Assembly: GCA_029254745.1 (NCBI GenBank) | Contig: JAQWWZ010000060.1 | Coordinates: forward strand, 1-53,730 | Source: Opitutales bacterium | GTDB taxonomy: Bacteria > Verrucomicrobiota > Verrucomicrobiia > Opitutales > Seribacteraceae | Direction: 5' to 3' | Length of the DNA: 53,730 nucleotides | Part shown: one piece after another, positions 1 to 53,730 of the stretch | Layout of the letters: each line of letters begins with the position of its first letter | Position numbering within the stretch: the first letter of the stretch is position 1 | The notes under the pieces: generated by a model | Seen by the model: the letters and a program-made list of their open reading frames with translations, nothing else | Told to the model about the DNA's origin: nothing | Database searches by the model: none | Position numbers and translations under genes: made by a program

Positions 1-240
1 CTAACATGCTAACAGTGATTGGAAAGCTCAATCAATATCCAGCCCCTTGATCAGGGTCATTGTAAGTAGTGATTTACTGTTTTTATCCATCTTTTAAAAA
101 GTGCGAAGGAATCCCTTTAGGAATAAGGCATTACCCTCAAAAAATTATAAGATTTCTAAACTTTTTGGAATCGGGATTCTGCGGGAACCTTCCACCTTTT
201 TGTAAACTGAATGGCGTTTATTTACCTGCTATGTAATCCT

Positions 241-1215
241 TTATTTTTCAACCTTAGCAAGGAAAAGGTCATGGAGGTTGCGAGTGGAGTCCAACCCTTC
301 CATGTCATATTGAATATTACCTGTTTCCAAGGCATCACCACCGCCATGACCAGTGAGTTCAAGCAGGGAATAGGGGGCATCATTATCCACTTCAATTAAA
401 CTCGTGAAGAGTAGGGAGGGTTGGCCCAGAAGTTTATCGGGATAACTTTGATTGGGGTCAAGAGGTGCGTTTATTTCGACACAAAGGATAAACTCACTAC
501 CTTTACCTAACTGAAGATAAGGATCGAGTGCATATAGGTGAGACTCGGTGGCTCCACTGGTCGCATCCAATTCACCCGATGGAGTGATTCCAGAAAGTAA
601 GGTATATCGATGACGCCATAAGGGGAGTATATGGTGTCTTTGGGTATGATAATTTTTCCACAAAGGCGTGGGGGAATAGGACAGGGATTGTTCCAGGTAG
701 AGAGTTTCAATCATGGCTCCGTTTGTACTCTCCGCCCAAACCGCAATAGCGGGTTGTTCTCTTAGGTTCTTGGGGAAATGAAGTAACAGCGACAAGCCGG
801 ACGCATTTTCCTCGCGGCAATCTCTTACAATGAGTTTGCGATGGGGTGAAGGATCAGAAAAGCCGGCTAAGCTGGAAGTTCGTACGATCTCTTGCCGGTT
901 GCGGGATTCATAACTTCCTTCGATCAGCCAAGATACAGGAGGCAGGTTCTCGATAGCCGAATAAATCAGGGCACAGGTTACAATGACCAAAATAATGAGT
1001 TGATTGCGAAAATTACCTTTTCCTTTCCTCGTTTGTTTTCGGAAATAAGGAAGTCTGGCGGAGAGGTGAAGTAGGACTAGACAGATGGTGATCGCTCCTG
1101 CAAGAATGTGAACTTGAGCTGATGTCAGGGAAAAGGGCAGGAAGTAAGCAAGCACCCCCGTGATAGCAAGGGCAAGAAAGCTAAACAGTAGGCCGAAGTT
1201 GACCAGATGCCTCAT
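241..1215 (-). CDS. Membrane protein: three-helix paired-His domain plus periplasmic domain with flavinylation-like motif
   Basis: Three hydrophobic helices lie near residues 7-27, 34-53 and 72-90. The second carries His36 and His50, spaced as in DUF4405/cytochrome-b561-like b-heme helices. The remaining ~230 residues are predicted outside the membrane and contain D-A-T-S-G-A-T-E-S at about 217-225, which matches the ApbE flavinylation consensus (DxxSGATxS/T). The C-terminal part also resembles DUF2271-like periplasmic domains. I chose the ATG at 1215, seven bases past the stop of the upstream FAD oxidoreductase. The longer reading from a TTG at 1275 would overlap that gene by 53 bases. It probably forms an operon with that oxidoreductase and may exchange electrons with it (inference). 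The family assignment is tentative. Confidence 0.7.
   Translation of the reverse strand: MRHLVNFGLLFSFLALAITGVLAYFLPFSLTSAQVHILAGAITICLVLLHLSARLPYFRKQTRKGKGNFRNQLIILVIVTCALIYSAIENLPPVSWLIEGSYESRNRQEIVRTSSLAGFSDPSPHRKLIVRDCREENASGLSLLLHFPKNLREQPAIAVWAESTNGAMIETLYLEQSLSYSPTPLWKNYHTQRHHILPLWRHRYTLLSGITPSGELDATSGATESHLYALDPYLQLGKGSEFILCVEINAPLDPNQSYPDKLLGQPSLLFTSLIEVDNDAPYSLLELTGHGGGDALETGNIQYDMEGLDSTRNLHDLFLAKVEK
541..567 (-). other. Candidate covalent-FMN attachment motif (DATSGATES)
   Basis: Codons 217-225 of the membrane protein read D-A-T-S-G-A-T-E-S. The known ApbE target motif is Dxx(S/T)GATx(S/T), with FMN linked to the Thr of GAT (Thr223 here). The surrounding domain is not a clear FMN_bind domain, and similar DAxxGAT strings occur in DUF2271-like proteins, so modification is only a possibility. 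Confidence 0.3.
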
Positions 1216-1222
1216 GCTCCCA

Positions 1223-3091
1223 TTAGTGGCCTGGTTTGCTTGGGTTTCCAAGTGGCTTTGATCCTTCAAAACCAATCAACTTTTTTAATTCCTGCATATG
1301 AGCCTTTCCTATTTGTCTCGGAGAAGTGGTGTGTTTCTTACACAAACTTGCTGCAAACCCGGTGGCAATCCCCATTTGGCCACATGTATTCATTACACGG
1401 GGACCACAAAGCCCAACATGAGTACAGCTAAAGCAACGACCTGCCATCATCAAATTAGAGAGGTTTCTCGAATACAAACTTCGAAAAGGTATATAGTAAT
1501 GCCCGCTAGTGTGGCGGAACATAGCGGAAGAAAGAAAATCTTGCTTAGCCCCTTTGAGTTTTCTTTGGAAATGACCATCTACCTCTCTTTTTTCAACCAC
1601 CACCGCGTCAGGAAATTCTTTTCTTTCGACCGCGTCATGCATGTCGTAAATATGATCCCCCATTAATCTGCGTGATTCGCGTTTGCCCCCAATATATGCT
1701 ACCCACTTTAGCTGATAAGGTGCATACTTTGGATTTTTCTTGGCATTGGCAAAAGAGCCAAAAATTGCCCGCAGCATGTGGTCCCGAATGGTTTCCGCAT
1801 CCTCAATCTGGTTTAATTGATTTTCTGAGTATTCCCAATACCATTCGCCTTTGACTGATGCGTTATCGCCAGCCACGGGCATAGCCCAGGGCACTTGTGG
1901 GAACTCCTGCTTTTGCTTAGAACGTTCACTGTTCCACAAAACACTAGTGCCCATCACCCGGTTATCCGGTTTTTCTGGACTCCACAGATCGCCGTACTTG
2001 TCCCAGCCTTCGCTATGTTGAGCAGCTGCTTCTCGCCCATATCGGTAGTCTGCCCCCCCCCAATAACCTAGCCAACCATCGCCAGTGGCATCAATGAAGA
2101 CAGGAGCCCGGAAGCGCCGAATTCTTCCAGATTTCGCTTCGCGTGCCTCAATACTGATGATTTTATCTCCCTTCTTTTCCAGGCCACAGGCCAGATGATG
2201 GGCGAATAAATCTACCCCTGATTTTGCCATAGCTTTCTCTCTTTTAACCTGATCGATTTTCGCCTTATGACTTCCGTTCGGGTAATGAGCAGTATCAATT
2301 TTTTTTAATATTTCTGTGCCGTATCCGTGAATACCCAAAGAATGTACCCTGACTTCCTCACTGGCATTTCCACCAAACAAGGGACGATCTTGAATAAGGG
2401 CAACTTGTAATCCCTGTGCACGAGCCGCAAGAGCAGCTCCACAGCCAGACATTCCCCCGCCGACGACAACAAGATCAAAGGAGGACTCTGGTATTTTTTC
2501 TTGTGCCCGATGAGAAAGTTCGTCCTTCCAATCGGATAATTCTTTGAGCTCACCTGTGGGTAGAATGGGGCTGGGTTCTTGGGTGAAATACAGGGCATCA
2601 CATCGGCCATCAAAACCAGTCAGATCACGAAGAGAAACTTCTACCTTTCCCGCTTTTGCAATATTTAATGTTCCGCCTGATTCCCAATGCCATAAAGAGT
2701 CCGCTTGTCCGAATGTTTTGGTAGCCGGTTTCCCATCCACTAATACTTGAAAGCGTCCAGGCGACTGCCATTCCCCCTTGCACCAGTCCCGGTTTCGGAC
2801 CCACAGGTGCCAGGTTCCAGCGGAAGGCAAATTAATCAGGGTTTTGGCGTCTGCCACTGGTTTACCCATGCCATGTGCAAGTAAATAATTTCCTCCCATC
2901 TGCAGATAATGTTGCGTATCGAGCTTCCATCCTCCGAGTTCTTCAAAGGTGGATGCTTCCACCAGGACGCCTGTACGACTTAGGGCCGAACTGGGGCGGG
3001 CACCGATTACATAACTTGGGGAAAGGAAAGAGGTTACACTGGCACCTCCAATAATGCGGAGGAATGATCGTCTTTTTGAGATATTTTTCAT
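1223..3091 (-). CDS. Tat-exported FAD-dependent oxidoreductase
   Basis: The 622-aa protein starts with a twin-arginine signal (K-R-R-S-F-L-R near residue 7, then a hydrophobic stretch). Residues ~45-170 form a beta-rich ligand-binding-like region with many Trp and Gly. A Rossmann FAD site follows at ~208 (GGGMSGCGAALAAR), then GGNASEEVRVHS, and a second nucleotide-binding part near the C-terminus (MMAGRCFSCTHVGLCGPRVM). This is the architecture of the FAD_oxidored family (PF12831-like), common in PVC bacteria and often linked to sugar or polysaccharide metabolism. The substrate cannot be read from sequence. The folded flavoprotein would act in the periplasm. It is followed seven bases later by the paired-His membrane protein, a plausible redox partner. 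Confidence 0.88.
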   Translation of the reverse strand: MKNISKRRSFLRIIGGASVTSFLSPSYVIGARPSSALSRTGVLVEASTFEELGGWKLDTQHYLQMGGNYLLAHGMGKPVADAKTLINLPSAGTWHLWVRNRDWCKGEWQSPGRFQVLVDGKPATKTFGQADSLWHWESGGTLNIAKAGKVEVSLRDLTGFDGRCDALYFTQEPSPILPTGELKELSDWKDELSHRAQEKIPESSFDLVVVGGGMSGCGAALAARAQGLQVALIQDRPLFGGNASEEVRVHSLGIHGYGTEILKKIDTAHYPNGSHKAKIDQVKREKAMAKSGVDLFAHHLACGLEKKGDKIISIEAREAKSGRIRRFRAPVFIDATGDGWLGYWGGADYRYGREAAAQHSEGWDKYGDLWSPEKPDNRVMGTSVLWNSERSKQKQEFPQVPWAMPVAGDNASVKGEWYWEYSENQLNQIEDAETIRDHMLRAIFGSFANAKKNPKYAPYQLKWVAYIGGKRESRRLMGDHIYDMHDAVERKEFPDAVVVEKREVDGHFQRKLKGAKQDFLSSAMFRHTSGHYYIPFRSLYSRNLSNLMMAGRCFSCTHVGLCGPRVMNTCGQMGIATGFAASLCKKHTTSPRQIGKAHMQELKKLIGFEGSKPLGNPSKPGH

Positions 3092-3227
3092 AATCTTATT
3101 GATACTTTTATACTATTTTTTGGATCGGAAAAAACTGAGGAGCCACATCGATAAAATTTTGGATGATAGAGGGGGTAAGATCATTCTAAAATATTTATTT
3201 TTAAATCAGTCAGAAATAAGGTTTAAG
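3092..3227. other. AT-rich divergent intergenic region
   Basis: This is the upstream side of the FAD oxidoreductase (leftward) and of the rightward SGNH hydrolase; the whole gap runs to 3529. It is very AT-rich and should hold divergent promoters. I could not single out a convincing -35/-10 pair. A longer 159-codon reading (from 3054) overlaps the oxidoreductase start antisense and is not credible at its 5' end. Confidence 0.4.
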
Positions 3228-3533
3228 ATGGGGCAATACACAATTAACTTACGGGCATTTATAGATCAATTCTCATGGAGTATTAATATCGGCCATATTG
3301 TGCTCGAAGAAACAAAAAAGTCTTGGAAAGAGAAGATATTTTGTGCTTTGGAGGGAATCTCGCTTGGGTGGTGGGAAGTAAAAGGTGTCATAGATAATGT
3401 AATCCTCCTCAAAAGTGTTCGATTTAACAAAAAAAATCTGCTTCTGGTAATTGCTTTTTGTAAAAAAAGTTTTTCCCATATCGAACTGTATCTCGCAAGC
3501 TCTTCAAATTCTGTTACTTATAAATTTTTATGA
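3228..3533 (+). CDS. Possible small ORF of unknown function
   Basis: An ATG at 3228, preceded by AAGG six bases upstream, opens 101 codons. The stop TGA overlaps the ATG of the SGNH hydrolase (ATGA at 3530-3533), a junction typical of translational coupling. Against it: composition is very AT-rich, Lys/Ile/Ser-heavy and unlike neighbouring genes, and I recognise no domain. It may be only an open frame in the leader region. Confidence 0.2.
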   Translation: MGQYTINLRAFIDQFSWSINIGHIVLEETKKSWKEKIFCALEGISLGWWEVKGVIDNVILLKSVRFNKKNLLLVIAFCKKSFSHIELYLASSSNSVTYKFL

Positions 3534-4279
3534 ATACAATAAACACCTTTCTTACCGCGATGTTATTATTCTCTGTGCGTATCCCTGTTGAAATGTTTGG
3601 AGACCAGCCCTCAACCGTTATTCCTATGCCATCGGCCCTTAAGAAGTTTATGCCGAAGCTGTTTGAGGAAAAACTCAGGGAAGCAAAAAATGGTAAAGTC
3701 GACTTGGTTATGATTGGAGACTCTATCACTCATTCGTGGAGTAAATATCCAAACTGTTTTAAAGGAAGCAATCTGCTCAATCTTGGCTTTCCTGGAGATC
3801 GGACCCAAAACGTGCTGTGGCGTATTGAGAATGGGGCACTTGACAGGATTTCCCCCAAGCTTGTGACTCTGATGATAGGTACAAATAATATGCATGATTC
3901 CAAAGAAGCCTACCCAGCAGATAAACCAGAGGATATAGTTTCCGGAATAAAAGCGATCGTGACTGCTGTACGAACTCGGCTGCCGAATTCTAAGATCGTA
4001 ATTTTTTCTGTTTTTCCACGCAAGCCAGGTTCGGAAAATGACAGAGTAATAGCGGTCAATGCCATGTTACCAAAACTTGGAGATGGCAAATATTTATCTC
4101 ATCTTAACCTTACCCACTTATTGTCTGATGAAAGCGGTCAACTCAATAAAACTCTCTATAATAAGGACTTGTTACATCTCAATGCCCAGGGGTATTTCGT
4201 TTGGGCCAAGGCACTCAAGCCCGTGTTGGAAAAACATGGGCTGAAGGTTGATCTAAAGGTTCTTCCTTCACAAAACTGA
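3530..4279 (+). CDS. Secreted SGNH/GDSL-family esterase
   Basis: The protein has 249 aa. A hydrophobic N-terminus (~residues 6-18) suggests export. Block I reads M-I-G-D-S-I-T-H-S, with Ser65 as the expected nucleophile. Block III is I-G-T-N-N, and the catalytic Asp/His pair lies in N-K-D-L-L-H-L-N-A-Q-G-Y near the C-terminus. The arrangement matches the PAF-acetylhydrolase beta/gamma-like branch of SGNH hydrolases, which in polysaccharide-degrading bacteria are often carbohydrate deacetylases. The substrate is unknown. It stands alone between the FAD oxidoreductase and the MerC-like gene. Confidence 0.88.
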   Translation: MNTINTFLTAMLLFSVRIPVEMFGDQPSTVIPMPSALKKFMPKLFEEKLREAKNGKVDLVMIGDSITHSWSKYPNCFKGSNLLNLGFPGDRTQNVLWRIENGALDRISPKLVTLMIGTNNMHDSKEAYPADKPEDIVSGIKAIVTAVRTRLPNSKIVIFSVFPRKPGSENDRVIAVNAMLPKLGDGKYLSHLNLTHLLSDESGQLNKTLYNKDLLHLNAQGYFVWAKALKPVLEKHGLKVDLKVLPSQN

Positions 4280-4345
4280 CAGTTATTGACAGTGGGAGCA
4301 CTTTGATAGGCATGGGAAATAAATCCGAAAGCTCACTTACTTTGG

Positions 4346-4365
4346 TATTCTCTATTTACAGAATA
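4346..4365. promoter_or_regulatory. Inverted repeat upstream of the MerC-like gene
   Basis: TATTCT and AGAATA form a perfect 6+6 inverted repeat with an 8-base spacer, 32 bases before the MerC-like start codon. It could be a repressor operator, for example of a metal-responsive Fur-type regulator. No regulator is visible here and the assignment is speculative. Confidence 0.2.
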
Positions 4366-4397
4366 AGCTAAGTGGTTATATTCAACATCCTCCAACA

Positions 4398-4880
4398 ATG
4401 AACAGTACACCCAAAACAGTAAAATGCCACACTCACGGATGGCTTGACTCTGTCGCCATCAGTATGTCGGTAGTATGTGCTGTGCACTGCCTGCTTACGC
4501 CTGTACTTATTGTTTTGTTGCCCATTATCTCCACCACTTTCTGGGTGCATGAAAATTTTCATTTGTGGATGGTCTTCTTAGTAGTACCCACTACTTCCGT
4601 TGCTGTGTTTATGGGCTGCCGTAAACACAAGGATAAAGTGGTCGCGGGACTGAGTATAACGGGTTTAGCGTTTATATTATTCATAGCAATTTATCAGTAT
4701 TCATTTCACACGGGTCATTCATTCGATGCCAACGGTATTTGTACCTCCTGTACTCTTAAAAGTTCGGGTAGTTTTTTTAATCTCACCACTATCCTCAACT
4801 CACTTGGTGGCCTCTTTTTAGCGAGTGCTCATTATCGGAATTACAGGCTTTGCCGAAAGTCAGATTGCGACCATACATAA
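4398..4880 (+). CDS. MerC-family small membrane protein
   Basis: The 160-aa protein has four hydrophobic helices. The first holds the C-A-V-H-C motif and is preceded by H-G-W-L-D-S-V-A-I, the hallmark of the MerC family. A second Cys pair (C-T-S-C) sits in a His/Cys-rich loop near residue 115, and the C-terminus ends Cys-Asp-His-Thr. MerC proteins carry mercuric ion in classical mer operons. Isolated homologues without merA/merR, as here, are often associated with zinc homeostasis, so a metal-uptake or sensing role is more likely than mercury resistance (inference). Confidence 0.85.
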   Translation: MNSTPKTVKCHTHGWLDSVAISMSVVCAVHCLLTPVLIVLLPIISTTFWVHENFHLWMVFLVVPTTSVAVFMGCRKHKDKVVAGLSITGLAFILFIAIYQYSFHTGHSFDANGICTSCTLKSSGSFFNLTTILNSLGGLFLASAHYRNYRLCRKSDCDHT

Positions 4881-5379
4881 TTGATAAAGCCATAGGCTTT
4901 TGCGGGGGAAGTAGTAGTTCTATCCAAACCCTTTGAACATTTGGCCGTTCTGTTGATTTTCACTGTTAGGATTTATAACTACTTACGCTTCTTGGTTGGA
5001 AAATTAAGATTAGTTGTTAGCCATTCCTTACCGGAATTAACTTCTGTGACAACCTGACATTCCCTTAGTTCGGGGTGGTATTACCCTAGTCGAAATAGCT
5101 AGTCCACTCTTGTAAAAGAACATAGCAGACCGAGTTCATCATCAATTATGGTTCTTTGAATTATTTTCGGAATATAAAATTTGAGACTATGCCTCTGGGC
5201 ATTGTTGGCTTTTCTAATTATAGATCGTCTTGGTCTCTGCGACCTGTCAAAGTGAAATAATAAACAATAGCAAAGGTAAAACAGGTGTAGAAAATGATCG
5301 GGGTGATCTTTTCTTGTTGAAAGCAGTCTTTTTAGCAAATATCGACTCTTAACAAAATAGTAGGCAAAGATAATAAGAA
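4881..5379. other. Intergenic region with no recognisable gene
   Basis: About 500 bases of mixed composition. A 79-codon leftward frame exists at 5099-5338, but it is rich in rare residues and has no start context or homology that I recognise. I saw no tRNA, strong hairpin terminator or repeat. Confidence 0.5.
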
Positions 5380-5835
5380 ATGAAAAATAATTATGATTAT
5401 TTAATTGAGCATGTTGATGCAGATGAATTTTCCCGATGGGAGGAAGTTGACCTTGTGGTATATGCCTTCACCGATTTGGGGCTTAAGGTGGCGATTAACG
5501 ATGAGTATACAGGGTTAGTTTACAGCAATCAGGTCTACGATCAGTATCAGGAAGGACAAAAACTAAAAGGATACATTACCGGTGTTCGTGAAGATGGTAG
5601 AATTGACGTTTCCCTACAACCGGACAAGGGCCGGCACGTACATTCAATGTTTGATAAAATTCTAAAGCACCTTACCTCAACCGGTGGTAAGTCTGATTTT
5701 GGGGATAAAAGCTCTACTGAAGATATAAAAAAGGAATTCCAAGTAAGTAAAAAAGTGTTTAAGCAAGCGATTGGTGGCCTTTACAAACAGGGGAAGATCA
5801 AAATAACCGAAGAGGGAATTGAACTAGTTGAGTGA
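5380..5835 (+). CDS. Short CvfB-like S1 RNA-binding protein with winged-helix C-terminus
   Basis: The 151-aa protein has an S1-like barrel at residues ~20-85 (D-L-G-L-K-V-A-I-N, then G-Y-I-T-G-V-R-E-D-G-R-I-D-V-S-L-Q). A winged-helix domain follows at ~110-150 (F-Q-V-S-K-K-V-F-K-Q-A-I-G-G-L-Y-K-Q-G-K-I). These match the third S1 and the winged-helix modules at the end of CvfB/YitL proteins, which are normally ~280-300 aa with three S1 domains. Here the first two S1 domains are absent and the gene starts cleanly, so it looks like a natural short form rather than a truncation. Probable role: RNA binding or translation-linked regulation in the cytoplasm. Confidence 0.78.
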   Translation: MKNNYDYLIEHVDADEFSRWEEVDLVVYAFTDLGLKVAINDEYTGLVYSNQVYDQYQEGQKLKGYITGVREDGRIDVSLQPDKGRHVHSMFDKILKHLTSTGGKSDFGDKSSTEDIKKEFQVSKKVFKQAIGGLYKQGKIKITEEGIELVE

Positions 5836-5938
5836 ATAGCTTCTCAAAGTGGGGGAATTGCCTGAACAAGGATATCTACCGGTTTCAACCAGTAAGCTAG
5901 CTTCCAAATAACAAATCTACTCTTGTAACGCTGGATTC

Positions 5939-7444
5939 TTACAATCCGTGATTAGGCAGTTTCCGCCGGTGGAAATATTTTTCACGAATCCACTTGGGTT
6001 GCCATCGGTCGAGTATCCGCTGGTCGTTCCTATACAAGGGCTTCTTAGGAAATGGATTCTCTGAGTGGTATGAGCTGGGGTCACGAAGAGATTTGCTCCA
6101 TTCCTCCATGAGTATCTTCATTTTTTCGAGTTCTTTTGCGTATTTGGGATTGTTGGAAAGGTCTTTCATTTCATGTGGGTCTTCCTCCAGATCGAAAAGA
6201 AGTTGATGATTGATTTGTGGATAAATATGGAGTTTCCACTTCCCGTCATTAATGCTCCTTTGGTTATCCTGAAAGGGTAAAAAGAGAGTTTCCCTAACCT
6301 CTTTAGCAATTCCCTGGATGATCCCTGTTAGATCTTCTGAGCCAATTTTATTTTCAGGTTCAACATTAGATAGATTACAGAGCGTGGCATAGATGTCGTG
6401 CACATAGGTAAAAGCCTCACTGGATTTCCCTTTGGGTATCCCTGGTCCACTTAGAACCAAGGGGCATTGCATGCTTTGTTCGTAGACATTTTGTTTGCCG
6501 AGCAAACCGTGACTGCCCATAGCCAGACCATGATCTGCGGTATAGACAATGATGGTATTGTCCGCATGTCCACTTTCTTTTAAAGCGGACAGAATTCTGC
6601 CAACCTGTTCATCAAGATGAGTGACCAATCCGTAATATTCACATAGCTGATCGCTGATCATTTCCTTGGTGCGTGGCCATGGTGCCAAGCCTTCGTCCCG
6701 CCCGGAGGTTGCCTGGGGAGTATTCTGAAAAGGATGTTGATGGAGGAAGTTTTTGGGCAGGGGAGGGCGATTCTTGTAATATATCTCCCGGTATTTCTTG
6801 GGCGGATTGCGAGGATCGTGGGGTGCCATGAAAGAAACATAAAGAAAGAAAGGGTTATCTTTTTCTGCCTTTTGAATGAAAGATATCGCATCATTTGCAA
6901 AGACAGTGCTTGAAAATTCTCCTGCCGCTCTTTTGGCACTCAGCTTTCCATCCTTCAGGTCTTGGACCTGGAAATCAGTATGATCAGCCATGCCTCCCAT
7001 ATAAATTGATCGTCCGTTGGCGAAAGATTGATCCAAGGTTTTCTTTCCATTGTGCCATTTACCAATCATGAAAGGCAGGTATCCTCCACTTTTTTTAAGC
7101 AGGGCGGGAAGAGTTTGGTTTGGCCCCCAATTTACCTGAGGCTTTTCACGGGGTAAGCTCATCCAGTGCTGTCCGGTCATAAGCATGGCCCGGCTGGCGA
7201 CACAAACCGCTCCACTGAATGAGCCGGCACAATAGTTTTTACGAAAACTGAATCCTTCTTCAGCCAGCCGATCTAAATGTGGAGTCTGAATATGGGGATT
7301 TCCGTGGGCGGCAATCGTGTCTGCCCGCTGGTCGTCGGCAAAAAGAAAGAGAATATTTGGGCGCTTTGTTGCGACTAGGTTGGTGAGCGAAACACCCACC
7401 AGGCAGAAGGCAATAAATAAAGGGTCACAACTTCTGAGGATCAT
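5939..7444 (-). CDS. Secreted type I sulfatase
   Basis: The protein has 501 aa with an N-terminal signal peptide (~1-25). R-P-N-I-L-F-L-F-A-D-D-Q gives the first metal-binding Asp pair (37-38). The formylglycine motif is C81-V-A-S-R85, that is C-x-A-x-R rather than the commoner C-x-P-x-R. T-A-D-H-G with G-K-Q-N-V-Y-E supplies the later metal and sulfate contacts. The Cys must be converted to formylglycine by a maturase encoded elsewhere. It lies 84 bases downstream of the class II aldolase on the same strand, suggesting a joint role in using a sulfated sugar. The exact substrate class cannot be given. Confidence 0.92.
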   Translation of the reverse strand: MILRSCDPLFIAFCLVGVSLTNLVATKRPNILFLFADDQRADTIAAHGNPHIQTPHLDRLAEEGFSFRKNYCAGSFSGAVCVASRAMLMTGQHWMSLPREKPQVNWGPNQTLPALLKKSGGYLPFMIGKWHNGKKTLDQSFANGRSIYMGGMADHTDFQVQDLKDGKLSAKRAAGEFSSTVFANDAISFIQKAEKDNPFFLYVSFMAPHDPRNPPKKYREIYYKNRPPLPKNFLHQHPFQNTPQATSGRDEGLAPWPRTKEMISDQLCEYYGLVTHLDEQVGRILSALKESGHADNTIIVYTADHGLAMGSHGLLGKQNVYEQSMQCPLVLSGPGIPKGKSSEAFTYVHDIYATLCNLSNVEPENKIGSEDLTGIIQGIAKEVRETLFLPFQDNQRSINDGKWKLHIYPQINHQLLFDLEEDPHEMKDLSNNPKYAKELEKMKILMEEWSKSLRDPSSYHSENPFPKKPLYRNDQRILDRWQPKWIREKYFHRRKLPNHGL

Positions 7445-7528
7445 AACCTGAGGATGACTTCATTTTCTTATCCAGCCAAGTATTCCAAGTATAAAATTTG
7501 AAAACTTTTTAGAGCGGCCGCATCGACT

Positions 7529-8584
7529 TTAGCTGGCTACTTTTTCGCGGTAAGATTCAACTTCCCAATTTTCGATAAATTCGCGTGCTTGATCAGTCAT
7601 GTATTCAACGCTTCCAAAGGCTTGCGATAATTTAAGGACTTGAGCACCATCCTGAGCAAAGAGAAGGGCAAGTCCGGCATTTTTTTCCGTTTTGCCTAAT
7701 CCGTAAACACGGTCCTTGTGAATGAGAACTTTAGGCGCGAATCCATGCTCGCTACGATAGGCATCGGCATTTTCTATTGTCAATTCATCTGAAAAAGGAA
7801 ATGCCCGTGCGTATACAAGATGGTCGGGTGTGATCGGTCCGGGTACGCATTCAAAAAAACCTGAGGATTGAACAAAAGCCGCATCCTCACCAAAAATTTC
7901 CTGTATTTTAGACTCGGCTTCGAGATCTCTGTTACTTTTTGATATGTCAAGATCTTCATTAATACCCAACTTTTCGTATTCCTCTCTGAGCGGATTTATG
8001 ACACTGGCATAGAGGGATCGGATTTCTTCTGCTGAATCGCCGGATACGAAAATACCGTGATTCTTGAGCATGATGATCTTGGGGATTCTGCCATGCTCTG
8101 CTTTGTATGTATCGATCCTATCTTTTAATACCATACATAGGGTGTATCCAGCATCGATGTACTCAACCCAGAGGGCATCGGGAAAGAGTCGTTTGCTTAC
8201 CGACTCGCCATGCTTGGCACAGGTCATTCCGTTCACGAGCAGTGCATGCGTATGAACCACAAACTTGGTTCCAAGGATATTGTGCAGAGGTGCTTCCACG
8301 GATGGACGACCGGCATCGTTGAGCACGGCTTCCCCCATGAAATTCTTTACCAATTCCTCACGGGCATGAGATTCTTTTGGAGTTTCCACATCGTATAGTT
8401 CATTCACTTTGGCCCGGTTTAAGGTGACGAAAGTTTTCTCCTGCAGTCCAGATAGGGTAGTGCCTGAGGGTTTTACCCAAAGAGTGGTATCATTTTTAAA
8501 GGAAGTATTACCTCCACCTCCTTTTACATATTCCGATGTTCCAAATTCGTGAGAAAGTTCTACAATGATTTTAAGGTCTTCCAT
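7529..8584 (-). CDS. Class II aldolase (rhamnulose/fuculose-phosphate aldolase-like)
   Basis: G-G-G-G-N-T-S-F-K at residues 22-30 binds the substrate phosphate. H111 and H113 (V-V-H-T-H-A) and the later K-N-H-G (His176) are the usual zinc ligands of the class II aldolase/adducin family. At 351 aa it is longer than single-domain FucA/RhaD (~215-275 aa) and resembles the aldolase half of the bifunctional RhaD/lactaldehyde-dehydrogenase type, here without the dehydrogenase. I chose the ATG at 8584; a TTG two codons earlier is weaker. Expected reaction: retro-aldol cleavage of a deoxy-ketose 1-phosphate to DHAP and lactaldehyde in the cytoplasm. Its neighbour is a sulfatase, consistent with sulfated fucose or rhamnose polymers (inference). 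Confidence 0.85.
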   Translation of the reverse strand: MEDLKIIVELSHEFGTSEYVKGGGGNTSFKNDTTLWVKPSGTTLSGLQEKTFVTLNRAKVNELYDVETPKESHAREELVKNFMGEAVLNDAGRPSVEAPLHNILGTKFVVHTHALLVNGMTCAKHGESVSKRLFPDALWVEYIDAGYTLCMVLKDRIDTYKAEHGRIPKIIMLKNHGIFVSGDSAEEIRSLYASVINPLREEYEKLGINEDLDISKSNRDLEAESKIQEIFGEDAAFVQSSGFFECVPGPITPDHLVYARAFPFSDELTIENADAYRSEHGFAPKVLIHKDRVYGLGKTEKNAGLALLFAQDGAQVLKLSQAFGSVEYMTDQAREFIENWEVESYREKVAS

Positions 8585-8832
8585 AACCAAGAAACCTTAA
8601 ATAAAACCACCTTTGTCGGCGAGGGAAAATTTAAGGTAGCCTTTAGGTATTTTCCTGCTGATGTCTTACCGGAAAATATGAAACCCAAGTGTAATCTTCG
8701 AGGCGGTCATACAAACTAAACCTCTCCCTTAGCCTAGAGGTATGGCTCATTGTAACCCACTATCCAAAGTGTAGAAACCTTGGGGTGAAGCAGATGCACT
8801 GGCTGTGCACTTTTTTTAAAGGGAGGAGAAAG
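8585..8832. other. Divergent intergenic region with a short hairpin
   Basis: It separates the leftward aldolase from the rightward DUF1080 operon. At 8795-8809, TGCAC/GTGCA form a 5-bp stem with a 5-base loop, followed by C and seven T (8811-8817). This is a weak terminator- or attenuator-like element immediately before a strong ribosome-binding site. No gene is seen in the first 200 bases. Confidence 0.35.
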
Positions 8833-8973
8833 ATGTATTCTCGACAATATAGGGTTAGAGAGGAAGAAGTGGATCAATGGGTGATGTTGAACCTTGTTTT
8901 TAAAAATTATGTTCTGCTAAGTAATGAATTTGACAGGTGTCTATGTATTGTACGCAATAATAAGAATGCTTAA
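8833..8973 (+). CDS. Possible 46-codon leader ORF coupled to the DUF1080 gene
   Basis: The ATG at 8833 follows GGGAGGAG at 8821-8828, the best Shine-Dalgarno sequence I saw in the window. The frame runs 46 codons and stops at 8971-8973, overlapping the ATG of the DUF1080 gene at 8966. The product is charged at the N-terminus (Arg/Glu-rich) with a hydrophobic middle, and I recognise no family. It could be a coupling leader peptide that feeds ribosomes to the operon. It could also be a chance frame. Confidence 0.3.
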   Translation: MYSRQYRVREEEVDQWVMLNLVFKNYVLLSNEFDRCLCIVRNNKNA

Positions 8974-9805
8974 ATTTTCATTTATTTCATTCCTTATTTT
9001 TGTCTTAAGTGCGGTGGTTTTTTCTAAAAGTCATCCTGTAATTCGTACGGAAATAAAAGACGAAAACGGACGCAAGGTAGAATATATGTATATTGACGGA
9101 ATCAAGGTTCATGAGACAGATCCTAAAAAACAACCCTTCCCCCCCGTTGTTTCCCCCAAGCCCCATGATGCTCATGTTGCGAAGCCACCGGAAGGGGCAA
9201 TTGTGCTGTTCGATGGTACTCCAGAGAAAGTCAAGAATTGGACTTCAAGAAATGGGCAACCCACCAAATGGAAACTTATCAATGGTGCCCTTGAATCAGT
9301 TCGTGGATGCGGCCCCTTGCTAAGCAAAAAAGAGTTTGGTTCCTGTAATTTACATGTTGAATTTGCCACTCCCAATGAAGTGCAAGGGGAAGGGCAGGGA
9401 AGGGGGAACAGTGGAGTTTTTCTGATGGGGCTCTATGAAGTGCAAATTCTTGATTCTTACAACAACACTACTTATCCGGATGGTCAATGTGGTGCTCTTT
9501 ATGGAAGAGCCAAACCACTTGTAAATGCATGCCGTCCTCCGGGAGAATGGCAGAGTTACGACATTACTTTTGATCGACCAAGATTTAATAAGAAGGGGAA
9601 GGTTACAAGAAAAGCAAAATTCCATGTCATCCATAATGGTCATGTGATACACGATAATCTTGAAATTACTGGAGGCACTGGTTGGCGGGGGCATCATGCA
9701 GTGTCTGCGTATAAAAAACATGGGGATAAGGGGCCAATCAAGTTTCAGGATCATGGAAACCCAGTTCGTTTCCGTAATATTTGGATTGTAGCGATCAACG
9801 ACTAG
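8966..9805 (+). CDS. Secreted DUF1080 (3-keto-disaccharide hydrolase family) protein
   Basis: The protein has 279 aa from the ATG at 8966, which opens directly into a signal peptide (M-L-K-F-S-F-I-S-F-L). Fourteen extra codons from 8924 would spoil that signal. After a ~55-residue linker comes the DUF1080 fold (PF06439, concanavalin-like): G-A-I-V-L-F-D-G-T near 75, then N-S-G-V-F-L-M-G-L-Y-E-V-Q-I-L-D-S-Y and W-Q-S-Y-D-I-T-F-D-R-P-R-F. The family is annotated as hydrolysing glycosidic bonds of 3-keto-sugars in the periplasm. It is first in a run with ThuA (40-base gap), a PVC cytochrome and an esterase, which supports an oxidative glycoside pathway. Confidence 0.9.
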   Translation: MLKFSFISFLIFVLSAVVFSKSHPVIRTEIKDENGRKVEYMYIDGIKVHETDPKKQPFPPVVSPKPHDAHVAKPPEGAIVLFDGTPEKVKNWTSRNGQPTKWKLINGALESVRGCGPLLSKKEFGSCNLHVEFATPNEVQGEGQGRGNSGVFLMGLYEVQILDSYNNTTYPDGQCGALYGRAKPLVNACRPPGEWQSYDITFDRPRFNKKGKVTRKAKFHVIHNGHVIHDNLEITGGTGWRGHHAVSAYKKHGDKGPIKFQDHGNPVRFRNIWIVAIND

Positions 9806-9845
9806 TATAAAAAGTATTCTTTCTGCTAAACTATTTATATAATTT

Positions 9846-10607
9846 ATGAAAACTTTATGGATCCTGCTTTTTTCTTTCTTGCTCCCACTCTTGTCTTATT
9901 CTGAAGAAAATAAAAAATTAAAGGGGCTTCTTGTGACCGGTGGTGGGCATCACGATTATGCGACCCAAAAAGATATAATTACTGAAGAGATCAATAAACG
10001 GATATCTGTTGAATGGGATGTTTTGTTTGAAATGGACCCTCGTCGAATGAAGGGACTTTTAGGAACCGATGATTGGGCAAAAGGTTATGATTTTATATTT
10101 TATAACTTCTGCTTCGCCAGAGAGGATGATAGCAAGTTCATTGAGAAGATTGTGGAAGTGCATAAGAGGGGCATGCCTGCTATCGCTATGCATTGTGCCA
10201 TGCACACCTTTCATATTTTCCTAAGAGATCAAAAACCTGAAGATAAAAGTTGGAACAAAATGCTCGGTGTTGTCTCTTCCGGGCACGGCCCTCATGTGCC
10301 TTATGATGTAGCCATTGCAGAAGACCAGATCAAACATCCAGTTGTCAAAGGATTACCCAAAAAATGGAGAACTCCCAAAGGAGAACTTTACATGGTGCCC
10401 AATGTCTTGGAAGGAACCAAGGTATTGGCTTACGGGGACAATGGAACGCAACATAAACCTGTTGAGCCACAAGCTCTGGCGTGGGTGAAAGAAAAAGATG
10501 GATTCAAACTTTATGCCACGACTATGGGTCATCACAATGAAACCGTAGCATCGAAAGAATTTCTTGATATGGTGGCCAATGGAATCAGTTGGGCTACACA
10601 GAAGTAG
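9846..10607 (+). CDS. Secreted ThuA-domain protein
   Basis: The protein has 253 aa with a Sec signal peptide (~1-20). The ThuA fold (PF06283, class-I-glutamine-amidotransferase-like) spans nearly the whole mature chain: L-L-V-T-G-G-G-H-H-D-Y, then A-I-A-M-H-C-A-M-H, S-S-G-H-G-P-H, and E-L-Y near 180. ThuA proteins accompany sugar dehydrogenases and 3-keto-sugar chemistry; the activity is not settled. It is closely similar along its length to the Tat-exported ThuA protein encoded at 27761-28591. It lies between the DUF1080 and PVC-cytochrome genes. Confidence 0.9.
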   Translation: MKTLWILLFSFLLPLLSYSEENKKLKGLLVTGGGHHDYATQKDIITEEINKRISVEWDVLFEMDPRRMKGLLGTDDWAKGYDFIFYNFCFAREDDSKFIEKIVEVHKRGMPAIAMHCAMHTFHIFLRDQKPEDKSWNKMLGVVSSGHGPHVPYDVAIAEDQIKHPVVKGLPKKWRTPKGELYMVPNVLEGTKVLAYGDNGTQHKPVEPQALAWVKEKDGFKLYATTMGHHNETVASKEFLDMVANGISWATQK

Positions 10608-10699
10608 ATCCAACGCACCTTACCCTCATCTTTACTCTTTTTACGGAGAGTAATACTTTACAGTTCATTCTCTGTCAGAGAATTTTACTACTTTAGAAA

Positions 10700-13600
10700 A
10701 TGATCAAAAATACTTACCTCGGTTTACCCCTATTCTGTCTCTTGTGCACTGGACTCTTTGCTAGCCCTTCCTCAAAAGATACTGCACTCGCCAAAAGTGG
10801 AAATAGCAAGCCTACGATCGTAAAACTTAGCTCTGCGGAAGAAACAGCAATTCTCAAGAAGGGTGGGTTGCGTGTGCCCGAAGGATTTGAAGCCACCCTT
10901 TTTGCTCCCTGGCAAACGGCGAACTATCCGGTCTATGTTGCAGCCTCTCCCAGTGGTGACCTTTATGTTTCCAGTGATGGATGCGGTTCTCTTGGACGGT
11001 CCGCAGATCGTGGTAGAGTCTTACGACTTCGGGATAAAGATGGGGATGGCCGAGCAGATGAGGTGACGGAGTTCATTTCCTCAATAGACTCCCCACGTGG
11101 GTTAATCTGGGATCATGATCGATTGTATCTTTTACATCCACCCCATGTTTCTGTTTTCTTTGATCGAGACGGTGATGGTGTGGCTGAGGAAAGTAAAAGA
11201 TTGGTTTCCAATATTGCGTTCGGGTTTAAAGACCGCCCGGCAGATCACACCACTAATGGGCTGGACTTGGGTGTTGACGGATGGATTTATGTAGCCGGCG
11301 GAGATTTTGGCTTCATCGAAGCAATTGGATCCGATGGGAGGAAATTACAGAACCGCGGAGGTGGGGTCTACCGTTTTCGTCCGGATGGATCCGGCTTGGA
11401 ATTGTTTTCTTACGGCACCCGAAATATCTTGGCAGTACCCACCAGTCCATTACTCGATTTGTTTGGACGGGATAATACCAATGACGGGGGGGGGTGGAAT
11501 GTGCGCTTTCATCACTTTAGTGGATTGGATGATCACGGCTATCCTCGCTTGTACTTAAATTTTGCTGATGAGATTATTTCTCCACTTGCAGATTACGGCG
11601 GAGGTTCCGGATGTGGTGGGGTTTACATACATGAGCCTGGTTTTCCCAAGGAGTGGGCCCATGCCCCTTTTACCTGTGATTGGGGAACAGCTGGTCTTTA
11701 CCGCCACAGTGTTCAAAGAAAGGGTGCTGGTTTTGTTGAAATTGAAAAGCCAAAGAAATTTATTGCTATTTCCAGACCAACAGATGCGGATGTCGATGGA
11801 TCAAGTCGGGTTTATCAAGCGAGCTGGAGTGGGCCTGCTTCTTTTAAATGGGCAGGTCCGGAACACGGGTTTGTGGTTCAGGTAAAGCCCAAGGGTTACA
11901 AGCCCGAGCCCCTGCCGGATTTTGAAAAACTTACTGATCAGGAATTGATTGTTTTATTTGAATCACCCAGTCAGGTACGGGCAATGTTAGCTCAGCGTAC
12001 TTTACTTCGCCGTGCTGAGACCGGAGGAACCAAAGAATCTCTTTATGCTTTTGCCAAGAATTCATCGAAAGAACTTCGTTCCAGGGTAATTGCCCTGTAT
12101 TCGATTTCTCAGCGACTTTTACTGAGTGCAAGTTTTCCCCGTGATAAAGAACTGGCAGTGCTTTCAGAGCTCTCCAATGATCCTCAACTTTCTCCCTTTG
12201 TCATGCGAGCACTCGGGGATCTTGGTATGGATCTGATAACCCAGGGGAAGCCAGGCTTGGCTTCGGTTGATTTATTAAAGAAAGGCCTTAATAGTCCTGA
12301 TCCGAGGACACGGTTGGAAGCGATCTTCTCGACTGTCCGACAAAGAAGGGTAGAGTTGGCCGATGAAATAACATCGAGCTTGGGGCATGCAGATCCTACT
12401 CTTTCCCATGTTGCCTACCGGGCACTAGAAGAACTTGGCACCTACAAGCCAGCTCTCGCCCTGTTTAAGAACCCAGCTTCCACAAAATCACAAAGAAGAG
12501 GGGCAGCCTTAGCCCTTATGCGAATCCATTCAACCGAAGTGGTTCATTCCTTGGAAAAGCATCTGATAAGCCAGGATGATATTTTATTTGATCTTTCATT
12601 TGAGATTCTCGCACGGCTCTACCACAAAGAGAAAGAATGGGATAGTAAGCACTGGGGCGGCAGACCTGACACTAGAGGACCGTATTATGAAATGGAGACA
12701 TGGGAAGAGTCCAACCGTATTCTCTCTGTTCTACGCAATACAATTGAGATAGTATCAAAGGGAAAAGTAGGGGACTATTTAGCCATTATGAGCCAAAATC
12801 GAATCGAGGATGATCAATCTCTTCTCAAAATGGTTGAATTAGCCGAATACGATTCCTCACTTGTCCCTACGATGGTCTCTCAACTTGCGGATAAGGGAGA
12901 CATACCGGAGGCGGCGCTCAAGATTTTGGCCACCTCAGCCACTAACAAGAAGCTTGAATCAAATGTGCTTACTCAAATTGTAAAATGTTTACTTAAGCCA
13001 GCTGACCCCCAATTTGTGACTCCTGTCATAAATGCTTTGATTATCATTGAATCACGCGGGGACTGGGTTGCTCTTCGTCCAGGTAAAGATGCTTTTCTTA
13101 AAAATAACCGCAAACTTGACCAGTTTCATCATACACTCGTTGAATTGGCAAAGGGTGACCCTAAAATAGCTCAAACAAGATGGGCCTATTCTGGCGTAGT
13201 TGACATTTCCAGCCGGAAAAATGCGAATGCCGAAGCCAAGGCTAATACGGTTACATTTATTGAGGAATGTTGGAGGGAACCGGCGAAAAAAGTACTCTTG
13301 ATCAATGCCCTGGTTGATTTACGGAATCGTTCCTATGATGATCAACTTATTGCTGCAGCGAACGATTCTAACCCTGATGTCAAGAAAGCTGCAGTTCGTG
13401 CAATGCGTCATTTGAAAATCGAAGCAATAAACGAAGACACCACCCCAAAAGTGGCCAGTTTGCAGGCAGATCAGGTCCTCATTCAGGTAAAGGCAATCAA
13501 GGGGGATATCGGATTAGGTGAAGCTATTTTTACCAAGGCAGCCTGTGCAAGTTGTCACACCGTTCGTGAGGATGATCCACAGAAAGGGCCCTATCTCGGT

Positions 13601-13918
13601 AATATTGCCGCCATTTACCCACGCAATGAATTGGCAGAGGCTATCTTGCACCCTAATAAGTCGATCGCTCAGGGTTTTTCCACAAACTTGGTCACGATGA
13701 AAGACGACCGTGCAGTAATGGGTTTCGTAACCGAGGAGACACCGAACAAGCTTGTCATGCGGGATATGGCTAGTCAGGAACATATTTTAGAGAAGTCAGA
13801 GGTAGCCACTCGTTCCACTTTGCCAAATTCGATGATGCCCGCCGGCTTGATGCACCCTTTCTCCATTAAAGAGTTTGCCTCTATGCTCGATTACATAGTC
13901 GACTTATCCCAAAAGTAG
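10700..13918 (+). CDS. PVC-type membrane-bound dehydrogenase / CxxCH cytochrome (propeller-HEAT-cytochrome c)
   Basis: The 1072-aa secreted protein has three parts: a signal peptide (~1-22); a beta-propeller-like N-terminal region (~50-400) with Ca-loop-like repeats D-K-D-G-D-G-R-A-D and D-R-D-G-D-G-V-A; alpha-helical HEAT-like repeats (~410-900); and a C-terminal cytochrome c with heme site C949-A-S-C-H953 and a Met-rich distal region (S-M-M-P-A-G-L-M). This is the Planctomycetes/Verrucomicrobia-specific architecture (TIGR02604/TIGR02603-like). It is expected to oxidise a sugar or related substrate in the periplasm and pass electrons through the heme; neither substrate nor cofactor is proven. 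It sits 92 bases after thuA and 12 bases before the esterase. Confidence 0.92.
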   Translation: MIKNTYLGLPLFCLLCTGLFASPSSKDTALAKSGNSKPTIVKLSSAEETAILKKGGLRVPEGFEATLFAPWQTANYPVYVAASPSGDLYVSSDGCGSLGRSADRGRVLRLRDKDGDGRADEVTEFISSIDSPRGLIWDHDRLYLLHPPHVSVFFDRDGDGVAEESKRLVSNIAFGFKDRPADHTTNGLDLGVDGWIYVAGGDFGFIEAIGSDGRKLQNRGGGVYRFRPDGSGLELFSYGTRNILAVPTSPLLDLFGRDNTNDGGGWNVRFHHFSGLDDHGYPRLYLNFADEIISPLADYGGGSGCGGVYIHEPGFPKEWAHAPFTCDWGTAGLYRHSVQRKGAGFVEIEKPKKFIAISRPTDADVDGSSRVYQASWSGPASFKWAGPEHGFVVQVKPKGYKPEPLPDFEKLTDQELIVLFESPSQVRAMLAQRTLLRRAETGGTKESLYAFAKNSSKELRSRVIALYSISQRLLLSASFPRDKELAVLSELSNDPQLSPFVMRALGDLGMDLITQGKPGLASVDLLKKGLNSPDPRTRLEAIFSTVRQRRVELADEITSSLGHADPTLSHVAYRALEELGTYKPALALFKNPASTKSQRRGAALALMRIHSTEVVHSLEKHLISQDDILFDLSFEILARLYHKEKEWDSKHWGGRPDTRGPYYEMETWEESNRILSVLRNTIEIVSKGKVGDYLAIMSQNRIEDDQSLLKMVELAEYDSSLVPTMVSQLADKGDIPEAALKILATSATNKKLESNVLTQIVKCLLKPADPQFVTPVINALIIIESRGDWVALRPGKDAFLKNNRKLDQFHHTLVELAKGDPKIAQTRWAYSGVVDISSRKNANAEAKANTVTFIEECWREPAKKVLLINALVDLRNRSYDDQLIAAANDSNPDVKKAAVRAMRHLKIEAINEDTTPKVASLQADQVLIQVKAIKGDIGLGEAIFTKAACASCHTVREDDPQKGPYLGNIAAIYPRNELAEAILHPNKSIAQGFSTNLVTMKDDRAVMGFVTEETPNKLVMRDMASQEHILEKSEVATRSTLPNSMMPAGLMHPFSIKEFASMLDYIVDLSQK

Positions 13919-13930
13919 TTTTCGTTCAAT

Positions 13931-14851
13931 ATGATCAATGAAACTTTAAAAATTTTACCAGTTTTAATGTTTTGCAGCCTCTTCTTTCAGGCTCATGGAA
14001 AACAAGCTGGAGCTCATAAACCTAATGAGCTTCTACCTACTCACAGAGATATAAAATATGGGTCACATCCTAAAGAACTGATTAATTTCTGGCAGTTTGA
14101 GTCAGATAAAGCAGTTGGGATTCTACTTCAAATCCACGGCGGTGGTTGGATGGGGGGAAAAAAAGATGAAGTCCTCCGACCCCATCAACTCAAGCAAGGC
14201 TATCATATTGCTTCAATCAGTTATCCGTTGGTCAATGAAGGGGCATTGCAACCTGCGATGTTGAACTCTGCCCTCCGAGCGGTTCAGTTTCTTCGTTTTA
14301 AAGCAGCCGAGTGGAAAATTGATTCTAGCCGAATTGTGGCAACAGGGGGATCCGCTGGTGGGTGCTCCAGTCTGTTGATAGCCTTGCACGATGATATCGC
14401 GGAGCCGAATAACCCTGATCCGGTCAAACGATTCTCCTCCCGAATATCTGGGGCTCAGGTGGCCGGGGCACAGACGACGATGAATCCCTTTCTGATCAAG
14501 GAAAAAATCGGGGAGAAAACATTCGCAAACCCCATGCCTTACCAACCATTTGGGGCGGAAACAGCTGAGGATATGATGAGGGACTGGGAAAAGTATAAGC
14601 AGCTTGCCCTTAAATGTTCCCCCATTACTCACCTCTCCAAGGATGATCCACCCCTTCATCTTTTTTACAATGTGAATCGCGAGTTTCCAACTAGCAGTGG
14701 ATCCAATGGTATACACAGCCCAATCTTTGGGGAGATCATGCTCGAAGCCTGCGAGAAGATCGGCGTGGAATGTTACTTGCAATATTGGGAAAAAGACCGG
14801 CCCCTGCCTGAGGTGAGTCGTCAGGATTTTTTGAATAAACTCCTTTTGTAA
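13931..14851 (+). CDS. Secreted alpha/beta-hydrolase esterase
   Basis: The protein has 306 aa with a signal peptide (~1-23). The oxyanion-hole motif H-G-G-G-W near residue 65 and the nucleophile elbow G-G-S-A-G-G near 137 place it with HSL/BD-FAE-like esterases, which remove acyl groups from carbohydrates in many PVC genomes. The usual C-terminal catalytic His is not obvious: the last segment is short and ends R-Q-D-F-L-N-K-L-L-L, so the triad may be completed differently. It begins 12 bases after the PVC cytochrome and is probably the last gene of that operon. Confidence 0.82.
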   Translation: MINETLKILPVLMFCSLFFQAHGKQAGAHKPNELLPTHRDIKYGSHPKELINFWQFESDKAVGILLQIHGGGWMGGKKDEVLRPHQLKQGYHIASISYPLVNEGALQPAMLNSALRAVQFLRFKAAEWKIDSSRIVATGGSAGGCSSLLIALHDDIAEPNNPDPVKRFSSRISGAQVAGAQTTMNPFLIKEKIGEKTFANPMPYQPFGAETAEDMMRDWEKYKQLALKCSPITHLSKDDPPLHLFYNVNREFPTSSGSNGIHSPIFGEIMLEACEKIGVECYLQYWEKDRPLPEVSRQDFLNKLLL

Positions 14852-15005
14852 GATTACTTTATTTCCTATTTTCTTGCTATGAATGGTGCCATTTTTTGTC
14901 TGAGTTTCCTGGTTGGACGAACAGGTCGCTGATGAAAGAAGTATCCCGGTTACTTCCCAAAAAAATGCTACCTCGATTGATCTTTGGAAGGGCTCAGGGA
15001 AGTAA

Positions 15006-15671
15006 GTGAAACCTTTCAGAATTAAAAATATTTTCTGGGATGTGGATGGGGTCCTAGCCGATCTCAACTATGCCTACTACCATTTCCTCACCGGTCACCC
15101 CAAGTACCGGGAGCAGTATAGGGGCTTGAAGTGGGAACAGCTTTCCGAGGTTCTTCCGATCGTGCCTGAGTATGGAGCTTTGGAATTGAAGACTCATCCA
15201 GAACTCGGAATAGAAATGGACCAAGACTTTTGTGCTGATCAAAAGTTTTTCCGAAATCGTCCCTTGTATCCTGGTGTAATCGAATCACTCAAAGAATTGA
15301 ATGAGAGGGGCTATCGCCAGTTCACCATGTCGGCGACTTTTGATGTGGAGGCCAAAAAGGCCTATTTGGATGATGTGCTGGCACCCGTTACTGACTTTTT
15401 AACCATTGAATGTGTGGAGCATGGAGAGTTTATGCACGACACGGCCAAAAGAGACCGGCTACAAGATTGTTATAAAAAGTACGACCTCAAGCCTGAGGAA
15501 ACTATTTTGGTTGATGATCGAATTTACAACCAATATGCAGCGATTGAGTCTGGAGCTCATCCTGTACGGTTGCGTTGTGAATTCACTACCGACTTACCTG
15601 CTGAATTATCGTGGATCCCTGAATTTCCCAATATTATGGTCCTGAAGGACTGGCTGGTGGGAAGTACATAA
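15006..15671 (+). CDS. HAD-superfamily phosphatase
   Basis: The protein has 221 aa. Motif I reads F-W-D-V-D-G-V-L-A-D (nucleophile and acid Asp). Motif II is M-S-A-T. A Lys lies at the expected motif III region (D-T-A-K-R-D-R). Motif IV is L-V-D-D-R-I-Y-N. The GTG start at 15006 is supported by AGGGAAG just upstream. A cap region of ~70 residues lies between motifs I and II, as in phosphoglycolate-phosphatase-like enzymes. The protein has no signal and acts in the cytoplasm, probably on a sugar phosphate or similar small molecule. Confidence 0.82.
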   Translation: MKPFRIKNIFWDVDGVLADLNYAYYHFLTGHPKYREQYRGLKWEQLSEVLPIVPEYGALELKTHPELGIEMDQDFCADQKFFRNRPLYPGVIESLKELNERGYRQFTMSATFDVEAKKAYLDDVLAPVTDFLTIECVEHGEFMHDTAKRDRLQDCYKKYDLKPEETILVDDRIYNQYAAIESGAHPVRLRCEFTTDLPAELSWIPEFPNIMVLKDWLVGST

Positions 15672-16040
15672 TTGGGAATGCAGCTTTAGAAATTTTAAAA
15701 AGATGTAAAATCCTCTGCTTTGTAGAAACTGAGGTTGCCCATAGCCGAGGCACTCTTCGTACTTTTTAAATCAATGCTATACGGACCTCACCTTGGCTGC
15801 GGAAAAGCTCATTAAGATGAGCGGTAAAAATTTCCCTCAGTTATCTAAACACATACGCATTCAAACTACTACTGAGTTTAACTAAGCATACTACCCACCT
15901 TGTTGCAGTCTTTTACAGATAACTGTATTATAAATGTCTGATCTACTCTCATGTGTAAAAGAGTAGGTTGTTTATTTTGAAAATTTTGTTATCCATTTTC
16001 ACTTATTATTCTTACAACTTGTACCCTATAAATTATTCTA
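15672..16040. other. Intergenic region upstream of the 574-aa hydrolase
   Basis: 369 bases without a credible ORF. A good sigma-70-like promoter lies at 15903-15931 (separate entry). I see no clear terminator for the HAD gene and no RNA gene. Confidence 0.5.
15903..15931 (+). promoter_or_regulatory. Sigma-70-like promoter
   Basis: TTGCAG (15903-15908) and TATTAT (15926-15931) are separated by exactly 17 bases, 110 bases upstream of the 574-aa hydrolase start. The match is by eye only. AT-rich DNA yields such pairs by chance. Confidence 0.4.
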
Positions 16041-17765
16041 ATGCGATATCCAGTAATTCTCCTAAGCATTTTACTAACGGTTGCCAAGGCCGCACCTTTA
16101 CTGACACCACCAGAGGTATGGAAGGATTACAATCCAGACAAGGGTGATTTTAAAGAGGACATTGTAAGGCAAGAAACAAAAGGAGGAATTTTTTTCAAGG
16201 AATCCTACATTAGTGCGTATGTGAACGGAGAGGAGGTTCGTATTTTCTGTAAGTATGCAGTAAAAGCCGGAACGAAAATGGCACCCGGCTTGTTGAATGT
16301 CCACGGATGGATGGGTGGTCCCGCCATCGATATGAAATATGTGAATGATGGATGGGCAGTCATGGCCCATGATTATTCCGGAATCAATAAGCGGAGTGAT
16401 TACACGAAGTATCCGAATGCTTTAGCCCATGGACACATGGAAGCCAAAAAGATGGGGCATGCCTTGATCTATGACCGCATGCCAGACGGTAGCCAAACCA
16501 CGAATCCCAAGGCAACTTCTCATTATCTATGGAATGCGGTGCAACGCAGGGCCCTCAGTTATTTGCTTGCCCAAAAAGAAGTGGATCTGGATCGTATTGG
16601 TGCCAAGGGGTATTCCTATGGGGGTACGATTATGTGGAACCTGGGAATGGACCCCAGGGTCAAGGCGATCGTTGCTTACTTTGGAATCGGGTGGATTAAC
16701 TATTATCGTGATCGAGCGGTATGGATGTACAGCAACCCATACAAAGAACCGAAAAAATCACCGGGACAAAAACTGTATCTTTCGGCCGTGGCCCCGCAAG
16801 CCCATGCCCCTTACATCACCGCGGCCAGTCTTTGGCTGAATGGCTCCAATGATCATCATGGTGGTCATGAGCGAGGGGGTGAAACTTTTAAAAACTTTAA
16901 GCAAGAGGTGCCCTGGGATTTTGCGGTTCAGGCACGTGGGCATCACAATACCGAAAAGCTGGGAGATAATTGTCAGTTATGGCTGGAAAAGCATGTGCTT
17001 GGCAAAAAACATTTCTGGCCAGAGCGCCCCCAGTCGGAAATAAAGCTTGATGCAGATGGTGTGCCCGTGCTGCACCTGACTCCTGCAAATCCAGCAGAAA
17101 TCAAGAAATTACAAGTTTATCAGTGCCTAAAGACATCGAATAATATTGCCCGCTATTGGAGAGATGTGGATTCAGTCAGGCAGGGGAACACCTGGGTGGC
17201 GAAGATACCTGTTATGAATGTGGATGAATATGTATTTTCTTATGCCAATATCCGTTACCGGAACAACATCGTTCTATCTTCGGGTTTCGAAGCTGTCATT
17301 CCATCCAGGCTTGGTAAGGCGGTGGCCACCGATAAGAAAGCCGGTTTCATTTCCAAGGGAACTGGGCAATGGTCCCATGTCGGTCCGGCCGAAGGGATAG
17401 GGGGCGTACAAGGATTTCGTCCCCTTGATAATCGCAGGGGAACCAAGAATATACAGTTTTCCGATCCCAAATGGAAAGCTCCTAAGGGATCCAAGCTAAG
17501 CTTTCGTTTTTATTGCACCCAGCCACAAAAAGTTGTCTTCAGTGCCAACCGACGATTTACCACGGAACTTGAGATCACCGCTTCCGATGACTGGCAAAGA
17601 TTGACGATTCCTGCCAAGCAGTTACGCAGTCATGGTGCTGTATTAAGTGACTGGTCTGTAGCGGACAGTATGGGAATAATGCCAAAAATGGGATCTGATA
17701 TCACCCAAGTGGTTTTCGCAGATTTTAAATGGAATCCTCCAACCCAAGAATCTCCTGCTAAATAG
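16041..17765 (+). CDS. Secreted alpha/beta hydrolase with C-terminal beta domain (acetyl-xylan-esterase/dipeptidyl-peptidase-like)
   Basis: The 574-aa protein has a signal peptide (~1-18). The hydrolase core contains N-V-H-G-W-M-G-G (oxyanion region, ~93) and the nucleophile elbow G-Y-S-Y-G-G near 194, with a candidate catalytic His in R-G-H-H-N-T near 300. A His-rich loop N-D-H-H-G-G-H-E-R-G-G occurs around 272. After ~440, a beta-rich domain with W/F residues resembles an accessory carbohydrate-binding module. It is probably a periplasmic or extracellular carbohydrate esterase; a peptidase role is less likely. It is transcribed alone from an AT-rich upstream region. Confidence 0.82.
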   Translation: MRYPVILLSILLTVAKAAPLLTPPEVWKDYNPDKGDFKEDIVRQETKGGIFFKESYISAYVNGEEVRIFCKYAVKAGTKMAPGLLNVHGWMGGPAIDMKYVNDGWAVMAHDYSGINKRSDYTKYPNALAHGHMEAKKMGHALIYDRMPDGSQTTNPKATSHYLWNAVQRRALSYLLAQKEVDLDRIGAKGYSYGGTIMWNLGMDPRVKAIVAYFGIGWINYYRDRAVWMYSNPYKEPKKSPGQKLYLSAVAPQAHAPYITAASLWLNGSNDHHGGHERGGETFKNFKQEVPWDFAVQARGHHNTEKLGDNCQLWLEKHVLGKKHFWPERPQSEIKLDADGVPVLHLTPANPAEIKKLQVYQCLKTSNNIARYWRDVDSVRQGNTWVAKIPVMNVDEYVFSYANIRYRNNIVLSSGFEAVIPSRLGKAVATDKKAGFISKGTGQWSHVGPAEGIGGVQGFRPLDNRRGTKNIQFSDPKWKAPKGSKLSFRFYCTQPQKVVFSANRRFTTELEITASDDWQRLTIPAKQLRSHGAVLSDWSVADSMGIMPKMGSDITQVVFADFKWNPPTQESPAK

Positions 17766-17863
17766 GATTCACTTTCATTTTTCAGCTTCAAATATAACTT
17801 TTTACTCTTAAACTTACTACCATGGTAGGTCTTATTTGCTGAGAAAAGTGATCTGATTGTAGG

Positions 17864-18604
17864 CTAGTTGATTTCTAAGAGCTCACATTCAAAGATCAGG
17901 GTGTCACCAGGTTTGATTTTTCCGCCAGGTCTGGGATTGTCTCCGTACCCTAGCTCGCTGGGGATATAAATTCGAACTTTACCACCCACCTGAGTCTTGG
18001 TAAGTCCCCCAGAGAATCCCTTAATTACTCCACTCATTGGAAAATTTGCAGGTTGGCCCCGATCTACAGAACTGTCGAAAACGGTACCGTCAATCAGGGT
18101 GCCGTGGTAGTGTAAGCGGACAGAACTTTCCATGGTTGGGCTTGGGCCTTTCCCTTCTTTCAGAATTTCATAATAGAAGCCGGAAGGATCCTTTTTGACT
18201 CCCTCCTGCTTACTTAAAAGGGTTAGGTATTCTTTGCCCTTTGCTTTATTTCCTTTGGCAGCCTCAGCCATAGTTACTTGTTCAGCTTGCCGAGATGATT
18301 GCATTTTTTCCATCATCAAAGCCTGAACCTTTTCCTGAACAGCCGCATACTCCGGAGGCATTACTTCCATGGAAAATCCTTTTTTCATTCCAGCCAGAAT
18401 TATTTCGATCTGAGCATCTGTGAACTGCAATTTCCCCAAGCCTGAACCTTTTGCAACCATGATTCCTATAGTTTCATAAATCAGGGTGTCTTCAGAGGGA
18501 GGTTCAGCTTTTGTCTGTGCTGGCTGACTGAAGCCAGTCAAGGTCGTGATCAAAAAACCGACAAGCGATGCCTTGACGGTGCAAGAAATATTACAAGGAA
18601 ACAT
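17864..18604 (-). CDS. Secreted FKBP-type peptidyl-prolyl cis-trans isomerase (Mip-like)
   Basis: The protein has 246 aa. It has an N-terminal signal, then a helical FKBP_N dimerisation region (~35-130: L-I-Y-E-T-I-G and repeated Gln/Glu/Lys), then the FKBP core in the last ~90 residues (H-Y-H-G-T-L-I-D-G-T-V-F-D-S-S, then V-I-K-G-F, I-P-S-E-L-G-Y-G and G-D-T-L-I-F-E-C-E-L-L). The order and length match Mip/FkpA-type periplasmic folding catalysts. An atypical point is F-S-G-G-L where many homologues have W-x-x-G-L. Confidence 0.93.
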   Translation of the reverse strand: MFPCNISCTVKASLVGFLITTLTGFSQPAQTKAEPPSEDTLIYETIGIMVAKGSGLGKLQFTDAQIEIILAGMKKGFSMEVMPPEYAAVQEKVQALMMEKMQSSRQAEQVTMAEAAKGNKAKGKEYLTLLSKQEGVKKDPSGFYYEILKEGKGPSPTMESSVRLHYHGTLIDGTVFDSSVDRGQPANFPMSGVIKGFSGGLTKTQVGGKVRIYIPSELGYGDNPRPGGKIKPGDTLIFECELLEIN

Positions 18605-18888
18605 ATCACAACGCTCCCATGTCTGCAGATATAGTCAACTGAAATGGGGGGCGTACAATTACTAACATCAACAGGGAGTGAGTCATATTATTTTTCGTAA
18701 CCCATGCAGGAGGAGAAACTGTCTATGTTTCAATCCCTTTGAATGATGCGGACGTAGTACGGTTTTCTCTGAGCTTCTTGTTCTTAATTACTGTAAAGAA
18801 GATTACAATTGTTCAGAAAGAAGGCGTTGAAAGAGAGGGGGCAACTCTATCCGACTTTACAGTACTTTATCGGATATTACCCGGATGA
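18605..18888. other. Intergenic region between FKBP and sulfatase genes
   Basis: 284 bases, both flanking genes leftward. It must contain the FKBP promoter. No ORF above a few codons has a credible start, and no terminator is evident. Confidence 0.4.
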
Positions 18889-20727
18889 TTAGATACGGGC
18901 CTTGTAGCGATTTACTATGTCTCTAAGTAGGCCTTTTTGGGGTAGTTTCCCCTCGGGTATTTTGCCTAGAATGGAGAAGCCTTCCTGCTTCATCCAATCG
19001 AATATATTGGCCAGTGTTTTGTTTTCCGGATTTTCCTTGATGGTCTGAAGCATCCATTTTTTGGCAAAAGATTTATCTCCTGCTTTGTAAATTGCCCAGG
19101 CTGCAAAAGGTGGGATCTCATTCTGATCCCCAAGCACTTTTTTTAGTTCCGAAATTGCAGGTTTGGCCTGTTTTTCTAGGAGCAATAAACCAATCACCGA
19201 CCAGTAGCGTATAACCGGGTCAGTATCGGTGAGAGCCTCAGTGAAAGTCTGGAGATTTTTCTTTTTTCTGGTGAGGACAAGATCGGCGTAGTCGAGATAC
19301 TTCGCTAGCGGGTAGAGTTTGGAATCGCGAACGAATGCAAACACCGTGGTTTCTTTCTCCTTGGTGATTTGGTTTCTCATCTCCTCGGGCATGAGACCGG
19401 AATCAAAGTACTTGAGTTGTTGCCGGCGGAGTTCTTTCTTTAATTCTTTAATCTTAGTCTGGTGCAGCGGGTCATTGATCTGGTTATCAATATTGTGAAA
19501 GTCTTGAAAGTTATCGTAGAATTCCTCCGATGGGCGGGGTTCAAAGAAGCGACCGGTCACTGCATTGGTTTTTCCTGCCTGATGGTGTCTTTCCCAGGCA
19601 CCCGTTGCTTTCATATTGTGCATGTAGGCAAGATACTGTCCGTTGGGAGCAAAGGGTGCATAATTTTTATGGTATGCAAACTGTTCGTCTCGCACAACTC
19701 GCACGCAGTCAAATCGTTCATCTGCCCGACTACGCCAAGAGAAATGGTAGTTGGGTTCAGGCTCGGTCTGGGGACCAAGAAAGATTCGGCCCTGAAACTG
19801 GTCTTTCATTTCAGCACCAGTCAGGCTAATCCAGGTTTTGGGCATATCGATAAAGCTGACAATCCGGTCAATGGTCGATCCTGGCATTTTCCCTTTTGGG
19901 TAGAGGGCTTTCATCTTTTCAGGAATTCGTACCACGAGGGGGCAATGGATTCCACTGGAGTAAAGAAAGCGCTTACTACGGGCAAGCACACCCCCGTGGT
20001 CTGAGTTATAGACAATGATGGTATCTTCATAGAGTCCGTCCCGTTTAAGGTTCTTGATCGCTTGTCCAACCAAGGAATCCATCCTCGAAATAGCGCTTGT
20101 ATATTTTGCGTAAGTATTTCTCATTTCAGGAAGATCGGGGTGGTAGGGAGCGAGGATCATTTTCGCGGGGTCGACGGACTCGTCCGTGTGATCGCCAAAG
20201 GCTCTGGATTCATGACTATCTCCAATGTTGTAAACCGTAAAAAAGGGCTGTCCTTTTTTCCGCTTTTTCCAGGAACCTGCGTAATTGCCCCCAGAATAAT
20301 TCCAAAATTCCCTGGGGTTCCTACCTTTGGGTCCTTGTAGGTTGTAATCGGTTTTCGAACAATTACTTGTGAAGTAACCGGCCTTTTGCAGGAGTTCGTT
20401 GTAGAAGCTGATTGTTGCAGGAATTTCGAAACCACTGCGCATGGGTTGGGTGCCATTAGAAATTGAATGCATCCCAGTAATCCATGAGGATCGGGTGGGG
20501 GCACAGACTGCTCCGTTATCAAAGCAGTACAGGTAGCGGAACCCTTCCTTGGCCAATTGATCAATATGGGGAGTCTTGGCATTTTTACTTCCGTAGCAAC
20601 TTATCCATTCAATACTGTTATCCTCACTGGTAATCCACAGAATATTTGGTTTCGCTGACTTTGCCTCCAGAAATGAGCAAACTAAAATGAGAATGATTGG
20701 TGAAGTTATGCTTATGAATTCTTTCAT
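18889..20727 (-). CDS. Secreted sulfatase with C-terminal HEAT-like extension
   Basis: The protein has 612 aa with a signal peptide (~1-24). K-P-N-I-L-W-I-T-S-E-D-N-S begins the sulfatase domain. The formylglycine motif is C75-A-P-T-R79 (C-x-P-x-R), and N-S-D-H-G-G is the late metal site. The E-D-N variant of the first metal site is frequent in PVC sulfatases related to heparan N-sulfatase. After ~residue 470, helical segments (D-P-V-I-R-Y-W-S-V-I-G-L-L-L-L) look like HEAT repeats, an appended protein- or ligand-binding region. It is longer than plain sulfatases (~480-520 aa). It is a single gene with its own divergent upstream region. Confidence 0.92.
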   Translation of the reverse strand: MKEFISITSPIILILVCSFLEAKSAKPNILWITSEDNSIEWISCYGSKNAKTPHIDQLAKEGFRYLYCFDNGAVCAPTRSSWITGMHSISNGTQPMRSGFEIPATISFYNELLQKAGYFTSNCSKTDYNLQGPKGRNPREFWNYSGGNYAGSWKKRKKGQPFFTVYNIGDSHESRAFGDHTDESVDPAKMILAPYHPDLPEMRNTYAKYTSAISRMDSLVGQAIKNLKRDGLYEDTIIVYNSDHGGVLARSKRFLYSSGIHCPLVVRIPEKMKALYPKGKMPGSTIDRIVSFIDMPKTWISLTGAEMKDQFQGRIFLGPQTEPEPNYHFSWRSRADERFDCVRVVRDEQFAYHKNYAPFAPNGQYLAYMHNMKATGAWERHHQAGKTNAVTGRFFEPRPSEEFYDNFQDFHNIDNQINDPLHQTKIKELKKELRRQQLKYFDSGLMPEEMRNQITKEKETTVFAFVRDSKLYPLAKYLDYADLVLTRKKKNLQTFTEALTDTDPVIRYWSVIGLLLLEKQAKPAISELKKVLGDQNEIPPFAAWAIYKAGDKSFAKKWMLQTIKENPENKTLANIFDWMKQEGFSILGKIPEGKLPQKGLLRDIVNRYKARI

Positions 20728-20956
20728 TTTGGACGAATCTGTATTTTGGAGAAAGCCTAGATTCCATAGATTTCATGATCTTTAATTCTGAGCAAATCTT
20801 TTATAAGTTTTCAAAAATCATACAAGGTACTTTTATATTCGTTTTGATTGGATAAAATTATTTAACTTGGGGTCTTTGGGTAAGATGTATCCATCTACGC
20901 TTTACCTGATTTTAGTGAATTTTTTAATCTTATGATCATCTAACCCTCTGCTTCCT

Positions 20957-21394
20957 ATGAGATTGAAACTACCTTACAAAGCTGTAGGATCGTTCCCAGT
21001 GAATGATGTAATGAGAGTTATCCTTTTTGATGGTAGGTGCGGACTCTGCAATGCCTGGGTTACTTTTCTTCTCTTACAAGACAGGCAGGGTATTTTTAAG
21101 TTCGCTCCATTACAGGGGAAATATGCCCGAGGTATAGACCCGGAAGCAAGTGAATGTCTGAATTCCATTGTTTATGTTACCGGTGATAAAAAGCATTATC
21201 GTTCAGGGGCGGCGTTGCGAATTCTAAGGGATCTGGGTGGAGTCTGGTCCCTTTTCTTTATTTTTTGGCTTGTTCCCTTTTTTTTACGCGACCCTCTCTA
21301 TGCCTTGATTGCTCGCTTTCGCTACCAGATATTTGGTAAGAATGAGAGTTGCCGGGTGCCCCGTCCCAGTGAAAAAGATCGTTTTCTTGACTAA
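20957..21394 (+). CDS. DCC-family (DUF393) thiol-disulfide oxidoreductase-like protein
   Basis: The protein has 145 aa. The defining motif is L-F-D-G-R-C-G-L-C-N (residues ~21-30), followed by F-A-P-L-Q-G. The C-terminal R-Y-Q-I-F-G-K-N-E-S-C-R-V-P is also typical. An internal ATG at 21011 would give 127 aa; I kept the longer form because many DCC proteins carry a short N-terminal extension. No partner gene is evident. Confidence 0.88.
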   Translation: MRLKLPYKAVGSFPVNDVMRVILFDGRCGLCNAWVTFLLLQDRQGIFKFAPLQGKYARGIDPEASECLNSIVYVTGDKKHYRSGAALRILRDLGGVWSLFFIFWLVPFFLRDPLYALIARFRYQIFGKNESCRVPRPSEKDRFLD

Positions 21395-21464
21395 GCCCGT
21401 TACCACTCAATGAGATTGATTGGAGTGGATTGACTTGCTTTTTTGGACCCTGCCTATTTGAGGA

Positions 21465-21727
21465 ATGAAAATGTTTTTTTGGGGGTTCCTATGCTTTTCC
21501 AATTTCTTTTCGATTCAGGGTTTGGCCGTGGAGCTTTACCTCGATAATCTTTTTTTGCAGATAAAATTAACCAAAGGGTTGGTGAAATAATGTCCATCAC
21601 TGCTGATTATGCAAAAGGTTCGAGGGCTACTCCCGTTATTAATGCTGTAAGTGAAGTGACTGGGTTAGTTTGTTCGATGAATTCGATCTATCGGGACAAG
21701 GAGAATGGGAGAGGCATAAGACTTTAA
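21465..21727 (+). pseudogene. Small secreted ORF apparently broken by a poly-T frameshift
   Basis: The ATG at 21465 (GAGG just upstream) opens a signal-like hydrophobic peptide (M-K-M-F-F-W-G-F-L-C-F) and stops after 41 residues at 21588-21590. A second frame continues from there to 21727. If one T is added to the run of seven T at 21550-21556, both parts join into one frame of about 87 residues (...L-Y-L-D-N-L-F-F-A-D-K-I-N-Q-R-V-G-E-I...). This suggests a frameshifted gene, a sequencing error in the homopolymer, or chance. I recognise no family. Confidence 0.3.
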
Positions 21728-21936
21728 ATCGTAGTTAAAGATAACATCCCCATTCAGTCTCTTCATTATCTATTAAATAAGTAACTCTAAGGTTTTAATC
21801 TGGGTTACATACTGTTTTCTATCAGATCAATTTGCCAAAAGGTATTTACTGTCCAGGTTTGATTTCTGTTTAAAAGATAATCTAGCATCACTTGATATTG
21901 CTGTTGCAAGTACATTGCGATAAGGATAATATATTT
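21728..21936. other. Upstream region of the DUF2946-like/TonB receptor unit
   Basis: AT-rich and without a credible gene; it is the likely promoter region for the metal-related pair that follows. CTTG at 21891-21894 and CAAG at 21907-21910 bracket an imperfect inverted repeat. I could not match a defined Zur or Fur consensus. Confidence 0.3.
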
Positions 21937-22287
21937 TTGTTTGTGAAACATTTTCTTTCCATAGTTTGCCTGCTTGTCATCGGATGCCTTACCGTTTCCA
22001 CGGTTTCTCCGGGACTTCACACCTCGCTATTTCATGACGGTCAGGAGTGTCCCCACGGAAAAAGTGGGAAGCCATGTTCTTCCCATAAGCAAGAATCCTC
22101 AGAAGAAAATCCTGGTGTCTGTGCCGTTATTCTTTTTGGGGAGAGTTCCGAGCACACTTTCATATTTTCTTTTTTTGCAACTTCAGTCCTTTGTGACTTA
22201 GGCGTATCAATAGTGGATTCTGAAGATATAGTCCCCGTTTTCGGTTTGGGAGCTACTTCTGCACGGGGACCGCCCCTTAGAGCTTAA
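21937..22287 (+). CDS. Cys/His-containing small exported protein, DUF2946-like
   Basis: 116 aa if started at the TTG at 21937, which has AAGGA ten bases upstream; a GTG at 21943 is an alternative. A hydrophobic N-terminus (~5-25) is followed by a metal-binding-like stretch H-D-G-Q-E-C-P-H-G-K-S-G-K-P-C-S-S-H, and the C-terminus ends A-R-G-P-P-L-R-A. The R-G-P-P ending and overall pattern resemble DUF2946 proteins, often beside copper or zinc transport genes. It lies 128 bases before the TonB receptor in the same direction and is probably co-regulated with it. The family call is tentative. Confidence 0.6.
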   Translation: MFVKHFLSIVCLLVIGCLTVSTVSPGLHTSLFHDGQECPHGKSGKPCSSHKQESSEENPGVCAVILFGESSEHTFIFSFFATSVLCDLGVSIVDSEDIVPVFGLGATSARGPPLRA

Positions 22288-22415
22288 AGATTTTTCTCTC
22301 CAAACGGCTGCATTTCTTCCTCAAGTAAGAAATTGCACAACTTCTCATCTAAAAAGGGAGTTACATTATCTCGGTCAATCCGAAGTTTCTCCTGAAATTC
22401 TTTAAACTTTAATCT

Positions 22416-24440
22416 ATGAAAATTTTATCAATCCCTATATTTTTAGCCTCTTCCTTTGCTTTTGCTCAGGAAAAATCACCAAAGGAACCGATTGCGGATT
22501 TGGAAGCACTCACCATTGAGTCCACCCCCCTTGGTACAAAGACTTCGGATGTCACCCAGGCATGGAGTGTGCTCTCTGGTAACGATCTTGATAAAGCCAA
22601 AGGTGATACCATTGCAGAGACCTTGTCTGCTACCCCTGGTGTTAGTCAGACCCATTTTGGCCCAACCGCCAACCGACCTATCATTCGAGGAATGGATAAG
22701 TTCCGGGTTCGCGTTTTACAAAACGGAACCGATTCTTTTGATGTATCTGCCCAATCAGAAGATCATGCCGTTCCGATTGATCCTCTAATGGTCGACCGGA
22801 TAGAAGTGCTCCGCGGTTCATCTGCTCTCTTGCATGGCGGAAGTGCGATCGGAGGAGTTGTCAATGTAATTGACCGGAGTATCCCAACCAGCCCATATGA
22901 TTCACCAGGTGCTTCTTTGCGTTCAAGTTACACCAGTGCAAATGAAGGATTGAGTTATGGAGCCATAGCCTTTGGAAGCTCAGATAAACTCAATTATCAA
23001 CTCAATGTATCCAAGAGAGATTACAATGATTATGAAGCTCCTTCTTTCAAAACTGAGGATCATCATACAGGAGAAGAAAAAGGTCCCTTTACTAAAGTCG
23101 AAAATAGTCATAGCGATAGCACCACGCTAGGCTTTGGGGCTTCCTACATGCTTGATTCCGGTTTTGTAGGCTTTAGTTTGTCAAGCTATGAAAATAATTA
23201 TGGCGTTCCCGGTGAACACGCCGATTTGGATATGCGAATAGAGATGGAAAGCGATCGCTTTCAGTTCCGTTCCCAAATTGAGTTTTCTGACTCTGATTGG
23301 TTGTCTGGTATTGATTTTAATATTGGCTATGGTGATTACAAGCATAGTGAGATTGGCAAAGAAGACCCAAGTGATGAAGAGTTACATACCCACGCAACCT
23401 ATTTACGTGAGGGATTCGAAGGCAGAATTGGTATAGAGCATGTAATCGGTAATCTTCGGGGAGTTTTTGGTATTCATGGCTTATTTGATGAATTCAAAAT
23501 TGTAGGAGATGAAAGCATTTTTGGAGGTACAATCAGTTCGGAGGAATCTACAAAGATAGCAATGTTTCTAGTCGAAGAATTTAGCTTAACTGATGAGTTA
23601 ACCCTAAATACTGGGGTTCGTTGGGAGAGCCATGATCGTGATTATGAAGGTTCTATATCTGATCGAGAGGATTCAACTATTAGTGCTAACGGAGGTTTCT
23701 CTAGAGATTTCGGTAAACTCTGGAATATTAGCGGTAATATTAACTACTCTGAGAGGGTACCAGATTCAGCAGAACTGTATGCTAACGGACCTCATCATGC
23801 TACAGAAAGCTATGAGGTTGGGAATCCTAATCTTGATACGGAATCTGCAGTTGGTTTAGAGGTTATCCTTCGAAAAACAATAGGTAATGTAAAGGGACAA
23901 TTTTCAGCTTTTCATACAAGATTTGACAACTATGTGTTTTTGGAGGAACGTGAACCGGAGTTAGAAATAGATGATCTTCCAGTAAAGGACTACAAAGCCA
24001 TTGATGCTGAGTTTCAAGGTATTGAGGTGGAAATCGATTGGCTTGCCATGGAGAACCCAGGTTGGGATCTTTTGCTTTCTTTTTACGGGGACACCATCCA
24101 AGGAAAGAACAAAACCGAAGGAGGCAACCTATCAAGAGTTCCAGCTTCCAGACTTGGCTTCGGCTTTGAGGTTATGCAGGAAAAACTTGATTTCGGGGTA
24201 AATCTTACACGGTCCTTAAAGCAGGACAAATTAGGACACCACGAGGAATCAACTCCCGCCTATTCAGTCGTGGATGCCTTTGCTTCCTATGATGTGAGCC
24301 TCGGAGATTCAGTGGGTCAGCTGTTTGTTAAGGGCACGAACCTGACTGATGAATTGGCTTACAACCATGCCTCTGTTCTTAAGCAATTCGCCCCACTTCC
24401 CGGACGAAGCGTAGAAATTGGCCTGAAGTTTGATTTCTAA
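22416..24440 (+). CDS. TonB-dependent outer-membrane receptor, ZnuD-like (probable zinc uptake)
   Basis: The protein has 674 aa with a signal peptide (~1-17). The plug domain (~45-155) includes R-P-I-I-R-G-M-D-K-F-R-V-R-V-L-Q-N-G and I-E-V-L-R-G-S-S-A-L-L-H-G. A 22-strand-type barrel ends in the aromatic G-L-K-F-D-F. E-D-H-A-V-P-I-D-P in the plug and the His/Asp/Glu-rich E-D-H-H-T-G-E-E-K loop are typical of ZnuD-like receptors. It should import zinc, or a zinc complex, across the outer membrane. A Cys/His-rich small protein precedes it and a strong terminator follows. Confidence 0.88.
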   Translation: MKILSIPIFLASSFAFAQEKSPKEPIADLEALTIESTPLGTKTSDVTQAWSVLSGNDLDKAKGDTIAETLSATPGVSQTHFGPTANRPIIRGMDKFRVRVLQNGTDSFDVSAQSEDHAVPIDPLMVDRIEVLRGSSALLHGGSAIGGVVNVIDRSIPTSPYDSPGASLRSSYTSANEGLSYGAIAFGSSDKLNYQLNVSKRDYNDYEAPSFKTEDHHTGEEKGPFTKVENSHSDSTTLGFGASYMLDSGFVGFSLSSYENNYGVPGEHADLDMRIEMESDRFQFRSQIEFSDSDWLSGIDFNIGYGDYKHSEIGKEDPSDEELHTHATYLREGFEGRIGIEHVIGNLRGVFGIHGLFDEFKIVGDESIFGGTISSEESTKIAMFLVEEFSLTDELTLNTGVRWESHDRDYEGSISDREDSTISANGGFSRDFGKLWNISGNINYSERVPDSAELYANGPHHATESYEVGNPNLDTESAVGLEVILRKTIGNVKGQFSAFHTRFDNYVFLEEREPELEIDDLPVKDYKAIDAEFQGIEVEIDWLAMENPGWDLLLSFYGDTIQGKNKTEGGNLSRVPASRLGFGFEVMQEKLDFGVNLTRSLKQDKLGHHEESTPAYSVVDAFASYDVSLGDSVGQLFVKGTNLTDELAYNHASVLKQFAPLPGRSVEIGLKFDF

Positions 24441-24475
24441 AGATAAAAGAACTTAGTTCAAAATCTATTCTTTCC

Positions 24476-24516
24476 AAGAGCTCTCGATCATTTAGTGGTC
24501 GGGAGCTCTTTTTTTT
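24476..24516 (+). terminator. Rho-independent terminator after the TonB receptor
   Basis: A 15-bp stem (AAGAGCTCTCGATCA pairing with TGGTCGGGAGCTCTT, two G-U pairs) with a 5-base TTTAG loop is followed by six more T, 36 bases after the receptor stop. It is the clearest terminator in the window. Confidence 0.9.
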
Positions 24517-24657
24517 AGCTTTTTTGAATTCTTCTCAAAGTAGTTTCTGCCTGCACTGGTTCGATTTATTTTTGGGTGGCCTGGAGGCGAATTCTAGGAC
24601 GGTAAAATCTCTTTGAGTTTGTGATCCTTTTCCTTGGTAAGTAGCGTGGGTATTGAA

Positions 24658-24927
24658 ATGATAACAATAGCTAATTTTGGAACCTTAATGGAAGCGGAGT
24701 TGCTGAGGTTAAAGCTCTCATCTTTTGGTATTGAGGCTTTCATCCCAGATGAGTTAACTGCGAGCGTTGCTCCTCATATTTTCGCATCCAAATCTGGAGT
24801 ACGTGTGCAGGTTTTACACAAAGATCTGGAACAGGCGGGTAAAGTTATCAATGAAGAATTTTATACTCTAGGGGATGGCGAGGCTTTGGATTCAAGCGAA
24901 TCTTTTGAACCTTGTGGGGAAGAATGA
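24658..24927 (+). CDS. DUF2007 small protein
   Basis: 89 aa from the ATG at 24658; a TTG at 24634 would add eight residues. T-I-A-N-F-G-T-L-M-E-A-E-L-L-R-L-K-L near the start and the V-R-V-Q-V strand with D-L-E-Q-A are the ferredoxin-like DUF2007 (putative signal-transducing) signature. It is fused at its tail to an acidic Ser/Glu stretch. Its stop overlaps the next ATG (ATGA at 24924-24927). The function is unknown. Confidence 0.78.
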   Translation: MITIANFGTLMEAELLRLKLSSFGIEAFIPDELTASVAPHIFASKSGVRVQVLHKDLEQAGKVINEEFYTLGDGEALDSSESFEPCGEE

Positions 24928-25661
24928 AAATATGGTGTCTTCATGGAGCCATGCAGACTTCTAGCGTCTGGGATGGTTTTGATGGTAAATTTTGTATTTC
25001 AGGAAAACCAGCTCTTCTTCAAAAGGTAAACCTCTACCGGGAGATCTCCACGAGTCTTGTGCAATGGGCCCAAGATTTTTGCCTTACTGTAAGCAAGGAG
25101 TCAGCAGCCGAAAAACCTTTCCTTCTTGGTTATTCTCTTGGCGGAAGGCTTGCGATGCATGCATATCTCAATGCTCCCGATATGTGGAGGGGGATGATTA
25201 TTGTATCAGCTGACCCCGGGGCGTCCAGTAATGAACAAAAGAAGCAACTTTTAAAAAAGGATTTACTCTGGTCAGAGAGGTTCCAGTGTGAAGACTTGAA
25301 ATCATTACTGGAGGAGTGGGATGGTGCTGCGGTTTTTTGTAAAAGACTAAATCAGGCTCCACGAATTCTTGATCAATTGGATCCGCAAAAAATCAGTAAA
25401 TTGTTATCCGTTTATTCAAAAGGAGGACAGCAAGATTTGATGACTTTACTTCACCTAAAAGGCAAAGCACCAATGCTTTTCCTCTCGGGGGAGGAAGACT
25501 CTAAATATTCAGAGATCGGAAAGAGACTTCAGCGATGTTGCCCCCAATTATCTCATGGAATTATCAGAGATGCTGGCCACCGGGTTCCTTGGGAGAATAC
25601 AAAAGGGTTTATATCAGCCGTAAATCTATTTTTGGATTCAACCATGGATGGTCAGAAATGA
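24924..25661 (+). CDS. Alpha/beta hydrolase, MenH-like
   Basis: The 245-aa cytoplasmic hydrolase starts W-C-L-H-G-A-M-Q. The nucleophile elbow is G-Y-S-L-G-G (Ser71), the acid is probably in the S-G-E-E-D-S segment, and the catalytic His is in D-A-G-H-R-V-P-W. Its size and the L-G-Y-S-L-G-G-R pattern resemble MenH-type hydrolases, but no menaquinone gene is nearby, so the substrate is open. The ATG at 24924 has GGGGAAG upstream and shares ATGA with DUF2007; its own stop shares ATGA with tag (25658-25661). Confidence 0.8.
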   Translation: MKIWCLHGAMQTSSVWDGFDGKFCISGKPALLQKVNLYREISTSLVQWAQDFCLTVSKESAAEKPFLLGYSLGGRLAMHAYLNAPDMWRGMIIVSADPGASSNEQKKQLLKKDLLWSERFQCEDLKSLLEEWDGAAVFCKRLNQAPRILDQLDPQKISKLLSVYSKGGQQDLMTLLHLKGKAPMLFLSGEEDSKYSEIGKRLQRCCPQLSHGIIRDAGHRVPWENTKGFISAVNLFLDSTMDGQK

Positions 25662-26248
25662 GGGAACCGGGTAGGGAAAGATGCAGCTGGCCGTTGGGAG
25701 ATCCAGTCTACATAGATTACCATGATCAAGAGTGGGGAGTGCCAGTGTTTGATGATCAAAGACTTTTTGAGATGTTGATTCTGGAAGGAACGCAAGCAGG
25801 TCTCAGTTGGATAACAATCTTGAAAAGGCGAAGGGATTACCGAAAAGTTTATCATCAATTTAATGCGGTTAAATTGGCTCGCTGGACTGACAGGGAAATA
25901 GAGGAAGTACTCAATGATTCCAGGATCATTCGAAACCGCTTAAAGGTGTTTTCCGCCAGACAAAATGCACAGTCATTTTTAAGAATTATCGAGGCCAAGG
26001 GAGGATTCAGTGAGTTTATTTGGTCCTTTGTTGATCAGAAGCCAATTATAAATAAGTGGGTTGAGTTTTCTCAATGCCCTACCATGACAAAGGCGTCAGA
26101 TGCTATGAGCCGGGAATTGAAAAACTGGGGCTTTAAGTTTGTGGGCTCCACCATTTGCTATGCTTACATGCAGGCGGTCGGGATGGTGAATGATCACCTC
26201 GTTTCCTGTTATCGTCATCGAGAGATAGAGCATGCCCAAGTTGACTAA
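25658..26248 (+). CDS. tag: DNA-3-methyladenine glycosylase I
   Basis: The 196-aa protein excises 3-methyladenine from alkylated DNA. It begins E-R-C-S-W-P-L-G-D and continues with Y-H-D-Q-E-W-G-V-P and G-T-Q-A-G-L-S-W-I-T-I-L-K-R-R. Cys9 and His22 near the N-terminus and the H-L-V-S-C pair near the C-terminus correspond to the four zinc ligands of E. coli TAG. The length equals the family norm (~187-195). I chose the start at 25658, overlapping the upstream stop as ATGA, because the longer frame from 25535 would lie inside the hydrolase gene. Confidence 0.94.
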   Translation: MREPGRERCSWPLGDPVYIDYHDQEWGVPVFDDQRLFEMLILEGTQAGLSWITILKRRRDYRKVYHQFNAVKLARWTDREIEEVLNDSRIIRNRLKVFSARQNAQSFLRIIEAKGGFSEFIWSFVDQKPIINKWVEFSQCPTMTKASDAMSRELKNWGFKFVGSTICYAYMQAVGMVNDHLVSCYRHREIEHAQVD

Positions 26249-26296
26249 ATCGAATTTGCTGAATAAATATTGAGTGTCTGAATGCAGGACTTTGCT

Positions 26297-26308
26297 TGCA
26301 ATATTGCA
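26297..26308. promoter_or_regulatory. Palindrome upstream of the XylR-type regulator gene
   Basis: TGCAATATTGCA is a perfect 12-base palindrome, 144 bases before the regulator start. It is a candidate autoregulatory operator by position only. Confidence 0.2.
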
Positions 26309-26452
26309 GGGTGTGAGGGTGTATTTTCCTCTTCATTTCCCATATCAATTGGATGGATCGAGGGTACATAAAAACCGGAGCTCCTTTGAGGAAAAGTCTT
26401 TTATTTAGGTGATTTCTTTTGATTTGAGTCATGTAATCTATAGGTTGCAAAT

Positions 26453-27589
26453 GTGAGTAATCCAATTGCCATCGTCATGTCTGAGGTTTTCCTTCGTCGT
26501 CTGACTCCCGCTCTCTCCAGTTTTACAGGAAGAACACAAGACTACAGAATCCTGAGTATTCATCGGGAAATTGAGGAATTGGAACCAATATTGGCAGAAA
26601 TTAATCCCAGCGGATTAATTACCGAGTGGTTGCCTCAAAAAACAGACCAATTATTGGGACTAAAGTTGAGCATCCCCCATATTATCGTGGCCACTCACAA
26701 ATGTTATCCAAATGTGCTTAGCGTTGATGTGGATGATCTTGCAGTCGGTCGGGAAGCTGCGGAAGCCTTGTCCATGGTTGGCTTTAAGAGCTTAGCCTGT
26801 CTTGGGAATGGCACCCCTTATTCAAGCCTTAGGATTCAGGGTTTTATGGATACGATTTCTTTAAAAGAAATTCCTTTCTCTCGCCATACGGAGAGTGGGT
26901 TTGAAGAACTGCGGTACAGTGAGTCTTTCACCAAACCTACTCAGGCTATGAAAGATTGGCTGGAGGCTTTACCGAAACCGTGTGGGATTTTTGCTGTTCA
27001 TGATCCATTGGGCAGGTTTTTATCTGGTGCCTGTACCCAATTAGGTATCGGAGTCCCTGATGAAGTGGCTATTATTGGAGCCAACAATGACCCTCTTGTT
27101 TGCGGACTTACCTTTCCGATGCTTTCCAGCGTCTCTATACCGTGGAATGAAGTGGGGAAGGTGGTGGGAAGATCCATGCAGGAAATGATTTTAGGACAAA
27201 AACAGATCACCCATACATGCCAGCTCATTTCTCCAAGTGGGGTGTTCCTCAGGCACTCGGCAAACCATTTGGCCATTCAGGATAATATGCTTCGCCGTTC
27301 AATGTCTTACATGACGGAGAGAATGAAAGAACCGATAAGTATTGGCACTCTTTGCAGTCACCTGAACATATCAAGAAGAACATTGGAGAGAAAATTTAAA
27401 GAGATTTTATGTTGTACCCCCTGGGAAATGCTTTGCCAAATTCGGGTAAATCATGCGAAGCAACTGCTTTCTGCCACCGTTCATCCTATTTCCCGTGTTG
27501 CAGAATTGTCCGGGTTTAATGACCCCGAGAGGATGGCGGTTGTTTTTAAAAGGTTGACTGGGAAATCTCCTTCTCAATTCAGAAAGTGA
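26453..27589 (+). CDS. XylR-type transcriptional regulator (sugar-binding domain + AraC HTH)
   Basis: The protein has 378 aa. Residues ~5-265 resemble a LacI/periplasmic-binding ligand domain (V-D-D-L-A-V-G-R-E-A-A-E, then P-D-E-V-A-I-I-G-A-N-N-D-P and L-S-S-V-S-I-P-W). Residues ~275-378 are an AraC DNA-binding domain with two HTH motifs (I-S-R-R-T-L-E-R-K-F and L-S-G-F-N-D-P-E-R-M, then F-K-R-L-T-G-K-S-P-S-Q-F-R-K). This is the E. coli XylR architecture, which responds to free sugar. The start is a GTG. It probably controls the adjacent Tat-exported ThuA gene and other sugar genes (inference). Confidence 0.9.
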   Translation: MSNPIAIVMSEVFLRRLTPALSSFTGRTQDYRILSIHREIEELEPILAEINPSGLITEWLPQKTDQLLGLKLSIPHIIVATHKCYPNVLSVDVDDLAVGREAAEALSMVGFKSLACLGNGTPYSSLRIQGFMDTISLKEIPFSRHTESGFEELRYSESFTKPTQAMKDWLEALPKPCGIFAVHDPLGRFLSGACTQLGIGVPDEVAIIGANNDPLVCGLTFPMLSSVSIPWNEVGKVVGRSMQEMILGQKQITHTCQLISPSGVFLRHSANHLAIQDNMLRRSMSYMTERMKEPISIGTLCSHLNISRRTLERKFKEILCCTPWEMLCQIRVNHAKQLLSATVHPISRVAELSGFNDPERMAVVFKRLTGKSPSQFRK

Positions 27590-27629
27590 TCCGCATTTAT
27601 CTTTTTTTACAAATAAATGATCTTTTAGT

Positions 27630-27649
27630 CATTATATACGATAATAATG
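27630..27649. promoter_or_regulatory. Inverted repeat between regulator and ThuA genes
   Basis: CATTAT and ATAATG form an inverted repeat with an 8-base spacer, 111 bases before the ThuA start. It is a candidate regulator site; AT-rich DNA makes chance occurrence likely. Confidence 0.15.
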
Positions 27650-27760
27650 GTGAAAAAACATAAATTTATTTGATTCAATGCTTGTCAAAAATTTTACAAT
27701 TCGCTTTCGTACGAGTTCATAAAAATTTTACTTTCTGAGTCTCAATCACCGAATGCCAAA

Positions 27761-28591
27761 ATGAAACAAAAACAATCTATTTCTGAAATTTCTATTTCCC
27801 GCAGAGATTTTATTTCTCAATCTGGAAAAATTGCAACAGGTGGTGCCATCGCTGGAATTTCTGTCCCGATGATACATGCCAAAAAATCAAACGATTCTAA
27901 GCGAGCACTCTTGATTACAGGAGGGTGTTGCCACGATTATGACAGACAGAAAGATATCCTCAGTGAAGGTATTAGTGAGAGAGTAAAGACTGAATGGGAT
28001 ATCTTTTTTGAAATGGATGAGAAGAAAAGTAAAGCTAGGCTAAGCAAAACAGGATGGGCAGATGCATATGATTACATCGTGTATAACCACTGTTTTGCTC
28101 ATGAAAAAGATGCAGCATTTATTAAGTCAATCACCGACACCCATAAGGCAGGCAAACCGGCAATTGCTCTTCATTGTGCGATGCACTCCTACCATTGGAA
28201 TATCCCCGCTAAGGAAGGTGAAAAGAAAGCCTGGAATGATATGCTGGGTGCAAGCTCAACAGGACATGGACCTAAGGCTCCAATTAAGATTAACAAAGTA
28301 AAAAAGAATGCGGATCATCCGATCATGAAAGACATGCCCGATGGCTGGGTGACGCCTGAGGGAGAACTGTACAATGTCCAACAAGTTTACAAAGACACGA
28401 AGGTTTTAGCTTATGGAGATAATGGAAAAAATAAAGCCCCTAAGGAGCCCCAAGCGTGTGTATGGGTAAACACTCATGGCAAGGGAAGGATCTTCGCGAC
28501 AACCATTGGTCATCACAATTCAACTATGTCCACGCAGGAGTATTTAGATATGATGGGTAATGCGGTTCGCTGGATAACTGCTAAAAAGTAG
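27761..28591 (+). CDS. Tat-exported ThuA-domain protein
   Basis: The protein has 276 aa. The N-terminus carries I-S-R-R-D-F-I (twin-arginine) and a Gly/Ala/Ile hydrophobic stretch ending near H-A-K. The ThuA domain follows: L-L-I-T-G-G-C-C-H-D-Y, A-I-A-L-H-C-A-M-H, S-S-T-G-H-G-P and a late G-H-H-N-S. It is collinear with the Sec-exported ThuA protein at 9846-10607, from which it differs mainly by its export signal. It lies directly downstream of the XylR-type regulator. Expected role: periplasmic sugar modification, mechanism unsettled. Confidence 0.9.
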   Translation: MKQKQSISEISISRRDFISQSGKIATGGAIAGISVPMIHAKKSNDSKRALLITGGCCHDYDRQKDILSEGISERVKTEWDIFFEMDEKKSKARLSKTGWADAYDYIVYNHCFAHEKDAAFIKSITDTHKAGKPAIALHCAMHSYHWNIPAKEGEKKAWNDMLGASSTGHGPKAPIKINKVKKNADHPIMKDMPDGWVTPEGELYNVQQVYKDTKVLAYGDNGKNKAPKEPQACVWVNTHGKGRIFATTIGHHNSTMSTQEYLDMMGNAVRWITAKK

Positions 28592-28604
28592 TTTGCTCAA
28601 TATA

Positions 28605-30398
28605 CTAGTCCCTGAAGCGAGGTTTTGACTTTTTACGGAAGTCGCCTCCTTTACCGAACTTTTTACCTTTACTAAAACTTTTTCCGCCCGGGCGGGGTCT
28701 TCCTTTATCAATAGAGATATTCATCTGGTGCCCTTGAACCCAAACTTTCTTTAAGGCCTCAAACACATCATTTGGCATATCCTTGGGGAGATCGATAAAT
28801 GTATGGTCTTTAAACATACGGATTTTCCCTACTTCTCTTGGGTCCATACCCACTTCATTGGCAATGGCCCCGACTATATCGCCTTTTTGGGCACCATGAA
28901 ATTCTCCAACCTCAAGCCTGTAGCTTTGAAGATTGTCATCACGAAATGATCTGCGGTCCGAACGATCGTTATCCCGGGAAGAAAAATCTCGTCTGTCACC
29001 CCGGTCGCGTTCTCTACGATCTTCCCTTCGTGGTTTTTTTGTCTCGGACTTGGGCATGCTGTCATAGCGAAGGGCTTTTTTTCCAGCCTCCAAAAACGCA
29101 AGAGAAGCAGCAACTTCAAGAGTATCTTTGCCGGATTCCTCAATATATCGCTGCAAGGCTTTGCGGTAGTCGTCCAAGTTCCCTTTAAGTCCCTGTTCGA
29201 TTTTACTGAAGAATTCTTCCTCTCGTCGTTCGTTCATTTCTTCCAAGGTAGGAAAAACATACTGGTCACAGGGAACTTTCAGTGTCCGCTCAATAGCATT
29301 GAGCATTCTCATTTCTTTATTGGTGATGAAGATAATTGCATCTCCTTCTCTTCCTGCTCTTCCCGTTCTGCCAATCCGGTGAGTGTAGGATTCCAAGTCA
29401 AAGGGAGCGTCATAGTTTAGAACATGGGATATACGATTCACATCGAGACCACGAGCGGCAACATCGGTGGCGACCAGGACATTTATTTTTCCACGCTTCA
29501 ACCGGTCCACTGTTTTTTCCCGAAGGTTTTGTGGCATGTCTCCATTAAGAGGTTCCGCTGGATAGCCTTTACCCTGAAGTTTTTCAGCGATTTCCATGGT
29601 AGCGTTTTTGGTGCGGGCAAAAATGAGCATGGCCTCAAACTTCTCAATCTCCAACAGGCGGGTTAACATATCCCGTTTCTCATGCTGACGAACTTTAATA
29701 AATCGCTGGCGGATGTTAGGTGAGTTCTCTGCTTTAACTTTGATCGTTACCTGTTCTGGGTCCTGTAAATGCTTTTCCGCAAGCTTTCGAATGGGCTTGG
29801 GCATGGTAGCAGAGAAAAGGGCTGTTTGCCTTTCTTGGGGGGTATGTTCGAGGATCCACTCAATGTCGTCGATGAAGCCCATGCTTAGCATTTCATCTGC
29901 TTCGTCTAGGACTAAAGCCTGAAGGTTGTTCAGCTTTAAATAGCCCTTGTCAATATGATCCATAACTCGGCCGGGCGTGCCGACCACAACCTGTGCACCG
30001 CGTTTGAATTCCCTTATTTGTTCTCCATACCCGGTGCCTCCATAAACAGCAACCACTCGTAAGTTGGGGAGATTTTCTGCAAAGCCTTCCATGGCTTCAG
30101 CGACTTGAAGTGCAAGCTCACGGGTGGGAGCAAGGACGAGGATTTGAGCCCCTTTTATCGAATCATCAATCCGGGAAAGCAAAGGGAGAGAAAAGGCGGC
30201 AGTTTTTCCTGTTCCGGTCTGGGCCACACCCAAAAGATCTTTTCCTTCCAAAAGGGGAGGGATCGCGTGTTCCTGGATCGGGGAAGGGGTTTCATATCCG
30301 GCTTTTCGAACTGCTTGTAAAATAGGTTCAGCTAGGGACATTTCATCAAAGCTGATTCTAGAATCGGTAGCTTCTTGAATGTTATTTTCGTCATTCAT
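28605..30398 (-). CDS. deaD: DEAD-box ATP-dependent RNA helicase
   Basis: The 597-aa protein has all helicase motifs: Q motif with S-P-I-Q (~39-42), A-Q-T-G-T-G-K-T (59-66), P-T-R-E-L-A, T-P-G-R, D-E-A-D (165-168), S-A-T, A-T-D-V-A-A-R-G-L-D and H-R-I-G-R-T-G-R. An Arg/Asp-rich linker (~455-505) precedes a DbpA-like RNA-binding domain (~510-580) and a basic Gly/Lys tail. This is the DeaD/CsdA layout, acting in ribosome assembly and RNA unwinding. It converges on the ThuA gene with a 13-base gap. The exact orthology (deaD or csdA) is by architecture. Confidence 0.93.
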   Translation of the reverse strand: MNDENNIQEATDSRISFDEMSLAEPILQAVRKAGYETPSPIQEHAIPPLLEGKDLLGVAQTGTGKTAAFSLPLLSRIDDSIKGAQILVLAPTRELALQVAEAMEGFAENLPNLRVVAVYGGTGYGEQIREFKRGAQVVVGTPGRVMDHIDKGYLKLNNLQALVLDEADEMLSMGFIDDIEWILEHTPQERQTALFSATMPKPIRKLAEKHLQDPEQVTIKVKAENSPNIRQRFIKVRQHEKRDMLTRLLEIEKFEAMLIFARTKNATMEIAEKLQGKGYPAEPLNGDMPQNLREKTVDRLKRGKINVLVATDVAARGLDVNRISHVLNYDAPFDLESYTHRIGRTGRAGREGDAIIFITNKEMRMLNAIERTLKVPCDQYVFPTLEEMNERREEEFFSKIEQGLKGNLDDYRKALQRYIEESGKDTLEVAASLAFLEAGKKALRYDSMPKSETKKPRREDRRERDRGDRRDFSSRDNDRSDRRSFRDDNLQSYRLEVGEFHGAQKGDIVGAIANEVGMDPREVGKIRMFKDHTFIDLPKDMPNDVFEALKKVWVQGHQMNISIDKGRPRPGGKSFSKGKKFGKGGDFRKKSKPRFRD

Positions 30399-30680
30399 AG
30401 GGTAGGGGTCGTTCGTTGTTTAAAGGGGCCAAATAGGTCGAACGTTTGCTCACTTACACTAAGGTTCCAATAACACCACTTCGGAGCACATGTTCTATTT
30501 GAATGGCTAAAGATGCCAACACTATACGAAGATGTGAATAAATACGAGCAGTAAAATCCTTAAGATTTATTCATAAAGAGAAAAGTATACATATTTTTTT
30601 CCCAAATTTTAGATTTCTTTTATAAGTTTTTGGTTTACAGATGGGGCTGGATGTTTCACATCCTACAAGTGTATTAATTT
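30399..30680. other. Divergent promoter region, helicase / pntAB
   Basis: 282 AT-rich bases between the leftward helicase gene and rightward pntA. It should carry both promoters and possibly the long 5' leader common for cold-shock helicases. I found no definite riboswitch or hairpin. Confidence 0.35.
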
Positions 30681-32198
30681 ATGATCCTTGTAGTTCCCAA
30701 AGAAATTCTTGATCGCGAGCAAAGAGTTGCGATTACTCCGGGAAATATATCCACTTTACAACGCCTTGGATACGAAGTTTGTATCGAGGCTGACGCGGGT
30801 GTACAGTCTGCGATGCCCGACCAAGCTTACATAGATGAAGGTGCGGTGATTATAAATGAAACCAAGAAAATTTGGTCTCAGGCGGATGTTGTTTTAAAAG
30901 TAAACCCTCCGACTATGCAAGAGGCAGGGTGGATTCGGGAAGGGGCAACCTTGATCAGCTTTGCTTACCCAGCCCGCAACGAAGATCTCCTCAAATCTTT
31001 GGGGCAAAGAAAAATCAATTGGCTGGCCATGGATTGTGTGCCCCGAATTTCTAGGGCTCAGTCGATGGATGCACTAAGCTCCATGGCCAATGTGGCAGGA
31101 TATCGTGCGGTTGTGGAAGCATCCCATGCGTTTGGTCGATTCTTTACCGGTCAGATTACGGCAGCGGGCAAGGTTCCCCCAGCCAAGGTTTTGGTCATCG
31201 GGGCAGGGGTCGCTGGGTTGGCTGCAATTGGTGCGGCTAGAAACATGGGAGCTATGGTTCGGGCCTTTGATACCCGTCCGGCAGTGAAAGAGGAAGTTCA
31301 GAGTTTGGGTGGAGAATTTCTGATGCTTAATTTTGATGAGGACGGGGCTGGGGCAGGCGGGTATGCCAAAGTAATGAGTAAGGAATTTATCGAAGCAGAA
31401 ATGAAGCTCTTTGCAGAACAGGCGGAAGAAGTCGATATCATCATAACCACCGCCATGATACCAGGAAAGAAATCTCCTGTTTTACTAACCGGAGAAATGG
31501 TGAGGAAGATGAAGCCGGGATCGGTCATTGTAGACTTAGCCGCCGAGGGTGGTGGAAATTGTGAATTAACCGAAGCTGGGCAGAAAAAAGTTGAGTATGG
31601 GGTCACCATTTTGGGCTACACTGATTTACCCTCCCGCTTACCCGCTCAGTCCAGCAGGTTGTATGGAAATAATCTCGTCAAACTGGTGAGCCTGCTTGGT
31701 GAAGTAAAAAAGTTTTCGATCAATCAGAAAGACGAAGTTATTCGTGGGGCTTTGGTCTTGGATAAGGGGAAAGTCTCGTGGCCACCGCCCAAAGTTGAGG
31801 TCAGTGTGCAGTCAGCGAAACCCCTCGAAACCCCAGTCCATAAACCGGTCAAAGAAAAGAAGTCTTTTTTTTCACCCGGGCTCATGTTGGGAGGCCTTTG
31901 TATCCTTCTACTTGCCATGGGTTGGAAGGGAGGGAATGAATTTTTGGATCAATTAACCGTTTTTGTTTTGTCCTGTTTTGTCGGGTATATGGTTGTGTGG
32001 AATGTGACGCCTTCCCTGCACACTCCTCTAATGAGTGTGACAAACGCGATAAGCGGAATCATTGTGATTGGAGGAATGCTCTTCGTTTCCGGTTCCAATC
32101 CCTGGATCGCCGGGGTGGCGATCTTTTTGGCAACGATTAATGTAGCAGGCGGGTTTTTAGTGACTCACCGAATGCTTAAAATGTTTCGTAAGGAATGA
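30681..32198 (+). CDS. pntA: NAD(P) transhydrogenase subunit alpha
   Basis: 505 aa, as in E. coli PntA (510). The cytoplasmic NAD(H)-binding domain has G-A-G-V-A-G (174-179) and the conserved [16 protein letters not shown]. After a linker, four hydrophobic helices (~397-505) form the membrane part, so the alpha1 and alpha2 portions are fused. With PntB it uses the proton-motive force to reduce NADP+ with NADH. Its stop overlaps the pntB start (ATGA at 32195-32198). Confidence 0.97.
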
Positions 32199-33589
32199 CA
32201 GAGGGACTGATTACTATGGCTTACCTAGTATCGGGATTATTGTTCATCCTTAGCCTGGGTGGTTTATCGAAGCAGGAAACCGCCCGCAAAGGTAACATCT
32301 ATGGCATTCTTGGTATGACTCTTGCGATCGTAGCAACTTTTGTAAGTGGTGAGGTGGAAAACTTCAAACTATTGATTCCGTTGATGCTCGCCGGTGCGGT
32401 GATTGGTGCTCTTCTGGCAAAAAGAGTGGAGATGACCTCCATGCCAGAACTCGTTGCCATACTTCATAGTTTTGTCGGTTTGGCCGCGGTTCTCGTTGGC
32501 CTCGCCAGTTTTTTGGATCCCAGTCATGGCGAGCTTTCCGGTACGGATCAACTGATTCATGATGTAGAGATTTTACTGGGTGTCTTCATCGGCGGAGTGA
32601 CTTTTACCGGATCGGTCATTGCTTTTGGGAAATTACGGGGATCGCTAAGTGGAAAGCCGCTACTTTTACCCGGTCGTCATATGATCAATCTGGTCATGCT
32701 CGGAGCGTCCATCTGGCTGGGAGCCCAGTTTGTTGAACAGGGTCACGACCAGGCGTTGATCAGTCTGCTGATGGTAATGGGGATTTCATTCTTCCTCGGT
32801 GTCCACTTAATCGTGGCAATTGGTGGGGCGGATATGCCCGTGGTTGTTTCCATGTTAAATAGTTATTCCGGTTGGGCCGCAGCCGCAGCCGGATTCATGC
32901 TGAAAAATGATTTACTGATCATTACCGGTGCCTTGGTCGGAAGCAGTGGAGCGATCCTCAGTTACATTATGTGCAAGGCGATGAATCGAAGCCTGACCAA
33001 TGTGATATTTGGAGGGTTTGGCACTGCTGGAGGCAGTGCTGCGACCGCATCAGAAATGGAGGGGACGATCACTGAGATCAGTGCGGATGAGGTGGCGGAG
33101 GAATTGAAAAACGCCAAAGAAGTCATGATCGTTCCTGGTTACGGAATGGCGGTGGCTCAGGCCCAGCATGTAGTGAAGGATATTACCGAGACACTGAGAG
33201 GGAAGGATGTGAATGTCCGTTTTGCGATTCACCCGGTAGCTGGACGACTACCCGGGCACATGAATGTTTTGCTTGCTGAGGCGAATGTTCCCTACGATAT
33301 CGTATTTGAAATGGATGAGATCAATGATGGACTGCCCAAGGTCGATGTTTTATTGGTGGTTGGAGCCAATGATATAGTAAATCCCTCCGCCCTCGAGGAT
33401 TCGAGTAGTCCAATTGCCGGGATGCCAGTGATCGAGGCCTGGAATGCCAAGTCCGTGGTCGCCTTGAAAAGAAGTATGGCCGCGGGGTATTCCGGGGTCG
33501 AGAACCCGCTTTATTTCAAGGATAATACCCATATGTTGTTCGGCGATGCCAAGGATACATTATCCGCGGTTTTCTCCAAACTTGTTTGA
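32195..33589 (+). CDS. pntB: NAD(P) transhydrogenase subunit beta
   Basis: 464 aa (E. coli 462). The N-terminal half is a bundle of ~8-9 membrane helices. The C-terminal NADP(H) domain starts near 290 with [12 protein letters not shown] and includes [18 protein letters not shown] and V-G-A-N-D-I-V-N-P, all family-conserved. It is translationally coupled to pntA by a 4-base overlap. The pair supplies NADPH for biosynthesis and redox balance. Confidence 0.97.
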
Positions 33590-33652
33590 GCAGAATTTCT
33601 AATTATCCTTGTTTCCTCTTGCCAGAGAGTGATGGGATAAAAAAAGTAAAAT

Positions 33653-35083
33653 ATGCCCGCCTTTGCTTCCTGCTTAATTATATACTTTTTCACACTGGTT
33701 ACTCTTTGCGGTCAGTCAGTGTACCGCCCAAAGTTGATCAATAGTAAAAATGGAGATCACCATGATTTTCCCTTGGGAGTACTTGAGGCCACCGGTCGGC
33801 TGAAAGATGGGGATAAAGAAATCCTTATTATGGATGTGGGGAAAGGGGGAGCTGCGCAGAAAGCCGGCCTTTTAGTCGGGGACCGGGTGGTACGAATCGA
33901 CGGAAAGTTACCCAAGCCGTTTTCAAAAAAAACAGATACCGGACTCGAAGGACCCCAAGTACTTTTGGGTACTAGTTTAAATCGTAATTCTTCCTTGTCC
34001 AACCCGCTTCTATCTCTTCAGGTTCGAAGAGAATCCCAGTTAATGAGATTGTCTTTCACATTGCCACCCAGTCAGTCTTTCGCGCTTTCATCCCCAAGTG
34101 CTTGTGCCAAAAGAAAAAAGTTTCTGGCGGATATTTCAAATTATTTGGTTAAGGTCCAGCAAAAATCCGGTCGTTGGCAACCGGGGGTGAGCGGAGATGC
34201 GGATGTTTACACCACTGCATTTTGCGGGTTAGTACTTTTGGCAAATAAGGATCCGTCCCATCTTCCCTCCGTCAGGAGAGGAATCGAGTTTGTGAAGAAG
34301 GCCAGTGTTGATTTGATCGACTTAAATGATCCCCAAAAAGGACCTAAAAATTGGCAGACTGCCTCCAGTGGAATCTTTCTGGCTGAATATCAGTTAGCAA
34401 CGGGAGATAAAACCTATTTCGAGGAATTAAAAAAATGCTGTAATTTGCTCACCAAGAGAGTGACCGAGCAAGGAACCATGGGGCACCACCATTCGATTCC
34501 TTACCGCGGAGGTGGTCTGATTGTTATTAATGTTCAGGCGCATTTGGCCTGGGCTCTGGCTGAAAAGTGTGGATATCCAATCAATGAAAAATCATGGCGT
34601 GATTCTTTTTCCGAAGTGAAAAAGTCTGTGGATCCTAAGACCGGTGCATTGGGTTATTCGTCACGAGCACATTGGAGTCCCGATATTGCAGCAAGAACCG
34701 GTGCCATGGTTACCGCACTTATCGTAGCGGGAAGAAATGTGGGTTTTGCTAAGTCGCTTGCAACTTCCCTTGTTCGCTTAAACGGACGAATGCGACATGC
34801 ACATGCGATGTCTTCCATCGGTTTGATATTTGGTTTTTCAGGGATAAAGCAGGGTGCTCCTGCTGATTATCAAGGGGTAATAGAAAGTTGGATGCCATAC
34901 CTGGAGTTAGCACGATTACCTTATGGAGGAGCCGCTTTCTTTGGTGGAAAGAGAAATATCGGGGGGGATCAATATTTAGGTTATTCATCGATTGGAAATG
35001 CGATGGTGGGTATGGTTTTAGCGAGTGCGGATAGTTACCTTTTCATGCAAGGAGGACAGGAAAAGGATTGGTTTGGTAATTAA
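33653..35083 (+). CDS. Secreted PDZ plus alpha-toroid protein (DUF6288-like)
   Basis: The 476-aa protein has a signal peptide (~1-22). A PDZ-like domain spans ~40-145 (M-D-V-G-K-G-G-A-A-Q-K-A-G-L-L-V-G-D-R-V). A C-terminal all-helical region (~155-476) carries repeated A-L/G-L helices of the kind seen in terpenoid-cyclase-like toroids (K-S-G-R-W-Q-P-G, then D-V-Y-T-T-A-F-C-G-L). I see no serine-protease triad before the PDZ, so it is not an HtrA protease. The pattern matches DUF6288 proteins of PVC bacteria, of unknown function, perhaps binding peptides or acting as an exported scaffold. Confidence 0.72.
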   Translation: MPAFASCLIIYFFTLVTLCGQSVYRPKLINSKNGDHHDFPLGVLEATGRLKDGDKEILIMDVGKGGAAQKAGLLVGDRVVRIDGKLPKPFSKKTDTGLEGPQVLLGTSLNRNSSLSNPLLSLQVRRESQLMRLSFTLPPSQSFALSSPSACAKRKKFLADISNYLVKVQQKSGRWQPGVSGDADVYTTAFCGLVLLANKDPSHLPSVRRGIEFVKKASVDLIDLNDPQKGPKNWQTASSGIFLAEYQLATGDKTYFEELKKCCNLLTKRVTEQGTMGHHHSIPYRGGGLIVINVQAHLAWALAEKCGYPINEKSWRDSFSEVKKSVDPKTGALGYSSRAHWSPDIAARTGAMVTALIVAGRNVGFAKSLATSLVRLNGRMRHAHAMSSIGLIFGFSGIKQGAPADYQGVIESWMPYLELARLPYGGAAFFGGKRNIGGDQYLGYSSIGNAMVGMVLASADSYLFMQGGQEKDWFGN

Positions 35084-35232
35084 AATGGATGACTTCTCGT
35101 TGCTAGCCACAGCATTCACCTCCATGGTTTTGATTAATCAAAGTAATTAATTTTATAATTCAAAGTTTAATCGCTGCACCGGTCATAGTATCTTGTTTCA
35201 AAAATAAATAGTTTTTGTAGTGTTTGTAAGGT

Positions 35233-35982
35233 ATGAATTCTAAATTGTTTAAATATTTGATACTTGGATTTAATTTTTTACATTTGATGTTATTGGGGCA
35301 TGAAGTGGAGTCCAGTAAGCCATTTGAGAAGTTGCATGCACACAAAGACGCAGATGCCCATGTACATGCCGGTTGGGAGAGCCGGTATTTCTCAGAAGGA
35401 CGGGATGCACTTGATGGGAAATCCTTGTGGTCTGGTTCAGTAGAGTTGGGCTATGATCATTTCTCCGGAGGTGTCTGGTATGGGAGGTCCTCAAATCATC
35501 AATATGATGAATGGCAATATAATCTCGCTCTATCGCAGGAACTCGAATCTTTAAGCTTTTATGTCGGTTACACTCATCTGGTTTTTGCCAAGGACAATGA
35601 GTCAGACGACGAGTGGTCTGCAGGAATCAGTTATACAGACCTGCCCATGGGGTTGGAGACTTCCTTTGATGCTTACTACTCGATGGATGCGAAGGGAACT
35701 TTTATGGAATGGGCTACAGGAAAAGAGTTTAATCCAGTTGATGAACTTACCCTGTCATTATCTGGTGTGTTAGGGTGGAATGAAAATTATGTGGGTGACG
35801 GTCATGACGGGCTAAATTTCTTTTGCCTCCGCACCGGAGCTGAAAAGGTGCTTGCGGAAAATATTTCTCTGGTCGGACACGGTGCGTACAGTTGGGCGGT
35901 GAACCGAGACCTAAGCCTGGCCGGAGACCAGCTCTTAAAAGACTTTTTTCATCTTGGCCTCGGAGTGGAGTGGACTTTTTAG
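35233..35982 (+). CDS. His-rich outer-membrane beta-barrel protein
   Basis: The 249-aa protein has an N-terminal signal. It is followed by the metal-binding-like K-L-H-A-H-K-D-A-D-A-H-V-H-A-G at ~34-48. The rest alternates hydrophobic and polar residues in short strands and ends in the terminal aromatic E-W-T-F, as in outer-membrane barrels of ~10-12 strands. The His cluster suggests zinc or another transition metal. It is monocistronic in appearance and I do not recognise a named family. Confidence 0.7.
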   Translation: MNSKLFKYLILGFNFLHLMLLGHEVESSKPFEKLHAHKDADAHVHAGWESRYFSEGRDALDGKSLWSGSVELGYDHFSGGVWYGRSSNHQYDEWQYNLALSQELESLSFYVGYTHLVFAKDNESDDEWSAGISYTDLPMGLETSFDAYYSMDAKGTFMEWATGKEFNPVDELTLSLSGVLGWNENYVGDGHDGLNFFCLRTGAEKVLAENISLVGHGAYSWAVNRDLSLAGDQLLKDFFHLGLGVEWTF

Positions 35983-36026
35983 TTTTTGATTTGATGGGTT
36001 TTCGGGGCGTCACTATTGGTTGAAGG

Positions 36027-37073
36027 ATGTGCCAACGGTTACTTTCTTTTATTATCTTTTCTATCTTCGCCAGCCAAGTCCCTTTACCACAGTTGCTTGG
36101 ACAAAAAGACAAACCCAGTCATCATACCAAGGGTGGGTTTAAAAATAACTACTTACCCAAGGAACGAATGAGTAAAAGTCTGGGGACGGTCTTCAAGTGG
36201 AGATTTACCCGGGACTCTCAGAAAGCCATAAAGTTTGATACTGTATCTCCAGATCTTATATTTCTCAAAGATAACCGCACGGAGGAAACTTTGACCTGGA
36301 TAGGCCATTCCACATTTCTTTGGCAATATCAGGGAGTCAATGTTCTCACCGACCCTCATTTAACAAGTCGGGCCTCTCCGGTATCTTTTGCAGGTCCCAA
36401 ACGAATGGTTCCTCCCGCTATCTCTATCGATGATTTTCCGCCAATTGATGTAGTTGTGATCTCGCACAACCATTATGACCACTTAGATAAGAAAACCATT
36501 CTGGGTCTGGTAAAAAAACAAAAAGCAAACCCGCCGCTTTTTCTGGTGCCACTGGGTATGAAATCATGGTTTAAAGACATTGGCGTAAAAAGAAAAGTGG
36601 TCGAATTGGATTGGTGGCAAAGCCACCAAGTAGGTGAATGGAAATATCATGCCGTGCCTGTACAGCATTGGAGTAGACGGGGGTTGGGAGACACCAATGA
36701 AGTATTATGGGCTGGCTGGGTCATGGAAGCACCCGGCAAGAGATTATTTTTTGCCGGCGACACAGGATATTCCAAAGATTTTCAGGATATCGGGCAACGG
36801 TTCGGAAGTATGGATCTTTCCCTTATCCCCATCGGAGCTTACGCTCCGAGGTGGTTTATGAAAGATATGCACTGCAATCCTGAAGAAGCCGTTCAAATTC
36901 ATTTGGATGTCAACAGCCGCCTCTCTGTCGGCATGCATTGGGCCACTTTTTTTAACCTTACCGATGAACCGTTGGAAGAGCCCCAAAAAAGGTTACGGGA
37001 AGCTGTCAGAAAACGGAATATAAAGGAGGGTAGCTTTCTTACCCTCAAGCATGGAGAAACCATGAAGTTCTGA
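36027..37073 (+). CDS. Exported metallo-beta-lactamase-fold hydrolase, NAPE-PLD/UlaG-like
   Basis: The protein has 348 aa with a hydrophobic N-terminus (signal or anchor ~5-25). The metal site is S-H-N-H-Y-D-H-L-D near 148; further ligands are H-W-S-R-R-G, F-A-G-D-T-G-Y and M-H-W-A-T-F, all typical of NAPE-PLD-like enzymes. M-H-C-N-P-E-E-A-V near 290 is also conserved there. These enzymes hydrolyse phosphodiester or lactone bonds; the substrate here is unknown. It faces the same way as the PhoD-like gene 311 bases on. Confidence 0.88.
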   Translation: MCQRLLSFIIFSIFASQVPLPQLLGQKDKPSHHTKGGFKNNYLPKERMSKSLGTVFKWRFTRDSQKAIKFDTVSPDLIFLKDNRTEETLTWIGHSTFLWQYQGVNVLTDPHLTSRASPVSFAGPKRMVPPAISIDDFPPIDVVVISHNHYDHLDKKTILGLVKKQKANPPLFLVPLGMKSWFKDIGVKRKVVELDWWQSHQVGEWKYHAVPVQHWSRRGLGDTNEVLWAGWVMEAPGKRLFFAGDTGYSKDFQDIGQRFGSMDLSLIPIGAYAPRWFMKDMHCNPEEAVQIHLDVNSRLSVGMHWATFFNLTDEPLEEPQKRLREAVRKRNIKEGSFLTLKHGETMKF

Positions 37074-37384
37074 ATCATAGGGGAAATAGGTCAGATGGGT
37101 AAACCCGCTGCTGTTTTTTCTCCGAATGTTTCCTTTACTTGGATTAATCAAAGAATGCAAAAGATGGTGACGCATTTAGGTTCAACCTTTTTTCCGTCTT
37201 GGAGGGTGAGGAATGAATCACTATCCAAGCAAATAACTCGATACTGAAACTATGGTGGATCTATCGAGGGAATCAATCGTTTTAGGGAAAGCTCAATGAG
37301 GCTAAGCAGTCCTTCCCCCGAATAACTCTTTGCTACGAATAAAATAATCTAGAATTCCGATGCATCTTCTTGTTTATTAGCTGG
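37074..37384. other. Intergenic region without visible gene
   Basis: 311 bases of average composition. It contains the probable promoter of the PhoD-like gene. I find no clear hairpin, RNA gene or conserved ORF. Confidence 0.4.
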
Positions 37385-38959
37385 ATGTTCTCACTCATCG
37401 CTAGATCAATCCGCTATCTTCTCTCTTCTCTTGTCTTGCTTTGTCTTTTTCAGGCTGAAGGCCAGCATGATCGAGAGCGGAATGCATACAGGCACCTTGT
37501 AAAAGATAAGGTGGAAAAGGCCCGTAGTGAATTAGAGAACGGAAAAAAACATTTTGATCCGGCTGAAAAAGCATTTATCCTGACCCTTTGTTTTTTGCAG
37601 GAAGGGGAAGGAGAAGCTGCTCTCGCGATGGCCAAACGGGCGGTTGATAAAGGATTACCTTTTGAGCGTTTTCTGGCCGAGCCCCGAGACATGTTGAGCC
37701 CGCTATGGAAGAATCAAGAATTTATTCAATGGAAAAAAGAAAGAAATCCATCGCTCCTCCTTCATGGACCTATGATTGGCCAGGTCACAGATTCTTCAGC
37801 CAGTTTCTGGTTTCGGACTGATGGTGCGTGTGAAATGGCTGTTGAAATTAGTGGTCATACCGGGCGAAGAAAAGTGATGACGAAAAAGGAAAACCGCTTT
37901 GTGGCAGTTCTGGAAATCGATGGGTTACTGCCTAACACCTATTTTTCTTATCAGGTATTTGTCAATGGTGAGCCCTATACCGATCCGTCTCGGGAGTTTG
38001 GTTTTAGGACATTTCCACCCCCATCAGAAGCGGCTAAATTTACCATTGCCTTCGGTGGTTGTTCGGGATTTGTCCCCGAGTACGAAGCGATATGGGAAGT
38101 TATTGCCGGGTGCGATCCAAGAACGATGCTTATGCTTGGGTATAATGTTTATATTGATGACCCTGAGGATGTGGAGGTAACCGGTGACTACTGTTATTCC
38201 CGCAGGCACTCACGAGCGGAGTGGAAAAAACTCATATCCAAAACATCGATGCATGCCATTTATGATGATCATGATTTTGGGCTCGATGACTGCATACCTG
38301 GCTCTTTGGTTGACCACCCGGCTTGGAAGAAAAAAGCCCTGCAAAATTTTACACGCAATTGGAATAATCCTGAGATGGGGGGAGGTGAGCAAAACCCGGG
38401 TTGCTGGCAATCTTTCGCGTTGGGTAAGGTCGAGGTACTCATGCTTGATTGTCGCTATTACAGGGATCTTTCCACTCAATCCATGCTTGGACCGGTCCAA
38501 AAAGCATGGCTCAAGAATAAACTTAAAGCATCCCCTGCCACTTTTAAAATTATTGCTTCCTCTGTTCCCTTTGCCCCAGGGATAAAACCCGGAAGTCTGG
38601 ATCCCTGGGATGGATATCCAGAGGAACGGGAGGAGATATTTAGTTTTATAGAAAAAGAAAAAATAGAGGGCGTTCTTCTTCTCGCTGCAGACCGGCACCG
38701 TATAGATCTACGTAAAATTAAGCGGCCTAAGGGCTACGATTTTTATGAGTTGGTTAGTGGCCGCCTGACCAATAAGCATGTACATCCCGTTATCAAAACT
38801 GATGGATTGCTTTGGGGCTACAACCAAACCTGCGGTTTCTGTTTACTTCAGGTCGATACCAAAAAGAAAGAACCTGTTATAATCTTGGAAGCTTATGACT
38901 TTTACGGAGCCCTGCTGATGAAAGAAAAAGTGTTGGCCCGTAACCTGCAATTTAAGTAG
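37385..38959 (+). CDS. PhoD-like phosphoesterase with substituted metal-site Asp
   Basis: 524 aa from the ATG at 37385; a TTG at 37370 adds five residues. The order is signal peptide, ~90-residue helical region, N-terminal Fn-like PhoD domain (G-P-M-I-G-Q-V-T-D-S-S-A-S-F-W-F), then the metallophosphatase domain: F-G-G-C-S-G, M-L-M-L-G-Y253-N-V-Y-I-D, Y-D-D-H-D-F-G and A-A-D-R-H. PhoD family members have G-D-x-x-Y where this has G-Y-N-V-Y; the Asp is a metal ligand. The codon is TAT (GAT would be Asp). It may be inactive, altered in metal use, or a sequence error. It overlaps the convergent PIG-L gene by eight bases. Confidence 0.82.
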   Translation: MFSLIARSIRYLLSSLVLLCLFQAEGQHDRERNAYRHLVKDKVEKARSELENGKKHFDPAEKAFILTLCFLQEGEGEAALAMAKRAVDKGLPFERFLAEPRDMLSPLWKNQEFIQWKKERNPSLLLHGPMIGQVTDSSASFWFRTDGACEMAVEISGHTGRRKVMTKKENRFVAVLEIDGLLPNTYFSYQVFVNGEPYTDPSREFGFRTFPPPSEAAKFTIAFGGCSGFVPEYEAIWEVIAGCDPRTMLMLGYNVYIDDPEDVEVTGDYCYSRRHSRAEWKKLISKTSMHAIYDDHDFGLDDCIPGSLVDHPAWKKKALQNFTRNWNNPEMGGGEQNPGCWQSFALGKVEVLMLDCRYYRDLSTQSMLGPVQKAWLKNKLKASPATFKIIASSVPFAPGIKPGSLDPWDGYPEEREEIFSFIEKEKIEGVLLLAADRHRIDLRKIKRPKGYDFYELVSGRLTNKHVHPVIKTDGLLWGYNQTCGFCLLQVDTKKKEPVIILEAYDFYGALLMKEKVLARNLQFK

Positions 38960-39833
38960 CGGGCGAGATCTGATCTACGAGAGGAACACTTGAAGAAGAT
39001 CCAGCTGACAACATTTTTCCACCATTCCACATTTTAAAAAGGGTCTTATCCTGCCAAAGACTGACCCGGTAGGGTGTTGCGAAATCAAAAGTGGGTGCCT
39101 GCACTCCCTGTCCTCCAATAACTTCAGCTCCTCGCCGGACATTGTCCTGCATCCATGCAGGTAAGCGTAAGTGAAAGGGGTTGCGGGCTACCTCACCCCG
39201 GTGAAAAGATAGGGCATGGACTAAATCAGCAACTTCTGCGGCTGTGCTTTCGACCAGTAGGTTTGGGCTCGGTATTTGTCCCCAGAATTCAGTTTCAATC
39301 AGGGTTATTTTGTCGAGTTTTGCGACCTTAAGTGCTTCATGGGTGAGAAGGTTTACTCCCAGATGTGTTTGATTCCAGTCTTTATGATTGGGGAAGAAAA
39401 GTATGGACGGAGCATATTTTTCAAGTGCTGTAGATAAAGAGATTACTGCCTTTTCCCAGTTTTCTAGATTACTTTTTCGGGAGTCCGGGTTAATCTGATC
39501 AAGACCAAGTGGGGTTACTTCTCCCAAAGAAAACCCGAGGGCATCACATGCATCCTTTAGCTCATTCTTTCGTTCTTCTTTTCGTTCCCGTTTGCTGCCA
39601 AGAGTAACGGGTAGGGTTGTGACTCCACAACCGGCTTCTCTGCGCAAGCGAAGGGGCAGTCCGCCCATCACGCATTCGTCATCGGGGTGAGGGGCGAGAA
39701 TGACCACCTTGGGTGCGGTGTCTACAATTGGGCAGTGGTCCGGAAGACTTGCCTTGGATGTCTGAATACTTGCAGCTTGCCTGTATCCAGATTGTAGAGT
39801 GGAGATATAATCGTGGTAAGGATTATTAAACAT
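38952..39833 (-). CDS. PIG-L/LmbE-family deacetylase
   Basis: The protein has 293 aa. V-I-L-A-P-H-P-D-D-E-C-V-M-G-G at ~45-60 is the PIG-L zinc/catalytic motif, and the partner His site is F-P-N-H-K-D-W-N-Q-T-H near 150. Family members deacetylate N-acetylglucosamine in GlcNAc-linked lipids, thiols and antibiotics. The N-terminus has no signal peptide, so action in the cytoplasm is likely. It is transcribed leftward, tail-to-tail with the PhoD-like gene. Confidence 0.9.
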   Translation of the reverse strand: MFNNPYHDYISTLQSGYRQAASIQTSKASLPDHCPIVDTAPKVVILAPHPDDECVMGGLPLRLRREAGCGVTTLPVTLGSKRERKEERKNELKDACDALGFSLGEVTPLGLDQINPDSRKSNLENWEKAVISLSTALEKYAPSILFFPNHKDWNQTHLGVNLLTHEALKVAKLDKITLIETEFWGQIPSPNLLVESTAAEVADLVHALSFHRGEVARNPFHLRLPAWMQDNVRRGAEVIGGQGVQAPTFDFATPYRVSLWQDKTLFKMWNGGKMLSAGSSSSVPLVDQISPAT

Positions 39834-39950
39834 GACTTCTATGTAACGATTATTTCAGGCTTTGCCTATAAAAATGCATGGAATTCCAGAAGAATGTAAA
39901 CCTGGGTACAATGGGAAATTGATTGGATGTGGTTTCTTTATTATTTATAT

Positions 39951-39988
39951 TATGGAAATACAGCATATTTATGGAAATACAGCATGTT
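39951..39988. repeat. Two tandem copies of a 19-bp sequence
   Basis: The units TATGGAAATACAGCATATT (39951-39969) and TATGGAAATACAGCATGTT (39970-39988) differ at one base. They lie in the divergent region between the PIG-L gene and the second PVC-cytochrome gene, 47 bases before the latter's ATG. Near two-turn spacing would suit paired binding of one regulator. Confidence 0.85.
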
Positions 39989-40034
39989 TTGAATTCTTCT
40001 TGCGGGTATTGCTTCTTAAAATAGGTTGTTTTTA

Positions 40035-43000
40035 ATGAATGATTGTCTAGCAAAGATTTCTTTTGTTTTTTTGTTTGTTATTACCGGACTCCTGTGTGCT
40101 ACGTCGCAGCCAGATTTTTCGGGTTTGTCTAATCAACTTGGTCCCTTCAAGGGAGGTGCGATGCATCCCGCTTACAAGGGGAATACCTGGTTGTCTCATC
40201 CTCAAATAAGCGGGCCTGCCTCGATTGATTTTGATCCTTTGGGTCGTGCTTTTATTAACGAAGCTCGACGAATGGGGAGGGGTGTGCCTGATACCCGATC
40301 CTCTGATTGGCGGGTATTGGAAGATTTTCGGTTAAAGACCGTGGAGGACCGTTTGGCAAGTTATCAGCGTAATCAGGACAAGAAAGAGATGAGTTGGTAC
40401 AAGGGGACAGCTGATCGAGTATTGCGGTTTATTGATTCCGATGGCAACGGGGTTCCTGATGAAGGTAGCGTTTTTGATGATCGTTGCAAAGAGACCTTGG
40501 ATGGAATTGGATTTTCTCTCTTAGCGGATCGCGATGCGGTTTATTACACTTGTATTCCAGCCCTTCGGAAGTTAACCGACGCCGACAACGATGGAGTGGC
40601 CGAAAAACATGAACGATTGGTTGAAGGATTTGGGGTACGGGCCTGTTTTAAAGGCCATGATTTACATGGGGTGATTCGCGGGCCGGATGGCCGGCTTTAT
40701 TTCTCAGTTGGAGATCGCGGGTATAGCGTGATTGACGATGAGGGTGTCCGCCGTGCCGCTCCCCAGCGTGGGGCTATTTTCCGATGCGATGATGACGGTA
40801 CAAACTTTGAGGTCTATGCCCACGGGTTGCGCAACCCTCAGGAAATTGCGTTTGATGAGTTTGGCAATCTATTCACCTTTGATAACACTGGGGATTTTGG
40901 AGATAAGGCCCGTGTGGTTTATGTCCTGGATAATGCGGATTCCGGATGGACCGCGGATTACCAGTCCCACCATCAACATGTCAATAAACTGGACTGGGGG
41001 AAGTTCCATCTTTGGCATACTGCATGGGTAGGGGAGGGGGCGTATGATCTCTACAGCAAGTCTGCCCCTCAATGGATACACCCTCCTGTTGGCCATGTGG
41101 GCAATGGCCCTTCGGGTGTGGTCCGTTTGACTGGGCCTGCAGTTCCGACCGATCTGCGTGGAAAATTTCTGATGTGTAATTATCGAGGGTCATCCACGAG
41201 GTCAGAAGTTTTAAGTATATCCATCCTTTCTAAAGGGGCTGGTTTTGAACTCGGAGAGGTCACTCCTTTTCTTTCTGCCCTCAATGCATCCGATGTTGAA
41301 CTGGGTTATGATGGACGCATCTACTTTGTGGAATACGGATCGGGCTGGGCACCGGATGATAAGGGCAGTGTGCAAGTGGCTGAGCCCCTAGCCGAAAATT
41401 TGAAAAAGTCGGGTATGGATGTGGCAAGGATAATTAAAGATGGCTTTGATCATCGTCCAGTGGGAGCACTTATTGATTTGCTCGGCCATATGGATCTAAG
41501 AGTGCGCCAGGAAGCCCAGTTTGCTTTGGTCCGCAAGGGCAGTGAAGTTGCGTTCCCTCCATTTTCAAAAATCATTGAAGCATCTGAGTCTGGCTCACTT
41601 AGCCAAGTCCATGCCATCTGGGGTATCGGGCAATTGGCACGTTTGGGGAGTGATAAGGCCAACCGTTTACTTATCGAAACTTTGCAGCACCCCAGGGTCG
41701 AGTTGCGTGCCAATGCTGCCCGTTTGTGCGGGGATCTTAAGGTTGCAGATGCCCAGCCGCACCTCATTTCTGTTCTTAACAATGATTCTCCGAGAGTTGT
41801 TTCCTTAAGTGCCATTGCTTTGGGTCGTGTGGCCAAAGCAGGAGACTCAAAGGTGGTTGATGCTCTCTTGGCAGTGGCCAGAAAGAATCAGGGAGAAAAC
41901 TTTGATGTTAGCACTCGCCACGCTATCCTTTCTGCCCTTAACCGCTTGGCCACTCCCGAGCAGGCTGAGTCATGGGCTAAGTCCGATTCATTGGAAATTC
42001 GCATGCTCGGAGTTATCACCCTTCGCAGGTTGGAGCACCCGGGGATGGTTGCTTATCTGCAAGATGCTGATCTTGGAGTGCGATTGGAAACAATCCGGGC
42101 AATGTTTGATACCTCGGTCATTGATACTCCGGTTGGTGCCCGTTTGCTGGAGCTAGACTATCATGGGTTGCCCATTTTTATACAGGCCCGCTTGCTCGTC
42201 GCCGCCGCCCGCTTTGGCAATGATGCTGGGTTTTCAAGGGTCTTGGCCATGGCATTGGATAAGGACTTGGACCCGAAGGTACAGACCCTTGCCTTCCGAG
42301 CCCTTGAACGGTGGGATGCATACCCTCAAATAGATCCCTTTCTTGGATCTCTGCGTCTATCTTCTCATCCCCGTAAAAAATCCAGCATTTTAGCCATCAA
42401 GCATGTTTCAAATTATCTCTCCTATCTCGGGCAGGAAAAAAGAACGGATTTTCTGACCCTCGCTACGGAAGTATCGGCCAAACTGGGTATTTCCCTTGAT
42501 CCCGCAGACCTGCAACTACAGGTGCTTAACCCCAAGCTTTCCACTGATCTCCGCATCGTTTTTTTCGGGAGCTTACTCGCATCTAAAAGTGGAATGAACG
42601 ATGAAACCCTTGCAAAGCTTTTAGATGACCCACAGCCTAAAATGCGGGCTCTTGCTTTGGGTGAAGCTTATGAGCGAAGGATGGAAGGCGTTGATGCACT
42701 TGCGGAAAAGGCAGTACGGGCTAAGCGTGCACCAGAGGTGGTCAAACAGGGCATCTTAAGCATTGGGAAAAGAGACCCCAGACGTTTGCTTGAATTTTGG
42801 AAATCCCGGTCGGGTGAAAATGGAATCGATGCAGATGTTTGGCTTGATCTCTACCTTGCTCTCGAGCAATCAGAGGATCCCGATGTCCGGTCATCGGTCA
42901 AGAGTTTCGGAGCTATACCCTCGAACCTTCAGAAGCTGGCTTTGCGAGGCGGGGATCCAGGGGCAGGTGAGTCCGTATTCCGTGGTCAAGGTGCCTGTAT

Positions 43001-43400
43001 GCAGTGCCACAAAATAAACGGGGAAGGCGGGGAACAGGGGCCAGACCTTAGTCTTGTGGGCAAACATTTGGGTCGGGGGAAATTACTTGAGTCGATTGTC
43101 AATCCTAGTGCGGAGATTTCCCCGGGTTATGGGTTGTCCACTGTGGTTCTTAAGAATGGTGAAGTTTATTCCGGCAGACTTTCCAGTCAAAGCGAGAAGG
43201 AGGTATTGTTAGTTTCTCTCGATGGGCAAAAAATGAGGTTCAGCGGTGGAGAGGTCGACCAAGTGTCTCCCCCAATATCTGCCATGCCCCCGATGGGGCA
43301 GGTGCTTTCCCCAATTGATTTGCGCGATTTGATCGCTTACCTCGAATCTACTCGGAGTAACCGGGCACTACCGAGTCGATCGCTAAAGCACGGAGACTGA
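40035..43400 (+). CDS. PVC-type membrane-bound dehydrogenase / CxxCH cytochrome (second copy)
   Basis: 1121 aa from the ATG at 40035; a TTG at 40026 adds three residues. A signal peptide is followed by a propeller-like domain with D-S-D-G-N-G-V-P-D and D-A-D-N-D-G-V-A-E loops, then G-L-R-N-P-Q-E-I-A-F-D-E-F-G-N-L as in sorbosone/glucose-dehydrogenase-like propellers. A long HEAT region (~470-950) precedes a cytochrome c (heme site C988-M-Q-C-H992; G-P-D-L-S-L-V-G; distal S-A-M-P-P-M-G). Compared with the 10.7-kb copy, the propeller is much closer to soluble sugar dehydrogenases. It ends one base from the convergent PhoD-like stop. Confidence 0.92.
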   Translation: MNDCLAKISFVFLFVITGLLCATSQPDFSGLSNQLGPFKGGAMHPAYKGNTWLSHPQISGPASIDFDPLGRAFINEARRMGRGVPDTRSSDWRVLEDFRLKTVEDRLASYQRNQDKKEMSWYKGTADRVLRFIDSDGNGVPDEGSVFDDRCKETLDGIGFSLLADRDAVYYTCIPALRKLTDADNDGVAEKHERLVEGFGVRACFKGHDLHGVIRGPDGRLYFSVGDRGYSVIDDEGVRRAAPQRGAIFRCDDDGTNFEVYAHGLRNPQEIAFDEFGNLFTFDNTGDFGDKARVVYVLDNADSGWTADYQSHHQHVNKLDWGKFHLWHTAWVGEGAYDLYSKSAPQWIHPPVGHVGNGPSGVVRLTGPAVPTDLRGKFLMCNYRGSSTRSEVLSISILSKGAGFELGEVTPFLSALNASDVELGYDGRIYFVEYGSGWAPDDKGSVQVAEPLAENLKKSGMDVARIIKDGFDHRPVGALIDLLGHMDLRVRQEAQFALVRKGSEVAFPPFSKIIEASESGSLSQVHAIWGIGQLARLGSDKANRLLIETLQHPRVELRANAARLCGDLKVADAQPHLISVLNNDSPRVVSLSAIALGRVAKAGDSKVVDALLAVARKNQGENFDVSTRHAILSALNRLATPEQAESWAKSDSLEIRMLGVITLRRLEHPGMVAYLQDADLGVRLETIRAMFDTSVIDTPVGARLLELDYHGLPIFIQARLLVAAARFGNDAGFSRVLAMALDKDLDPKVQTLAFRALERWDAYPQIDPFLGSLRLSSHPRKKSSILAIKHVSNYLSYLGQEKRTDFLTLATEVSAKLGISLDPADLQLQVLNPKLSTDLRIVFFGSLLASKSGMNDETLAKLLDDPQPKMRALALGEAYERRMEGVDALAEKAVRAKRAPEVVKQGILSIGKRDPRRLLEFWKSRSGENGIDADVWLDLYLALEQSEDPDVRSSVKSFGAIPSNLQKLALRGGDPGAGESVFRGQGACMQCHKINGEGGEQGPDLSLVGKHLGRGKLLESIVNPSAEISPGYGLSTVVLKNGEVYSGRLSSQSEKEVLLVSLDGQKMRFSGGEVDQVSPPISAMPPMGQVLSPIDLRDLIAYLESTRSNRALPSRSLKHGD

Positions 43401-43401
43401 A

Positions 43402-45330
43402 TCAGTTTTCAACCGTAATATGATTCGCCAATCCCCTTTGATGTACGGGATTGGTGTTGGATGATACAATATTGTCTGGTCGATTCTGCCCTGTCCTAAT
43501 TTCATGTGGATCCAGGGAATACACTTTGGGTTGAAAAGTTTTTCCTTTTATTCGAATGGTGTAGAGGATTTCCCCAGTCTTTAAATTCTTGATCTGAACC
43601 ACAGGATCTTTTTTTGAAAATACAAGCTTGGGTAACCAACCTTTCACCGGGCGTCCATCATTTTGGGCCATGTTGAAAGTGACAGGCCAGCCTGGGAATT
43701 GGGCTTTGTCTCCATCGGATACTTTGGAAAACCGGGGCCAGCATTCAAAGGTTATCTTTCGGCTTTTCTTATTAAACCGGGCGACGCCAAAGCCATCGGC
43801 TCTTTGTAATTCATTTCTTCGGTCCTCAGGGTTGGCATAGGCATGCATGGTAATCTTATTACCGAGCCCATCCTCAAAATCCCCCGTCCATGGCAGGGGC
43901 GAACCAGGAATGGGCCGGGAGCCGGGTTTTTCATCCTCCGGCTTCCACCAGCGTCCATAGATGGTATTGACAATGGCCGGGCTGGTGAAAGCAAAGGGTC
44001 CGTCCCGGTGGGACTCAATCCCGTGCTGTACCACCACCCCCAGGTGTTGGTCACCGCACAGGTGGGTGGCCATGGCTTTTCTCAATTCGTGCAGTGCCCT
44101 GTTTCGACCTTTTTGGGGCCATGCATTGCTGTCGAGGTCGGCAAGCAGGCGGCTGTTCGGATGCCCATGGATATGGACAGCTCCGCAGAAAGCGGTGGCG
44201 GAAAGCGCCGCTTTGATATCAGCACCCTCCCAGTCCTGACTCCAGTCTGACAAAAACTTCAGCTGTCGCTCACCGAGAAGCACAAGGCCGTCCAGGTCCA
44301 CCGCCTTGCGGTCATAACTTGGGTCATTGATATGGTCTGGGCGCGGACCCATCTTGGGGATTTTTCCACCCGGACCGGTTTTGAACTTTCGGTCTTCGAG
44401 AATCGCGAAGTCAATCCCGCCGACACGCAGACGGGTAAAGTATACTTCCAGCCCCCGCTTCAGTTTTGCCGGGTCAACCGGGTCAGGCAGATGCCAGGCC
44501 TGTTGGCGTTGCACCATATTGACATATGGGATCGGGTAAAAGTATCCCCCTGAATCTCCCTGGGGTGAAGAGGCTTGTATGCCGGACTCCCCCCATAGGT
44601 TTGCCTGCCCCACATCGTGGTCATCCGGGATGGTCACCGTGGGGCGGTCTTTGATGAGATCCCGAAACTGCAACCCAAATTCAATCCACCCGGCAGTGTG
44701 TTCAGTATGATGGTAGGTCTGATCTCCGGCAAAAAAGAGCATGTCGGGGTCAATCAATTTGAGGTTTTCAAGGATTTGAGGGCGCGGGCCTTTGGTCCGG
44801 CTGGAGTTACAGGAGAGATTGCCCACCACAATGGTGTCCTGATCGATCGGATCCTTCCGGATTAAGCCCTGAAAAGATGCCCGTTTCCCATGCCTTACCC
44901 GATAGGGAATATCCCGGGCCGAGTCCCAGTTTTCAATCCGGAAATGTGCGGTCCACCCAGGGTAGGTGATTTTAACCTTGGCGATTTCCTTCCATTCTTT
45001 TCCCTGCTTGATCTCAAGCCGGACTTCCCGCGACTCATCAGGCATCAGGGGATAAAGCTGTCCGGTTAACTTCAGGGTGCCCCCGTCCTGGGTGTAGAGA
45101 GCAAAGGCCACCACTTCATCCCGTGGTACCTTCAATTTGATAATCCTTTTTGGCGGTTTTCCTTTTTGGGAAGGAACTTCCGGGGGCCGGTCCCGTTTCC
45201 ACCATTCTCCCGTGGACAGGTGATCCAGGCTGGGGAATTTTTTTCCAAATAATTCCCGGGAATCAGGTTCAGCACCGAGGGAGCACGCGAAAAAAGCGAA
45301 GCAAAAAAAAGATAAAAAGTAGTAATTCAT
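43402..45330 (-). CDS. Secreted PhoD-like alkaline phosphatase / phosphodiesterase
   Basis: The protein has 642 aa with a signal peptide (~1-20). Metal motifs are intact: G-N-L-S-C-N-S-S, F-F-A-G-D-Q-T-Y-H-H-T, I-P-D-D-H-D-V-G and H-L-C-G-D-Q-H-L-G. It is longer than B. subtilis PhoD (~583 aa). Expected action: release of phosphate from extracellular phosphodi- or monoesters, with Fe/Ca cofactor as known for PhoD. The AraC-type regulator gene lies 81 bases upstream on the same strand and may share a transcript. Confidence 0.9.
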   Translation of the reverse strand: MNYYFLSFFCFAFFACSLGAEPDSRELFGKKFPSLDHLSTGEWWKRDRPPEVPSQKGKPPKRIIKLKVPRDEVVAFALYTQDGGTLKLTGQLYPLMPDESREVRLEIKQGKEWKEIAKVKITYPGWTAHFRIENWDSARDIPYRVRHGKRASFQGLIRKDPIDQDTIVVGNLSCNSSRTKGPRPQILENLKLIDPDMLFFAGDQTYHHTEHTAGWIEFGLQFRDLIKDRPTVTIPDDHDVGQANLWGESGIQASSPQGDSGGYFYPIPYVNMVQRQQAWHLPDPVDPAKLKRGLEVYFTRLRVGGIDFAILEDRKFKTGPGGKIPKMGPRPDHINDPSYDRKAVDLDGLVLLGERQLKFLSDWSQDWEGADIKAALSATAFCGAVHIHGHPNSRLLADLDSNAWPQKGRNRALHELRKAMATHLCGDQHLGVVVQHGIESHRDGPFAFTSPAIVNTIYGRWWKPEDEKPGSRPIPGSPLPWTGDFEDGLGNKITMHAYANPEDRRNELQRADGFGVARFNKKSRKITFECWPRFSKVSDGDKAQFPGWPVTFNMAQNDGRPVKGWLPKLVFSKKDPVVQIKNLKTGEILYTIRIKGKTFQPKVYSLDPHEIRTGQNRPDNIVSSNTNPVHQRGLANHITVEN

Positions 45331-45411
45331 TACTAATCTTAAAGACTATGAAAATTTAATTTACAATGCTAAAAGCATAGGTTTGCCTGATTAGAAAAGG
45401 GAAGTCACTCC

Positions 45412-46230
45412 CTAAATCTCAACCTGGCTTGCTTTCCATTGCCGGGGGGACTGGCCCACTTTTTTTCGAAACCACCGGGCGAAATAATTGGGGTCATGGA
45501 AACCGCAGTGCCAGGCGACTTCTGCAATCCGGGTCTTTTCCTCTCGGAGCCCGGCAAAGGCACGCTCCTGCCTGAGTTCATCCAGCAAGGCGCTCAGGTT
45601 GAGGTTGGATTCCCGACGGACTTTGCGGTTCAGGGAACTTAAGTCCTCGTCCAGCAAGATGGCAATTTCACCGGGTGAAGTGGGGGATTCCTTGCAAGCC
45701 CGAAGCACCCTGCGTATTTGATCAGTTATTGGGTACACCTCCCGGATTTCTGAAGCTTTGCATTCAAGCTCCGCTGACAGAATCGAGAAAATATCAAGGA
45801 TCTTAGCGGCGGTTCTGATTTCGCTCGCCGGTGTGATATCCACTGATTCTGTCAAGGCGTGAAGACTGCTTTCCACCCTCGAAAGAATAAGCGGAGGGAG
45901 GATTCGGTGTTCCCTGTATCTTGCTTTCTTTTTCCTTTCACGAAAATTGATTACCAAAGAGATAGGCGGGCTTTTCATCGATTTGATAAAACCATGGGCG
46001 ACCCCGGGTGGGAAGAAGAGAAATGAGCCACGACTTACCGGTGTCCGCTTTGTTTCCAGGGTCTGTACACCTTGTCCTCGCAGGTAGAGAAGAAATTGGG
46101 AGTGTGGATGCCGGTGCGTGTCAATTTGATCACTTTTTTGGGTATGCCGTTGGTGGGCAAAGCGGAGGATGGAATACCCCGGGATGGATATCCGTAAATT
46201 TTCCAAAAATATGGGTTGGAATGGGCTCAC
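45412..46230 (-). CDS. AraC-family transcriptional regulator
   Basis: The 272-aa protein has a cupin-like N-terminal sensing domain (H-R-H-P-H-S-Q-F-L-L-Y-L-R-G, then F-L-F-F-P-P-G-V-A-H-G-F). The C-terminal AraC domain has two HTH motifs, ending C-G-F-H-D-P-N-Y-F-A-R-W-F-R-K-K-V-G-Q-S. The start is a GTG at 46230. It is divergent from the aldolase/isomerase/dehydrogenase operon (gap 89 bases), the usual position for its sugar-responsive activator. Confidence 0.92.
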   Translation of the reverse strand: MSPFQPIFLENLRISIPGYSILRFAHQRHTQKSDQIDTHRHPHSQFLLYLRGQGVQTLETKRTPVSRGSFLFFPPGVAHGFIKSMKSPPISLVINFRERKKKARYREHRILPPLILSRVESSLHALTESVDITPASEIRTAAKILDIFSILSAELECKASEIREVYPITDQIRRVLRACKESPTSPGEIAILLDEDLSSLNRKVRRESNLNLSALLDELRQERAFAGLREEKTRIAEVAWHCGFHDPNYFARWFRKKVGQSPRQWKASQVEI

Positions 46231-46319
46231 TAAATCAAGACAAAAAAAATGTCTGAAATATGCTAATTTTGCAAGTTCTGTCCTAACAGGTTTTCACAAT
46301 ACCTGATAAAATAGGTGAG

Positions 46320-47405
46320 ATGATTAACCAAGTAGACCAACTCCGACCAGATACTTCCTGGTCTGAAACCGTATGGGGCCACAGCCGGGAGGAAAGCCAT
46401 TTGGATGATATTGCCAAGCCCCGTCTCTGTGTGGCTGCCCTTCTTCCTTTCAAGGAAGGGCAACCTGATTGGGGTAGTTTTGAAAATATGCTCCGCTGGA
46501 TGACTGCGTGTGGCGAGCACTTTGGGGTGGATATCATCTTTGTTCTCAATGCTGATACCGGTTATGTGTTTCAACTTTCATCTCACCTTTATGAAGAGGT
46601 GATCACTCGTTTCAAAACCTTGTATCCTGCCAGGTCTTTTATTTGCGGGGTGACCGCAGTCGGTGGATCTGCCACAAACTTTGAGGCATCTGCCTACCAA
46701 CCCCATCTTGAAATTGCCCAGGCTCACCAGCCCTGCGAGGTGATGATTATGACCTCGCAGGCACTTAACTCCTTGGGGCCGGAGGACAGGCGGGATGCTT
46801 ATTTTAACCTTGCAGAGTATGTAGCCGTACCCGCCCTGGTTCATGCACTCGAGCCCGCTTTTGTTCCCTGGGCCACCCCTTTTGAGCCTTGGCTCCTCCA
46901 TCAACTCGCCGGGCATGAGAAATTTGTGGGAGGGAAAATTTCCACGCTGGACGAACCTCACTTCCTGTACTGGGCTTCCATGTGCCGGGACTTGGGCCTG
47001 GACTTTGTGCCTTACAGTGGCGATGATTTCGGGATCGCCTCCGCCATTAGGATGGGACTGCCTCTCTTAATAGGAGCGGGTGTGTCCGCCTGCCCCCTTA
47101 TTTGTGCGGCCAAAAAATACTGGAGAAAAGACGACTTTGATGCCCGGGTATACAAGTTATTTGAAGCCTTTCAATCCCTGGAAGACTCCGTCTTTCGCCT
47201 CGATGAAAATGGCAGTGCCGCAGGGTACAAACACAGCACCGCTGAAATTCTCCGGATGCTCGGCCTTATTGAATGTGCCGAGATTCATCCGGACTGCCCC
47301 GATCGGCGGACAGGGGATGAAGCCAGCCGCATGCGGGAAGCTCTTATTCGTCCGCTCCGCATGGCAGAGCGTATGAATATTCCTTTTTATTCTTTTCCGT
47401 CATGA
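46320..47405 (+). CDS. Dihydrodipicolinate-synthase-like TIM-barrel aldolase (DUF993-like)
   Basis: The protein has 361 aa. C-V-A-A-L-L-P-F-K-E-G near 37 and F-V-G-G-K206-I-S-T place it in the DHDPS/NAL aldolase superfamily, with Lys206 as the likely Schiff-base residue. It resembles the DUF993 branch and is ~60 residues longer than DapA. AGGTGAG precedes the ATG. As first gene of a three-gene operon with an isomerase and a Gfo/Idh/MocA dehydrogenase, it probably cleaves or forms a keto-acid sugar derivative. It overlaps the next gene by four bases. Confidence 0.83.
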   Translation: MINQVDQLRPDTSWSETVWGHSREESHLDDIAKPRLCVAALLPFKEGQPDWGSFENMLRWMTACGEHFGVDIIFVLNADTGYVFQLSSHLYEEVITRFKTLYPARSFICGVTAVGGSATNFEASAYQPHLEIAQAHQPCEVMIMTSQALNSLGPEDRRDAYFNLAEYVAVPALVHALEPAFVPWATPFEPWLLHQLAGHEKFVGGKISTLDEPHFLYWASMCRDLGLDFVPYSGDDFGIASAIRMGLPLLIGAGVSACPLICAAKKYWRKDDFDARVYKLFEAFQSLEDSVFRLDENGSAAGYKHSTAEILRMLGLIECAEIHPDCPDRRTGDEASRMREALIRPLRMAERMNIPFYSFPS

Positions 47406-48235
47406 AAGCCGATCCCCTTACCGACTTTTCCCGCCTTTGTGTCCATACCATCACGACCCGGGGGTGGAAGCTGGATGAAGCAGTAGATCAATATGCGGAG
47501 GCAGGAGTTTCTGGAATTACGGTCTGGAGGCAATGGCTAGAGGGACAGGACCCTCAAAAGTCCGGAGAAAGAATCCGGGCTGCCGGGCTTAAAGTCGTCT
47601 CTCTCTGTCGGGGTGGGTTTTATCCCGCCCTGGAGGAAAAGACCCGGAGCCAGTCCATTGAGGATAATAAGCGAGCCATAGAAGATGCGGCTGCCCTTGG
47701 GGCCCCCCTGGTTGTTTTGGTTTGCGGAGCCGTCCCTGGGCAATCCCTTTCCGAATCCCGAAAGCAGATTGCCGAGGGTATTGCCGCCACCTTGCCTCTT
47801 GCGGAATCGCTGGGAGTCAGGCTTGCCATCGAGCCCCTGCACCCGATGTATGCGGCTGACCGTTCTGCGATCAATACCCTGGCCACCGCCAACGACCTGT
47901 GCGACGAATTGAATCATCCCCTGGTCGGGATCGCCTATGATGTCTATCACCTCTGGTGGGATCCCGACCTGGAAGCCCAGACCAGGCGCACCGCAGAAGC
48001 CAACCGTTTTTTTGCCTATCATGTCTGTGACTGGATGACACCCACCACTGATTTACTCAATGACCGCGGGCTGATGGGCGAGGGCTGCATTGACCTCCGG
48101 GGTATCCGATCCATGGTTGAGCGAAACGGATTTTCCGGCATGATCGAGGTCGAGGTTTTCTCCAACCGCTGGTGGGCCAAGCCACCCCGTGAATTTTTAC
48201 AAGAGATTAAATACACCTACCTAAATCACACCTGA
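47402..48235 (+). CDS. Sugar-phosphate isomerase/epimerase (xylose-isomerase-like TIM barrel)
   Basis: The 277-aa AP-endonuclease-2-like barrel has metal-ligand candidates in I-E-P-L-H-P-M-Y, G-I-A-Y-D-V-Y-H-L-W-W-D, A-Y-H-V-C-D-W and I-E-V-E-V-F-S. These fit the Glu-Asp-His-Glu metal site of this superfamily. No signal peptide. It shares ATGA with the aldolase gene (47402-47405) and is followed three bases later by the dehydrogenase, so the three are surely co-expressed. Confidence 0.9.
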   Translation: MKADPLTDFSRLCVHTITTRGWKLDEAVDQYAEAGVSGITVWRQWLEGQDPQKSGERIRAAGLKVVSLCRGGFYPALEEKTRSQSIEDNKRAIEDAAALGAPLVVLVCGAVPGQSLSESRKQIAEGIAATLPLAESLGVRLAIEPLHPMYAADRSAINTLATANDLCDELNHPLVGIAYDVYHLWWDPDLEAQTRRTAEANRFFAYHVCDWMTPTTDLLNDRGLMGEGCIDLRGIRSMVERNGFSGMIEVEVFSNRWWAKPPREFLQEIKYTYLNHT

Positions 48236-48238
48236 GGA

Positions 48239-49384
48239 ATGATAAAAGAACACAAACTTGGAATTATTATGAATGGCGTCACTGGACGCATGGGAACCAA
48301 CCAACACCTGATCCGCTCCATCTGTGCCATTCGCGATCAGGGCGGGGTACAGGTTTCCCCGGATGAAGTCATCACCGTGGACCCGATCCTCACGGGTCGG
48401 AATGAAAATAAGCTTAGGGCCCTGGCAGAAAGAACCGGGGTCAAACATTTCACCACCAAGCTCGATGAAGCCTTGGCCGATCCCGCAAACCAAATCTTTT
48501 TCGATGCCAGCTCCACCCTTCACCGTTCCCGCTTTGTGGAAATGGCCGCCAAGGCAGGAAAAGCGGTCTACTGTGAAAAGCCCACCGCGGTGACCACCGA
48601 TGAGGCCCTGCGTCTGGCCAGGCTGTGTGAAGAGGCGGGAGTCAAAAACGGGGCGGTTCAGGATAAACTCTGGCTGCCCGGCATTCGTAAGCTTAAGACC
48701 CTGATCAAGCAGGGCTTTTTTGGAGAGATTTTATCAGTTCGCGGGGAATTTGGCTATTGGGTGTTTACCGGGCACGATGAGGATCAACCTGCCCAGCGTC
48801 CGAGTTGGAACTACCGCAAGGAAGATGGCGGGGGAATCATGATCGATATGCTCTGTCATTGGCGTTACCTGGTCGATGATGTGTTTGGCCCCATCAAAAG
48901 TATATCCTGTCACGCCGCCACCCATATCTCCGAGCGGGTGGATGAAAATGGTAAGTCATTCCCCTGCACCGCGGATGATGCCTGCTATGCCACCATGCAA
49001 TTGGAAAACGGGGTTATCTGCCAGTTCAACAGTTCCTGGACTGTACGGGTTCGGCGGGATGATCTTTTTGTGATGCAGGTGGATGGTAGCAAGGGTTCGG
49101 CTATGGTCAACCTCCGCGGATGCAGAACCCAGGGGCTCGGAGTCACCCCCAAGCCGGTATGGAACCCGGATATGGAACAAGCGATTAATTTTTATGAAGG
49201 GTGGTCGGAAATGCCCGATGCCACCACTTATGACAATGCCTTTAAGATACAATGGGAGCTCTTTCTCCGTCATGTCGCCCTCGATGAACCTTTCCCATAT
49301 GACCTCCGCTCAGGAGCCCGGGGAGTGGAGCTTGCAGAGCTCGGTCTTCAATCCTCCGAACAAAGAAAGTGGGTCGACGTTTGA
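48239..49384 (+). CDS. Gfo/Idh/MocA-family oxidoreductase
   Basis: The 381-aa NAD(P)-dependent sugar dehydrogenase has an N-terminal Rossmann signature N-G-V-T-G-R-M-G (12-19), the E113-K-P motif (Y-C-E-K-P-T-A) with its conserved Lys, and [12 protein letters not shown] near 195-206 supplying the catalytic Asp/His. It is cytoplasmic and third in the operon. Family members oxidise sugar hydroxyls to keto groups, which fits the keto-sugar theme of this window. Confidence 0.92.
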
Positions 49385-49417
49385 CCGGATGCAGGCAGGG
49401 CCTGTTTGAGAAAAAGG

Positions 49418-49431
49418 TTTACAGCTGTAAA
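49418..49431. promoter_or_regulatory. 14-base perfect palindrome (candidate operator)
   Basis: TTTACAGCTGTAAA lies 60 bases before the third PVC-cytochrome start and 33 bases after the dehydrogenase stop. Its size and symmetry resemble operators of LacI/GntR-type sugar regulators. No such regulator is encoded next to it; the AraC protein would normally use direct repeats. Confidence 0.4.
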
Positions 49432-49490
49432 GCTAATGTAGTAATCAATCCTTTGATGCATTTGCATCCCTTTACGATGGCTCTATAGTT

Positions 49491-51629
49491 ATGAAAATGT
49501 TTACCCAGTCGATTTGTCGGACCGTCCTTTTATATATGGCCTCCTTTTCCATGCTTTTGGGACAGCAGGGAGACCAGAAGGAAAAAGAAAAAGATCTTCT
49601 TTCCTCCCTGAACTGGAAGAGGTGGTCCCCGGGTATCGTGCCGGTTTATTCGGCAGAGGATTCGCTGGCGAGGTTTAAAGTGGCACCGGGTTTTAAAGTG
49701 GAACTGGTGGCTTCCGAACCCTTTGTGAAAGACCCAGTATTTGTGGATTGGGACGATCAGGGCCGGATGTGGGTGGGGGAGTTGCGCTCCTACATGATGA
49801 ACCTTGACGGTTCAGGTGAAAACCAGCCTATCAGCCGGGTCATGGTATTGGAGGATACGGACTTAGACGGGAAGATGGACAAGGCCACCCCCTTTCTGGA
49901 GGACATGGTCAATGTCCGCAGTCTTGCTTTTATTGACGGAGCTGTCCTGGTCGTGGAATCCGGTGCCCTTTGGCTATGCCAGGACAAGGACGGGGATTTG
50001 CGGTGCGACCAAAAGGAAAAACTGCTCGATTTTGCGACTACCGCCCATGACAATATCGAACATGCGGAAAATGCCCTGCATTTTGCCTTGGACAATTGGA
50101 TGTACAACTCAAAGTCGACCCGCAAACTGGCCTGGCGACAGGGGAAGCTGATCGAGCAGCCCGCCACCGCCCGTGGGCAGTGGGGAATGGCCACCGACGC
50201 ATACGGCCGGCTTTATTACAATTCTAACAGCGTATGGTTTGAAGCCGACTGGGAGATGTATGACCACCAATGGCCTCGTAAGGGAACCAAGGCCCGGGCA
50301 CCCACCAAGCAGGTCTTTGCCATCCGCCCCAATACCGCTCTCAACCGCAATTACCGCCCCGGTCACATCCTCGAGGATGGCCGGGTAGCCCGGGTCACCA
50401 CCATCAGTGGCCTTGCCGTGCACAGCCACGGTGCCTATGGGGATGAATGGGAGGGGGCGATTTTCTCGATGTCCCCCGGGACCAATACCGTTGGTGCCTT
50501 TGTCCCCGCCAAGTCCTTTCCTCGAGCCGACCATTATGTGCATAAATTATACCCGGATGCCATCTGGGAAAAGCGTGAGTTTCTCGCCAGCACCGATGAG
50601 CGTTTTCGCCCGGTCAATGCATCGATCGGTCCCGATGGTTGCCTTTATGTGGTCGACTTTTACCGGGGTGTAATCCAGCACAAACGATTTCTCACCTCCT
50701 ATCTTCGCAGGCAGTCCGCTGAGCGCAGTTTGGATAAACCCATTGGTCTCGGACGGATATACCGGATCATCCCGGAGAACCACCAGCCGGTCCCTCCCCC
50801 CCAGGATTTAGTTTCCGGTTTGTCTCACCCTTATCTTTGGTGGCGTTTGCGTTCCCAAAAAAGAATGGTTGAAGGAAACCGTTTGGAGTTGGCTCCTGCC
50901 ATCACTGAACTGGCAGAAGATGCAACTGCCACGCCCCACGCCCGGGTGCATGCCCTTTGGGTACTTGCCGGTTTGGAAAAGTTGGAAGAGTCCACCATTG
51001 AGCAGGCCATCCAGGATCCTCACTGGTTTGTCAGTATGACCGGGCTCCGATTGGCCGGTGAATCCAAAGGGGTGGGTGCTTTTTTCCCGGATGAATTTAA
51101 GGGTCTGGCAGAGAAGGTTTCCCAAAACAAAGATTTCCCCACTGCCTACACCTCCTATGCCGCCCTGACCGCCAAGTCCGGGTACCCCTCCAGGGTTATC
51201 CAGTCCTACAAAGACAAGGAAGCGGACTGGTTGGTGAAAGACAGTGAGCTTTTGAGCCTCTACCGCAAGGGAAGGGATCAGTATAATGTCAGCTGCGGTG
51301 CCTGCCACCAGGCCGATGGCAAAGGCTTGCCCAACATGGCACCCACCCTGGCCAGCAGTGACTGGGTCACCGGGGATGCCCGGCGGTTGATTGGGGTGGC
51401 GGTGCATGGGCTGATGGGCCCCATCAAGGTAAATGGCAAGGAAATTACCGGAGTTCCTCCGGTGATGCCTGCCCATGGTTTCATGAAGGATGACCAGCTT
51501 GCATCCATCCTCACCTATGTGCGCAATGCATGGGGAAACCGGTCGGATGCGGTCTTGCCGGAGGATATTGCCCGTTATCGAAAAACAGAAGCATCCCGGG
51601 TAGCCCCCTGGACCGAGTCCGAGTTCTGA
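49491..51629 (+). CDS. PVC-type dehydrogenase / CxxCH cytochrome (third, short copy)
   Basis: The 712-aa protein has a signal peptide (~1-25). The propeller-like domain (~60-440) begins F-K-V-A-P-G-F-K-V-E-L-V-A-S-E-P and carries D-T-D-L-D-G-K-M-D and D-K-D-G-D-L-R-C-D loops. A short helical region (~460-590) replaces the long HEAT array of the other two copies. The C-terminal cytochrome c has heme site C602-G-A-C-H606 and H-Q-A-D-G-K-G-L-P. It starts 106 bases after the dehydrogenase gene and probably belongs to the same pathway, feeding electrons from a periplasmic oxidation step to the respiratory chain. Confidence 0.92.
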   Translation: MKMFTQSICRTVLLYMASFSMLLGQQGDQKEKEKDLLSSLNWKRWSPGIVPVYSAEDSLARFKVAPGFKVELVASEPFVKDPVFVDWDDQGRMWVGELRSYMMNLDGSGENQPISRVMVLEDTDLDGKMDKATPFLEDMVNVRSLAFIDGAVLVVESGALWLCQDKDGDLRCDQKEKLLDFATTAHDNIEHAENALHFALDNWMYNSKSTRKLAWRQGKLIEQPATARGQWGMATDAYGRLYYNSNSVWFEADWEMYDHQWPRKGTKARAPTKQVFAIRPNTALNRNYRPGHILEDGRVARVTTISGLAVHSHGAYGDEWEGAIFSMSPGTNTVGAFVPAKSFPRADHYVHKLYPDAIWEKREFLASTDERFRPVNASIGPDGCLYVVDFYRGVIQHKRFLTSYLRRQSAERSLDKPIGLGRIYRIIPENHQPVPPPQDLVSGLSHPYLWWRLRSQKRMVEGNRLELAPAITELAEDATATPHARVHALWVLAGLEKLEESTIEQAIQDPHWFVSMTGLRLAGESKGVGAFFPDEFKGLAEKVSQNKDFPTAYTSYAALTAKSGYPSRVIQSYKDKEADWLVKDSELLSLYRKGRDQYNVSCGACHQADGKGLPNMAPTLASSDWVTGDARRLIGVAVHGLMGPIKVNGKEITGVPPVMPAHGFMKDDQLASILTYVRNAWGNRSDAVLPEDIARYRKTEASRVAPWTESEF

Positions 51630-51768
51630 TTTTTTATAAACTGGTTTTTCACCTTTTTTAATCACTGCGAGGCCGGGTGGGCTCGGTCTTACTCTCTTGA
51701 TGTTTCATACACCCCGCTGTGAATTCTCGGAGTTAACTCATCGGGGAAAGTTCTTTCACTCATATCCT

Positions 51769-53730
51769 ATGAAGCCAGTCTCTTCCTTTTTCCTTTTCTC
51801 GCTCCTGTTTTCGGTCTTATTGAAAGCCGCCGCCCCCGTTCCATACACCGGGAAGATTTCGGTCCGAGGGGTGAATTATTTTGGGGAAGCCCAGTTCCGG
51901 TTTTCTTTGCACGATGGCCAGGGTACCACTTATTGGCAAAACGGGGAAGAGGTGGACGACACCCTAAAGGTTTCCATCCATAATGGCCGTTATCATGTAT
52001 TACTGGGAGGGCAGGGGATGAACCCTCTGCCGCCGGAGTTATTTCTGGAGCATGAGGAGCTGCACTTACGGGTGGAGTTTAAATTCGAGGAAGGGGATGT
52101 CCTTCAACATCTTGCTCCCGATCAGGTCATCACCGCCACCCCCCGTGCCCTGGTGGCGGAGTGGGCAAAGATGGCAAAAATATCGGAACGGGTAAGCCCC
52201 GGTGCCATCACCCGCTCCATGCTGAGTGAGGATGTGCTTGCTGATTTAAACAAGACCGGCGTCCCGGCTGAGCCTGGTTCTCCACCACCCTCTGCCGAAT
52301 CCAGTATCAGCCTTGATATGCTCGCCAGTGATGTCAAAGCCGAGCTCAACGCCACCATCGGTCAGTCGCGCCTCGCTGCGGATGTGCTTGCGGCGCTTAA
52401 TAAGACCATTACCCGTGAAATGTTATCTCCTGATGTACGGGCAGACCTCAACCGGACAATTACCAAGAGCATGCTCGCTGAGGATATTAAAAACGACCTA
52501 AACCCGACGATCACGCTGGGCGACTTGGCCCCCGAAGTCATTGCCGACCTGAACGATTCCATACAGCAGGGTTCCATCACTCTTGATCTGCTTTCTTCTC
52601 AGGTTAAAGCCGATCTGAACCGTACCATCACCAAGTCCATGCTGAGTCAGGAGGTGTTGAATGAATTAAATTCCAGTTCGGGTGGTGGGGGTGTGGTGCC
52701 GGGTAGTTTGCTTGCGGTGCCTGCCAACCAGTCCGCCCCGTCGGGGTATTCACTCTATCAATCTGGTGATCCCAAAGAATTGGTCTGGGAAGAGAAAGCA
52801 CCCGTGAGTGTGGCGAGGGATCTAAGCGATGGTGCAGAGATTATAGGCGATAAAATATACTTGGTTGGCGGTGGGGATGGCTCAGGTGCCAAAAATATTG
52901 CCGAACGCTATGATCCTGGGACCAATTCTTGGGAGACACTAAGTCCTATGTCAGTTTCAAGAGCAGGAGTAGCCTCTGCAGTTTTAGAAGGAAAGCTTTT
53001 CGCAATCGGTGGAGTGGGTGTACAAAGTGTGGAAATTTATGATCCTGCGACTGAGCAATGGTCAGTTGGAGTTTCTTTACCTTTCGAAGTCAGTAAAGGA
53101 ACTGCAATTACCATAGCGGGTAAAATTTATCTATTCGGTGGTACGGATTCCTCTGGTAATTGGAGAAACCAAGTTTTGTGCTTTGACCCAGTTGATAATC
53201 AGTGGGTCAATAAGACACCAATGCCAACGGCCCGATATGGTCCAAAATTGGTTTGGTATCAAAATCGTTTATGGGTAATTTCCTTTGGCAACATCGTTGA
53301 GAGTTACGATCCTGCTACGGATACTTGGCAAACAGAAGCTTCATTAACAACTCAAAGAAATTGGCCGGTTGCATGGACTTCTTATGGTCGGATATATGTA
53401 GCCGGAGGTTATAACGGCACAGGTCATCTTTCATCAATTGAAGTCTATAACCCTAAGAGTGAAGCGTGGACAATCTTTGGTCACTTACCAGAAAATAAGC
53501 GAGAGGCTGATGCAGTCGTGTTCAGTAATAAAGTCTTCCTATTCGCTGGTAATGATGGTCCATCTACCTACTCCAACAAAGTATTCGCCGCCGATTTGAA
53601 TGCATCGGTGAGTGGGGTGTTTGATTTGTACCGCAAGGATGGCAATGCCTCCAGCGGGGTACCCACCGTGCAGGCAGAAGTGGCGGATGGATCGGTGACG
53701 GCGAGTAAGATGGCCAGTAATACCATCACC
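51769..53730 (+). CDS. Secreted modular protein with short tandem repeats and kelch propeller (partial, 3' cut)
   Basis: The frame is open from the ATG at 51769 through the window edge (654 codons, no stop). A signal peptide (~1-22) and a ~120-residue beta domain come first. Residues 147-301 hold eight ~17-residue repeats with consensus I-T-x-x-M-L-x-x-D-V-x-A-D-L-N-x-T, then a Ser/Gly linker. Six kelch repeats (G-K-I-Y-L-F-G-G type, each with Y-D-P-x-T-x-x-W) span ~345-605, and a further V-T-A-S-K-M-A-S-N-T-I-T repeat lies at the end. It is probably a large cell-surface or secreted adhesin-like protein. The kelch block is AT-rich (about 38% G+C) between about 65% flanks. Confidence 0.88.
   Translation, partial: MKPVSSFFLFSLLFSVLLKAAAPVPYTGKISVRGVNYFGEAQFRFSLHDGQGTTYWQNGEEVDDTLKVSIHNGRYHVLLGGQGMNPLPPELFLEHEELHLRVEFKFEEGDVLQHLAPDQVITATPRALVAEWAKMAKISERVSPGAITRSMLSEDVLADLNKTGVPAEPGSPPPSAESSISLDMLASDVKAELNATIGQSRLAADVLAALNKTITREMLSPDVRADLNRTITKSMLAEDIKNDLNPTITLGDLAPEVIADLNDSIQQGSITLDLLSSQVKADLNRTITKSMLSQEVLNELNSSSGGGGVVPGSLLAVPANQSAPSGYSLYQSGDPKELVWEEKAPVSVARDLSDGAEIIGDKIYLVGGGDGSGAKNIAERYDPGTNSWETLSPMSVSRAGVASAVLEGKLFAIGGVGVQSVEIYDPATEQWSVGVSLPFEVSKGTAITIAGKIYLFGGTDSSGNWRNQVLCFDPVDNQWVNKTPMPTARYGPKLVWYQNRLWVISFGNIVESYDPATDTWQTEASLTTQRNWPVAWTSYGRIYVAGGYNGTGHLSSIEVYNPKSEAWTIFGHLPENKREADAVVFSNKVFLFAGNDGPSTYSNKVFAADLNASVSGVFDLYRKDGNASSGVPTVQAEVADGSVTASKMASNTIT
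52207..52671 (+). repeat. Eight degenerate tandem repeats, ~51 bp each
   Basis: Codons 147-301 of the kelch gene contain eight copies of I-T-x-x-M-L-x-x-(D/E)-V-x-A-(D/E)-L-N-x-T, separated by a 15-residue Pro/Ser spacer after copy 1 and a few residues after copy 6. The alternation suggests a short helix-turn unit, perhaps a stalk or trimerising segment. Confidence 0.85.

What the first reader, a model, noticed from the sequence alone, without database searches (positions are those of the whole stretch)
52800..53590. AT-rich kelch cassette inside a GC-rich gene
Hand counts give 39/60 G+C at 52321-52380 and 40/60 at 53641-53700, but 23/60 at 53341-53400 within the kelch repeats. The reading frame is unbroken. 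This looks like a domain swapped into a modular surface protein by recombination, with the flanking repeat segments as possible recombination substrates. It could be a diversity-generating surface-protein system based on exchange of middle domains.
Basis: partly seen in the sequence, partly recalled or inferred. Interest (0 to 1): 0.65.

Follow-up and report, generated by a model that had tools for sequence, protein, structure and literature searches.

The report
Mosaic modular secreted kelch protein
The contig ends inside a secreted-protein gene of a marine Verrucomicrobiota bacterium that belongs to a large family assembled from swappable parts, and sequence comparisons show that these parts have been exchanged by recombination within genomes and even between genera.

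Summary
In detail: the kelch block (about 52,804-53,598) has GC3 0.33 against 0.61 for the rest of the gene (z = -7.0; no other long ORF in the window comes close), in an unbroken frame that runs off the contig end. AT-richness alone does not prove a recent swap, because kelch blocks are lower in GC3 than the preceding part in 17 of 18 family members. The domain-exchange idea is nevertheless well supported by independent evidence. The gene belongs to a multi-copy family (signal peptide, undescribed beta-sandwich N-domain, ITxxML..DVLxDLN repeats, then kelch, RCC1, FGE-sulfatase, LamG or Ig modules). Its N-domain groups with FGE-sulfatase proteins, not with most kelch proteins. AU tests reject one tree for N-domain and kelch, and for N-domain and LamG. 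The kelch flanks are recently shared DNA (33 silent-identical codons with another genus; 32 with a paralogue) while the kelch is synonymously saturated. In two close relatives the same locus carries different 3' modules, and one module is shared across a large divergence at pS 0.19 against about 0.79. At the window's own locus a relative has an FGE-type member and several have none. Exchange by homologous recombination is likely; programmed switching is not shown.

The parts
51724..51768 (+). 5' leader shared by family members (GGAGTT.ACTCATCGGGGAAAGTTCTTTCA...); left edge of the family unit, about 95 nt after the upstream stop codon
   Evidence: blastn: homology with the remnant in L016 begins at window 51724, 82.7%
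51769..51834 (+). probable signal peptide (MKPVSSFFLFSLLFSVLLKAAA)
   Evidence: sequence; N-terminal helix in the model; boundary judged by eye
51787..52170 (+). conserved N-domain (VPYTGKI..GVNYFG...), Ig-like beta sandwich, not in Pfam/NCBIfam/PHROGs
   Evidence: pLDDT above 90 over about residues 21-120
52207..52671 (+). ITxxMLxxDVLxDLN repeats (5 matches to the motif), predicted short helix pairs, probable stalk
52672..52803 (+). left linker SSSGGGGVVPGSLLAVPANQSAPSGYSLYQSG...: 52687-52762 nearly identical to the C71 paralogue; 52612-52702 93.4% identical to a G057 gene in which a different module follows
52804..53598 (+). AT-rich kelch beta-propeller module (5 Pfam repeats)
53568..53730 (+). 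right linker (KVFAADLNASVSGVFDLYRKDGNASSGVP...SKMASNTIT), 97.5% identical to C71 and 92% to G027 of another genus; the contig ends here
49491..51629 (+). 712-aa upstream neighbour with a c-type-cytochrome-like CxxCH motif; with 48239-49384 it marks the orthologous locus in relatives

Best explanation
The gene is one mosaic member of a lineage-restricted family of exported multidomain proteins. A conserved frame (signal peptide, beta-sandwich N-domain, helical repeats, linkers, Ig-like domain) carries interchangeable binding or catalytic-fold modules (kelch or RCC1 propellers, LamG/ConA-like, FGE-sulfatase fold). Modules are exchanged in frame by ordinary homologous recombination or gene conversion in the shared linkers and frame segments, with donors from paralogues in the same genome and from DNA of other species and genera. 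The kelch block therefore has a different history from its flanks. Shown: the modular architecture, incongruent histories, recently shared linkers beside saturated modules, replacement at a fixed locus, and inter-species module sharing. Inferred: RecA-type homologous recombination as the agent, location outside the cell, and altered binding specificity as the benefit.
For: Architecture. N-domain tree places the window with FGE-type proteins of G017 (support 100/99) and needs at least 5 changes of the kelch label. AU tests reject shared trees for N-domain/kelch and N-domain/LamG in both directions, p at most 1.5e-5. Within single genomes, paralogue pairs with similar N-domains (pS 0.30-0.54) have saturated kelch and LamG (pS 0.67-0.78). 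Window vs C71: 32 consecutive silent-identical codons at the left linker, 0 of 2000 permutations; window vs G027 (another genus): 33 at the right linker, 0 of 2000, where a 505-aa orthologue has pS 0.76. G021 vs G023 at the same locus: neighbours 92-99% aa identical, kelch pS 0.03, then a break to Ig pS 0.65 and LamG pN 0.53; the G023 tail is 87% identical over 612 nt to a gene of a third species with a different kelch. C-terminal module of C71 vs G057: 90.3% aa, pS 0.19, against pS 0.77-0.80 for four orthologues and 30% aa upstream of the break. Orthologous locus: FGE-type member in G020, none in several genomes.
Against: No close donor of this particular kelch module was found (best DNA match 74% over 291 nt), so its own transfer is not dated. 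Most genomes are fragmented draft assemblies and the window gene is cut by the contig end; single misjoins cannot be excluded. Some pairs (G014 L067/L075, window/G057) do not show a significant longest identical run on their own. Faster evolution of the kelch could add to the contrast.
Confidence: 0.78

Rival explanations
1. Old domain architecture plus unequal rates: the gene has long had its kelch domain, and kelch and LamG simply evolve faster and drift to AT-rich codons while frame segments are constrained.
For: Kelch GC3 is lower than that of the preceding segment in 17 of 18 members, so the compositional contrast is inherited; protein divergence of kelch is higher in most pairs.
Against: Synonymous sites also differ (pS 0.30 N-domain against 0.74 kelch in the same pair); N-domain and module trees conflict; identical DNA tracts across genera end at module borders; the same locus holds different modules in close relatives.
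Confidence: 0.12
2. Assembly artefact: repeats shared between paralogues caused misjoined contigs, creating false mosaics.
For: Most members in G000 lie at contig ends, a sign of unresolved repeats.
Against: Mosaic members occur as complete genes inside contigs of many independent assemblies, several with names typical of single-cell genomes; the exchanged G057/C71 module is divergent (pS 0.19), not identical; C71 is not a contaminant from a G057-like cell (a neighbouring gene has pS 0.78-0.80).
Confidence: 0.06
3. A programmed switching system: one expression locus converted from silent donor cassettes within a clone, as in vlsE or pilE.
For: Conserved ends with a variable middle; 5' remnants and truncated members exist (L016, L085).
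Against: Most members begin with their own signal peptide and stand at scattered loci; no array of promoterless cassettes was seen; no reverse transcriptase.
Confidence: 0.04

Closest known systems
Segmentally variable genes (Zheng, Roberts and Kasif 2004, PMC387263)
   Same: Long variable regions between conserved regions in genes that probably meet the environment; the authors propose binding functions for the variable parts
   Different: Here whole fold classes alternate behind one frame, and shared DNA tracts at module borders give direct evidence of recombination
Antigen 43 autotransporter domain shuffling (PMC10058404)
   Same: Multi-copy exported proteins diversified by shuffling of subdomains
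   Different: Unrelated protein; no autotransporter barrel was detected here; modules differ in fold, and exchange reaches across genera
vlsE / msp2 / vmp cassette gene conversion (review PMC4534519)
   Same: Conserved ends flank a variable region; homologous recombination is the inferred agent
   Different: No single expression site with silent cassettes; no evidence of switching within a clone
Phage tail-spike receptor-binding module swapping (e.g. PMC8432352, abstract only)
   Same: Binding modules swapped behind a conserved anchoring part
   Different: Chromosomal bacterial genes; no relative of the N-domain found in viral contigs

Membership tests
Kelch beta-propeller | Multiple kelch repeats | tested here: met
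   Kelch_1 E = 1.5e-48, 5 stretches
N-acetylneuraminate epimerase / YjhT mutarotase | Score above the curated cut-off | tested here: not met
   41.5 bits against 416; 39 against 256
Segmentally variable genes | Variable regions of at least 70 aa between conserved regions | tested here: met
   Kelch about 265 aa at pN 0.36-0.44 beside N-domain pN 0.03-0.13 in four within-genome pairs; that paper's own detection procedure was not rerun
Diversity-generating retroelement | Reverse transcriptase in the genome | tested here: not met
   PF00078: no match in G000, assembly 96.5% complete
Cassette gene-conversion antigenic variation (vlsE, pilE, msp2) | Silent, incomplete donor copies feeding one expression site | tested here: not met
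   Members with their own 5' ends and signal peptides at scattered loci; a few remnants only
Cassette gene-conversion antigenic variation (vlsE, pilE, msp2) | Switching within a clone | not testable with these tools
   Needs deep or long-read clonal data
Type Va autotransporter (Ag43-like) | C-terminal beta-barrel translocator | tested here: not met
   No such domain in the complete members scanned; the window gene itself lacks its 3' end
Prophage tail fibre | Homologues in viral contigs | tested here: not met
   N-domain scan of IMG/VR gave no relative

The most novel reading that the evidence does not exclude
The linkers act as evolved docking sites for in-frame module exchange, forming an open, lineage-wide combinatorial system in which free-living marine bacteria trade propeller and lectin-like tips through a shared pool of modules, possibly at elevated rates under phage or grazer pressure.
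Probability: 0.15. Interest if true: 0.8.

Novelty: new variant of a known kind. Interest (0 to 1): 0.55.

Why it matters
It documents an apparently undescribed family of exported modular proteins in little-studied marine Opitutales, with unusually clear traces of module exchange at fixed loci and across genera. Such proteins probably decide what these cells bind, or what binds them. The shared-linker frame gives a concrete, testable model of how free-living bacteria diversify exported proteins without a DGR.

Tried and rejected
DGR: no reverse transcriptase. Phage origin: no viral relatives of the N-domain. Naming the N-domain: no Pfam, NCBIfam or PHROGs hit; the Foldseek PDB search gave only weak Ig-like sandwich matches, none at E <= 0.001, and BFVD only weak ones. 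AT content as a clock: rejected, because it is a family-wide trend. An integrase fragment beside a member (L017) was found, but nothing comparable was identified at the other loci. Literature searches found no description of this family. The script stopped half way on a file-name error; its second part was rerun.

Full report
OBSERVATION. The gene starts at ATG 51769 and runs off the end of the contig at 53730; the window is the whole contig C61 of G000. GC3 is 0.63 in the N-domain, 0.59 in the repeats, 0.335 in the kelch block and 0.66 in the right linker. The contrast has z = -7.0 by codon permutation, and no block of the same size in the 12 other long ORFs of the window differs by more than 0.123. 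Coding GC3 over the contig is 0.466, so the frame matches its GC-rich neighbours (0.60-0.64) while the kelch lies below the mean.

IS COMPOSITION PROOF OF A RECENT SWAP? No. In 18 family members with both N-domain and kelch, kelch GC3 is lower than that of the preceding part in 17 and lower by at least 0.08 in 11. In three GC-rich genomes (G028, G031, G034) kelch GC3 is 0.66-0.67, so composition follows the host in the long run. The contrast is a family trait and dates nothing.

THE FAMILY. G000 holds at least nine full, partial or remnant members, most cut by contig ends, which suggests near-identical repeats that the assembler could not resolve. Among 57 whole genomes (the window's own and its relatives) 36 have matches, mainly in the same family; named relatives are marine Opitutales/Opitutia/Verrucomicrobia drafts, several with names typical of single-cell genomes (handles were matched to records by equal contig lengths, the single-cell reading is my own knowledge, and some of those titles say MAG). 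Members share a signal peptide, an N-domain of about 130 aa and usually ITxxMLxxDVLxDLN repeats, followed by kelch, RCC1, LamG, FGE-sulfatase, Bact_surface_Ig-like or Ig domains in many orders. The N-domain has no Pfam, NCBIfam or PHROGs match and is predicted as an Ig-like beta sandwich with pLDDT above 90, followed by short helices for the repeats. Foldseek gave no PDB match at E <= 0.001.

DIFFERENT HISTORIES OF THE MODULES. On the N-domain tree the window joins two FGE-sulfatase proteins of G017 with support 100/99, far from the clade that holds 13 of the 18 kelch proteins; the kelch label needs at least 5 changes. With 15 taxa the kelch data reject the N-domain tree and the reverse; with 10 taxa the same holds for LamG. 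Within single genomes (G007, G011, G014, G021) paralogue pairs with N-domain pS 0.30-0.54 have kelch pS 0.67-0.78 and LamG pS 0.67-0.78, while the C-terminal tail is again similar (pS 0.17-0.39) and the kelch-Ig linker is in two of the four (pS 0.13 and 0.29; 0.51 and 0.67 in the others). Because silent sites show the contrast, faster protein evolution alone does not explain it.

BORDERS OF THE WINDOW'S KELCH BLOCK. Against the C71 paralogue, 52687-52762 and 53569-53730 are near-identical (97.5% for the latter) and the kelch is about 62%; the run of 32 silent-identical codons at the left linker is never reached in 2000 permutations. Against G027, of another genus, the right linker is 92% identical with 33 consecutive silent-identical codons (0 of 2000), while the rest of the gene is saturated and a 505-aa orthologue has pS 0.76. 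The same linker is only about 82% identical or less to other members, so it is not simply frozen DNA. The left edge, 52612-52702, is 93.4% identical to a G057 gene in which another module follows, although that run is not significant by itself (94 of 2000).

EXCHANGE CAUGHT AT A FIXED LOCUS. L079 (G021) and L080 (G023) lie between the same neighbours (92-99% aa identical). Their kelch modules differ at pS 0.03, then identity falls abruptly near nucleotide 1680 of the gene, and Ig (pS 0.65) and LamG (pN 0.53) are different. The G023 tail is 87% identical over 612 nt to L067 of G014, a gene with a different kelch. The C-terminal module of C71 and of a G057 gene are 90.3% aa identical with pS 0.19, whereas four orthologous genes have pS 0.77-0.80, including a neighbour of the C71 gene itself. 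This is horizontal sharing of a module onto unrelated N-terminal parts. At the window's own locus (48239-51629), G020 has an FGE-type member, and G010, G012, G019, G002, G016 and G005 have none in the stretches read. The orthologue of a G017 member survives in G000 only as a 170-nt 5' remnant.

MECHANISM. Shown: modularity, incongruence, recent sharing of linkers, replacement at a locus, transfer across large distances. Inferred: homologous recombination or gene conversion through linkers and frame segments, by the cell's general machinery. No reverse transcriptase was found, and no silent cassette array was seen. Function (binding to glycans, particles, cells or phage, with specificity set by the propeller or lectin-like tip) is inference from domain types.

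LIMITS. Draft assemblies; the window gene lacks its 3' end; no donor for this kelch module; two of the pairs tested show no significant single run. The pairwise pS values are uncorrected proportions. The G023 gene also runs into a contig end, so its LamG is seen only in part.

Noticed in passing
L016 4088-4257 (G000:C50): 5' remnant (leader plus about 45 codons) of a family gene at the locus where G017 and G009 carry FGE-type members; the rest is gone
   Followed up: partly
G000 contigs C61, C71, C68, C64, C41, C22, C72: Family members run into or lie at contig ends, so true copy number is probably higher
   Followed up: partly
L017 2412-3020 (G000:C22): Tyrosine-integrase-like fragment (PHROG integrase hits) near a family gene; a short similar ORF (95 aa at 81%) lies near a member in L062
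   Followed up: partly
L104 3650-4238, L108 5900-6500, L109 about 10830-10930: Interspersed repeat (GCGAGGGC...GTGGCGATCCACTG...CACGATGGATTGCCGCGTC) just downstream of the neighbour gene in relatives, not seen at the window locus
   Followed up: no
G000:C22 (10,790-aa frame) and G000:C13 (3,793-aa frame): Very long open frames that match the C-terminal part of the C71 protein
   Followed up: no
window 43405-53730: GC3 of genes rises from about 0.42-0.47 to 0.57-0.64 toward the right end of the contig
   Followed up: no
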